Assembly: GCF_024713975.1 (NCBI RefSeq)
Contig: NC_091108.1
Span: 4,083,001 to 4,147,000 of the forward strand
Direction of reading: 5' to 3'
Length of the DNA stretch: 64,000 nt
From: Paralichthys olivaceus
Taxonomy: Eukaryota > Chordata > Actinopteri > Pleuronectiformes > Paralichthyidae
Shown piece by piece: positions 1 through 64,000 of the stretch (its first letter is position 1; each line of letters starts with the position of its first letter). The notes under the pieces were generated by a model. The model searched no databases and was not told the origin of the DNA. It was given only the letters and a program-made list of their open reading frames with translations. Made by a program: the position numbers and the translations under genes.

Positions 1-1300
1 CACGGCTCGGCGCTGGGTTACCGTCTCTGCCGCTGACCTGTAGTTCAACACTTCCGCGGGGCCTACTGGCAATAAAATCAAAAAATAATCCACGAGGTGT
101 TATTGATGCACACACCGACGAGAATCACCCGAACCCCCAACATCACAGCTACCCAGCAGCCGCCAGCCCAGCACCGAGAAAAGTTGGCAGGCACGAGGGG
201 ACCGTTAAACCGCCGGGACCAGACAACGGTGCCGCCGGCAAAGTGAGCACCGGTCGGCGGCAGGTGGACTCCAAAGTTCCCCGTTAGAAACTCCGGTTAG
301 GGCAAAACAACACAGGTGGTTCACGGAGCTAGCCAGCGTGCTAACCACTAGCACGAACCAACTTCCCAAGCAAACGTTACTCGACCTAGCTTGATGCTGA
401 GCGAGCTAACACCCGCAAACTCTTACCTTTAGCTCCCCGGGATGAACATACACAACATTAACGCTCCCACGCACCAAACTGCAGATTCCAAACCGCACAA
501 ACCCCCGCACAGCGCCGCAGAACAAGTGCAGCACAACACACCCGAGCCCGGTTCTTGCTTGGCACGACTAGTTAGCCGAGTTGGCTAACGTCACCTCGGC
601 TAATTTTCCCCCGTTAACCGCACCGTGCAGGGAGGGAGAATCGTGGCGATGTGAGAAGTAGCCTCCGCCGCTGCTGCTGCTGCCGCCGCCGCCGCTGCTG
701 CTGCTGCTTCCAGCATCGGGCACATGCTAAGTTAGCTCCGCCGCTGGCACAGACGTGAAGTCCATCAACAACACGTTAAGCTAAATGGAGTTAACCGCCT
801 CTGGTGTCACGTTTCGCCGAGGTTTTCATTCCAGCCGCCCGAAGTAGCACGGTTAGCAGCCAAGTAGTAGAATTAGCACTTGGTAACCAGTTAGCAGCTA
901 CGGCTAGCCGCTGCAGGTTTAGCCAAGCTAGCCGATTGTTCCGCGCATAACTTTGCCGATGTATTCGCGTGTCGCCCGCGACGCCGGTCGCTGACATTTC
1001 GGGTGGGATGTTAAATCCAGGTTTTGTCATTCGCTGGGTCGCGGCTCCGGAGCTGGAGACGCACTTCTAACCCGCTTTTGTAGCTCGAGAATTGCACATA
1101 CCTCACTTCCGTACATCTGCTGCACGTTCGGTCGCAGCCATGTTTTCAGTCCAGTCAACTCGTCGGGGTGTGTGAGCCGATGGAGCCGCGCTCGTCCACA
1201 CGCAGCACAACACTGAACATTTCCACCTGTCAGAGACCTCACACTCCCCCGATCACCTCCGTCCGCCGATGCCTGCTCGCGTACAAACAACCGCACACAT
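1..1300 (-). promoter_or_regulatory. CpG-rich promoter and possible 5'UTR exon of the neighbouring minus-strand gene (ZZZ3 by synteny)
   Basis: The first 1.3 kb is CpG-rich, unlike the AT-rich DNA after about 1380. On the minus strand a YY1 consensus (AACATGGCTGC, around 1134-1144) is followed by an ETS-type CGGAAGTG and then a strong splice donor (GAG|GTATGTG, exon end near 1101). A second donor-like AAAG|GTAAGAG lies near 426. YY1 plus ETS just before a donor is typical of a short 5'UTR exon in a housekeeping promoter. No protein-like reading frame continues through it. In human the gene upstream of USP33 on the same strand is ZZZ3, so this is probably its promoter. The gene identity is inference from synteny alone. 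Confidence 0.4.
664..708. repeat. CCG/CTG trinucleotide repeat
   Basis: An interrupted run of CCG and CTG triplets (CTG x4, CCG x4, CTG x5) lies inside the left CpG promoter. It falls in no recognised coding frame and is probably 5'UTR or promoter DNA. Confidence 0.8.
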
Positions 1301-1389
1301 TGTACCGGACTTTGCTTGTCCTCGTTTCACAGTTTCTCACTGAATTAGCACCGAATGCAAAAGGGTTGAGACACTTCATATGACCACAC

Positions 1390-2463
1390 TGTGTTTTCAT
1401 TAAGTTTTTAATAGTGTCAGCAAAAATCAGGGTGGCTCTTACTCAAGTGACGTCCATTATATGCACAAACTTACAGTACAGCATTCTGTTTGCACCCTAT
1501 CAGCCAACACATGAAGCAACAGCCATGCCCACACACAAAAATAATGCCTTTAGTTAATCAGATTGCTGCTGCTGATGGTGGCCGTGATGTGGATTATGTG
1601 CTGCAATATGATTCCTCTGGCTGATTCGGTGAAGACAGATCCAGATCGGGAGTACCGTGCACATTTCATGAGCAGCAACATGCAGTTACATGTGATGTTA
1701 AACTGGGCTTGAGTGTTAAAGCATGCATTCTTAACAGACACCGCCTGCCGCTTATTTTCCTACAAAAACAAAAGAGAAGAATCTATCAACATCATAATAA
1801 ATCACTCCCTTCTCTGATAAATAACCAAGTGCTGAATCCTGATCGACACACTGTCACCATCAGTACTGGTACATTCAAATACAAACCAGACATTTGCGGG
1901 ATCATGCCAATTCGTTTGCATACAGAACAGTGCAAAACACAAAATTCATACCTGAGACTAGTCGGTATTTAGTCCCTTCATCACCTTAGGATTTTCTTCA
2001 TGGTAATTGTCACATTTTTGCTCGCCTCGCCATTCATTCAACAATATTCTCTTACACAACAGGAAAAATGTGAGATATATGTACAGCAAAATGTATAATG
2101 ATCCGTCAAGACACTTGGACAAACAATATGTGCTCATTTGGTCAAGAAGAGAAAAAGGACATATGGCATTCAGTGGAATTTTTAGCTGCACATACTTTAA
2201 AATGCTCAGTTCTGAAAACAACCTGACACATGAATACTACAGTGCTAATAGAAATCAAAGAGCTCTTTATACATATTTGTACAAAATGACAAAGCTTTTT
2301 CTTAGACATGTTATTTCCATCCATGTCAGGGTGTCAAAGGCTTTCATGTGGCCGTAAAGGTGAGGTCCTTTGCTTCAATGCTTTTGAAAATAAAAGTCAA
2401 GTGCAAAATAAACAGGCTTTAATTTTCTCGAATGTTTTCCACTGTTTGCTCCCAAGTGCTTGA
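1390..2463 (-). other. USP33 3'UTR
   Basis: AT-rich sequence follows the USP33 stop codon, with no coding exon recognisable on either strand. It ends at the candidate ATTAAA signal. The short reading frames here have no family resemblance. Confidence 0.55.
1407..1412 (-). terminator. Candidate poly(A) signal of USP33
   Basis: On the minus strand this reads ATTAAA, the commonest variant poly(A) signal, about 1.05 kb after the USP33 stop and just before the neighbour's CpG promoter. I saw no canonical AATAAA nearer the promoter in this orientation. Cleavage would fall near 1385-1395. Confidence 0.4.
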
Positions 2464-5400
2464 TTAAACAGAGCGCGTCTCCACCTCGATCTTCTCCTCC
2501 GACTGCGACGATTCGGCTTCCTGGTGCGTTACGTTTGGCCGCACCGTCACCAGCGGACCCCCGCCATAGATGGAGTGGAGGAAGTTCCACGTCTCTTCGG
2601 AGATCTGCCCCGAATCCGCTCCTGCAGGGTGAGAGGGAACAAACACTCAGACACAACAAATATCTACACGGTTCAAAGCACAGCAACATTTCCCAGAGGC
2701 TCTGCAATACAAACAAAAAGGTTTTCTTCATTTTATGCTTCTTTCAATTCCCGAATGAAGATTCAAAACAACAAAACAATATGACTCATAATAATAATAA
2801 TAACAGTACCTTGTTTGAGTGTTAAATGGCCGTTCTTGTTTACTGTTATCTTGGAATTATCAATGGGTCCCGGTGGATCTTAAAGATGAAGAAAGACAAT
2901 TAGTAATATTATTCACAGCAGTAACACACACCTATTTTATTTTATTTCAGACATACATTCTGTTCAAATCGTTTTAAAGAGCAATGAAGTTAAAAGCACT
3001 TCCTGCACCCCACTTGCTACAGCAAGCAAACAAATATTAGAGGAGCAGAAGTCAGAGGAGAAGACACGTTTGCAGACGTGCCAGATGGAAGCTGTTATAA
3101 ATAGATATGACATTACAAAGCAAGGAAAGGGGGAAAAAAACGAGAGCAAGTGGAATAAAAATGAAATAAAAACCGGAAGCTTCCTTCTGCTGCAGCAGGA
3201 GGGAATCTTGACTCAGGGGACTGAGGCAAACGCTTTGAAGATAAATCGAGAGAAGAAACGGGACTCCTCCGTTTCTTTTGAACACAAGCTGTTTTTGCTA
3301 ATAAGAGGATGTCCCATATAAAACAGCTAATTTGCTATTCTCTCCTTCTCACACATGTATAGATGTGACATGTGTCGTTTGATTGTAAATGTACATTGAA
3401 CAAAATCACAGCAAACAGATTCATCACAACCAATCACCAGGAATCCAAGTTTAAAGACAACTTTTAAAAAGGACATTTAAACCAGATAGGGGCTGGAAAG
3501 GCAAGACTTCTGTCCAATCACCATTGTCTTTTCCTTTGACAAAGCCCTCCCACTCGCGGAACCACTGCATGCTGATGCAGTATATGACCACTGGAGACTC
3601 CTCCTCCTGGAACGCCTTGTTCAACTTCAGAGAGGGAAGAGAGGGAGAGAGGAAATGGGGGAGGAGTGAGCAGCAGAGACAAGAGGGAGGAGAGAGGATG
3701 AAAAGGGATGGGGAGGAGAAACAGGGGGGGATGGGAGCAAAAAGAAAATAAGTGAGGTTTAAAGGATTTACAGGAGAGGAGATGGAAAACCTAATCAATT
3801 CTCTCTGGTTCTTATTCCAATTAAGGGCAGTCTTAGCACCACACAGCACCAATTTCATCTTTCTTGGAAATGACACAATCCCTGCTCTTCTTGTTCACTG
3901 CTCACTGAAGCTAATAACGTGCATCTGTCTCAATGCATTAATCATTAGGCTTTCATCAGACTCACACCTCTCATCTCCTGCCGGGTGACAAGCACCAACA
4001 CATGCAGTCTATCAACTGGTTAAATAGACTGGACAATACATCCTGCACAGCATATAATCAGTGAGTGACGGCTGCACATAGGCTAACTGGCACATGAAGA
4101 ATTATCAATCACATTTAATTTTTACTGCATTTGGCTAAAAGTTTCCGTTGCTGCTCCTGATTTTGCTGACAAACGTTTGGTTTAAAAGTCTTACCCGGAC
4201 AAACATGTCCAGCTCCGACTTGCGCCGTTTCTCCAGTTTTTCTATCTCAACCTGGCACGTGTGGCAAACGTACAGGTGGTTGACAGCTGGTCCTCCTCCA
4301 TACCTGCAGAGATGAGTCCACATTAGCTCACACAGATTGAATTAGCACAACAAAGATACGATAGTATGTGCACATATGAGAACAATGGGAATGATGTAAG
4401 ATCTGAGAGTGTTTAAGGCCTCCAGTCAAAGCTGGCCTGTCTGCTGTATGTACCTGCTGTAGAGGTGATCCCACACGTTCTGCGGCAGCATTATCACCAG
4501 GTCATCAATGAACGATGCTTTGTTGGGTGGAACGCCTGATGGAACAGTGGAACATTTTAAAATGTAACGATTGTGTGTAGAGACGTCACAGAGAACACTT
4601 TTGTTATGGATCGGTTTTGGAAATATTCGGGTTATAAATAGATAAATAGGCCAAGAAGTTGAACAATATATATTTTAAATACATCTTAAAATACTTTCCC
4701 ATTTTCAAGCCTTAAAATCCTGAAATCATGTGAGAAAGAAAAAAGGCAAAACTAGGACACAGCAAAGCAGCTAAATGTGTGCACGCAGAAAAAGCAGTGG
4801 CGTTTTGCTTCAACACAGACAACTGGCAAGATAATGTAACTGCATAATAAAATGTGATGCTTAAATGCTAGTAGAAGTAAAACCTATAATTGTATTACTT
4901 TAATTAGTAGCAGTCATTCAGTGTGGGTAATTAAATTATCTTTATTTAAATTATTAATATTATGTAATATTCCTAATTTTTGTGCATATAAAAACATTGT
5001 TATTTTTGTCATGTTATGGCTCTCTGAAAAATCTCTCCTGGAGAAACGCTGCCAGAGACGCTAATAAAGGCCTTATGTAGCAAAATATATGTTTCTAATA
5101 ACAGCCTTGGTAAAGAAACGGAAAGTGGAAATAAGCTGACATACTTTGGAACTGGATGGAAAAAGAAACAACCGTCCACACTGCTGCAAAACAATCATGG
5201 TTTTACTGCACTGATATAATCTAACCAGCCAGTTGTACTAGTATCTGCGAAGAGGAAAATAAAACCTGGGTGTTCTTATTTTCACTATATGCACATTCTC
5301 TACTGCCACTATGACCCAACAGCTTTATTATAAATTCACATTTTCCTACTTAAATTTCAATTCTATCATTTCTGGCTTGAATCGAGGACAGAAAAGGAAC

Positions 5401-8400
5401 AGAGCGTGATTGGCACAAACCCTTCAAGAATCTTTCCCTCTTCCCGTCTAAAGGGAGAAAGATGGATAATCTGCACAAAGAAGGGTGAAAACCCCCCTTT
5501 TGAAGTCTGCTATGTTGTCAGGGGAATATTCTACAGTCTTTGTCAAAGTGAAAAGTCCCTGTCCAAGATGAAAGCAAGAGCTCTGATCAGTGGGGTCACA
5601 GCACAATCTTTCCCTCAGACTGTTGAGACACAAGGCGAGGAGACGGATCCGTTTTGACCTCTGGGCGGTTTCAGTAAGAAAACAATTGTGTCATTCGTAC
5701 CTCCATGCGAACACAGGAAGTCGTCATTGGAAATAGGACCCGGCTCAGCAAAGGTCTTGAACTTGTTGAGCCACTGGCGGGAGATGTAGAATTGCAGAAG
5801 GCTGGGCTCCATCATGCTGAATAAACCCGACACCCTCCTACGTTCTTTCACTGCGTCCTCGTTGCTCTTTCTGTGACAGGAACAGACCACAGATGAATCA
5901 TTGTCGCAACAGAGTAATCAAAAGTAAGATGCAAGTTATGAATATCAGAGCAGCACAGTGGAACCTGAAATGTTACATGGAGGACTGCGTCTAGGTCAGT
6001 GTAGCTACTCAAGTCTAGTGTGATAACTTACTTATAGAAGAGCACATAAGCTTCAGCGTTCTGGACACAGGATTCAGACACCTCGGTCACACTTTGGTCG
6101 TCAAATTCATACCACAGATTGTTCGCATCGTTCCTGCAGTAGGCTATGTAGTGGCCACCTGGGATTAGACGAGAGGGACGGCGTTAGAGCAGCATTCACA
6201 AACCTAACAAGTACATGTGAAATATTTCTCCACACGCTAATGAATGCAGGACACTCCTATGTGCCAACTGATGGCAGATGCACCAGTCTGATGCAGAAAG
6301 GGGAGCGACTGAGCCCACTCACTGCTGGCAGTGCCGTGGTGACAGATGACTGACAGCAGGTCATAGTTGGTGGTCTGGGCGGAACTGTCCTTGGCCAGGA
6401 AAGGCTGCAGATCCAAGCCCTCCAGCGGGAAGGAGACGTGGGTGCCGATCTTGGTAGAGAACATCAGTTCGTGTCTGAAGCGTTTCAAGTGGATACACAA
6501 GATCTGGAGTAAACACAAATAACATTTTATTTTAGAAATGTGTATGAAAACACAGAGGATTAAGAGTCTTTTTTAATGATACAAAGTATTAGAGTTGTCT
6601 GCATACCTCTGGCAAACTTTGCATTTTACAAAATTTTACTCCGTTTCGTAATCTAAGAGAAAAAAAGACAAAGAAAATGGGTATTTATTTTTTATTCATG
6701 TGAAATCAAGTTTAATTTTTAAGGCACTGAAAATGCTGTACTCACTTCTTGCATTTTTCACAGCTGTACATGTTGTCTCCTGGAAAATAACAAACACCGT
6801 TATCAAGGCATCAGTCTCAGTGTTTGTGTTGGCAGAACAGATTTACACCCACTTGCTTACCCTTTAGTTCATCTCTGGCGAAGAAAGCTGCAAGACAATC
6901 TTGTAGCGTAACCACTGGACCCCAGAACCAACTAAACAAGAGCACATTTTGAAAAACAGGGCAAAGAGCTACAAATGCCTGGTGTGAAAATATAAATAAA
7001 TATAGCTTTGATATCATACACACACACACACACACACACACCTCTTGATGTATTCCATGACGAAAGCAATCCAGCCCTGTGGTGCATAAGCTTCCCCGCA
7101 GGAGCCTGCTTTTACCATGGAGGTCTGGTGGGTGGAGGAGTGGAGCTTGGCCAGGTCTTCCTTCCCCGGGATGGGCAACGAGATATCCTGGAAGTTCTCC
7201 AGGGTCACAGAAACCTGCCAGACACAGAGCACATGCACAGCTATTTGTAAATAACCACATTTCAAAATGGGTCTTATTTAAGGATTTGTTTTCTTTCAGT
7301 GAATATTATGTTCAGTGCAGCATAAACATCACAATATGTGAAATAACTGAAATCTCCACAATCCTGTTGTGTGTAAAGAGAACTGACCCGATCACAGGTG
7401 AGGCACTGAACCGAGCTGACAATGGTCCCATCGAACACGTCTGAGATCACACTGCGGTATTTCTTCTGGCGCTTGTTCTTTGGTGGAGAGAATGTGGTCA
7501 CTGCTGTGGAAGTCAGACAGAGGGAGAGAAACGTGAGAACAATATACACACTTGGGTAGTCTGTGTATTCTGAAAGAACAGTGCTGACCAGAACCATAAA
7601 TTATCAAGCTTTTAGTTTAGATGTGACAGATTATCCAGAAATACCTTTCTTATGTGCAGGGTTTATACTGGGCCAGCCAGAGGCAGCTTTGGGTGGGCTG
7701 CTGGAGATTTTGGGAATGTGTCCCTCCATTGGGACTGGACTCTGAGGTCTTGTGGAGTTGGATATCTGGATGTCTGGGAAGGAATCTAAAGGGAAGCAAG
7801 GTAAATAGAGTTGTAATCCTTTATCTGTGCAGTAGCACTAGCAAAATTAAAGACAATATTAATATGATAGAGAGTGCAAGGGAGCGTGCTTCGTCATTAT
7901 AATTACCTGATGTTCTGCCCTGAACCTTGATGGCTCCCTGGCTGCTGATAATAGGTGTGTTCTCTGTGGTTGTGTCAACATCTTTGTCCATGTCCCCTCC
8001 AGAGCTTCCACCCATGACACCATGAACTCCAACACGATACAGATCATTAATCATGTTCTTCTCCTTCTGCCACTCCCTGTTGGCCTGTATCTCATCTTGC
8101 TCCGGAATCAGCATCTCAGCCTCGTTGTTGTCTTCCACATGCACGTTCCCGCCCTGCACCTCGTTATCAGCGCGATCGCTGCTGCCGCAGGACTCACACG
8201 ACTGGAAGTCGTCTGACTGACTGTGGTGGTCCTCCTCTGGGCTGTCGTCTACTGTGATGCCGTTGGACTGGTCATAGGGCTCAGGCAGAACCTCCTTCAG
8301 CTCCTCGTGGAGTTGATCCATCAAGCAGCGCAGAAACTCCTGGGAGTCCTGGAGAGCGGAAAAATATTTATTTTCAACCAGATGTCTTGAATAATTTTAC

Positions 8401-11400
8401 TAATTTGGTCCTGTATAGAACTATAAAGTATAAAACAGAACAAATTCTTCCTACATATAATCAAGTTTGACAAACACAACAAAGCTTTTCCCAAAGATAT
8501 TGCTTTCTGATTACAGGTAACAACCACTTCTTATTTATCCTAATTCTTCATCAGAAATCTGAACAAATGCTCGTGAACGTGTTATCAAACTTAATGAACC
8601 TCAGACATCCGATCTCCTGCTCAAGCCAAATGAACGCCCCTCTCCCAGGACCTGGAATGTTGACTTCATTCATAGTAATGCTAATTCCAAGGCTGTGAAG
8701 CCCAACATAGCGTGACAAATGAATATTCCTCAGCTAACTCCTCTGAATAAACACTGGCGAGCTGGGAGGAAACAGGCTCTTTTATCGTTTCACCAGTCAG
8801 GCATATAAATCCCTTATTTACTGACACTGGACAAAGACTAGACCTTCTGCAGCAAAAATGTCTTTTAAAATCCTTTATATGAACAAAGCATGAGTCTGGA
8901 ATCAAACAGTTTATGTTTAATGTGAGAATTTGTGTGTGCATGAAAAGTCTGCAGCTCTGAGTTAGTGAGGGGCAAAGGATTTAAGTTTATGGTTCGAGCT
9001 GGAGTGAATGTAATTTCAGTAAAGGAATGAGCACTGAGGGTTATGGAGTGGAAAAGAAGACTATGTGATCTGGGACAACTTTATAATATGGACATTAGAC
9101 CCATTAAAACCGCAGCTGAGCACAAAGTTAAACTCGAGGAAATGTTTCGTGACGAGCAAGTTTTTGTGTTTCATGCTGTACACAAACATCATAAATAAAG
9201 TAAAATCGATAAAATACTCATTGTTTCAGTATTACATTCACATTTACACAAAAGGCCGAAGCAAAAAATCCACATCATAACTTACTTTTCAAGGTATCAA
9301 AGTCACAATGTCAGTAGTTAATATTTAGCAATCTATCTATAATGCAGTTGTGTATGTATATCATGTATATTTTACCATCTGTGACGACTCACCTGCTGAG
9401 AATATCCCCTGAACATGGGATTTATGGATTTGATCCCTTGGAACAAGTTGGTTGGGACGACGTAGGAGGGTCTGTAATGTGACAATACACAGCCTGGTGA
9501 ATAAAAGTATTGCCATAAACAATACCATAATACAGTTTAACATCATAGAGAGGAAAAATCTGCTTCTATAGAGATGTGAACTTATAATATCATCTGTTCT
9601 ATTCACTATATCAGATGACATTCGTGAATTCTGAAGTAAGCTGTGGCTTGTGGGAAAACGTATATGTACTTTTAACTCAAACAACAACCGGTGCAACAAA
9701 AAGAAACCACCTACCTGTTCTTGTGCCACAGGTCTGAAACTAGTTTCTGGTAACTTTTGCAGAGTGCAGGTTTCTTGTCTGTCCTCACCATGCCACCACA
9801 TTCAAGAAAGAACTGCGTCAACGGCGGGCTGCAGCAGAGAGAGGGTTGAATTCATCACATGTGGGGACGAAACAGGCTTTTACTAATATAATATTTGACT
9901 GAGGATTTATTTCTTGTTGAGAGAACTAGATATATATAATATATATATATATATAATATAATTTGGCGAGATTGTGTTATGTTGATAGATACCGGAACAA
10001 ATGCTAATAATTTTAGAGTTCACACCAAACAGAAAAATACTCAAATGGAAAGGAGATCCAGATCCAGTTCAGCATTTCTACACAGTTCTGTATTTTTCAT
10101 TTATTTCATTTCACTTGCAAAGTGAGAAAACTCCCAGGACTCTGGAAATCGCTGATAAAGAGAAACAGCTGAGGAGATTCTATTTGATGTATACAGAGCG
10201 GATTTTGCCAGAAAGAGACAAACTACAGGATGAACAAGGCATTGAGTGTTCCCTTCCCTTGGCGAGAGAAACGTCCTTCTAACGTATTAATGACCCGACA
10301 GAAAGTTGAGGAAGCATGTGTTCAAACAGAAACAACATCAAAGTGAAGTTTCAGAAGACGTCCCTCCTTCTGCAGCTGTGTGACTCACTTTCTCCTATTT
10401 CTGGAATGTGATTTAGATTGCAAATTTTGACCCACATCTTTCTCCATTAGGCTTGAATCCAGACGAGGCATCATCAGTTTAATTTAAAAAAAAAAGAAAA
10501 AAAAGATGCAGCCTCTGAGGAGAATAAAGTGCGAGATAAAGAGTAAGCAATAACACAGCTTCACACGCTGCTGCTGCTGCTGCTGAGTACCAATTTAAGC
10601 GACCGCACCAACAATCCAATCAAGAAGACTGAATCAGGTATTGGCAATTCAGTAAACAGCAACAAAACGAGGGTGAGTGGGAGAGAAAGGCACAAAAAGA
10701 CAGGGTGAGAGAGGGAAAAAGAAAAGAGGAGGAGAGGGGGCATGGCAGATGGGGAAAGAGTTGGTGTTCATTTGTAACAGAAGACCCTACAGGGATCTAC
10801 AAAAGGCCATTTCTGCCATCTCAAATGGTGCACTGCAGCAATTTTCACTCAGCCGTCACTCTCCCAAATGAGCACAGCCACGGTCGTTTCTCACAGTCAA
10901 CCAGAAGCAGGCAGCCAGGGAATAAAGAATATAAAAAAAAGAGCAAATGGCTACTGAAGAGAAGCGCCTTGGAAGAGCAGAGTCACAGAAAGGGGGACGT
11001 GGAGAAGATATGTTGACAGAGGGACAGCGGAAAGGTAAACAGAGTGTGAGGTCTCACCAGTTGGACAGGGCCTGGAGGGCAGCGTTCATGTAGCAGGTGT
11101 TGCCGATGTTCTTCAGCCCCGTCAGGCCTGAGGGACAGAGAAACACACAGAGGAAATTAAAACCACTTACTCATCAAACTCGTGTGAATTTGATGGCAGG
11201 CAGGAACCATTTACATTAGCAAGACAACCCTTTCCATTTCTTTATTAATATTTTACAATGAGAGCAGAGAAAGTGGCCGCCTGATGTATTTTAAATCAAC
11301 TATGATGGATGAACTCAGATGTTGTTTTTCCAAGTAAAGCAGAGAAAAGTTATCCATCATCTCATACGCGGGATGTCAGAGTCGCGTCAGACAAAACACA

Positions 11401-14400
11401 GCTGGTAATATTAATGCATTTTCCGACTCCTACTATTAGGAAGTATAATGTTGCCAAGGAGTCAGTGAAGTTAGTTAACTGTGGGCTAAGCCTCAAGCCC
11501 TGTTTTTTTTTTTTTTTTTTACATTTTGTCAACTTTGACGTTTATAAAAGTATTAGCTCTTAGCAGGTCCGGTTTGTAATATACCCATGAGTGTCCAGAC
11601 AATTATCCTTTTTACAGAGAAAACTTTAAAATGTGATGATTCTCAGGCAAGTTCTGCAGTCAGAGGGGGGGGAGCAACTCTTTTTTTTTCTAAGAGGATT
11701 TATTTTGTGAGAGACACTGGGGGATAATCGTCTTCTCGGAAGCTGAAGGTCAGACTGAATCTAAAAATACGGGGATAATTTCTGCTGTAGTTGTTCAAAT
11801 TTGACTGAGCTATGACTCGGTAGGAAGCAGCAGTCAGACTGAAAAACCTTAATTGCCCTCCATGAGGCATGTGTCACATCCGCTGCTGCAGCTCCAGTTG
11901 TTGACCACAATGGAGCAAAATCAGCCAAATCACAATAACTAGATTCACATCGGAGCGAGGCTTGCCTCTGATTTCACATGACCAGACGTTACTCTCACAG
12001 AGCCTAATTACTCCTCCTCCTAATCATATGATCCGTGTTACAAAAATAACCAAAAGCTGTGACTGCTGCCAAAACCACGAGCCGCACCGCATGAAGTTCA
12101 ACATAGCATATGTCATTCGGAGAAGCCGGTTTGTATCTCACTGTGTTAGAAGACATTATTTGCATTGGATGCCTCTGGTGGGATTGAAGCTCTCAACACT
12201 GAAGTGTGAGCTGCACAGAAGCAGACTGGAGTTCTGCTGTGGAGTCACGTATGGTGCTCTGTAATTTCTTTGCATTTTTGTGGTATGGGTCTACTCAGCC
12301 GTCATCGGCAGCTCTTTGCGTTCCAGATGATGTTTCCGGATGTTGACCGGGGTCTCTGCGGTGCGTTCAAGAACAACTTTTAACACTTGAGGCGTCAGTT
12401 CCTACTTTGAAGTCTGCTTGGTGTGTCAGCGTCTTTTAAAACGCTCACTTCGATGCAACCGTTCTCTTATTAAATCCAACTACAAGCTTTTCTTTGAACT
12501 AAAGCAGCAGCTGATTACCGAGGTCCTGTGTCTGAGGGTTTCAATTTTAATTCTGTCACACTTGAAGATAACATTTTATTACATTTTATTCACCTCACTC
12601 ACTTCAGAAGTATAAGATTTAAAAATGATAATATTGGAAAGAAAAATGTCTATTGCAGCAGCACTGAAACTCTAGATATGGACATCTAGCAAATTTAAAT
12701 TTTTAAATTTAAATGAGACATTTATGTTCAAATAAATTTATTGAATTGTTGCTGATATTTGTGGAAATAGCTGGTATTTGGTTTGTTGTATTGCAGTTGA
12801 CTGATTTTTAATTATATAATGATCTTATTCCTTATTTAAGCTCGTGTCATTGATGTTATTATGACGCACAACAATTCCTCTGCGTAAACTGACCTCTCGC
12901 CCGCCGGTCCTCCTCTTCCTCAGTCTCCATGTCCAGGTCTTCACAGCCTCCATTAGGGGGCACTCTCAGAGAGGTTGGGCTCCCAGGGGCCCTGCTGCTG
13001 TCCTGGAGGAACAACAACACACGCCAGCATGGTCATAAAAAGTATTATCCAGTAAATTAATAACTGTACAACTTGACTGGGAGTTCAGACTGAGGGAATT
13101 TATCATTCAGTATGACAGCATAGTTATGTAACTAAGTGATAATATAGTAAGCATGCAGTGTAAACCTTTCTATTCAATCATCAGTCTGGCAAATAGAAAA
13201 CATTCATGATGCTTTTCGTTGTTTAACTTCAAACCTGCCTCTGACTTAGTAAATAAATATATTTCAGCTTTAAACTGTATGTTTGATATAATCTGTAATA
13301 AACAGATGGGAGTCTGCTGTTACCTGGCCAGCGCTCTGTAGAGGGGAAAGGGGTTTGCTGTTGGCGCGGGGCGAGTGCGGACCGAGTTTTCGCTCCAGGA
13401 AAACCTCCTTGCCGCAGGCGTAGCACCACACCCGCAGCGTGGTCAGGTTCACCGTCAGGTTGTGCCGCGTCTCCTGCACACAAAGTTGTCAAAAGAAAAA
13501 CATTTTGTGAATAGAAAGTATAAACAAAGTGAAAAAAAAACTGTTAATATTTATCCCAGAACAGTTGATAAAGCACGTTTTCACTTTGTTATCAACAAGA
13601 TGCTTTGTAATCTTAAACACAATCTTCCTATCAGTTTCTCATTAGTACATGTTGCTTTGGCTCTTATGTAACAGATACACAGTAGGTGTGACTGCTCCTG
13701 CCTTGGTCTGCGAAACTCTTTGGTGTACAAACTCTAATTGTGGCACAGCCAACAGACTAATTATTATAGTCTAGTTATTGACAGAAAAAGTGTATAAGAG
13801 GACTTCAAGTCTGAAAATTATAGAAAAAGAGAAAACTGCAGCACATATAAACCTCGATTCTATTGACAAATCTGATGATGATTAAGCCAAAAAATTGTTG
13901 AAGGAAATTGGTCTCAAGTTTGTTGTGAAACTACTTGTTTAATCGTACCAAAGGTCCAAACATATTCAGTTTATCAAAACCCTTACAACAGAGATACTGG
14001 AACACGGCCATTTTTTTGTATTTGTGCAAGAAAATCAATTGAATCATTTTCTGTCGAAACTAGTGCAGACTTCTGCTGCTGTGTTGAAATGGTCGAGTTC
14101 TGCTGACCCACTGCTGCTGTGACAAACACCAGCAGCCTGGCAGGTCGACAGGAACCTGAACGTGAGCAGCTGCCGACCAGCAGACTCTACATTATTCATC
14201 AAGGCTGCGTAAGCCTTCACACAGAGGGGCACAGCCGAGCAGGGCGGACTGAGGGAACACACCAGACCATGAAACTTCCCCCGTTTAAATCATTTATGAA
14301 GGGAAGTACAGCAGGTAGGGGCATTAATAACAAGCTGGATTTATGGGTCTTAGAGGATGTTTCACCAACCCGCCTAATGTGTTCTATTACAATGAAGTGT

Positions 14401-16594
14401 GCTTTTACAGTGATACTTTATGGCAATTAATTTCACGTCTTGTTTGATGAATTGGTGAACATCTTACCTTAAACAATCGTAAAATTCGTGCAAAACAAAT
14501 CATTAATGCTGCTTCTGCTGACACTCACACAAAGAATCAGGCTCATGATGTCATAAAACCTGTTTAATCGTGGCAGTGACTGTAACATTTATGTTCCTGG
14601 AGAGAAACAGCTTCAGTGTGTTTTTATCTGCTTTATCTTCTGAGTAAGAAGCAGGTGGGGTCTGGTTATATCTGTAATATAAAAAAACACAAGTCTCCCC
14701 TCTGGCCCTTACTGAACAAACTCAAATAACAAACACAGATTGCCACTAACCTCATTATTCAAATTCATGTAAAGCTGCTAAATAACTGGTCAACACAAGT
14801 GATATTTGAAGTGGAAAACAAGAAGCCTGAAAACAACTGTCGGTGGTAATCTCAACACCCTTTGTCTGCAGAAACAGTAATGATTGTTAATTTGTTGATG
14901 AGGTTTACAGTTAATTAAATTTGCTTTAGAAGTTAGTTTTAGTGCATAATGATATTTGAAATACAAATCTATGCAAAAAATACTGTGTCCCATTTTCTAA
15001 GCATAGAAGTGGAGCTTCTTCTGATTTTAGCTGACCCAGTTTTACCTTATAACCCCACACTTGTCCCTCTTATCTGCTCAATACTTAAGTTCATAGCTTG
15101 AACAGCAGTGGCCCTAATTCCCATGTATTAATGCATCTGCTCTGATCCAACCCCAGTCGTTCTCACTGCACAGTCAAGAGATTAAAATGTTTCCCTCCCC
15201 TCAGGGCCTCCAGAGCACTAATTAAGCATGGCCTTTATTCTTACAAGATTTAAAGATGGCTGCCACTGGAAAAACACAAAAGGTAGTTGGCAGGCTGCAC
15301 AGATAGGTATCTCAGATATGGCACCAGATATCATATTCGCTGTGATATCATTTTAAAATGAGCCTGCTAATAATAAATGTCTTTAGCAGCATGTTCTGTA
15401 TCTGATACCTGGCTCATATCTTGGTGAAGAGCTCCGCTTCTGAGAAGGTTTGCACTTAAACAGGCTCTTTTTCAACAACACTTTGAGTATTTGTGCAGAT
15501 GCTAATAAGAAGAGCAAATTACACGTTTGCTTTTTGTCTCCTTCACTTCGTCCAACCCGACTTGGCTGCAGGAAAAGCCTTAGTCAACGCTGAGAACACT
15601 GGAGGCTGAGTAAAGCTTTAGAGCAGTCAGTAGGGGCAGATACTGTAACCATGGAACTGACAGAATGGGTGTATCTCCCCCACTTCCCAGAGGAATGGCA
15701 ATTAATAATGGATGATCCACTGCTGAAACGGCACTGAATGTGGAGATGTAGGGACACAGAGTTGCCTTGATGGTTTTTAACAATGCATGTCCTTAAAAAG
15801 CTAAAAGATGCACGTGCAGGCTTTTTAATCATGGAGAGAAAACTTCAAAAATAAAGCGGCGCTGGAGGCAGTTTTATTTCAGGGCAAAGCTCCAGGGACA
15901 CAAAGTGAGTCCTGTCCTTGACTCACATCTGTGCCTCATCTGCTTCTCTTCTTACACCTCCTCTCTTTTACATCGTTCTTCTGTTTTTAAATTCAGTATC
16001 ACAATCAAGATTTCCTCCCTTTCAGTCCCATTCCGTCCACTCTTTTCTATAAATGATTTATCAGTTTCCTGCTGAAAGGAAATGAGTAAGTTCTTCAATC
16101 CCCTACCTGCGAGTGGACAGTACTGTGGTCAGTGTGAGATTCTCCACATCCTACATACGCACAGCCATTCTAGAGGAAAAGTTTGGAGAAACCAAGATGT
16201 TAAGAATTACAATTCCTGTGTTAGTGAGCAGTATTTCAAACTGTCTTACCTTTATCTTTATCTTAACTTTATCTTACCTCCAAACATGCCCACAAATTTG
16301 GTCCTCCAACTTTACAGTCTTGGCACTGGCCCTAGAAAAGAGAGAGGACACTCAGGTAAGAGTCACGTCTTTTTGAAATTAAAATCAGCGAGACAGCACC
16401 AAACTTCAAATGCAGACAGGAAACCAAAGCATATCTGTGTCAAATTCAGACTTGGTGAAGTTATATTAAAAAAGCGACTGTTAAAAGACAGGGTGGACAG
16501 GGTCACTCACATGGGATTTCTGAATCAGTTCCTCCTTGGTGATTTCCCCCACACAGTCCAGGTGGGGGCAGTCACAGCTAGACATCAGCGGCAT
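2464..16594 (-). CDS. usp33: Ubiquitin carboxyl-terminal hydrolase 33
   Basis: Deubiquitinase with a ZnF-UBP domain, a papain-like USP core and two DUSP domains. In mammals it acts on VHL-linked, receptor and centrosomal substrates. Coding exons: 16594-16511, 16331-16278, 16169-16107, 13473-13324, 13002-12894, 11127-11058, 9828-9715, 9471-9393, 8348-7907, 7785-7645, 7503-7388, 7214-7042, 6931-6861, 6779-6746, 6652-6607, 6503-6323, 6158-6032, 5870-5701, 4535-4454, 4303-4195, 3624-3522, 2878-2810, 2621-2464. The phases join to 914 codons plus TAA (human about 942). The zinc finger (residues 9-87) keeps CPHLD, CQDC, CGES and WCYAC. The catalytic Cys165 lies in [10 protein letters not shown] and His645 in SGHYIAYC. 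An acidic insert (exon 8348-7907) splits the core, and the DUSP domains follow from about residue 690. The C-terminus [11 protein letters not shown] is conserved. The start is the first ATG after a CTCTCTCTCAG acceptor. The human microexon encoding FVVSCVPS was not found between 6932 and 7041. Without it the reading frame passes from K straight to SWFWGP. Confidence 0.96.
7019..7040. repeat. (CA)n microsatellite abutting a USP33 splice donor
   Basis: About 11 CA units on the plus strand. Read on the USP33 strand, the intron after the exon ending at 7042 begins directly with this GT repeat, so the donor GT is the repeat's first unit. Confidence 0.9.
9829..16106. other. Large USP33 introns
   Basis: The longer introns here (9829-11057, 11128-12893, 13474-16106) hold AT-rich DNA, poly-T and poly-A runs (for example 11503-11520) and no recognisable extra exon, RNA gene or intact mobile element on either strand. 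Exons 13473-13324, 13002-12894 and 11127-11058 interrupt the interval. Confidence 0.5.
9930..9960. repeat. (TA)n microsatellite
   Basis: An interrupted TA dinucleotide run in the USP33 intron between the exons at 11127-11058 and 9828-9715. Confidence 0.85.
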
Positions 16595-16609
16595 GGCTCA
16601 CCCACAAGT

Positions 16610-19600
16610 CTGAGAGAGAGGAAGTGGGAGAGAAAGAGACAAAATGAGACAAAAAACAGGCAGCTTGCGTTTAAGGTCAGGTGACTTCTTGTTATAAGAA
16701 ATGTTATCAGCCCAGCATCAGATACTTGATACGATGATAGGAGACACTACACATCCAAGGAACAGCACAGAGGACAAGAAGAACAGCCGGCTGTAACTCG
16801 AGTCACCGCCACACAACATGTTTTTCCATGCCTGCACGACTAACAAATTCCTCTTATTATCTGCCCCTGATACACCAAGCAGCGCATCACGGCCACAGCT
16901 GTCAACAACTTGTGGCTCCAGCATCGTATGAATAGTTGGGTCATTAAAGTTTTTAGTGACACGGCAGCAAAATCAAGCCAACGCAAATGATTCAATACAG
17001 AACAAATATTCTGTAAACAAAGCCTGAGTGAATAAAACATGCTTATTCACAAAAATATAATTGCGGATCTAGAAAAGTCATATGACAATGAATGTATTTC
17101 GCAAGAAATATATAAATAAATTAAAACAATGGCTAGTAATGCAGATTTTCTTCATTTTCGTGGTCAAATGAGGACATTTAATCAGCAGAAAATGCTGCAG
17201 AGTCCAGGCAGCGAGAAAACAAACTGTGTTCATCCTCTGCTACTGATACAGTCACTAGAGATGTTGAGGAACTAAACACAAATTCAGGATATTAATATGA
17301 CAATTAGCTCCATCTTGTAGTCCCACTTAAAATAAAGAAGAATTGTTCCGTTTGGTCCACAAAAGCCTGTTTCTCTGGAGCAGCAGCCTACACAGGTATA
17401 ACACTATTCACTTTCCCACAAGTCAGTTTTTATACCACTATGATCTTTTACCTTAGGAATAAGGATTATGTACACAAAACTTAAAACAGATGTATTTCTA
17501 GTCATGGCTAGTAGTCTTAGGGATGATGAAATTCATACATCTACCTTAAATGGCTGTTACTTTTAATTATTTATCAAATATGGTAATAGATTAAATATTA
17601 CAGCTCAAATGGTTGCTTCCAAAATTTCCCTAATACTCAAATACCTAATAATTCAAGAAAAGACTTCATCAGATTACCTTAAATTCTGTAAGACTGACAT
17701 TGTCTCCTTTGGTACAAAGCCCTGTTGTACTTTTCAGCGTGTATGAAAAGAGGAAGCTGGGTAGCCCTGTACATTAGTCTTACAGTCAACCAATGGTGCT
17801 TTCTATAATCAGGCTTCTTGAGAAGGCTGCGGTCCCATCTCTTCCACTACAGGAGCAAGGCTCACGTGGTGCCTCAGTTAGCCCTGAGGGGAGCAGGGGA
17901 TTTACTTGCAGAGTGACAGAGGATGTTGTGAATTAATTGCAGGAGTCAGTTAATAATTCACTCTTTATTGATAGTATCCTAAACGAGTAATAACCCTCAT
18001 TGATCTTAACGACCACTGTCTTTCCCTGGCTAAACTATCTGCAGACCTTAAACTTGAGATAACAAAGCGCCTGCTGACGAAAAAAGAACTACATCATTGA
18101 ATGTAAAACCGCTTCGCCCACAGTGGACACACCATGTGTGGCTCTGGCTGGAGGTCGCACAACGACATTCAGGCTTTCAACCATGTGTTCAGGTGTCTGC
18201 GCCATGATGACAGCAGCTCACAGCTCTGTACTGTGATTCAGCACATTTAAACCACGCCAACATCGTAAATACCACTTGGCCTGGGTGTTGCCACATACCA
18301 GCCTACTTTAGACCACGGGGCTGGCTTGACAGGACACATATGAGACAGCTGACTACAGAAAACACACAAAGAGATCACATATTTTTACGTTTGTGGTTGA
18401 TAATTAGATAGTTTGTGATCATTTTAATTTAATTCAAGGGTCCATTCATTATATCTGTTTGCAGAGAAAAAGCACTGAACGGAGCTGCAATATTTAGTCG
18501 GTCAATCAATTGAAATAAAATTAGCTTGCAACAATAATATTATATTATAACTACATATTTGATGATGACACGTTACGAACATGCTGCATTTCGTGTTCTT
18601 ACATTGAAGTAAATTTAATATTTTGAGATTTGTGATGTTGGTTGAGCTAAACAAGAAGTTGCGCTTCAGGATATTTTGATGGTTGTTTCTCAATTGTCTG
18701 CTGCTGTTTCATGAACAATTAATCAAGTAAAGATGAAAAGGCATACATATCATCCATCCACAACCTAACAACAGATCTACTGGGAGATCATCATCAACCC
18801 AGGAAGAAGTCAATCCTCAGTCAAGTTCATGTTCAGCCTTGCACAAGTTGCACACGTGTTTAATAATCAAACCATCTTATCAGACTGGAATCGAACTCTA
18901 CACAAAGTAAACAAACCCACCGAGTCTCGTAGGATCACATGCAGGTTGAACCAGGCTGCTGTCGTGGTGGAGGCATCTGTTCAAAAAGTCAACAAACTCA
19001 CTGTGAGCCTCAGCAAACGATTACTACGATCACAGCCAAGTACTACGCACCAGGAAAATCTGATTAGCCGGTGGTTTCACTGTCAAGCCTCCAGCGACGA
19101 CGCAAAGAAAACAAGACCCGAGTGTTTCATCCTCACAAACCATCCTCGACCTTTCACTGTCCCCACAACCCACACGATGACTCTGAATTATGATTGCAAC
19201 AACAACAATGAGGAAGATTTGAATCTGCACAAAGAGGTACAGTCCGTCAGGGTGGGGCAGAGCAGCCACTGTTCATGAGGCCGATATGATGCCATGTTGG
19301 TCCGTGTCAGAGTTGAACCCAGCAGCTGAAACACTGAGAGATATAAACACAGAAATAAACATGACACAGTGTCAGCCCAGGTGTCTTTGTAGCCTCGATT
19401 AGCAAGAAGCCCATTAGCCGTTATGTTTAAAACGCAACGTTACCTTGCAGTCGAGGCTCAAATGTGACGTGTTCGAGAGAAACACAAATATCCCACCCGG
19501 GTTCAAAGATAAGTATCCGGTGTATCCAGAGGTGCAGGAGCCGGGGTGGGATCCAGATGTGCGGCTTTGGCCTCCACTGCTCAGACCGAGCTGTCAAAAC

Positions 19601-19932
19601 CAGGCGAGGCGCTGACAGCGTCACGGTCCGACTAGCAACCTTTAGCTGCTAGCGTTAGCTCGCTGGCGTGACCGGTCATGTAACGGGTCTCTGGTTCCGC
19701 TCGCAGGCTACAACACCGCTAACAGCCCCCGGGGGATCACGGTGCAGGGGCTCGGCTTCACGAGGACGCCGCCGGGGGGGAGAAATAACTCGCCAGCGAT
19801 AACCATCTCGCCAGCGACCATGCTAGCTCATGCTAACCAGCTAACTGTGCGCTACACGAACGCCCCGTCGCTCCCACTGCGACTGCAGCGCTTAGCTGGC
19901 GTGGACAACATCACGACACCCTCGCGTCTTAC
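16610..19932 (-). other. USP33 intron 1 (5'UTR intron)
   Basis: It separates the first coding exon (acceptor at 16610-16612) from the putative 5'UTR exon whose donor CAG|GTAAGAC ends at 19933. An alternative 5'UTR donor (CAAG|GTAACG) lies near 19442-19446. A 149-codon frame on the plus strand (18829-19278) resembles no family I recognise and is probably chance. Confidence 0.45.
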
Positions 19933-20090
19933 CTGGAGGACGGAGAGACACGGAGGCTGCTCGCGTGGTTCTAGTGGAGCTCGGGGACAAGGAGGCGGAT
20001 TCAGGCCGAGCTCGGAGACATTTCTATGGGAGGAATCCTTCACTTTACCGATCACCGTCGCTCAGCGTGGTTGCTAACGTTACAACTGTC
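19640..20090 (-). promoter_or_regulatory. USP33 CpG promoter and 5'UTR exon
   Basis: CpG- and GC-rich block with several GTTAGC/GCTAAC elements (for example 19652-19662 and 19820-19845). It contains the minus-strand donor CAG|GTAAGAC at 19933, which fits a 5'UTR exon ending there. Transcription would start near 20050-20090, where composition drops abruptly to AT-rich. Confidence 0.6.
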
Positions 20091-20759
20091 TCCGCCCCTT
20101 TCCGGTGTAAACCCTTACTGTGTAATCTCAAATTCATTTTAAATCCCTTTATACTTATATATAATAATGATTATATAGTATATCACAATGAGCTCAGTTA
20201 TACACAATCAGTGATTAGATATTAATTACGTTACAACAAATGCGTAGTAAATGTGTATCATAGCAATGGGACTAATATGAAATAAGCCACATTAGTCTCT
20301 TTAGAATATTATTAAACGCAATCTGCGTATTTATACTTATTCATGAATACAACTTCTCTATGCTTTTATATTACATTTTTATTGTATTGTTTATTTATTA
20401 TTCTTTCTTGCTGTTACTTGTGTTTTGACATCCTCTATGTGCCTGGGAATTGTCCTCTGGGGACAAATAAAGTTGAATATGATATATGACATTTGATAAA
20501 TGATATATGATGTGATATTGTTTTAATTCTTTTACTGCACATTGTATGGAGTCTATTGATAAATAAAAGATATTAGGGGGGACTTTAACTCTCCAACCAT
20601 TAATCTGAGGGATTGCTCTCAGCCCCACTTTACTTTTAGTGCCCAAAACATTTGCACAGTGGTCCTGGGATGACTAACTTAATGTACATGAACCTTAAGA
20701 ATGTAGATTATATTACATAACATATTGTTATTATAAGATAATAACGTGTTATATGTGTA
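20091..20759. other. AT-rich spacer between the USP33 and MIGA1 promoters
   Basis: About 670 bp of AT-rich sequence separates two CpG promoters that face away from each other. It contains a retroelement 3'-tail-like piece (separate entry) and no gene. Confidence 0.6.
20430..20485 (+). repeat. Retroelement 3'-tail-like fragment
   Basis: The pattern TGGGAATTGTCCTCTGGGG, then ACAAATAAAGTT, then a short (ATATG)-type run, matches the common fish non-LTR/SINE tail in which a CCCTCTGGGG hairpin-like segment precedes AATAAAGTT and simple repeats. The element body is not recognisable, so this is a 5'-truncated or decayed copy. The family name is not certain. Confidence 0.5.
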
Positions 20760-20962
20760 ATATTTGAGACAGCCATGAGGGGGCGCAGCAACTCCGCTGA
20801 TTCAACCACGCGCGTGCTTTTATTTTGAAATTCAAGCTAGACGGTACGCGTGCTGCGGCCGGAGTCCTTCACTCTGCCGCCGCCGAGGTCAGCTGGAGGA
20901 GCCGGCGAGCCACCGGCGAACACCGGAGCTCACACCCCCGGAGGAAACCTCCAGACTCCCCG
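20760..20962 (+). promoter_or_regulatory. MIGA1 CpG promoter and 5'UTR exon
   Basis: GC-rich segment that begins abruptly after AT-rich DNA and ends at a plus-strand donor (CCCCG|GTGAGG, exon end 20962). Reading frames across it do not resemble mitoguardin, and the family-matching start codon lies in the next exon, so I read this as a 5'UTR exon. GTTAGC elements continue just downstream (21040-21090). Confidence 0.55.
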
Positions 20963-21285
20963 GTGAGGACATCGATGCTGTCCGATCGACACGTTCAGAT
21001 AAAAGTCAGAGTCTCTCTCAGTTTCATTCAGGACGAATAACGCTGCTAGCTGTTATTAGCCTCGTTAGCTAAGTTGGCTATTAGCTGCCAGTTGAGTTGA
21101 GAGCTGTTTGATTTCATGATGAGGGGCTTTGATCTTTCACTGTTTCTGCCCCTGATCTTTTATTTTACTCTGTAAACGCGTCGTGAAGTCATTGAGACTC
21201 ATTCATTTAATGGAGAATATATTCGGAGTTATGTTAATGAATTACATTTATGAGTGAATTCAGTTATTTCAGTCAGAATAATGTT

Positions 21286-21345
21286 CACAAGATAAGATAA
21301 GATAAAACTTTATTGATCCACACACTGGGGTTGTTACATCAGCAG
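21286..21345 (-). repeat. Retroelement 3'-tail-like fragment, inverted
   Basis: The plus strand shows AAGATAAGATAAGATAAAAC then TTTATTGATCC and a CACTGGGG segment. Read on the minus strand this is the same CCCAGTG...GGATCAATAAAG...(TTATC)n tail seen at 20430-20485 in the opposite direction. It lies in the first MIGA1 intron. Confidence 0.5.
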
Positions 21346-22211
21346 GTCAGAATGAGGTAGACAAGAGAATACAGATATTATAAAGTGAATAAAGACTGCT
21401 GAGTATGTTCATTATATACACATTTCACTGTAGTGACAGTATTTTTGTTGCAATGAGTTTTAAACAGATTTCTAGCTTTAATTCAGACTTTAAGAGATGT
21501 AGACATTTAGTAAGGTATAAATATCGTATCCCATCCTATGTCATTTAATCTGTGCTTCTACAAATCCCAACGCAAACTATTCCTTCTGACATATCATAAT
21601 ATCATTCATGTTTACTAAATCCAATCAGGGAAATGGAAACACGTTAGTATTTGAGGAGACTCACTGTAAAGTGACTTGATGAACAACACGAAATGTAAAA
21701 GTTGTGTCAGATTGGGATAAACCACCATGTGACGATGAGGCACATGAGCGTCCGGTGCAAACTTAATTGGATGTTGCATCCGACCGTGTCAGGTGGACAC
21801 GCAGCAGCTTAGAAGGTGCAGAGAGGAGTAAACAATGTTGTACATGCAGAAAGAAAAAGCCTGCGATTTTCTTGTGTCCCCAGACGGCCACATTCTTGAT
21901 GTTTGAAATACCTGTGGTGGGCGTGCTGACGGTCCTGTAGCTCAGTGAACGACTCACACGTCCCCACAGGAATTTCACATTTTATGTCCTGTTTTTGTGC
22001 GATATATAAAGTATGTGGTGGATAAGCCTCGCTGCACGGTGCCACTTGCACACACTGTATGTCAGAGGCTTTATGTAATAATGTGATTATATCCCCTCCT
22101 GAATCTCCAAGGTTAAACCCTTGCATGCAACTCACTCCTGTCATCCTCTTCAGCTCCAGCAGGATGGTGAAGTGAATGACAGACTTGCCAAGACATGGAT
22201 AGACCGCCACA

Positions 22212-25200
22212 ATGACACATGAGACCCTCACATGCTCCCAGCTGTCCGTCAAGGCCGCTGCCCTGCGCATGGTTAACCTGCCGATGTCCGTTTGCAGCTC
22301 CCTGGCACAGGTTGGTTCTGTGTGTGGTTGAAAGTGGCAGGTGTTCCTGAGCAGTTTTCTCTGGTGTCTGCCTCTGGGTCATGAGAGGGGAGGTTGTTGA
22401 GGGGGACAGTTAGATACAGCTAAAGATTTGCAGAATCACACTCTCATTACGTAGTGGAAACTTTACTATATTATATTATATATATATTATATATTAACTA
22501 TATTTTGACCTTCTGACAATAGTGAATGATCATTATTAACAGATCAACACTGTCTCCATCACGGCCGATGTTTTCGTGACCTCACAAAACATTTACTGAA
22601 TAGACTTTGGTCATTTGCATTGTTGGAGTAAAGAACCTTTTCCATACAAATGGAAATCTATGCAGTTTGTTTAGGATGTAGCACGCACACAAATCAAAAT
22701 CAAATTTAAAAACTGAAAAGTAAAATTACACTTTGAAAGTATGCAAACAAAGTAAAAGTACATTGAACAGCTCATGTGTTAATGTAACATAATTTCATAT
22801 TTTCAGGTAAAATCATCATTTTTTTGCTGGTTTCGTGTCTGTCAGGATGGTAACTGGTATTTTCCCTTGAGTGACCTCTGTGTCATTGTGTTTATGAGTC
22901 GTACGTGACAAGAGTGTGTACGTGTGTGTGTGTGTGCCCAGTGTCAGGTAGCGGATCTGATGTCATTAAGAATGTGGTAGGAGCATGTCTGCTGTTTGTG
23001 TGTGTGTTTGTGTGGTCGCAGAAACCCTGCAGGCCTGAAGCATCATGTAATCACTGCTTTCTATTCAGTGGCTGAATATAAGTCAATATTATGTTTGTTG
23101 TCACAGCTCCAAGCTGAGTGTTTATGTAATCTTCATTTGTTGGGAGCGTTCAGCAGCGGTGTCTGTGGATAATCTCCTCGTCAGTGTTTCTATGTATAGT
23201 CGAACAGGGGCTCTGCACGCTATCTGAAACCAAAATCTACATGACAGGCTGGACGCTGATTCTCAGAACTCACCAGTGTCATTTATATTTTGAGTTCCTT
23301 CTTCAGTTAAACTCTGCACTTAATGTATTTTCATCCATAATATCTTTCCCCAGCTTGTGCTGTTTGGTCATCAATGTTTGAATCTCCATTTTTAACATTT
23401 CATGTTTATCTACCGTTCAGGAGGATTCCTTTTTAAAATGCATAAATGTCTTAACTTCTACTTCTTCCTCCAGGTGAGTGTCAGCACAGGAACTAAGAAG
23501 CTGGTGGCAGCCACTGCATTTGGTGCCTTCTCACTCCTCTTCCTCGCACGACGCTTCCAGAGGAGGAAGGGTAGAAAGAAGGCTCTCTCGCCTGAGTGGG
23601 AGCGAGCTGGGTTTGAGTTCTTCTCCCCAGCGTTGGCAGAGAACGGTAAGACTTCCTGACACTGGTCTTTTTTTCTACCTTCAACGAATGACTGGGTTTA
23701 AAGATGAACCACGTGTCAACACTTTCTCAGTCTGTAGTGATCGTAAACAGACATCATGTACTGTGGGATTTTGTTCATGAGATAGTTCAGAGTTACATTC
23801 ATTTTTGGGAATTTCCCCACTTCTGTCAGACAGAAGTTATAAATCTTCAGCTCGGATCTTTTATGTTTTTGCGTTAGAACATCTTGCCTCACTTGTTGTG
23901 TCCATGGGATCAAATAGTAAAACCATGATCGTGTATGCTTTCAGAAACTGAGTGAAACGAGACAACTAAACTTATTAAGGGGGAGGCTTATTCCAAGCTT
24001 TGTCTGAAGGGACGCCCACACTCTTTGACTTTTAAAACTCCTGGTTCAATTCATTTAATCTCCCGTAGGAAGATTTATTACCGATTAGACATTTAGGATT
24101 AGATTGAATCACGAGCCAGTGACCAGCGTAAGTAATTCTTTGGAACGTAATAGATTCTGGAGCGTTGATGACTTCAAGTTCACACAGCCAGTTCAGTTTT
24201 TGTAGTTTCTCGAATTTTTCTCGTCTTGTATTATGATTATCTTTATAATTATCTGATGCAACAAACCGGTCTGGGTTTAACAACATGAGTGTGCAGGTAA
24301 ATTATTAAAACAAGTTGCAAGTGATTTAAATCAGTTGTTGTATTGAATCAAATCAGCAGACATGGCTCATCCATTGTGTCATCCTGCTACATGATCATTG
24401 TATTCTGATCTTTCTCTTAAACATTATCAGTAAACCCTATCGTCTTTATCTATCCAGATAACACCAGTCAGAACATCACCCTCTCCCTCAACTCCAAGAA
24501 TGGCTACTCCTCTGGTCTGGTCCTCACCACAGGAGATTACCGGAAGCTGTCCGGGTCTCTGCTCAGTTTGGCCTCGGTGAGACAAAAGCACAGGTTTATT
24601 ATGAAGCACTTGTTTAAAGATTTATATTTGAGATCATAGCCCAAGAACATAATTACACATAAATACTACATCACATGAAATACTGCTCCCGGTGCCTGCA
24701 AGCGAAATATGGTGGTTTGTTGTCTTTACAGGTAAAAAGCATGAACTCGTCGAGCAGCAGCACCTGTGCAAACGAATCCATCTGCTGGGACAGAGTGGGG
24801 GAAGCTGACATCTGCAGTGTCGTCAACTTACCAGTCACCACACCTGAAAACCTGTACCTTATGGGTAAAAACACACACGCACCACATTGCCTCTAATAAA
24901 TGTGTTGAAACGATGGAACTATCTGGCCCCTCTGTTGTAATGATCAGTGTTTCATTGTGAGATGTGTTGTGTTTGCAGGTATGGATCTGTTTGAAGAGGC
25001 TCTGGGGCGGTGGGAGGAAGCGTTGACATTCAGGACCAGGCAGGCCGAGGACGACGAGAGTTGCGCTTCGGTGAAAACGGGGGCTGGAGACGCCATCGCT
25101 GAGCAGGGCATGGAGGTGAACACACAGAAACATGATTAAACAAGTCGGCGTAATGAGTCAAGACCCACTCGAATGTCCTGCGTATATACTCTGTTGTTTT

Positions 25201-28200
25201 ACACCAGAGGAAGGATCAGAGGAGCAAATCTCCCACAAACATTCGCACAAATAACTGGCACTCTGACAACCCACCCGTGTCACAGAGTTTAGATTGTATA
25301 ACTCGTTTGCTCTGAAACCCAGTGGGAAGGGTTTTGGATTAGTGAGGGTCAAGCAGTTAAGCCTGGGCACCCAAACAGTCGTCCAGTCGGCTGCCTGGTC
25401 CTGGAGGATATCCCCTGCTTCTGGGCTTCCTCGATAAAGCTCATTAAAAGACTGCGTCGAGGGGGATTCTCAAAAAAGGAGCTGAAGAAGATGTTTGAAG
25501 TAAGATTTCTTCATGTTTCCTCGGCCCCAGCCCAAGTGGGTTCCTCGTCGGGTCGTGTCCCGCCCCTCCACCAAATTTAGATCGGTTCTGTGGTTTTTGA
25601 GATGTAGTTACTGGTTTCTCCTGTTTCAACGTGGTTTGATTCCTGTGTAGCAGGAGAACAACATTCTGATCTGAGCAGAGACAACACCCAGGTTTACAAG
25701 TGATCAGTGAGAAGAGGTCGATCAGTAACTTTTAAATGTTTGCTGCTTAATATTGTTCTGATGCAGTTGATTAGTGAAACTGTGCACTGACCTTTCCATT
25801 CATCATATTGAAGTGTTTTAAGATTTCTAAGTCACGTTTCTCTGGTTCACCCTGATTGTCTTTGTGATCAGGACGTCATCAGTGCGGAGTTCATCCACCG
25901 GCTGAAGTCTCTGCTGCAGAGAGCCTACCACCTCCAGGAGGAGTTTGAGGGAGTGTTGGGAATGTCAGAGTCTTCATCCCACAGCAACAGCCAGGGTGAA
26001 TCACTGGTGCAGTCTTATATAATCTTTCACGACCGACACAGAGGAATAAATATATAAACACAGTACCCTCTCGTTGTTTCTTAAGGTTGAAGTTTATCTC
26101 AGTGTTGGAATGCTTTACTAATAATATGATGCATTCAAACAGGTTAGTGGAAATAATCTTTCTCCTCCTCAGATAAAATGACAGACATTTTGGGCCGAGA
26201 CGAGCTGGACGACGTGTTTCTCAGAGACAGTATGAGCATCGCCTCCACGGACTCATTCGTCTCTGCTGCGGAGGTAAGAGAGAATTAACACAGTCCGCAG
26301 ATCTTCTCCTCACGTGCAACCCAAGAACTTTGACATGGTTGAGAAACGTTCTGTGAGTTTAAAATGTTTTCTATACAAAAAAAGCTATTACCACTGGCAC
26401 TGTAGTTACTATTACCTCTGTTACGATAATACAAATGTAGAGGTGTCGCAGCTGAAGAGAGAAGGTCAACACCTTAATCTCAAAGTGTCTGAACCATGAG
26501 GTGCTCGACTGATCCACAGCAGGAGTTTGTTTAAATAGCTCTGAGCTTCCTGTAGATTCACCAGGTTGTGTTTACCAGCCCTCAGCTCATCTCTTATACT
26601 CAGTAAGTCACCGCGGGGCCTCGAGCTGTGGATCCACTGCGACCGGTGCACTTGACCCACAGAGGACAAGAATAAACCGGAGCTTAAGAACGCTAAGCAC
26701 AGGCGTGTTTACCTTGAACTGAAACGTTCAGACAAGTTCAAGATGCTGTGAATCTCTACCTGGGCTGGGTGTTAACACGTTCAGTGCACGTTACATCAAG
26801 AAAAGGTTCAGATGAAGATACTCAAACCCTCAGACTTGCTGTTTCCTGATCAGTGAGTGTGAGGTGCAGCTCTCAGCTTTAAAACTGGATCACTTAAACT
26901 CAGTGAGTCACTAAAAATAGACTGTTACATTCCTCCATCAGTGCTCATCGTGCACAGCTCAGTGTTGCTATAACCTACAAACAAGTCTCAGGTCGTTCAT
27001 GGTCAGAAACTTTTTACAGCAGCTTATTCAGAACTGCGACAGGAAGCTTCTTGTCTTCACATTGTCTGAAACAAAAATATGTTTAATAATATATCTGTCA
27101 AGAAAAAGAACTTTGAATTCAGGAGGGGCGTCATTTCTCAGATCTATATTCACTGTGCAGGTCACACCACTCGACTTGCTGTCATGTGATTAGGAATCTT
27201 GCAGCAGTTGAGACTTCATACTACACTACAATCTGGCAACAGGGTGTCACACACTACATGAGCTTTCACACTAGTACATCTGGTCTCTCCCCCCCCCCCA
27301 AAAAAGTGATTTGGCTTCTATCTTCAAGTGGAAAATTGGGCTTCAAATCATGTCTGAACCAGACATCATAAGTTTTACTGTCAGCTCAGAATTCAGCTTC
27401 TCTATATTTTTTAAATCATTTCAGGAAAATGTAATTGTTTTTTTTAAATGATCATTATTTGGTCATAAACATAACTTTCTGTTTGTCTCTGTGTCAGCTG
27501 ACGGAGCACAGGGAGCTGAGGAGCGTCTTCGCTCTGGGCCACCACTCGTTCTACGACGAGGCTCTGGAGATGGCGGAGGACGGAAAGATTTCCTGCAGAG
27601 TGCTGCGGTAAATTACACCTGTCATTATAAAACCCATGAAACACAGAAGAATACCAGCACTGGATGTTAATCTGATTTCTTTTCTCATTTTTCATTGTCA
27701 GGACTGAGATGCTGGAGTGTCTTGGGGACATAGACTTCTTGGCCAAGTTGCACTGTGTGCGGCAGGCGTGTCAGGTACAAACAGACATATTATTTTACTG
27801 TCAAGTGTGTTTTCCAGCTGTATTTGGGGATATTCTATATTATTTTTGTGTTGGAAATACAGTTTAAAGGGTGTAAATACAAACACAAGTCATAGCTGGC
27901 AATTAAATTTGACATTCATTGTATTGTGCTACTTCACCAAAACATCACGTTACACAGTGAGAACCACTAAACTCACAGAGACTTGTGTGTTGAGTTGATA
28001 TTTCAATTCAATTTTAGCTCAAAAAGAATCAGTTTAAGGAAAACACTGTTTTGTCTCCAGCTCATTTTGTGTGAGAGAAAGACCAGGATGTTTCTGACCG
28101 ACACAGGAAAGAAGATCCTGTCGTCCATTATTGTTAAAGCACAGAAGGTGAGAGTGAAGCCACTGATGAAATAATCCTCCGTCATCCGTGAGTCGTTCCG

Positions 28201-29487
28201 CTCATAACGTTTTACCGTCTGGTCTCCAGAGCCCAAGGAGATTTGAAGAAGTATTCGAAGAGATGATTTGCTTCCTCGAGCAAACGGAGCACTGGGAAAA
28301 CACCGAGGTGGAGCTGGCCACACGAGGAGTGAGTGAAGTGTTTCAGCTTCTCCACCAGTTGAAGTCTTGACTTTTTACTTTCCAGTCTCACGACCAACCA
28401 ATTTCCTTCTCGCTCCCACCAGGTGAAGCATTTGAACTTCTACGATATCGTGCTGGACTTCATCCTGATGGATTCCTTTGAGGACCTGGAGAATCCACCG
28501 GTCTCTATCCAGAACGTCATCAACAACCGCTGGCTCAACAGCTCCTTCAAGGAAACCGTGAGTGAACTTAAATCTGAACTAAAGAGAGAACTGGAGAAGA
28601 TAAGTTGTGGTTCCAGGTTTTACTGAGAAACTTTTATCGTTGAGGCTGTTCAGCTTTTTCCTCTTTAATTTTGGTTTGTATTTGAAAGGCGGTGGCATCA
28701 AGCTGTTGGTCAGTGCTGAAGCAGAAGAGGCAGCACATGAAGGTACAAGTCCGACACCTTCACAGTGTTTTCTAGAGCACTTTCATGATCGCTGGAAGAA
28801 TCTGTTAATCTCAAGTCCCTCAGTCCCAAACCCATGTTTTTAATATTCTCCTGTCTCAGGTGCCGGACGGGTTCATCGCTCATTTCTACGCAGTGTGTGA
28901 ACAGATCAGCCCCGTCCTGGCCTGGGGCTTCCTGGGACCCAAGAGCTCCCTGCACGACTTCTGCTTTTTCTTCAAGGTCAGTGCTTCTTCTATATTTACA
29001 GTGTGTGGGTCAGGAACACACGACAACTCCCAGATCCACGTTCTACATGTGGAGTTTCCATGTTGACAGTTTGATATGACAGCTGCCAGGACATGTTCAA
29101 TATATCATATTATCTTAATAATATGATATATGTCAAATACCGATAATAATAATAAAAAAACAGAACTCGACCTGTTGATGATGAATTTTGATAAATTCGG
29201 CTACTTTGCTGCAAACGAGTAACTTTGTGGATATTAGAAAAGATTAAGCTTCTTCGTTTTTCCCTCAGGACCAGGTGCTGCACTTCCTGAAGGACATTTT
29301 TGACCTGGACAACGTGCGTTACTCCTCCGTGGAGAGTCTGGCAGAGGACATGCTCCACCTGCTGCACCGCCGCTCCGAGCTGCTGCTCGCCTACCTGGGT
29401 GCTGACTCGCTGCGGCACGTCAACGGCTGCAGCTCCCCGCAGGTGCAGCTGCTGCCCGGCGCCCTGCTGGAGGCGGGAGTTCAGTGA
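22212..29487 (+). CDS. miga1: Mitoguardin 1
   Basis: Mitochondrial outer-membrane protein. The family promotes fusion with MitoPLD and, in MIGA2, transfers lipid at ER contacts. Exons: 22212-22310, 23474-23645, 24458-24576, 24732-24864, 24979-25115, 25872-25995, 26173-26273, 27498-27607, 27702-27774, 28061-28147, 28230-28328, 28423-28557, 28689-28742, 28860-28976, 29269-29487. They join to 592 codons plus TGA (human about 632). The first coding exon is only 33 codons. It was placed because SQLSVKAAALR...LP...SLAQ matches the human SQFSLKTAALR...LP...SLSQ exon, an in-frame TAG lies at 22200-22202, and the phase fits. Its donor is the weak CAG|GTTGGT. The membrane segment is at residues 43-58, followed by a basic RRFQRRKGRKK stretch. 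TPENLYLMG and the C-terminal LLEAGVQ are conserved. A phospho-FFAT-like SFVSAAE ends at residue 295. The last exons encode the helical lipid-binding domain. Confidence 0.94.
22466..22496. repeat. AT-rich simple repeat
   Basis: Interrupted TATAT/ATTATA run in the MIGA1 intron after the first coding exon. Confidence 0.7.
26274..27497 (+). other. MIGA1 intron without recognisable content
   Basis: 1.2 kb intron between the FFAT-like exon and the LTEHREL exon. I see a C-run followed by an A-run near 27288-27306 and no other structure I can name. Confidence 0.5.
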
Positions 29488-29935
29488 GAGACGGGAAAAA
29501 TCACAGCATTTATTTACACCACCAGTCGGACCACAGAAACCTGTCGGAGCGGAAGCAAACACATGGGAGGGTCAGAGCCCAACAGTCTCTTGACTTTACC
29601 CTCTGACGTGACCTCCACCCATCTGGTCCATACATCTGGTGAAACTAAATATCTACTGTAGAATTTAACGTTAAACACATTTCCCATCATACCTTGTGCT
29701 CTCATCGCTCTGTATCTGAGGATCTTCATAAACTGAACCAGCTGTCTGCCTTCACACATGATCATTAACTCCAGTGCGGCCTCTGTCCTCTCCATCAGTT
29801 CCCACTTATTTCACAGCAATAATACTTAGAATTGAAACTCGGCATTGGTTCTCCAGCAGTATGTATTTAGGTGTATTTGCTGCTATTAAGAGCAATTTAT
29901 GTGAAGAAAATAAAGGTATTTATTTTATTATACAG
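29488..29935 (+). other. MIGA1 3'UTR
   Basis: Non-coding sequence after the MIGA1 stop, ending just past the first canonical AATAAA. A second plus-strand AATAAA near 31097 could extend it by about 1.2 kb. Confidence 0.6.
29909..29914 (+). terminator. MIGA1 poly(A) signal
   Basis: Canonical AATAAA 422 nt after the stop codon, with a T-rich stretch directly downstream (29917-29930), the usual layout of a cleavage site. Confidence 0.65.
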
Positions 29936-31150
29936 CTAAATGACGCAGGGTTTATTTTTTAGGAATTGTAGTCGTGCCTGTACGCGTCAATGGATCAGCT
30001 TCAGACATACAGTGGTTTGAGTAGCACGGCTGTAAACTGAACTTCATAAGATATTTATTAGATGTATTTCCACATCCTACTGAACATCATGAGAAGCTAT
30101 TAAATGCACTTTGCGTTTTTGTAACAAGCACACGCTGCCCAGAGAAATTACTTATAAAGGGAAACAGTTTGAGTGTTGACCGGAGAACCTGCAGCCACAG
30201 ACCATGATCCATCAGCTACAGGAAACTAAACATCACTGTTTCATAACCGTCCGGCTGTTTATCAGCCTGTGCCCCTCCGCTCTTCACGACGGGCAAAGAC
30301 ACAAGAAGCCTTACTGTCGATGCACATATTCAAGCCTTCATCCATCACTGAATGTCCGTCTGAAGTTTATTTTCCACTAACGTCCGCTCTGCTGTTCACT
30401 CACTGCCATGTACAGAACATGCACCACACGACGGCTTGGAGCAGTGGAGTCACTGCAGGACTAAATGAGTTTATTCTGAAACAGTGTGAATCACGAGAGG
30501 TGAAGGACGACCCTCATGTGACCGACACCGTCGGCTGTCATCAGCCCTTTCTGCGGGATTTTCCTCTGACAAGATGAACCTGTCTTTAACAACACTCACA
30601 CACTGACAGTGAGTGATCACTGAAACCATTTCTTTCTAAATTATCAAACAGCCTCTGTCAAAAAAATTATATTAACCACACGAGGCTCGAAAAATCTTAA
30701 GACAAACAAAGTGGTTTTCTTCCAAAGTCGAGTCTTTTCACTTCAGAATTGTTTCTATGGACCGAGGTGAAATCATCCTTCACTTATCACAATTGTGTTT
30801 AAGCTTTTCTCAAAAAAAAAACCTGCACAACAAATTCTCCATAGAACTTCCTCTCATCGATGTGGGACGTCTTTTGACTTTCTCTCAGAAGCAGCAGCTC
30901 AGAGGAAACACCACAAGGCTTCACTTTGGAAGAGACTCGCTTGTTTAGTTAACTTCTAGGTGCATTTCTGAAAAGATTGAATTGATCCCCGTGTTTAATT
31001 TGAGTCACATGTGAGCGTGGTTTAAGACGGGCCGTCCTTCATTTCGTCAGGAAATCATGTGACGCATTTGTGACCTCACCTTGTATCGACGACACTAATA
31101 AATATGTTCTGTGTTAAATGAGCGGTTGTTGCGTGATCTAATGAAATGCA
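29936..31150. other. Intergenic gap between convergent MIGA1 and FUBP1
   Basis: 1.2 kb with no recognisable exon, RNA gene or repeat on either strand. In human this interval holds NEXN, and nothing like nexilin is visible here. A plus-strand AATAAA near 31097 may be a distal MIGA1 signal. Confidence 0.6.
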
Positions 31151-31154
31151 CGAG

Positions 31155-34100
31155 TCACGTCTGTTTAATACAACTTTATTGATGAACATGGCAACATGTT
31201 AAGTCAGAACAGTTCACTGAATAAAACAAACCAATAAATTGAATATACACAGCACATGAAACCTCTTTACCTCTAAGGCATGCTCCTTGTTTAGTCTTCT
31301 ACACCCACTCCAACTCTGTGTTGAAACACTGAGCATCTGACACGTACAGAGTGAAAAGCCTCAAATAAACACAACATGTGACCTTTTAAACTACAGAGAA
31401 AAGTTGTTCATACCCCAAATATTACTCCCAGTAGAAACAGTGCATATGTTATAGAAAATGTATTAAGTTCCTGTCCTCGTCCAACTTTCTACCCCACACC
31501 CGTTCACTTAATGTTACTAATGCAAGCATTCAAGCAGTTAACCATCAGACAGCTCTAAATACACTATGGCATGGTTTAAAGAGAGAAATCAATCCGAGAA
31601 ACATGAATCTGACCAACACTTTTGCAATCACAGAATTTTAAATTTCAATGCGTTGCTGGGTTTTGTTTTTTTGTTTTTTTTTTACCTTATCACCGGAGCT
31701 CTGACTCAAAGGATTCCTCCTTTTTGTGGGGGGGAGCAAACTACGACAGGGCCTGACTCTACGACCTAAGCCTGCAGCGTCCTCCAACACTGTGAGCGAG
31801 AAGTGAAGGCAGCAGCGTTTCAATAAGAGATTTTGCACTGCACTTTGAGGGCAGATTCACACCACGACAGGAGAAATAGGATATTAAAAAAATAAAAATG
31901 AATCATGTGTTTCACCGTTCAGGTGAAAACCTAACAGCTCAGGACATGGCTAACGTCTGGCAACAGGTTTGCATGGCATGCAGTTTGTTACACCAGGGTC
32001 AGAGTTGACTAAATCATTGTACAATCGCTATCAGACTTACCAGGAATGCAAACATAAGGCTATCATCATCATTTAAAGCACATACGATAAAGACATTTCC
32101 TCAGTTAATCTACACAACAGCTTTTTTTCTGATTTGTTGAAAAGTCAAACTTCATATGTAACAAGTCATACAAGTCACGTCATGCATTTCATTCATGAAG
32201 GCAGATCATCTTTCTTTTTAAAAGAAATAAGGACTGTTCAGACTTTCAAAAATATCTTTACGACTAAGCATGAATGCATTGAAGGCATGTTAACGACACA
32301 GGTAAGCATTTTCTTTGCATGTCATATTGGTCATGTCACTGAACAGAAACACTGGTTTCCTTAGGTTTCGCTTACCTGTGTTTTTGCGGCAGAACCTAAG
32401 GTGCAAGGTCAGGGACGACACTGCAAAGATCAGATATCGCACTGTTTGCCATCAGTGAACAATGCAGAGATTGTTTTGACTTTTTAAAATATAATCAACA
32501 GCCTTTCAACATCAGAGCTCATTCAGAATAAATGTCATCATCAAAACGGAGCTACTGAGAAACACTTCCGCTACTCGCATCATTCCACATGCTCATATAG
32601 GACATTGAAGAAATAAGAGCAGAAACCTAAGCATGCTACACTGGATAAATGCAGTGGGACTTGTCTAAGCAATATGTTGCAGTGAATGGCATTTCTTTTT
32701 AAAAACATGAGTCTCGACTAGACAATGGCACTTGGCAGGGTCAGAAATGAGAAACCACATGACATCCTTAAACAGTTCCTACCAGCAGTGAAAAAAACTG
32801 ACATTCAAGCCTCAGAAATCCAACTGGCACTGAAAATGCTTCCTACACAGAAACTAGAACACGCTACGACTGTGAAGAGTCATGTTAAACTGTCACACAA
32901 GGCAAGTCTCAGAAACATATGGTTACGAGAATCAAGAATCTACAAGTCCTTAAGCCTCTCCTCAGAACATTTCATACTTACCCAAACACATGGGGGTGGG
33001 GGGAATGGAAATATTTGACAAGTACTACATCGCTTAAAGTTTATAAAGCATCAAAAAAGGCGTTTTTTTTTTCTCTCAAGAGTCAAATCAGTTTTGTACT
33101 TACAGGAGAGGAGGGCTCAACTGATGGATGAGGACTGCTTAGCCACCCCGACCCTACAACATCATCTACGTTCTTATACTGGATAAAGACTAACAGAATG
33201 GGCACAGCAGAAATACGTTTCTTTTTTTTTTGCAATGTTTTTATATTAAAAAAACATTCTTTAAAAAACAAATTTATACATGTGAGTTAGTTCACAACTG
33301 GAGAAATGGGCAAGACAAACGTTTCAATGCATTTTCGATACAATTTTACCTGACTGTCCTGGAAAAAGAACAGCACAAGAATATATATATATGTATATAT
33401 GTTTATAAGAACACTAAAAAATATGCAGCATTTTCTTGCAACCACGTTTTCTGAGGAACATGTTAAGAAAAACACTTGCTTACCGCTTTTCTAAACTCGC
33501 CTGTGGAGGAGGAAGTGTCTATCAAGGCAAAATACAGAGCATACTACCTCAACAATGTCAAACCAGGCAAAGATTTTAAAAAACAACAAGAGTGCCACAG
33601 CAACGCAGGTAATGCATGAGTTCACGATACACAGATACCAGTCAACTTTCTAATGACAAACAGGAAGTGTAAAATTAAAATAGTCTATCAACAAGAGGAC
33701 GTTTGTTGGTCTGAACCACTCGGGATCATTGCACGCACATAATGTATCTAAGAGCCTTATAGACAGTTGGAGAGAGACAGGACAGCACAACTGGAGTCGA
33801 CCATTTTGAACAATGAAACCCACACTTGGCCTGCGTTTAAACTTCAACCCCCCCACCCCCGCTCAGGTAAAACAACATACAGAAATTGATGTCAACCCAC
33901 CCTTCTGGTTTTTAAACCACCCCAACTTACCAACACAGGAGGTTTCAGTTTGTTTTATTGCAAAAACACAACAGGCAATAGCATTTTTAAAACTGAGATG
34001 ATTTACAAGGTAATGTCAACAGTTCAATAAACAGGATTTCTAACCACATTTAATGTAGATACAGGACTGGAATGACCATATGTATAATTAACTCACTAAA

Positions 34101-34290
34101 AACAAAGCATTTACAAGAAAAAATAAACAAAAACAAAAGAAAGAGGACATGTTCGCCAGGAAATCTGCCATTTGTGAGAAAGACTTTGAAACCAAGGAAA
34201 TTTAAGATCTTCATCAAGGCGTCTGCATCCAAACATTTAACAAAGGATTTTGTTTCGACAATGTAGCATTTACTTTATGTCCACTTCACA
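31155..34290 (-). other. FUBP1 3'UTR
   Basis: About 3.1 kb of AU-rich sequence follows the FUBP1 stop, up to the AATAAA at 31175-31180. It has many T- and A-runs, and no other gene fits. Long AU-rich 3'UTRs are usual for this gene. The exact end is inferred from the poly(A) signal. Confidence 0.55.
31175..31180 (-). terminator. FUBP1 poly(A) signal
   Basis: Minus-strand AATAAA at the end of the long AU-rich 3'UTR. Cleavage would fall near 31155, about 60 bp from the distal plus-strand signal of MIGA1. Confidence 0.5.
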
Positions 34291-37200
34291 TTACTGGCCC
34301 TGTGCAGAAGAAATACATAGAAGATACATTGCATGTTAACAGCAGAAACAGTGGACTCAGCTTCCCAAAAATAAATAGTTATAACCTAGGAAGGAAATGG
34401 TTGGTTAAGTTTGTGCAAGTGCTGCAGCCACCGGATCCCTGTAAAGACCTGAGGGAGGAAGGGGTTACGGCACCAAACTATTCAGTATACATGAATGTGG
34501 AGGGCAGATTCTTATCGGGGGTGTACCTGAGGGGCTTGTGGTGCTGCACCCATCGCCTGAGGGCTGGTTGTACCATAGTACGCAGCCTGCTGCCGGTAGT
34601 ACTCCGCCCAGGCAGCGCTGTAGTCAGGCTGGCCTCCAGGCTGGGAGGCTGCCGCTGCTGCAGTGGCCTGAGGGGCCGCTTGACCTGGAGGGTCCAAGAA
34701 GAGAAACCACGTGTGAATGAAGTTTTTTTTTTTTTTTTACTTCTGTCCCATTACATGCATGTATGCAGCATCTGTTCTAAGATCTCAAGAGCAGAGCAGT
34801 TGAACCAGATTTAGAGGCTGATTGATGCTTCTGCGACGAAGCTAGTTGATTAGAAAAATCTAGTATTCTACCAGTTTATCAATATTATGTAATTTTTCAA
34901 CTGGTTCCAGCTTCACAATTGTGAGAATACTTTCTTTGTCACATTCCAAGAGGAGATGAACATGTAAGAAGGGGAACGAACCCAACACCGACATCTCTCG
35001 CTGGTGAGTCAGATACCTTCATGCTTTTTCTAGGGTGGCTGGGAGAGCAGCAACTCCACTACAGAGAGCTGCTGGAGGAACGCAGCCACCCTTTAACATC
35101 AACAGCCCCAGGCAGAGGTCAGGATAATTATGGGGTCAGCTGATTATTAGGTACTGATGGGACATTTTTAAACCATTGAATTCTATGGTCAATAGCAGAA
35201 CTGACACAGGGACGAACATCACTGTTCCTGACTAAGCAGCAAAAAATGGACATATGGATCGATATCTGATTATGGTCTGGGTAGTGGCCATTTTCTTGGC
35301 GTAGAAATTCAGCCACCGGAAAAGGACAACACTAAATGAATTAGGTGTGATCGTGACCTACAGTCCAACTTCCCTAACAGGAATATTCACCTTGTTTCTT
35401 GTAATATTCCTCCCAGGCTTTCGTGTAGTCCTGAGGTTGTTGGCTCTGTTGACCTGCAAAGACAAGTGAGGAATGAGACAAAGTATCCAAGTGTTATTAT
35501 AAAAGAAAAAGAAACCTACAAATCAAACATTTTAATCTACACACATTCAGTAGCAGTAACACATTCATGCAACATTAGAATAGTTTGCCATCAGTGTGGA
35601 TAAAGCCCTAGGATGGTCTAGAATATAAGCTACTCTAAGCTCATAAGGTGGTTCTGTGTCGACAGCTCAGTCCTGTAGATAGACAAAGTGTTGCAGTCTA
35701 AACAGCACAGGCGACAAATGTCAAACCAGGTGGAGGCACACTGAAAACGCTCCACAGCAGGCCAGCGATACCGAAAAATACCCAGACCTGAAAAAGAAGC
35801 TGACGGAATGCCCTGTGACTGTTTAGACTGTCTTGTGTCAGTAGGTGTACACTGAAACTACGATCATATACCAGTTTTCTTGTAATATTCCTCCCAGGCC
35901 TTGGAGTAATCTGCCTGTCCACTCTGACCTGCAGCCTGTGGGTCACCTGTTAAAAAAAACGGTACTTGTAATTCAGTCAATCACTCGCAGTGGTTTGTCC
36001 TCCACCTGCCTGGGTCGGGCTGTCAGAGGAAAACTTTTCCTGTCCCTGGGGTAATATAAAAAAAGTTTTATATATAAAAAAAAATTGTGCTTTAAAGGTG
36101 AAACCAAACCAACTGTCTCCTGTTAGAGGCACGAGGAAGACAAGAGGACACTAATGAAATAAAGCTAATAAACTACACTGATCTACGCTTAACAGTTTCT
36201 GCTTCCTCTAGAAGCACTGATGCTTGGCAAACAGTGGACAAAAATGTGTTACCTTGGCCGTTGGTTTGAGTCGTGCCGGGAGCGCCACTTGTTGGGGTCA
36301 TGGGAGCTTGTGGCTGTTGGCCGCACTGAGCGTAGTAGGCTGCCCACGCTGCTGCATTAGCATCAGCTGCTGCTTTATCTGGTTACAACACATAGGACCA
36401 AACATTGAGTTCTAACTGTCCTTTATATAATCTATCACCAGGGTCTCTGCTTTCTTCTTTGGGAAAAGGGAATTTCTTGCTTTTAAGCCTTTATATAAAC
36501 TTCACAAGCTGAGGATGGGAAACTAAAAACGGACTAAGGGAAAAGTTTTCTGCTTTAACTGACAGTCATGAAGGACCTTTCGATTTCCCTCAACAATCAA
36601 CTACAAACAGGTACTCACTTGGATCAGGTTGTCCCTGCTGCCAGTGTGGGTAGCCATTGCCCCATCCCTGAGGCTGGTAAGGTGCAGGAGGACCACTGAT
36701 GAAAAGAAATAATTATACATTTTGCACATCCTTCATCCCCCCGCCTCAACGTTATCATCTCAGAACTTTGAATAGGATGAAAATCATTCACAGGGGTTAA
36801 CTGTACTTACTGTGGCCCTGGAGGTCCCTGGTTATATGGTCCAGGGTTGTACGGACCCATGGGAGCCCCGGGAGGTCCAGGTGGTCCAGGAAGACCATGC
36901 GGGCCTGGGCCTCCATGTGGACCAGGGGGACCATGTGGGCCGCCCATTGGTGTGACTGGTCCCTGAAAACACAAAGTCATCTAGTAAGTAACACTTACAA
37001 ATGGCACTCAAAGAGGTTTTTTTTACAAAAACATCCAGTATCACACCCCAATTTTCTCCTCCACAAGCTGCCTGGCATAGTCAATCTGCTGAGGGGAGCC
37101 TCTGACTGTGAACATTTTGATGTTGGGATCAGCGTTGGGTGGAGGATTCCTCTGTAGCTCAATCCTGGCTCCAGACTGTTGGCTGATGCCCTTGATTGTC

Positions 37201-40200
37201 TCACCACCTGGAAGAGATTGGATATAACATTAATTACAAAAAAAGTATTTGCCTGACTTTGTTTCCAAGAAGTTATTAAAAGATTTTAGTTATTACACTT
37301 AATCCCCAGATCCTGTAGGCTATAGTTTCAGTGCTACAACAAACCCCCCCCCTTTCGAGGCACCACGTACCCTTTCCAATGATGAGGCCGGTCTTCATAG
37401 TAGGGACGGTGAAGGTAAACTCCTGTAGGCCACCAGGGGGCCCCATGTTCCAGTTGCCCTGCCCACGGCCTCGCCCTCTGCCACCACCATGTCCTGGGGG
37501 TCCTCCAGCCTGAACACTCCTCAGCAGGTCAGATATGATCTCAGCTGCGTGTTGAGCCTGGTCAGGAGGACCCATGATCTGTGCTATTCTGTCTGGTGTG
37601 CTGCCGTCATCTGAGGTGGAAAACATATTGATTAGAGCCCATCAAGATTACATTCTCAAATTATGAAGTTGGGGAAACTTAAAAAAAACACCAATGATTG
37701 ACATTGGGGTCTAATGTCTCTGCATTTGTTCAGGTCTCAGAACTTAGGGTTGGGTTATACATCAGCTGCTCAGCGTGGTGCATGAGTTTTCATCATTGAC
37801 CAATTTAACTACATGTAATGAACCTTTTTTTTTTTTCAGTTGTTGGTTCTCAGATCTTTTTGAGACACTCACCTGGTTTAAATTGAATCCTGACGCCCGT
37901 GTCATTCTGTATCTTCTTGATCATCTCTCCATTTCTGCCAATAACGATACCCACTGCAAACCGGGGGACAGGGACCTATATGGTGATGGGACACAAAACC
38001 AAAACATAAGATGGTGTGGAAAACCCAAGGTTAGAAAATAAATAATGTATTAAAAACACTTACATCCAAGCTATCGCCTCCTCCTCCGCCGCCACCACCA
38101 CCGCCGCCGCCTCCACCAATTCTTGAACCATACTCGCCCCTCTGCTCCCTGAAGCCCTGGTCTCTGATCAGCTCCATGACCATCTCTTTGGCTTGCTGAA
38201 GAGAAACAGAATCATAACATTACACGGCCACTCTTTGTCTTTGCCCTGGAGTAGGTGATTGAGATGAATGTCTAAATAGTTGTGTGTTCAGGTCTCAGAA
38301 CTTAGGGTTGGGTTATACATCAGCTTCTCAGCGTGGTGCATGAGTTCTCATCATTGACCATCCACAGTTTAACAGCAGTGAAATTAGCTTTCTCTGTTGT
38401 TGTTTCCCTGATCTTTGTGACAAAGCTTACGTACTAATCTGGTAGAAAAAATAAGGCATCTCATCTGAATAATGCAGAGGATTTGTTGACATTGTGAACA
38501 AAACCTCCCGCTTCACTGTGCATGAGTGAAAGACAAACTGCTGGTAAAGTCTGTAGGTACATCTCAAGATTTTACCTGCAGGTTATGTCTGAAAACTGCT
38601 ACAGAGACAATGAATTACGGCAAGGGTCTGCCCACTAGTATTGTGATGAGTGTGTTATTTTATTAAGCGCTGTGAATGCAATGGTCTCGTGGACAATGAC
38701 CTACCTGAACTTTAAAGGGCTCTCCTGAAATGCGAAGTGGCTTGTCTGCACCGGTGTTTTGGGGTCCATCTTGGATCATGACCATCTTCACTCCGGCTCT
38801 TTCCTTCAGATCAAGAGAAACAAAATATATTCAGTAACTGTCTCCAATCGACACATTTTCACTTGTGATCACAGGCCGAACCCTCACCTGAAGGCTTTTG
38901 ATGGTTTCTCCACCCTTTCCAATGACAAGTCCGGCTTTAGAGGCAGGGACCATGATCTCCTGAACAGTCATTCCCGGACCATCATTGGGGTGGAACGCTG
39001 GAGCTGGACGTCCCTTCTCAACAATCTCTGATAGTAGTCTCTTTGCACCCCTGATGGGAGGAAAATAACCATCATGCACTTTCTAGAACTGTTGTAAAGG
39101 AACCAACTGAGCCTTTGATAACAATTTTACGCCAAGATTTGCTCCACAAGGGCTGGATACTCACTGGATTGCTTCTGGTGGTCCTGTTAACGTCACCGAC
39201 CTGTCTGGCATTCCACCGCTGTCTATTACACAGAAGGAGGAGCTGTTTATACAAGCCGTTCATAAACTATTGCATTTGATATCCTAGTATTAGCAACAAT
39301 ACCAAACCTACCAGGGGCAATTTGTATTTTACATCCAGATTCCTGCTGCAGACGTGATATTTGTTCGCCCCCTCTTCCAATAACTAGAAAGGGGGAGGAG
39401 TGTTACAACACAATCCAAGTGATAATAAAATTATGTTTTTATTGTTAACCATTTAAATTACAAACTTACTGAAGCCGACCATTCCATCTGGAACCTTGAA
39501 CTCTTCTGATAATGACCTAACAATGAAAAGTGTTAAGATTAGAAATGAACATTAAAATATTATTTTTCACAAGTGTGGGTGGTAAACAATTCAATTCAAC
39601 CTGTGTTACTTACCTTGGGGCACCACCCATTCCTCCCATTCCTGAAAAGGCTGCAAAAAATACAATACAATACTTTAGCAGTAAAAATGAACCATTAAGG
39701 GTGTAAGGCATCCACCAAATGTCCAATTAATGACAATTATCAAGAATTACAGTCATGTGATGAGCCGTTACTACCACCGAGTCATCATTGCTTCACTTAC
39801 CATCACTTGTAGCCACTTTCTTCGTCTCTGGTTGGTCTGTGACAACACGACACAATAACCAGAATAAGTATCTGTTATTAAACCCTCTATCACACTACTA
39901 TCAGGGTTTGAAAAAGGCCACCAGTTTCTTCGGTATACTTAGTTTAAGTTGTACAGGCCGACACAACAGCCAATTACCTCTTGACAGTGACAGACCACCA
40001 GTTCAATTATGGATAATTAAATGTTTACAGTTTCTATAATTATATGAAAAATCTCCCACACAATGTTTTACATCATTGCTTCTGCATAGAGCACAAAGAC
40101 TCTCTCATTCCTTCTTACCGTGCTGAAGTGGAAAATAAAATAAGACACTATAGTGGCAGAGTTTCTTAATATCTGACTAGAGGTGTGTGTTCAGGTCTCA

Positions 40201-41866
40201 GAACTTAGGGTTGGGTTTTACATCAGCTTCTCAGCGTGGTGCATGAGTTCTCATCATTGACCATCCACATTTAACTACTTTGAAATAACCCCTGTCTTGG
40301 GTCATGGTTGTTTCCCTGATCTTTTTGACAAGGCTTACTTACTAACCTGGTATAATTTAACCTTGACGTCTGTGTAATTGTTTTGCCCCAATATTTCAGG
40401 ACATTACCAGATTCCATTCATTACAGACAACATTCTCGTTGAATGGAGCGTAACTAGGTGTAACTAGGGCCTTTAAAGAAGTGCTGTATAATGGCTGCTT
40501 GCATAATGCATTTTGAGTAGAACAAGAACGAATTAGCGTTTGAATAGGCCAGTGTAGCCTGCAGGAGTTTCTGTAGACACGTGTACCATGTTCTGCTAAG
40601 GAAACGAGGTAAGAGAATGTCTTCTTTCTGTAATCTAACATCTTTATAGCAGAAAATAATTAAATGTGGCATAGATCAGCTAGAAGTGAATAAATGTTTC
40701 CTTGTATGGCTCATAGACGTGGCAGTGGCTACATGTGCTTTCTTGCCAATACCTGATGTGTAGTGAAAAATGGTTTGGCCAAAATAATGAAATGTATATT
40801 TAAAAATGGCCAGTAGTTACCCCCCCACCACCACAGTGCCTTGACCCAAGAAACCATTAGAAAACCCTGCATTACCAGTTCCATCGTGTACCCAAAACTT
40901 GGAAGTGATACACCACAGTGTTTGTATGTTCACATTCTCTTGACGTGAAAGCAGTAATAACAACCATATCTAGATTTTTACAGTCAAATTACACATCGAT
41001 TGGAAGAAGCTGTAAAAACCTCTTGAACACAACCACATGCTATAATCAACACACTGCATCACATCGACCACATGAGAACAAGCTGCTTCAACGTGGTTAG
41101 TAGCGATGTTAGCCTCATGGTTTAAAAAGCACATTGATAATTACACAGTATGATCTATGAGAGTATAATTTAGTAGCTGCTTTTAAAAAAAACACACACG
41201 GGCAGGCACTATCATCTATTAAGACTTGCATTGAATCGATTTGAGCCACTGACCGATATTCAGGTTAGGCATGGGAAAATACCCACCAGCGTCCTCCAGG
41301 GGCCTTTTCTGGCCTCCGTAGCCAAACTCATTTGATGGAGGAGCCGCGACGCCGTCGCCACCGATCTTCGCTGCGATCTGAAACAGAGAACGACAGAAAG
41401 AAGAACACGTTAGTTCTTCCGTCTTCTCTTTGTCTTGCAGGGTGAAGCAACACGATGCGTGCGGCCTCCATTCCCCCCACGAAGCCTCCACTCACAAAGG
41501 GAAACTTTAACTTTTTGCCAGCGAGCTCATGTTGTTATTAATGAAAGCGCAGAGATATAATCCCGCCGTTAACTTTGCTCATCTAACTCAGCCAGAGTTC
41601 AACGGAAACAGCTCTCCCCGTTTGGCCAATGTGGCGTAACGTGAGTCGTCGGTTTAGCTTAGCCTAGCCTTGCCTGACCCCGTGCGCGACAACAGGAAAA
41701 ACACGACAAACTTGACATTTATCACAAACTTCGATATGATTTAAGTACGAAAAGATCTTACGGGTCTTCCTACCTGTCGTGCTCGCTGCAGAGCGTCTTT
41801 AAAAGCGTCGTTCATCCCGCCACCGGAGTTGGAGGACGGCGGAGCCACGTTGCTGTAGTCAGCCAT
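34291..41866 (-). CDS. fubp1: Far upstream element-binding protein 1
   Basis: Nuclear single-strand DNA/RNA-binding protein. In mammals it binds the MYC FUSE element and controls splicing. Exons: 41866-41774, 41377-41287, 39836-39801, 39650-39614, 39516-39470, 39383-39312, 39222-39165, 39050-38888, 38803-38705, 38195-38064, 37975-37873, 37610-37371, 37207-37047, 36962-36811, 36695-36619, 36378-36253, 35946-35872, 35453-35391, 34684-34527, 34299-34291. They give 663 codons plus TAA (human 644). The start [12 protein letters not shown] and the [13 protein letters not shown] helix are conserved. Four KH domains show GRGG (104-107), GKGG (189-192), GRNG (289-292) and GKGG (389-392). A Pro/Gly linker and tyrosine-rich AWxxYY repeats form the C-terminus. 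Two oddities are a 14-glycine run (259-272) between KH2 and KH3 and an apparently duplicated [12 protein letters not shown] exon. The last exon encodes only GQ and the stop, as in human. Three introns carry snoRNA-like elements. Confidence 0.96.
37733..37802 (-). ncRNA. Candidate box C/D snoRNA, copy A (FUBP1 intron 11)
   Basis: On the host strand: closing stem GGTC, C box ATGATGA (37790-37796), D' box CTGA (37770-37773), C' box TGATGT just after it, D box CTGA, closing stem GACC. The D' guide ACTCATGCACCACG can pair with the 18S rRNA segment GTGGTGCATG. It lies inside the 262-nt intron 37872-37611, about 120 nt before the acceptor, a usual place for an intron-processed snoRNA. Flanking homology points to this as the parental copy. 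I do not recognise the snoRNA family by name. Confidence 0.75.
38290..38360 (-). ncRNA. Candidate box C/D snoRNA, copy B (FUBP1 intron 9)
   Basis: Near-identical to copies A and C, with all four boxes intact: C box at 38348-38354, D' box CTGA in CACGCTGAGAAG, C' box TGATGT, D box at 38295-38298. It has the same GGTC/GACC closing stem and the same D' guide. It sits in intron 38704-38196, about 95 nt before the acceptor. Confidence 0.75.
40193..40263 (-). ncRNA. Candidate box C/D snoRNA, copy C (FUBP1 intron 2)
   Basis: Boxes are C (40251-40257), D' (40231-40234), C' (40220-40225) and D (40198-40201), with the GGTC/GACC stem. It differs from copy B by about one base across the box-to-box core. 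It lies in intron 41286-39837, about 360 nt before the acceptor, further than usual. Box and guide preservation, while the flanks have drifted, suggests purifying selection or a recent copy. Confidence 0.72.
40300..40385 (-). pseudogene. Decayed fragment of the FUBP1 KH3 exon 3' end and its donor, next to snoRNA copy C
   Basis: On the plus strand, GATCTTTTTGA...ACCTGGTATAATTTAACC followed by TTGACGTCTGTGTAATT resembles the real exon end at 37850-37910 (GATCTTTTTGA...ACCTGGTTTAAATTGAATCC then TGACGCCCGTGTCATT). The reading frame is not kept and no acceptor precedes it. I read it as coding and donor sequence carried along when the snoRNA segment was copied. Confidence 0.55.
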
Positions 41867-41960
41867 GTCTTCTTCTGCTGCTCGGCGCGACAAGATGGCG
41901 GCTTTCATTCCCGGGATGCGGACGGGATCACTCGTGGTCGCGTGTCAAGTCTCGCGATAC
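41560..41960 (-). promoter_or_regulatory. FUBP1 promoter
   Basis: GC-rich block around the first coding exon, flanked by AT-rich DNA. A perfect YY1 consensus (AAGATGGCGGC, near 41891-41901) lies about 25 bp upstream of the start codon, but in plus orientation, opposite to FUBP1. GC-rich sequence continues into the first intron. Confidence 0.5.
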
Positions 41961-41989
41961 CATTTTTGTTAACGCCTACGGTTCAAATT

Positions 41990-43083
41990 ACATTTAACAG
42001 AATTTTTATTTTTATTATTGATCGAGTGATCGTCTTTATTTATCAATGAATCATACTAATACAAACAAAAGACAGACAGATAGTCAATAAAAAATACAAC
42101 AAAGAGCTGGATTAAAAACTCTGAAGTTTCCCTTTTTGTGTTTTTACATATTTGTCTGAAACTTGTGTTTCAAAAACACATCTTCAACATACATTGATGA
42201 TTTAGTCCAGATTCATCAAAGTACAGCAGCAAGCATTTTTCTGTTTCATTTTATTACTAAGTTTATTACTAACTTGCATTATAAAAACCTAATAACTTTG
42301 ATAACAACTACAGATGTATGTACTCATATTTGGATTTTTCTGTTGTTGTTCTTGTCGTGCTTTGTTTAGCATCACATTCAGTATTCAGACATGTTACAAC
42401 AACAAATGTTTCTTATTTAGAAATACACTTCCTTCAGATTTTGCTTCCCTACCATGAATTTGTTTTTGGCTCGTTACAGAGATAATTAGCCAGAACATAC
42501 CCACCCCAATTTGTCAAAATGATTTTTAAATATAAGAAGTTTAAATACACCAATATACACAGACCTGTAAGATGCACAGTCAAAGTCAAAACAAAGAAAC
42601 AAACTCAGGTTGATGATAAAGGAAACAAGCTGTCTGACCCCTGTTATGATATAAAATGTTATTTTTATTATACAGCTCAAACTTTCACACCTCATTTACA
42701 CAGTTCAGTCTGAAATGGACTGTAATTTATTATATAACACTCACATTGCAAATTTCAAGTCAAGTTTGCATCCGCACTCTGTAGTTTAGTGTTTTCAGAT
42801 ACTTCATCACGTCTCAGGATCCTAATCAAAGGAAAAACTGTTAACATGACTTAAAAAGCTGCAGAGGCATTAAAGGCTGTATCACATTATAATTCATGTC
42901 TCGGAGATTTAGTCTTTCACAGTTTTTTCAGAATCCAGTTATTTTTCACTCACTTCCCATTAACACCATTAACAACAGTCCACATTTTTTTGTATCGTCC
43001 TCATGTTCCCGAAAACGTCCCTGAAACATGTTGTTTAAAATCAAAATCACAGCATGCAAAGAAAACAACATTTCTGCCAAACC
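41990..43083 (-). other. 3'UTR or intergenic DNA of the SCaMC-like gene
   Basis: AT-rich, no exon recognisable. Minus-strand AATAAA signals occur near 42005-42040 and 42665, so the 3'UTR of the carrier gene could end anywhere between about 420 and 1080 nt past its stop. I cannot choose between them. Confidence 0.4.
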
Positions 43084-46000
43084 TCAGGACTCCATGGAAG
43101 AAAACACGTTTTCAAATTTTCTAGTTAAAGTGTAGTTTATCAAGGCACATGGAACCGCCCTGACAAAGCTGGCTCCCATGCCGTTGTAATATCCTCTGAG
43201 TCCACGTCTTTCATATATATCAATAAGTCCTTGTAAAATGCCTGAAGCTGGACGTGAATCAGAGCGGAAAGCTGCAAAACAAACAAATGATGATGAGGAA
43301 AACATGTTGTCAGATTGATTAGAAAAAGCTCAACCATGTTAATCTAAACATAAATGTTACCCTGAGCCTGCTGCTGAGTGCGGATCACTGCCAGTGGGTA
43401 ACTGGTCATTTGTCCGGAGGCAAAGGCCACGAAACTGAAGAAAAACAGTTTGGAGTCACTGTTGTAGGCTGGATCACTCTTTGCCCAGTTCATAATGGAC
43501 TGCAACACAAAGAAAACAATTACAGCAGGTTTGTCAAATGAAAACAGGTTTTAATCTTTGAGTTTTTGTTCTGTCTCACCTGATGAACTGCACACTCCAC
43601 ACCCGCGTAGGGGATCATGCACAGGATGCTGGGTTTGAATCCTCTGTAAAACGAGGACATACGCTCATTTCTGTAAATGGAGCGGGCACAGGCCACCATG
43701 CCATGGTAATTTCCAATTTGCTGCAGGTTGAGTCTCACCTTCAACACCTGGAGGGCAGATAGAAGGAGAGAGGTTATTCAACTGAACCTCCACTGACACA
43801 ATAAACCCAGTGTTTGAAACCAAAGCCTCATTAATGTGACACACTGACATTTCACCTTGTAATAATATATATGTAAATAATGCTCAGCTGTTAAGGGACA
43901 GGACAGAAATGTTGAAGCACTCACACCTGCCACTGATCTCTGATACCTCTAAAGGGTAGAAGGCAGCATGAACAACGGCACCGGACACACAGCCCAACCC
44001 GAAGCGCTGCTGCACCGTCAGAGTCTCGTGGGTTTGGTTTTGGGTGTACAACTTCATCTGGACAGAGCAGAGAAGCTCTGAGCATGCACAGAAACAAGAG
44101 AATGGTTCCTCAATAATTCATACTCGAGAATCTGCCTGCCTGCTACCGTAAGCCTGACCTGGGCGTAGATAAGACACTGTAGGGTCGACTGCGGCGTTCC
44201 TTTGAGCACGTTGACAGCGTTGCCCTGCCACATCGACCGCAGACCACCTGCTCTCATCTCCTGGAAGCCTTGGGAGAAGGCCCTGGATCCATGCACCTGT
44301 AGAGTGCACAGGAAACAGTCAAGCAGTAAATGTGCAGTGAGAAGCAGAGATATATTGAAGAGCAGTGGATGTAAAACAATCATCCGAGCTCCAATGACTA
44401 GTTTTATGAGCCTCAAACTGCATCTTGTGCTCTTTTGTCATCGAATACAAAACATTATAGGTTTGGTTGAAGGGGCTGAAGGTTAGTAAGTGGACCTCTG
44501 AACGAATGAAGGCATAAGTACATATAAGTACAATAAATGTTACTGCACTTTGAAATCTAAAAACCTTACTGAAACGTGTTTGAGCTTCATGCTGTGTGAG
44601 AAGTTCTGCAGCTCTAGTTGTCGCTTAAGTGATGTTTAAAACAAAAGTCAGAACAGAATCAGCACCATGCACCTGTCCACAGAGCTGACCTGAAGTCGGG
44701 TCTTAAGGCGGTCGATGGGCGCCGTCACAGTCCTGGACACAGCATCAGCCAGACCTGCGGACAGAACAAACGTCCTCCAAGCACCAAAACCAGACGCCTC
44801 CTCAGGGAATTCAAGAGGCATCGCACGACTCTCCCCGACGTCAAAAACCTGCAGACGCACAAATGACGAATCACATTTACCCTCGTTTGTGGTTTTTTGT
44901 TTTTTTTAATCATTATGACAGACGCCTGAGCAGCTCTTCTTACCAGCTGGTGTTTCCATGAGGTCACCAGCTCCCCAATGTTGTCCACAGGGTTGAGGAT
45001 GACGTAGTGCAGGAACTCGCCCCAGTCCACTGTCATGGAACTGTCCTTATCCATCCTGCCATAAACAAACAAACACACACACACACACACACAGCAAATA
45101 TTCACTGTGCTACTGACTATGTTTCATCACAAAGTAAATCATCTTCATTTGATAATAGTGTGCAGAGGTCTCTATAGTAAAGGTTGCCAGTACTGTCATT
45201 ATTAATGAGTGATTGTTACCCAGCAGTAATAAGGAATTATAAATGACACAGAAATTAAAGGCAGGTGTTCCATCTTATCTTCCTACTTTCTTTAATAATG
45301 AAGTCTGCAGTTACAAAATAAAGGTTAGGACTGAATCCATACATAGATCTGGCAACCCAAACTTAATCAATTAATAAAATAATAAATGATCGATTACCCA
45401 CAATGTGAGGGTTCCTTATGTTAAAGTGACACCAGTGAAATGTAAAATGTGCATCACATCAGTGTCGGGAACTCGTCTAATGAGATTATTGTTCTAAAGC
45501 ATTTGTCCACATGTTAGAAATGAGTCCATGAGGTATGGTTGGCAGAAAAATCTTACATTTGTATTATTTTTTTTGCATTCGGCTTTGAAATGACCACTCC
45601 TAACTCCTTAAACAAACATATGACGTCGTCCTGGTCAATCCCCCCTGATCAGAGAAGAAATGCACACAATTACAAACAGACACTGGGACTGTATGTACTG
45701 TATGAACTTTACAACTGTATGATGGCACATCTCTGGGAAGTGCTTGCACACCACTGAGTGCAAAGGCCAGAGCCTGAAGCTATGTTTAGTGTGGACTGCA
45801 GTGTACTATAAACACTTCCTGCGTTAGTGTGGCTTTCTTTCTTGTTTGACCTTGGCAACAGCGAATAATTTAACATTTATAGCAATTAATAAAGACGATG
45901 CTCAGCTAGGACAATACATCTTCTACACCAGCTGCAGAGCACATTATATTCTAAACAGCAGAACACAACTGTTGGTGGAATTATTCAAAAACAAACTAAT

Positions 46001-46448
46001 ACATATTTGTATTTACTGTGTTTTAAACAAACCCTGTGTTACTTAACAACAATACATTTTTAATGTTTCCTTGAGCAACATGAATATTTTTCTAAGAGGC
46101 AAATATAATTACTCACCACACTTGTTCTTGTCAAGGTCATGAAAATAAATTTTCCATTTCTTCTCTCTGTCCATCATGTATCTGAGGAACTCCTTATAAT
46201 CCAGGAGGCCATCTTTGTCCTTGTCATAAGAATCAATGATATTCTAGGAGGGAAAATGAATGAATGAATAGAATAACCCTGACTCACATAGATACAGTAG
46301 GAAAATAAGATCGTGAACATATTACCTTGGCCTTGGCATCTGCTGAGATGATCCCATACTTGCTCATTTCGTTGTGCAGCTCTGCCACTGTTATGAATCC
46401 ATCTTTGTTTTGGTCCAGTTTGACAAATAACCCACGGAACTGATCCAT
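43084..46448 (-). CDS. Divergent EF-hand mitochondrial carrier, SCaMC (SLC25A23/24/25) family
   Basis: SCaMCs are calcium-regulated ATP-Mg/phosphate carriers of the inner mitochondrial membrane. Exons: 46448-46326, 46243-46117, 45644-45557, 45055-44944, 44848-44690, 44296-44159, 44057-43947, 43747-43580, 43499-43361, 43271-43084. They join to 450 codons plus TGA (family about 470). EF1 (D12-E23) and EF2 (D48-E59) are canonical. EF3 has Cys83 at loop position 5 and Asp90 at position 12. EF4 reads DKDSSMTVDWGE. The three carrier signatures are PIDRLK (194), PLEVLK (284) and PLAVIR (377). Substrate-contact segments differ from SCaMC-1: the GNGTN...PETAVKF motif reads GNAVN...PQSTLQC here, and the last repeat has PCALINYTLTR where SCaMCs have PAVGISYVVYE. 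The N-terminal extension of SCaMC-1 is missing. Human has no such gene between FUBP1 and DNAJB4. Orthology is unresolved; it may be a fish-specific paralogue. Confidence 0.85.
45073..45093. repeat. (CA)n microsatellite
   Basis: About 10 AC units, starting 18 bp upstream (on the gene strand) of the SCaMC-like exon at 45055-44944. The run takes the place of a pyrimidine tract before that acceptor. Confidence 0.85.
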
Positions 46449-46885
46449 GGTTGTTTAAGAAAATGGTTGTTTTTAATATTCGGAGTGTAAAAAATGTCAA
46501 AAGCAGAATGCAGCGTGTTGTCCTCTGCAGGAGCGAGATGAAGCATTGATAATCAGCAGAGGTTATTAACCTGCAGCTCTGCACGGACGCTGACTCATTG
46601 GCAGCAACCAGACACGATGCAGCGCTATGAGCTCTGATCATTGGCTCCAAGAGAAAAAACACACTTTCCCTGTGAGGCAGCAGGTGGCGCTGTGGCTGCA
46701 GGAGAAGCGACCACAGCCCCATCAGCACAATGTGGCCACTGAGCTATTTGTGGACCTGGTGACAGAGTCTCCACAGACACACAGAGGGTTGGAATAAAGA
46801 CAATTAATACAATAAATGTATGTAAGTATTCAACTGAGAGAAAAAACATTCACTGTTTAGGTTTTGATGTTTTGAGACAAGTGGC

Positions 46886-46896
46886 TCACACACACA

Positions 46897-46979
<83 letters not shown>
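46886..46979. repeat. Compound (CA)n(GA)n microsatellite
   Basis: CA units from 46886 to about 46943 pass directly into GA units to 46979. It lies between the divergently transcribed carrier gene and DNAJB4. Confidence 0.95.
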
Positions 46980-47017
46980 CAATTTCAATGAAGTACAAAA
47001 GGTAGGGAAAGAAAATA

Positions 47018-47057
47018 TTATTATTATTATTATCATCATCATTATTATTATTATTAC
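47018..47057. repeat. (ATT)n/(ATC)n trinucleotide repeat
   Basis: ATT, then ATC, then ATT triplets, about 13 units in total, in the same repeat-rich interval. Confidence 0.85.
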
Positions 47058-47160
47058 TAGTAGTAATCGAAGTATTGCTTCTGTATTTATATTGTATCTA
47101 CAGTCATCGGTATCAAGTTCTATATGTTGTTTCATCTTGAATGTATTGTTGTTTAACTCA

Positions 47161-47232
47161 TAATTAACACATAATAACACATAATAACACATAACAACAC
47201 ATAATAACACATAACAACACATAATAACACAT
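47161..47232. repeat. 10-bp minisatellite
   Basis: Seven tandem units of ATAATAACAC or the one-base variant ATAACAACAC. The two forms partly alternate, which suggests expansion as a 20-bp dimer. Confidence 0.9.
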
Positions 47233-47276
47233 CCAAACTCTCGTGAAGCCTGCAACATGTTTATCATATCTTTATG

Positions 47277-47333
<57 letters not shown>
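47277..47333. repeat. Compound (AT)n(GT)n microsatellite
   Basis: AT units from 47277 change to GT units at about 47302 and run to 47333. Confidence 0.95.
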
Positions 47334-47335
<2 letters not shown>

Positions 47336-47400
47336 TTGTCACCTCTCACCTGGATGATGTACAGAGGAGCCAGGTTTAGTCAGTGACACCCCCCCCCCCC

Positions 47401-47428
47401 TTCTAGAAACTGCCTCTGGATTCCAGAG
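47401..47428. promoter_or_regulatory. Candidate heat-shock element
   Basis: TTCTAGAA, a perfect inverted pair of HSF half-sites, is followed 12 bp later by TTCCAGAG, with one mismatch to TTCnnGAA. A second core TTCATGAA lies at 47510-47517. Both are 0.6-0.7 kb upstream of DNAJB4, whose human orthologue is heat-inducible. Such 8-mers also occur by chance. Confidence 0.35.
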
Positions 47429-47869
47429 CAAAGTGTCGAGTTGGACTGGGTCAGATAGAACAAGACCGGAAACAGCTTTTCAAAATAAGACCAGGCCTGT
47501 CATGTCAAGTTCATGAAAAGCATAAATAAAAACCCCTGTCATGTGACCCACTGACTCCAATCCAATGCTGAATTGTATTATTACCCGAGAAGTAAAGTAG
47601 TTACACGCTTTAGTATGTGACAAATCCATGACAGCAGTTATTAGATTAAATTCAAACATTTCTATTTCAACAGACAAACCAATAATTGCAATTTAAAAGT
47701 GAAAAAATCAGGAAATGATACCCTCGTTTTGTAAAATTGTTATTCAAATCTTATTCCAATCAATAAAACACAACTTTCCATGTGAATGACCTGCAGCTGC
47801 TTTATTCTCTCTCACCGGAAACACACAGACTTGTTATATTACGCTTGACTTTGGCTGCGAGGATGCAGG

Positions 47870-48128
47870 GTGGGAGCTGAGGTTATTTAAAGAGGCTCAT
47901 CCAGTCATCCAGAGAGACATCACCGGGTCCTCAGCGTTGACTAACCCGCCTCTAGATGCTCCTCGTCCCGCAGCGTGCGTCTGTCTGCGGCCGCTCGTCG
48001 TGCGTCAGTCCGGACTGAGGCCGATCTGTCACATCACAGCCATCCGTCGACCAGACTCCCTCCACCGGCTTCTCTCTCAGGGACGACCCCGCTTATCGTT
48101 TTCATTTTTTTTCTGGGATACGTGAGAA
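47870..48128 (+). promoter_or_regulatory. DNAJB4 core promoter and 5'UTR
   Basis: A TATA-like TATTTAAAG at 47884-47892 precedes a GC-rich leader of about 215 nt that runs to the start codon without an obvious intron. The leader ends in a T-run and a purine-rich GAGAA before the ATG. Confidence 0.5.
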
Positions 48129-51100
48129 ATGGGTAAAGACTACTACAAAACACTGGGCATCTCCAAAGGAGCCACGGAGGAGGACATCAAGAAAGCCTAC
48201 AGAAAACAGGCGCTGAAATGGCATCCGGACAAAAACAAGTCTGCAGCCGCCGAGGAGAAATTCAAGGAGATCGCTGAGGCTTATGAAGTCCTGAGTGATC
48301 CGAAGAAAAGGGAGATTTATGACCAGTATGGAGAGGAAGGTAATGTGCATGCTTTAGAATCACATCCTATACTTCCACCCCTGTGTGATGGTTGTTAATG
48401 CACCGTTATCAAAGCTGGAAGGTTGCATGTGAAGCTCAGCTGGATTTAATTCAAGCCAGCAGGCCCAGAAAACTGTTTTCCAACACATCACACACCTACA
48501 ATCTTCTGCATTTATAAGAAGTATCCTCCTGTAATTCAATATCTGCAGTTGTGTTCAAAAGAAGAAACTATTTCCACATCTTCTTTTCCTCAAAACGAGG
48601 CTGCTTCAGTAGGAAAAATCAGTGTTATGAAGGTTTCTGCACAGTGTGTGGCACCTACACTGTAGTTTCTGAGCACGCAGGTTTCATTTCCAGTCCAGAC
48701 GGTGATGGGTGGGAAGCATGTTTGAGGTGAGAAAGAGAAGAAAAGAGCACAGATCGTCACTAACAGGCTTGTATTCAGAACTAAAGGTGCCATATTATGA
48801 TTTCACCAGGTAGCAGGAGGAAGTGTAGTAAGTGTATGTGGTAAAAAAGGTGTATTTTCTGAGTAAAGCATGCAGGTATGCAAGAAGAAGCCCAAACATG
48901 TGTCACAGATGGCCTCTTTGAAAAGCTGAGCCCACTGAAGCCAATACAAGATCCTTAACACTGGCAGGAGACAAACCCATTTGTTTTTGTAAAACAGGAG
49001 ATTTTGAGACTTTGACACCCAAAGAGTTCCTGAATATCCTTTAAAGCAACTTAATACAGTATTAAAGTTATTTTATCAAACAGGATTGCAGTCTACCAAT
49101 ATGGATTCCGATGTGTCATCATCAAACAATGATGAGTCAACTGTAGGGCTGCTCAGAGATTCTTATGACCCATCAAAACACAATGAAAAAAGCCCAAAAC
49201 ACTTGTTTTGTCCAACTAAGGGTTGATGACACAAATATATATAAATATTCACCTCAAGTCAGGACAAATTCAAAGAACCATCTAATGTTTGATATAAATT
49301 ATGAAATGGATTGACTGGAGGTCTGTTGATGATCTGTCCAATTAATGGACTAATCATTAAGGCTCTAATAAACTGGGTTTAAAGCATATTGGTCACTCGA
49401 TGACTGATAAAGTCAGTCAGTCTGTTGTCAAAGTAGGCTTCACTTATGGCATTAAACTCCCCCACAGCATAAATGTCAGGATGACTGATGAATCATTTCC
49501 TTTTTCCACCAGGTCTTAAGGGAGGAAGTGGACCCACTGGTGATGGACCAGGCAACACCTTCACCTACACCTTCCACGGGGATCCTCACGCCACCTTCGC
49601 CACTTTCTTCGGTGGCTCAAACCCCTTCGAGATGTTCTTCGGGCGTAAGGCCAATGGGCGAGACGACGAGGACATGGAGGTGGATGGGAACGACCCCTTT
49701 GGCTCCTTCACCAGCTTCAACCTGAACGGCTTCCCCCGGGACGGCCACATCGGGCAGCAGCGCCGGAAGCAGGACCCGGCCATCGTCCACGAACTGAGGG
49801 TCTCCCTGGAGGAGGTCTTCCACGGCTGCACCAAGAGGATGAAAATCTCCCGCAAGAGGCTGAATCCAGACGGCAGGACCATGCGCAACGAGGACAAGAT
49901 TCTCACCATCGAGATCAAGCGGGGCTGGAAGGAGGGGACCAAGATCACGTTCCCACGGGAGGGTGACGAGTCGCCGAACACCATTCCTGCCGACATTGTT
50001 TTTGTCATCAAGGACAAGCCACACCCTCACTTTAGGCGGGAAGGTTCCAACATTGTGTATCCTGTTCGCGTGAGCTTACGACAGGTGAGGCCCTTTGTAT
50101 TTTGGCACCCACACTGACTGAGTGTAGTGATATTAATAGAGTCTGATCAGAACGAGCTCACATTTACAGGAGAGCTGCTTTAAAGCTCTGAACAGTCTGG
50201 TCACAACCCATAAACTGTAAGTAGTCTGCTGGAGAAGTTGTTTTTCCTTCACTCAGCCGCTCTCTATGAGCATAGTACGGAACTACACACACTTTGGATG
50301 TGTACTTATGTAATCTGGTTCATCAACATTGAGAAATAGGAGCTCTATTACAGGGAGGGTAGAGAGGCAGTGGCCGCCCACACACACACTCACACATGCT
50401 GCAAGATGTACTTATATGGATCCTCTTACTGTCCTCAACACAGTGAGATACATCTCACCGCTCATCTCTGAATATCTTGACTGCTGCAGAGTACAAACAG
50501 CAGCAGATCGGCCTTGCATCATGCTGACAAATCACACAGCTCTGACATATTGGCCAGTATTGGCTGGCTCGAGGTGTATTGTTTTGGTGTATTAGTCGAC
50601 AGACAGAAGAAAATGCAGAAGAGCAACATGTTTCTATGTACGTTTGCATGTATAAACATATTTGACTTATTCTGTTTAACTTAACGGGGAATACGTAGTG
50701 TTTGTGACGTAATTATTTAAACTGATAAAGTGGAGGAAATCAACGAAAATCCAGAAAAGAAAAGGTAAAAAGTTTGATTCAAAGAAAGAAATGTTGAAGA
50801 TATTTTCTAATGTAAACTAGTTTTAAAAAATCCTCTGGCTACACCATCCACCATTAGTGCTCTTAAGAATAATGCCCTAGCTAAGTTTTAAAACCTCTAT
50901 TTTACCTCTGTTGTCCAAATGAAAGAGCTGCTTCATATAACTCAGTGGACCACAGCTCATTGCATTGAATATCATTTTGATTATTTTACATGTGAATTCA
51001 TACATTGTGATGCAAACTGTCAGATATCGAGGATGACTTCATGTGGCTGTTTGCAGTGGATCATGTGCGGTTGGTTATTCTCTTGTTGATCCACCTGTTG

Positions 51101-51348
51101 CATCACTGTCTTTTCAGTCGCTGTGCGGATGCTCGGTTACCGTGTCAACAATAGACGGCAAGACGTGCAACATGAAGATCACAGACGTCGTCAAGCCCGG
51201 CTTGAGAAAGACTGTGGCTGGACAGGGCCTCCCCTTACCCAAAAACCCCGAGCAGAGAGGAGATCTGGTGGTGGAGTTTGACGTGAACTTTCCAGAAACG
51301 TTGCCCGGCAACGCCAAGGACGTCTTGAAGCGGCATTTACCTGCTTAG
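48129..51348 (+). CDS. dnajb4: DnaJ/HSP40 homologue B4, type II J-domain co-chaperone
   Basis: Stimulates HSP70 ATPase and presents clients in the cytosol. Exons: 48129-48339, 49513-50084, 51118-51348, joining to 337 codons plus TAG, the same length as human DNAJB4. The J domain (residues 1-70) begins [11 protein letters not shown], has the catalytic HPD at 32-34 and keeps [24 protein letters not shown] short G-rich linker follows, then [20 protein letters not shown]. The substrate-binding CTDs keep [13 protein letters not shown] and [14 protein letters not shown]. There is no CxxCxGxG zinc finger, so it is class B. Three exons with these phases match DNAJB1/B4. Synteny between FUBP1 and GIPC2 supports B4 over B1 or B5. 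Confidence 0.95.
48340..49512 (+). other. DNAJB4 intron 1
   Basis: 1.2 kb intron after the J-domain exon. I see no repeat, RNA gene or extra exon in it. Intron 2 (50085-51117) is similarly plain. Confidence 0.5.
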
Positions 51349-51850
51349 GACGAAGGACAGGGACAGAATGAGGGGAGACAACCGCATGACAGCACTCCCC
51401 TCGTTACCAAACAAACTCACAAGGACAGTTTGGACAGCTCACAGATGGACCTCCTACTAACTAATGAGCAGTTTCTATTTTTGAGCTGGTTGGTGTTTTT
51501 ATAAATACCGTGCATGCTGCCGAGTCGATACAGGCGACAGACTGACCGTTAATATCTGAAAGTACATATTTTATGTACGTGGGTCTTTTTCACAATCACT
51601 TTATCTTTTTGTTTGATGGAAGTGTTTGGCTGTGAATGAATCAACAGTTGCCAAAAAAAAAACACAAAAAAAACTGCAGTGCCAAACCGTACATTTTCGT
51701 GCTCTCATTTTAGATTGTATCAGTTTGGAGGCTGTCTTAAAAATCAGTGTACAAGTTATTTAAGAGGAAAGAAGTGGTGGAGTGAAATTAAGAATCTTAC
51801 ATGTGAAGATACTGAACTTGAATTTTAAAATAAATATTTCCACATGAACT
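51349..51850 (+). other. DNAJB4 3'UTR
   Basis: Runs from the stop to just past the AATAAA at 51829-51834. A second AATAAA lies near 51905. A-runs occur around 51653-51670. Confidence 0.6.
51829..51834 (+). terminator. DNAJB4 poly(A) signal
   Basis: Canonical AATAAA about 480 nt past the stop, the first in this orientation, with a T/G-rich region downstream. Confidence 0.6.
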
Positions 51851-53330
51851 GATTTTGAGCTGTTGCAGTCATGGAGAGGCATCCGGTGAATCCTCCCCCC
51901 ATGAAATAAACAGTGCTCTAACTATAATCACTTTAAAACCACTAATGCTGCTTCGGGCCTATTTATAGTCAGTCTGCATAGCAATATTACCCATAATGAA
52001 TTCTCTGTGGCATTAGCAAATTATCTGGATAATCAGAACTATATTATATTTTGAAAGTCAAATGTGAATATTTTGTTGTTGTAAAACTTATACAGTGAAA
52101 GTTCAAAGTTTAAAATTAAAAATATACTGAATGAAGTTACTAATAGAAAAAGTATGACTGTGTAAATATAGCTGTCTGGTCTCAGCTGCTGGATATCAGC
52201 TGCCAACGCTGAGACCGTAACATTTTCCCACCAGGGGACGCCACATCACTCATCATGACTCAAGGGGGAGGGGGCTCGATAAAAGCAATATAACCGCTGG
52301 TGTAATTATTACATACCTGCAAAAAGCGTTTTATTTCATCCATCCCTCAAATAATGATCATGTTATTTAACCATTAGTCTATGTAAATGTTACCAAGCCT
52401 CTGCTGGGGAATGAATTGTTCCTTTCACTGAAAAAGATTTGTTAAACGACACTGTCGTCCCTAAAATACTCACAACAGCTTAGTAAATGATGAGTCACTG
52501 TTATCCAGGGGACGGTGCAGAGTAAATACACCTGCTCCTGCTCAATGTGACTTCACCAGCCGGATGGAAATCGCTGCATGTAATATAATCTATGACAAAC
52601 ACCTAAATATATAAGATGGAACATTTAGGAGACCCACCTGATTTTAAAAAAAAATAGCTTCTAACAAGTACAACGTTTTTTTTCAAAGCTTGTTTTACAG
52701 AGGACAACAGATATCTAGTTTTAAGCCCACAGAAGGAATAATGTTATGATTTTATTTAAATGTCTTTAACTAGATGTGTTGCTTCCATGTTGACTCATCT
52801 CGAAGGAAGGTGACGTCCTAATAAGAATAAGAAGCAGTTTAAATTCACAATATTATCACATGAGGAATTGTTGAATTTAGACAATAGGCTTAGTAGTAAC
52901 AGTTTTGAATCTTGTCTCCCAACATTCATCTTGACCTTTGACCAGCTTGTGTTTCTTCAGTTGTCTGAGTGTTTCAGATTATTTAAAAATCCTTTTTTTC
53001 TCCACTTTTCACTTCTCAACTCAGTCACTCACATTTCTTTTCTTCTGCTTAGTCAACGATTTAAAATAGTGGGTGTACGATGTGTGAACTGATTGAAAGA
53101 GAAGGGTTGGGACGTGCATCACATTCAGGCTGTGTACATACATTTGCAAGTAATGTGCTCCTGACATGCTTCCATTGTAAGTAATGGGGGACAAAATGAA
53201 TGTCTGTAATTTGAAGACATCAGATACAGAGAGCTGCCATGTGATATGAATATGATACAGTTGGGTTGTATTTGGTTGGAAGCTGCATTATTTGACGCCA
53301 TGTGGGTAAAGACAGCAGAGGAATAGTTTT
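51851..53330. other. Intergenic DNA between DNAJB4 and GIPC2
   Basis: 1.5 kb of mostly AT-rich DNA. I find no gene, RNA or clear mobile element. Confidence 0.5.
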
Positions 53331-53722
53331 GAGGTGCTGGTCCTCCGGTGGTGGGACGCAGGTGCAGCGGGGCTGACCCTCCTGCCCGGCGGGGCCGCGG
53401 CTCGTCCCACTGCGCCTGCGTCCCGCCGCACGCCGAGAGACCAACAGAGCAGCTATTGTTAGCCGAGGAGCCGCCAGCAGACTTTATCCCGCACTCACCA
53501 TCTACCTGCCGCACACTCTCACCCAGGAAGCCGGAACACCGGAGGCCAAGCTCGGCGACGGACACGAGCCAGTGTCCGCGGGAGGGAGGACGGAAAGGCT
53601 CGGAGGAAAGAAGGAAGTGAACACGGACGGCTCGGGACTCAACAGGTACTTCGATGGTGTAGCGGCGGCTCGGACCTTTTGCTTTGACACGCAGGACAAA
53701 CACACGGACAACAAGCAGCAAG
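53330..53722 (+). promoter_or_regulatory. GIPC2 CpG promoter and 5'UTR
   Basis: Sharp rise in GC and CpG from about 53330, continuing through the first coding exon to about 54000. Long open frames on both strands here are a by-product of the high GC content. Confidence 0.6.
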
Positions 53723-56700
53723 ATGCCGCTGGGACCGTGGAAGAAGAAGAACAAGTCGACGAAGGAGCACTTGGTGGAGAACGAGGAGGTCGGCGGCGGT
53801 CACGCAGGTGCGGGGAACCCGAGTAAATCCACCGTGAACGGAGCGGGACTCCCGCCTCCACCTGCCAACCTGCGGCCCAAGCTGGTGTTCCACACGCAGC
53901 TGGCGCACGGAAGTCCCACCGGCAGGATCGAGGGCTTCTCCAACGTCAAGGAGCTGTACTCCAAAATAGCCGAGGCGTTTAACATCAGCCCGCCTGAGGT
54001 AAGATGTCACCTGGAGTTAGTGGGGAGAAACGTGGAGGTGGTTTCGTGTTGCGTTCAGTGGCTGGAGCTCAGTTTTCCTCACAGTACCTGAAGTGTTCAC
54101 GCAGATTTGTTTCCAGACTTTTACTAAGTGCTCAGGGCCGGATTAACCTCCTGGGGGGGCGTGGGGGCAAATAGTTCTCTTTGGGGCCCCTTTTGACCCC
54201 CATTGTACTTGGCAGTGTTGTTATATCCCCCCCCCCCCAAATGAATCCCCATTTTTATTTGTTTGTTTGACATCGACAGTGCTCACTAATTAACAGCAGA
54301 ATAACTGTGAATAAACCAGAGTTAGCTCAACAGGCTGATTTTCATCTTCACCCTGTTTTTTAAAATGGCAACCGAACAACATTAACATAAAATGACTTGT
54401 TATAGTCAACACATACAAGCAATATAAACAGACTAATATTCAGACAGGTAAGTTCGATAAGTGATTCATTGGAAAGTTGGTTTTGTAACAATTTTTAAAT
54501 CATAGTGAACTGAAATTGTTGGACAACACAAAACATTTAATAAGTAAAGTTCATTATTTATAGCACCTCTCTCGGACCAAAGTCACAAAGTGCTTCACAT
54601 ACATTAAAATACCAGAAAGTAGCAGTACGCTATAAATATACAGAAATAACACAAACACATGCATTCATACACTATAATGCACAAAAAACCCAGTGTGAAT
54701 AAATTGATTTTCAGTTGTTGTGGATTAGGGTGAGACTAGTCAAAGTGGACATTTTATACTCTAAACAATTATTCGAATAATAATATAGAAAAAATTAATA
54801 AAGAAAAATAAGCCTTAGAGATTAGACCCATGCTGGCCATAAACTTTAATTGTGTCAAAGCTAGTCAGTGTTCATACAGGCTCTCCCTGCCAACTCTCTC
54901 CCAGCCTGTGCAACCTCAGTGTTCCATGACTGCGTCCTCATTATGCCAGTCACTGGATATCTGACAAATTAATGTTGGGCTCCATACACCAGGTCGTTTT
55001 GTCGTGGCCATGACAACATCAACATAAAATTCCAGGTCTTGAAACCAAAATCAGCGTCTGTGTCAGGCTGCTAAAGCTCCTCAAAGGAAAGTGTGAGTGG
55101 TATGTTTGGCTTTTGTCAGCCTGAACATGACTAGATTGGCTGGCAGGGCAGCCTGTTATCAGCCTGGTTTGGAGATTTGAACTTCCTTCCCCTCTTGAAG
55201 CTAAGAGACACAGTTGCCTCTTTTAACAAGGGCAATAATTGGAAAGGAATTTGTCTTTGTGGCGTTGGTGGTACACAGTGACCCAATAGAAGGCTTCACA
55301 AACAATGCAGTATATCAACATTTGATTAGTGGAGGACTTCTCTCGAGGTTCACCTCCATATTTCTGACTTGATTGCAGAAATTATCCTGAATGAAACTCT
55401 AACTCTTCTGTTTTTCGTCTGTATTTGTTCCATCATGTCTATCAGTCATTTCCATCACTTTATTTCTCTGTCTAGACTTGTTGGTGCCATGTTCTTTTCC
55501 AAGCATGAAACATATTTCTACTGAGGAGTTGAATAGATAAGGGATTTTAGATACTTTTCAGAAGGTTGCATTACAAGTGTAACTGATTTGTTTAAGTGTC
55601 CTTGAGCAAGTCACTGATCCTCCACAATCTCCATAAATGTTTTTCTGTGGCTGATTTTTGAACCTTGACCTCCTTGTAAAAGGAGACACGAGATCATATA
55701 AAGTACAAAAATACTTCAGTAATTAAATTTGATAGCTGTCGCATTTACAGAATGGATTTGTCTTTGAGTGATGCCTCAGTTCTTGCCAAGTAGGTAACAA
55801 AGAAAAATAATGGCCCAAATGTTAATATATCAAGCTGTGTTATTAAGCTGATAATGTCACATTGACATCCACTGGTTTATAGTAGATGAATCGTGTGCTT
55901 ATGTGTGTATTCCCCCATTTAGAAACACAAATAGTTGTACACGCACACACACACACTAAGACAAATAGATAGAGGGGGGGGGCGTGTGATGTGATAATAT
56001 TCAGACTACACAGGTTTTGCCACGGGAAGTCCCTCAGGTCCGGCTCAGGCACAGCCTCAAATCTCTGATCAGATAACCCGTCCCAGCCACAGCCCGAGGC
56101 GTCTCTGAGGACCCTGGCGATCAGCTCTGCCCAGGGCCTCCTCCCTCCATGAACCTCACCCAACCTTAATGTGGTGCGTACGTCGCCTGGGTGTGACCTG
56201 TGTCACAATTTAAGCTTCCAAACAAAGCTCAGCTTTTCAGGGATAAAGTAGGAAGTCAAATTTCCCATGGGATACCTCTAAGTAAAGCTGAGTACTGGTG
56301 CCAATGTGATACGTGCATTTTGCTACTGGTTCCAAATGTATGCTTTGGATTATGTTGAGAGGTGTTTCTAATATTTTGTTCCCCCATTTAGGTATCAGTG
56401 GGGGAAGAGTAAATGTTGAAATACCTCTCATTGAAACACAGTACAAGGCAACAGCAGCATATCCTCGATAATGACCAACATTTCCCTGAAAGACTTCCAA
56501 CAAAAACAAGGGAGGATACACTGCAGGTCTGTTGTTATTAGACCACATTTATTTATGCTTGTGTACCTAATAAACTGGTAACTCAGTGTATATAGACTGT
56601 ATACAATAACATGTAAAAGTAAACTCTTATAAACCCCACTTCCTCCATGTTAGTCTATGGGACATGGACAAAACTCATTCTCTGTACTTCTTATCACCTT

Positions 56701-59700
56701 AATGTTATATTATATATATTATCATTTTTGCGTAATGGAAAGGAACTGGATATTGTTACGTACATAGAGTTTATCGGTATATCCCAACAAAACTCAGTTT
56801 TCAGGGATGCAGCAGGATTTGTTATTTATTTCTAACACGTAGGCTCATTTTCTCTACCGCTGCCCGAGCCGCACAGAAACCATGATGGTTGCTGTTTCTA
56901 AACTAGTGTCTCTGTCACACTGCGGTTAGATGAGTGCTTGGCTGCAGCCTGATAAGAATTATGTAATGAACAATGGTTATTGTCTTCCTTGCCTCTAATA
57001 GGTTAAACATTGCTCTTCAAACAGACAGTTGTTGTGTCCTAATTAGACAGTAGACCTTATGGTTCAGTCCAGCCCAGAGTCAGTAACTTTATTTAGGAGG
57101 CAGAACTGATTGGAAGGAATTTGTGTGAGGGAAATAACTGGTATCAGAATTATTATAATTTGAACAAATTAAATCCAGTGAAGGCTTTACAGTGCAAACA
57201 GTACATACATTATGTCAACTCTGGGAGGTTTTATCTGCTCTCTCTGCTCAGGTGAAAGTCTGGTTATTGTCCCTGACAGCTGCAGAGTTTTAGGTGTGGC
57301 GCCGCGACTTTGCTTTTTGTCCACCTGCCTGTTGCAGCGAGCCTGCCCTCTGCTCCCTGAAAGCAGCCATTTGCCTACAGTTTGAATATGTGGGCTGTGG
57401 TCGTTTTTGTATCGTCACTTCCAGGTGGTTGCACTTCCCATGTTTTGCAGCCAGACATTTCTTAAGCGGGGGGGGAAGGAGGGAGGGATTAGGTGAAACG
57501 CTCTCATTTGAGCTTTAGTCTGCAGTTTGTATTAGCTGAGCTCCTGCACTCACTTCCTAGATAATGTGTAAAAGCCAAGCATGCAAGCGTCAGGATGAAT
57601 TACAGTTAAGGCTAACCAGACTTAACTGCATGTGGAGACTATTAAGACAGAGGCCTCTTAGACCCATCAGCACATGAGCTTGAGTGACTGGTTGTTAGAG
57701 CTGTAAATCCATTTTAGTTCTGTGGGAAACAGTTTGCTCAGAAAACCTTTAGGGGATTTCTGACGTGCAGCAACATGACTAAAATAATCATCACTATATT
57801 TATACATTATGTTCTTACACTGGCCACTTTGTTAAGTAAACGTGTATAATTTAATACCATCTAGTACAATAGCTCTACGACCTTTTAATAATTCAACACT
57901 TATTATTGATGCTGCAGTTAGTCGTAATTTTATACTTGTACTATTAACTTTTAATAAAATATTTTCCTCATGAGACGGTAAGAACATTAGAAACACCTCT
58001 CGTTGTAATTCTGTCCACCTCAGCACCACTAAGGTGTAGTAACATATAATTCAATGAATATGCCTCAAACCTACTCATCTTTGTAAAGGTAGAATTTATG
58101 GCTGAAATTTCATTGCCTATAACATGACATATAAATATAATACGTGTATTCAAATATTTTGTTTGCCAAATCATTTCCTCTCATCTAGTAGGATCACTTT
58201 AACAATTGAAAAGAAATTCTGTGGTTTTTCCGAGGAAAAGCTCGACAGAACTTATTAATAATTTGTGTGTGTGCGTGCGTGCGTGTGCGTACATGGTTAC
58301 TGGTTATTGCATATGTGATAAGCAAATGAGCATGAACCTTTGTGCCCGTGTGCACACTACACGGCTGAGAGAAAACCAACGTGACACTAAGTGAAGCTGC
58401 AGAAACAGACCTCAGGTGTGTGTGACTGGACTGGATCTCATTGTGTTTTCAGTACTTGTTTACCAGAAGTGATGCAGTGGAAAGTCGTTCAGCACAACAA
58501 CATGTTTTCTGAAGTAATTTCAGGTTCACGTTAGTCTGAGTATCGATGTGACCGATGGGTGGTGATGTGATCAGAGGAGAGTTTGACCTAAATTCATAAA
58601 TTCATCAATGATAACTGACCACATGATCAAATGTGAGACTGACTATGAATGGTTCTGTGGCAGTCAGCTTAATCATGGCCACATTACAAAGTTTCATTAA
58701 TATATCACATCCGCAGTCAGGTAAATGATTACACTGGCTTAAACGCTGATGAATGTGATTTCCTGTTTAAAACTCAGCCACACCACATTACTCACAGCTT
58801 AGGTCAGCAGTCCCCGGTAACTACTAAAACATGCAATGCAGAAATAACATTCGATGAACACCAGAGATGGGAACAACATTGTTTCACTGAGTGTCTCCCC
58901 AGTATGAGCGTGACAGTCTCTATTGAATCTTTCTAAACCTCTTCTCCGTCATTACAAGAGCAGCTGAAGAGGCTGTTAGTGGACTGTGTGGTTCAGCTTT
59001 TAGTCGGCACTGTTTTAAATGCAGGGAATATTTCACAGCTCCAGTGTATCATCAAGCTTTACATTTCTGCCAACACAGGCAGTAGAATTGATTTGTAATT
59101 TATCTGTATAGAGAGTAAACGTAGGTGAAGAACTGTGGAGAGAAGATTAAATGCCTGCACTATATTATTCTTATTGTACAATGTCCGCTGTTTTCCTTTG
59201 TGACCTGCCGAGCTATTTGCATTTTCCTGAAAGGGGACAAAACTGTAACTGTAATTTAGTGATTATGACTTTTTAACCTGGGATGTTTCGATGCCTCGTT
59301 TTCCTTTCCCAACACCAATTCCTTGACTTTGCATAACGGCCGATACAGAGTACCCATCTGATAGTGCTGCACTTCTAACCCTGCATGGAAGTGATGATTG
59401 CTATCACTGTTGTATAGCAAGTATGTAAACCAGTAATCACTTATTATTTTCAGCTCAACAAATTTCCAGGAAAAGGAAACTGCAGTTTATTTCGGGTACA
59501 TTTAAAGATGTGATAATGGATAAGTACATAGATTTGTGTACTCGGCAATGCCGGACCCAGAATTTTCAGGAAGTTTTCTCAAGTTTGACGGCTCTGAACT
59601 CATTATTTTATCACATTTTGTATATTTTCATTCCTCTTTTGAAAGCATTGACCTCATAAATTTGCTTGTCGTGGGTGATGCTCTGCAGATTGCAGTGCAT

Positions 59701-62700
59701 CTCCTTCGACTTGCCCTTTTCCATGTGGTTATCAAGGTCTAAGCCAGTGTTGTGCAGACAGTGGGAGGTGTAGTGTCTGTTCTTGTGAGGTCGTTGGAGG
59801 AGAGACAGTTGCTGCAGTATGAGGCGCCGCTCTCTGCACCCCCAGCTACACCCGACGGTGCAAACGAGCTGTGGCCGTCAGCCCAGCCGGAGGAGAGGAG
59901 TGCTGAGAGCTGCTTGTGTTGCAGAGAAGCGGCTTAATGCAGTCGGCCGTCTTGGTAACCGCGTTGTAGGCGTCCACTGCTGTTCCTCCCACTCGCTCTT
60001 GGGTAATAACCTGGCCTGGGGCGGGGTGTCTGTTATGGAGAAGAAAGAAAGAGAGACATCAATTCAGCTACAGTTCACCCTTTCCTCGCCGCACAGATTC
60101 CCTCCTATAACGTCCACTCTCTCTCTTCTCCTCCAGCGGCCTCCTCTCCATTATAATCCCATTCTTTAATAGTCTGGTCTCCCAAGGCAACGCATGAGGC
60201 CATGTCAGCTGTGTGTGTGAGTGAGAACGGCCCTCGTTGTTGCTCAGAAAAAAAAAAAAGGCCCAGACAAGGCATTCCTCGCTGCCAGAGCCTGATTGGT
60301 GCACAAAGGTCGTCTTCCTGATGAACCAGTGCAAATCAATCCCTTTCTACCGTGCAACCCGGAAGTCGACCTCTAAATCTCTGTGTTTTTTAAACTCCTT
60401 ATTTATATATGGGCATATATCTGAATAGGTTTATCTGACTAACATAAGCTATGAATAGCAATAAAAGTAGAGCATATTAATAATACCTGTCTCGCTGAGT
60501 CAGAGGAGAATAAATGATTCACAACCGGTTTACTCCTCGTCCCAGGTTTCGGTGTCGTGTCTCTGTTTTAATGTGTCGTTAAATGTGGACACTTGTGTAT
60601 GTGGGTGATCACATTTCTGTGTCTCTGTGTCCTGCCAAGATGTAGCAGCCACACTGTGTGAAGCCAGATTTTTTCTTTTCTGGCAGAGGAGGAAAGGTCA
60701 TTTTCCCCTTTGGCTTCATCAATGTCTGGTTCGGCCTGGGGGCCTAAAACACAGCTCAGTTAAATACTCAGATTTAGAATAATGACACCCTGGGGTGGAA
60801 GAGGACATAACTAACCATGCTGCCCCCTGATGATTCCTGTATTTAGCCTTCTGATGCAGCACTTTGTCATCCACACTTTTTATTTTTGAATCTGGCTCAG
60901 TTTTCACAACGTGACTAAAAACAGAGATTATTTTTCTAACTGTGCTCAAGAGATTCACTCTTCAGAGTTTTAGAGCCCAAAAAACAAATGACTGATCAAC
61001 ATTTGAATTTGTCTTTCCTCATCAGAAACATTTTATGGTCTTTTTTTAATTTATTTATCCAAACCAATTGACTGTGTATTTCCTGTTTGTTTTTGTACGT
61101 ATTTGTAAATGTACTACATGCCTGCTGTACGTCTTGGCACAGATCATGTTCTGCACACTCAACACCCACAAGATCGACATGGACAAGCTGCTGGGGGGCC
61201 AGATCGGCCTGGAGGATTTTATCTTCGCCCACATTAAAGGAATCAAGAAGGAGGTAGAAGTTCATAAATCTGAGGACGCTCTCGGCCTCACCATCACCGA
61301 CAACGGAGCAGGCTACGCTTTCATAAAGGTGAGAATGTGAAGCTCCTGACCTGTAGCCGCATGATTTTATCCTCGGCACTGCTGCTGCCATGTGATTGAG
61401 TTTATATCCATGCAGGGATGATAACAGTCGTGGTTTTAGATTTTAATTCAGTTAAGATTAATGATAACGCTCAAGAAGCCAAAGAGAAATTTTGACCTGC
61501 TAACCTGAATTCTGGATTTACCCATTATTGATCCTGTCACTGATTAATACTGAACTGATAGTGGAAAGGATTAGAATATGAATACAACATCATTATTAGC
61601 CATCAAAGTAGAAAAATGTACTTGTATTAAAAAAAAAAACACCTAATAACACACAACCATGCAAAATATCATATTATACAAGTAAAGTGAAGAATAAATT
61701 AAGGGAAATACTAAAATCAGCAAAGAAACTTTATGATTATATTTGATTAAACATGCTCTTTCTTTGTATCTACAAAACAGCAGCTGGCTATTCTATATTT
61801 TACACTGTAATAACTTTTATGCATGACGGCCAAACTTCAGGGTGGAAATCATGATTCAGCCTGTACGTTGTTCCCTGATGCGAGCTGGTCGAAGTTGCTT
61901 CTTCATTCTCAGAACAAGCTGCTCATATGTGCCATCATGTGATTCTGAAGCTGCACTGCATCTTGATAAATCTGACACTGGAATGAGTTCTGTGATGCTG
62001 CTGTACCTCATCAGCTCCTGAGGAGATGCTGCCTCTATGAAGATAAAGTCAAACTGGCCATCGATCAGTTTACTAATTCATTCGCTTTTAATCTGAGTTG
62101 TCTGGACAATTAAACTACTGCAGCTCACACATCTAAAATAAACAGAACAACTTGTAGACCCTGAAGAACATGAAACGTTTCTGCCCAGATTTACAAAATC
62201 TGTCTGAAACCAAACATGTATTGAAATGAACATATTTCTTATCATTTATATGAAAACTGCTCCAAACCTGGTGGAGCAGATATATTTGCACAACAGTTGT
62301 TAAAGCCGTTTAATTCTCATACAGAAACAAACGTTGTTATTTTCATTTCATTGTCTTTAAGTTAAAACTTGTCACTGATTTTTGTCTTTTTCTGGTTTGG
62401 CTGTGCCCCCTCCTCCCTCCTCTCTCTTTTCATGGCAGCGTATCAAAGAGGGCAGTGTTGTGGACGGGGTGAAGGTGATCTGCGTGGGCGACCACATAGA
62501 GTGCATTAACGGACGTAACATCATCGGGATACGACATTACGAGGTCGCCCGCATGCTCAAAGAGCTGCCCAGAGACAAAGCCTTCACACTCAAACTGGTC
62601 GAGCCCATGAAGGCCTTCGGTGAGTAGGAAACAAGAAGAGAAGGACACTCAAGAGACACCAGCATCAACACCTTACTGCACCTGCTGTTCTACTTTATTG

Positions 62701-63597
62701 TTGTATTTACATATATTACCCATATTGATGCTATTTAAATAAACTTCATCTTTAGAAAAAACAATTCAAACAAGATACTGCTTCTGCTCTGATTGGTAGA
62801 AATGCTTGAGCCCAGGTCGAAGGGTGCCAAACCTGCCAGTGACAACAAAATCGGGACAGGGAAGGGGACGCTGAGACTCCGCTCCAAGGGCCCAGCTACT
62901 GTGGAGGAGGAGGTAAGTGTCTCTGGATTATCTCACTGAGACCTGGATGTGACAGCTCAAGTATCAGTGGATGAGAGTTTATTTAAATTCATTCCACTTC
63001 ACTGTCCCTCACTTTATATTGTGAGTGTCCTCCACTGGGAGAACGAGCTGTGTTCTCCCTTTGCACATTTTAATGAGGAATATATTTCAGGAAGATGCAC
63101 GCAGACCGGGATGTATACTCATACACTCGTTTGTCCCTCTCACCATTGAAAACAGTTTGATGAAAGTTTGCAACATCCTGGGGACGATGGACGAAACAAA
63201 CTGAATGACTTGTTTGTGTTTTCCAGCCGACAGAGTTTGAGGAGAAGGCGGTGAAGAAAGTGGATGACCTGCTGGAGAGCTACATGGGCATCAGGGACAC
63301 GGAACTGGGTGAGTGATATCAACACTGTCAGTCACTCTTTATGATCATCGAGACGTCTGAGAGCGTAGTGATAACGTTACCTCCAAAATAAATCTCTACG
63401 GTTCATTTTGATGATGTGATATAGAAAGGTCTCTTCTCTCTCCAGCTGCCACGATGGTCGAGGTCGGCCGCGACAAGAAAAACCCGGACGAATTCGCCAT
63501 GGCGTTAGACGAGACCCTCGGGGACTTTGCCTTTCCGGATGAGTTTGTCTTCGACGTGTGGGGCGCCATCGGTGACGCCAAGCAGGGAAGATTTTAA
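53723..63597 (+). CDS. gipc2: GIPC PDZ domain-containing protein 2
   Basis: Cytosolic PDZ adaptor. GIPC proteins couple receptor tails to myosin VI and endosomes. Exons: 53723-53998, 61143-61328, 62439-62619, 62800-62912, 63227-63308, 63446-63597, joining to 329 codons plus TAA (human GIPC1 333, GIPC2 315). The start [11 protein letters not shown] is shared by the family. A GH1 domain carries [19 protein letters not shown] and [20 protein letters not shown]. The PDZ carboxylate loop is [15 protein letters not shown], followed by [14 protein letters not shown] and [12 protein letters not shown]. The GH2 domain ends [20 protein letters not shown]. Several positions look GIPC1-like ([20 protein letters not shown]), but [16 protein letters not shown] and the position after DNAJB4 support GIPC2. 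Exon 1 is separated by a 7.1 kb intron, the longest in the window. Confidence 0.94.
54128..54245. repeat. Decayed interspersed repeat
   Basis: GGGCCGGATTAACCTCCTGG followed by G- and C-rich runs (GGGGCCCC near 54183, C-run near 54228) has the look of a fish transposon remnant with a GGGCCGGATTAA terminus. The family is not identified. Confidence 0.3.
54545..54640. repeat. Decayed interspersed repeat
   Basis: The stretch TTTATAGCACCTCTCTCGGA, then CCAAAGTCACAAAGTGCTTC, then ACATACATTAAAA matches a motif that recurs widely in percomorph genomes. I recall the motif but not the family. No coding capacity. Confidence 0.4.
58264..58291. repeat. (GT)n/(GTGC)n microsatellite
   Basis: Mixed GTGT and GTGC units in GIPC2 intron 1. 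Confidence 0.85.
61329..62438 (+). other. GIPC2 intron 2
   Basis: 1.1 kb of AT-rich intron. I see an A-run near 61628 and no other nameable content. Confidence 0.5.
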
Positions 63598-63615
63598 GTT
63601 TTGCTCCTGCCTGTC

Positions 63616-63657
<42 letters not shown>

Positions 63658-64000
63658 CCCTCATCTCACCCCTTCCAACCATCAGAAGCCGACTGGACAA
63701 ACTTCATCCTGCACAAACAGCGGTGGATAAAGTGTCCACCACCGTCACTTAGCTGTTAGCTGTAGCTTGGCACTTGGACGTCGACTTCATTTCACATGTC
63801 GGGGTTCGGGTGTAATCTTGTCAAATGATCCATGTCGTGTGGAATTCCGTTTCCAGCACTGGACCGGCCTCTCGTGTACAGAGGTGTTGGTGATTAAATC
63901 CAGATGTTGTATCGAACTACGTCCCACTATAGAGGCAGGATCTCTGCACCTGATGCTGTTCCTCAGTCAGACCAGCTGAAGAAGTCAACAGTGACTCATC
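63598..64000 (+). other. GIPC2 3'UTR (runs off the window)
   Basis: Non-coding sequence after the GIPC2 stop, with a (CA)n run at about 63618-63649. No AATAAA is seen before the window ends, so the 3'UTR probably continues. Confidence 0.6.
63618..63649. repeat. (CA)n microsatellite in the GIPC2 3'UTR
   Basis: About 16 CA units starting 21 nt after the stop codon. Confidence 0.9.

Follow-up and report, generated by a model that had tools for sequence, protein, structure and literature searches.

Three near-identical elements were noticed within FUBP1 in a 64-kb stretch of Paralichthys olivaceus DNA (hereafter the window, meaning the whole stretch that was analysed). They raise the question of whether they are snoRNA genes, which site they would modify and how they came to lie in this host. 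The answer that we consider very probable is that the FUBP1 elements are guide genes for 18S Gm1328, that they derive from a family housed in KPNB1, and that they spread within FUBP1 from intron 11.

Three box C/D elements in FUBP1 introns

The first 12 FUBP1 exons were assembled into a splice-checked model with an open reading, by which introns 11, 9 and 2 were placed (Table 1). All three 70-nt elements are intronic and lie on the strand of their host, with distances to the 3′ splice site of 122 nt for copy 1, 94 nt for copy 2 and approximately 356 nt for copy 3. Each has the architecture of a box C/D snoRNA gene of 60-90 nt, with a C box of the form RTGATGA, a CTGA D box, C′ and D′ boxes and a short terminal stem; the full box set, the GGTC/GACC stem and both guides are intact in 3/3 copies. 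The original prediction had given these boxes, the stem and the coordinates, which were reproduced within 1 nt, as well as introns 2, 9 and 11, which are the same three introns as in the 12-exon model; its reading of box C/D snoRNA genes multiplied within one host is well supported by the sequence. The elements would be expressed and processed by release from the FUBP1 introns, and the mature RNA would bind the core proteins SNU13, NOP56, NOP58 and fibrillarin.

Table 1. Features of the FUBP1 snoRNA locus (positions in the window).
Feature	Position	Strand	Remark
Copy 1, box C/D element, FUBP1 intron 11	37733..37802	-	likely origin of the other two FUBP1 copies
Copy 2, box C/D element, FUBP1 intron 9	38291..38360	-	
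Copy 3, box C/D element, FUBP1 intron 2	40194..40263	-	
C box ATGATGA	copy 1 37790..37796; copy 2 38348-38354; copy 3 40251-40257	-	
D′ guide TCATGCACCACG of copy 1	37774..37785	-	10 nt (CATGCACCAC) pair with 18S rRNA GTGGTGCATG
D′ box CTGA, copy 1	37770..37773	-	
C′ box TGATGT, copy 1	37759..37764	-	
D guide AACCCAACCCTAAGTT	copy 1 37741..37756; copy 2 38299-38314; copy 3 40202-40217	-	
D box CTGA, copy 1	37737..37740	-	
FUBP1 intron 11, houses copy 1	37611..37872	-	
FUBP1 intron 9, houses copy 2	38196..38704	-	
FUBP1 intron 2, houses copy 3	39837..41286	-	
FUBP1 exon 11 (KH3)	37873..37975	-	3′ end and 5′ splice site copied along with the snoRNA
Decayed exon 11 copy (last 34 nt), upstream of copy 3	40347..40379	-	26/34 alignment columns identical
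Flank duplicated between copies 2 and 3 (49 nt)	38399..38447, second 40307-40355	-	90% identical

Strong stems as evidence of processing were unsupported. With -7.8, -9.5 and -9.4 kcal/mol, the FUBP1 terminal stems are ordinary and no stronger than many random spaced pairs, among which 24% reached -8 and 12% reached -10 kcal/mol (n = 5000), and the folds of the elements were not clearly better than those of shuffles (z of 0.19, -1.73 and -1.44). The 356-nt distance of copy 3 from its 3′ splice site likewise counts against expression of all three.

Among the papers listed by searches of open-licence PMC text, none described a FUBP1-hosted snoRNA by title or abstract, which agrees with the earlier suggestion of an undescribed host; the kind of gene is ordinary and the host FUBP1 appears new. 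The search against Rfam C/D families, proposed along with that suggestion, returned 0 matches for the window at gathering scores, and membership of any Rfam family was rejected at the curated cut-offs. The best match was RF00300 snoZ221_snoR21b with 28.5/26.6/26.3 bits, below its cut-off of 44; RF00533, the fly snoMe18S-Gm1358, gave 22 bits for copy 1 against a cut-off of 50, and no match in the window reached the 44 bits of RF00133 SNORD33.

The D′ guide and the 18S Gm1328 site

The original prediction had named no target. All three copies have a D′ guide that points to GGTGGTGCATGG in 18S rRNA, in register with human Gm1328. It shows both the roughly 9-10 nt or more of rRNA complementarity beside a D or D′ box, in fifth-nucleotide register, that marks a guide, and the arrangement that marks a Gm1328 guide, namely CATGCACC followed by 3 nt and a D or D′ box and pairing with 18S GGUGCAUG. 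Of the 11 contigs scanned, four (L001, L002, L008 and L011) contain this 18S site, and in each it forms 10 Watson-Crick pairs with the guide. When the D′ guide was shuffled, 3-11 of 40 trials still yielded a score of 10 at some place in a contig. Pairing strength by itself is no proof, and the case for the target depends on this being the known site. Intact 18S and 28S rRNA of Paralichthys olivaceus were not found with exact conserved patterns, and two 18S-like fragments in the genome retain GGTGGTGGTGCATGG. The D′ guide would pair with GUGGUGCAUG and direct 2′-O-methylation to the G that faces its fifth nucleotide, numbered Gm1328 in human.

Human U32 is hosted by RPL13A and carries its 18S guide at the D box, unlike the FUBP1 copies, which carry theirs at D′. 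A U32-type guide at a D box gave 2 matches in the genome (exact pattern, 40-70 nt spacing), which have no visible terminal stem and were judged by eye to be due to chance. The parts of the fish RPL13A that were covered, two overlapping 3.1-kb loci, contain two SNORD33-type elements and no CATGCACC. In the genome search with RF00133, for which 59 of 88675 candidates were scored, two places were listed, both on contig C12.

The target is shared with human SNORD32A/U32: PMC3511168 lists U32, Arabidopsis snoR21 and yeast snR40 as guides for the Gm1328 site, treats AtsnoR21 Gm1272, U32 Gm1328 and snR40 Gm1269 as one site, and lists RF00133 SNORD33 for U32. In PMC2653536, U32 is a double guide, and chicken GGgCD25 stands in the row of snR40/snR21/U32, with the target 18S-G-1286, a 12 nt 5′ guide and two copies, located in introns 4 and 7 of KPNB1. 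The D′ guide core of the FUBP1 copies, CAUGCACCAC with a D′ box after it, recurs in the plant snoZ221/snoR21b and the fly snoMe18S-Gm1358. Outside boxes and guide the likeness is weak; the function is shared, which does not prove common descent.

Relatives in CCAR1 and KPNB1 and copying within FUBP1

Three further such elements were found in the genome by exact-pattern and model searches, one in a CCAR1 intron and the other two in introns of KPNB1, numbered n and n+3. The predicted family of three genes stood as far as the FUBP1 copies are concerned, and missed these relatives in the same genome. A pattern with C box and guide gave 7 genome matches, 5 of which are C/D elements, with 0 for reversed-pattern controls; the match on C8 resembles coding sequence and the one on C23 has no visible D box or stem, and both were judged by eye to be chance. 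The wider pattern CATGCACCACNCTGA, without C box, gave 19 matches (controls 0 and 1), 6 of which scored 50-102 bits with the family model R1, while the remaining 13, at no more than 16.2 bits or unlisted, were discarded. Because the copies served to build R1, the scores that they obtain with it are not independent; the second KPNB1 copy (50 bits) alone lay outside the training set.

Identity of the KPNB1 elements to the FUBP1 copies amounts to 47-48/66 aligned positions for K1 and 46-48/65 for K2, much of it in boxes and guide; C-to-D′ spacing is equal and the end TGAGACC is common to both. The terminal stem of the second KPNB1 copy is strong (-16.1), whereas that of the first is poor (-3.9) and goes with an ATGA D box. 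Like the fish KPNB1 relatives, the chicken gene has two copies whose KPNB1 introns lie three apart, and it may be their ortholog; by its listing (PMC2653536) it measures 89 nt, against 63-70 nt for the fish elements, and has KPNB1 rather than FUBP1 as host. An old KPNB1-borne family would have sent copies to CCAR1 and FUBP1, and within FUBP1 it would have multiplied, with intron 11 as the source and introns 9 and 2 as the recipients.

Intron 11 is the likely source within FUBP1 because a decayed copy of exon 11 sits near the intron-2 element. An alignment of exon 11 against all of intron 2 was weak on its own, with 23 of 300 shuffles reaching the score; in a collinear test the score was reached by 26 of 20000 random segments, a pool that included the site itself, by estimate responsible for most of the 26. 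Both this exon fossil and the 49-nt flank repeat had been overlooked before.

The second guide, alternative explanations and implications

The 16-nt D guide is identical in the three FUBP1 copies and absent from the KPNB1 and CCAR1 relatives, whose D regions are different and 6-7 nt shorter. It is possible, though rather unlikely, that these are real snoRNA genes whose chief present role is set by this FUBP1-specific guide, acting on a second rRNA site, an snRNA, an mRNA or the host pre-mRNA. At the drift of the flanks, such identity would have a chance of 7.6e-4, 3.5e-4 and 2.0e-3 in the three pairwise comparisons, which are not independent and assume no gene conversion; gene conversion could likewise have kept the guide alike. 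In L010 the D guide and a 28S-type stretch form a 15-nt duplex with a single mismatch and a score of 13, which was reached by 0/40 shuffled guides in L010 and by 5/440 over 11 contigs. In L003, L006, L005 and L009 the first 9 nt of the guide pair in register with AACTTAGGG, within in-register matches of 9-11 nt; L003 and L006 belong to one genome project and L005 and L009 show the same match, therefore these are not four independent cases. Neither match holds generally across contigs: the 15-nt stretch of L010 differs in L008 and L011, L010 and L011 carry AACTTCGGG at a similar stretch, and a score of 9 is the level given by shuffled guides. On these grounds, with neither match present in L008 or L011, an rRNA target was rejected for the contigs scanned, and the vertebrate 28S form of this stretch is absent from the Paralichthys olivaceus assembly. 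A target in the host transcript or the window was likewise rejected, the best matches having 12/16 Watson-Crick pairs (one with an added G-U) with the elements' own complement excluded, as was a second target common to the whole family, since D regions differ between hosts. From the sequence, the D guide appears to have no convincing target. Its complement looks telomere-like (CTTAGGGTTGGGTT), with no evidence of meaning.

That these copies are Gm1328 guide genes kept by use agrees with their conservation. Boxes and guides had been described as kept while flanks drifted, and the elements indeed differ pairwise at only 1-3 of 70 positions, whereas the 60-column flanks show 32-39% mismatch (2/70 vs 31/79, 3/70 vs 38/105 and 1/70 vs 27/84; Fisher p = 2.1e-8, 3.4e-7 and 1.4e-7), counting mismatches only, with 35, 14 and 33 flank gap columns dropped. 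Because the flanks have drifted this far, the duplications are not recent. Duplicates or unexpressed copies that owe their likeness to gene conversion and not to use would also be 67-69/70 identical and might well have unremarkable stems and folds, but conversion tracts would need to end near the element borders in all three copies, next to diverged flanks and with boxes and both guides left intact, and this explanation is regarded as improbable. A chance resemblance to snoRNA motifs is barely conceivable, and ruled out for this window by shuffle controls: single boxes are short and common and 10-nt matches somewhere in rRNA are not unusual, but a scan of both strands requiring C, D′, C′ and D boxes and a 4-bp terminal stem returned exactly these 3 elements and none in 200 dinucleotide shuffles, the 30-nt core had 0.00 expected matches (100 shuffles), the 18S match falls on a known guide site, and relatives exist in two other genes.

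A guide for Gm1328 that sits in RPL13A in human is carried by FUBP1, CCAR1 and KPNB1 in this fish, so that its host changes, and FUBP1 would join the snoRNA hosts. Its host in chicken is KPNB1 (PMC2653536), and the site itself is an rRNA methylation listed for plants, yeast and human in PMC3511168. Annotation based on Rfam cut-offs would miss all three copies. The decayed exon 11 is a rather direct record of intronic snoRNA copying inside one gene. More doubtfully, the FUBP1 copies may have gained a second guide, AACCCAACCCUAAGUU, that is under selection and directs methylation or binding at a site unknown from other vertebrates, while FUBP1 and CCAR1 took over the Gm1328 task from KPNB1 and RPL13A; if true, host-gene switching and the gain of a new target would be combined within one family.

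Structure, host and possible expression of the three elements

A scan of the window for the complete box set with terminal stem returned copies 1 to 3 and nothing else, each being a 70-nt unit with the layout TGGTCA-ATGATGA-...-CTGA-...-TGATGT-...-CTGA-GACC, and no such element was obtained in 200 dinucleotide shuffles of the window, in agreement with the original prediction of three box C/D elements. Their expected placement in FUBP1 introns was borne out by a minus-strand model of the first 12 exons, which has an open frame and GT...AG introns and locates copy 1 in intron 11, copy 2 in intron 9 and copy 3 in intron 2. The top solved-structure matches of the host protein were Far upstream element-binding protein 2, FUSE binding protein and Far upstream element-binding protein 1. 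The host is presumably FUBP1 and not a paralogue, the adjacent DnaJ gene having been read as DNAJB4; FUBP1 and DNAJB4 are neighbours in other vertebrates, and the DnaJ exon is consistent with this arrangement.

The claim that boxes and guides were kept while flanks drifted also held: over 70 positions the three pairs of copies show 2, 3 and 1 differences, against 31/79, 38/105 and 27/84 mismatches in their 60-column flanks with gap columns excluded (Fisher p = 2.1e-8, 3.4e-7 and 1.4e-7). Judged by sequence, the triplet represents real, well-formed snoRNA genes.

In vertebrates, C/D snoRNA production is most efficient at about 70-90 nt from the 3′ splice site; copies 1 and 2 (about 122 and 94 nt) therefore lie near this optimum and copy 3 (about 356 nt) far from it. 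The terminal stems of copies 1, 2 and 3 have energies of -7.8, -9.5 and -9.4 kcal/mol; levels of -8 and -10 kcal/mol are attained by 24% and 12% of 5000 random pairs. Additional UGUG/CACA pairing is possible outside the stem in copies 2 and 3, while copy 1 has a different outer pairing with a weaker total; the folding energies of the elements were not clearly better than those of shuffles. Given these splice-site distances, stems and folding results, expression of the FUBP1 elements is plausible.

Locations of the FUBP1 elements and of other features
Feature	Location	Strand	Details
Box C/D copy 1	window 37733-37802	-	
Box C/D copy 2	window 38291-38360	-	
Box C/D copy 3	window 40194-40263	-	
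Decayed copy of the 34-nt 3′ end of exon 11 (KH3)	window 40347-40379	-	26/34 columns, inside intron 2
DnaJ C-terminal domain exon	window 49485-50117	+	read as DNAJB4
SNORA79	L032:3560-3697, genome C5	-	68.2 bits (cut-off 55); KPNB1 intron n+2, between the two C/D relatives
SNORA28-like match	L015:2564-2698, genome C14	+	42 bits (cut-off 65); ~1 kb downstream of CCAR1 C/D element
Two SNORD33-family elements	L027/L028, genome C12:12952666-12953001	-	70.4 and 64.5 bits; guide CATGCACTACCAT in both

Multiplication inside FUBP1

Copies 2 and 3 have a further 49-nt repeat in common on the 5′ side, and the similarity of copy 3 to the copy-1 locus extends across the 5′ splice site of the intron into exon 11. 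Taken alone, the comparison of exon 11 with the whole of intron 2 was weak (23 of 300 shuffles equalled the score), and intron 9 gave no exon 11 signal (239 of 300 shuffles were as good). At the collinear place, the exon 11 match scored 34 versus 12.2 (sd 2.8) for random segments; 26 of 20000 segments scored at least as high, the site itself being part of the pool they were drawn from. A segment with the exon 11 end and the snoRNA would thus have been copied out of intron 11, which would therefore be the source locus, with copies 2 and 3 as its offspring; the intron 2 remnant would be a relic of the duplication event in which the snoRNA was carried along. That snoRNAs move from one broadly expressed host to another, and that they are copied within a host, is already known (PMC3511168; PMC2653536).

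The proposed 18S guide and its relatives

The Rfam search proposed with the original prediction gave no match at curated scores, but it pointed to C/D families below cut-off: at lax settings snoZ221_snoR21b was best (28.5, 26.6 and 26.3 bits; cut-off 44), and U61, snoR117 and, for copy 1 alone, fly snoMe18S-Gm1358 (22; cut-off 50) were also listed. With snoZ221_snoR21b and snoMe18S-Gm1358 the elements share the D′ guide CAUGCACCAC as well as the box after it. This guide pairs ungapped over 10 nt with eukaryotic 18S rRNA GGTGGTGCATGG; the site is present and paired in 4 of the 11 fetched contigs, and two 18S-like fragments of the own genome retain its core. Since weaker matches with scores of 9-9.5 occur elsewhere, in L004, L005, L007 and L009, and 3-11 of the 40 shuffled guides tried on each contig reached 10, pairing length by itself is no proof. 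The weight of the proposed target assignment lies in the known site, listed as one for AtsnoR21 Gm1272, U32 Gm1328 and snR40 Gm1269 in the table of PMC3511168, and in the register, CATGCACC followed by three nucleotides and the box, which equals that of the Rfam families matched.

A search of this fish's genome, 588 Mb in 25 contigs, returned the three FUBP1 matches and a fourth on C14. The fourth is intronic; its host gene, which encodes SAP and LAIKA domains, was read as CCAR1. Searching for C box, guide and D′ box as one pattern yielded 7 matches (reversed controls 0), namely the three FUBP1 copies, CCAR1, one in a KPNB1 intron and two others dismissed by eye as chance; a family model added a second KPNB1 element at 50 bits, outside its training set. 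A wider exact pattern without the C box gave 19 matches (reversed controls 0 and 1), 6 of which were family; the other 13 were rejected, scoring at most 16.2 bits with the family model or being unlisted. Such exact-core patterns would miss diverged members lacking the exact core. The identity of the KPNB1 host was confirmed, its protein matching residues 702-876 of importin beta-1, and the exons read place its elements in introns n and n+3. The first element combines an ATGA D box with a poor stem (-3.9 kcal/mol), and the second a GTGAAGA C box with a strong stem (-16.1 kcal/mol); the C and D boxes of the FUBP1 and CCAR1 copies are consensus. The FUBP1 elements probably add new members to a guide family already known.

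According to the available text of PMC2653536, chicken GGgCD25 occurs as two 89-nt copies in KPNB1 introns 4 and 7, targets 18S-G-1286 with a 12-nt 5′ guide and is the counterpart of snR40/snR21/U32, the double-guide functions of human U32 and U69 being held by single guides in chicken. Because host, copy number and intron offset agree with the description of GGgCD25, the fish KPNB1 elements are likely orthologous to it. The U32-type guide CATGCACC was absent from the two 3.1-kb RPL13A loci fetched, the gene carrying the two SNORD33-family elements being read as RPL13A. Among the papers listed in searches on FUBP1 or KPNB1 and snoRNAs, in a collection mostly without subscription papers, none describes a FUBP1 snoRNA by title or abstract, which fits the suggestion of an undescribed host; FUBP1 is apparently a new one.

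The second guide

All three FUBP1 copies carry the identical D-side guide AACCCAACCCTAAGTT. The relatives in CCAR1 and KPNB1 lack it and are 6-7 nt shorter at the D side. As 16 unchanged positions are improbable at flank rates (3.5e-4 to 2.0e-3 per pair), this guide seems to have been retained, unless gene conversion accounts for the identity. Its complement CTTAGGGTTGGGTT (37741-37756 and copies) resembles a telomere repeat minus one base, probably by coincidence.

In L010, an rRNA contig, the guide forms a 15-nt pairing with one mismatch and score 13, reached by 0 of 40 shuffled guides there and by 5 of 440 over all contigs. It also pairs over 9 nt in register with AACTTAGGG in L003, L006, L005 and L009, which do not count as independent cases. 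Neither type of match occurs in L008 or L011. Since exact conserved 18S and 28S patterns found no rRNA in the own genome (G000), its rDNA may be unassembled; a DNA search returned partial pieces only, with 46 matches of which the best had 85% over 98 nt. L016 and L017 contain decayed 18S-like fragments. The D guide of the FUBP1 copies is possibly a new second guide, and this is the sole part of wider interest.
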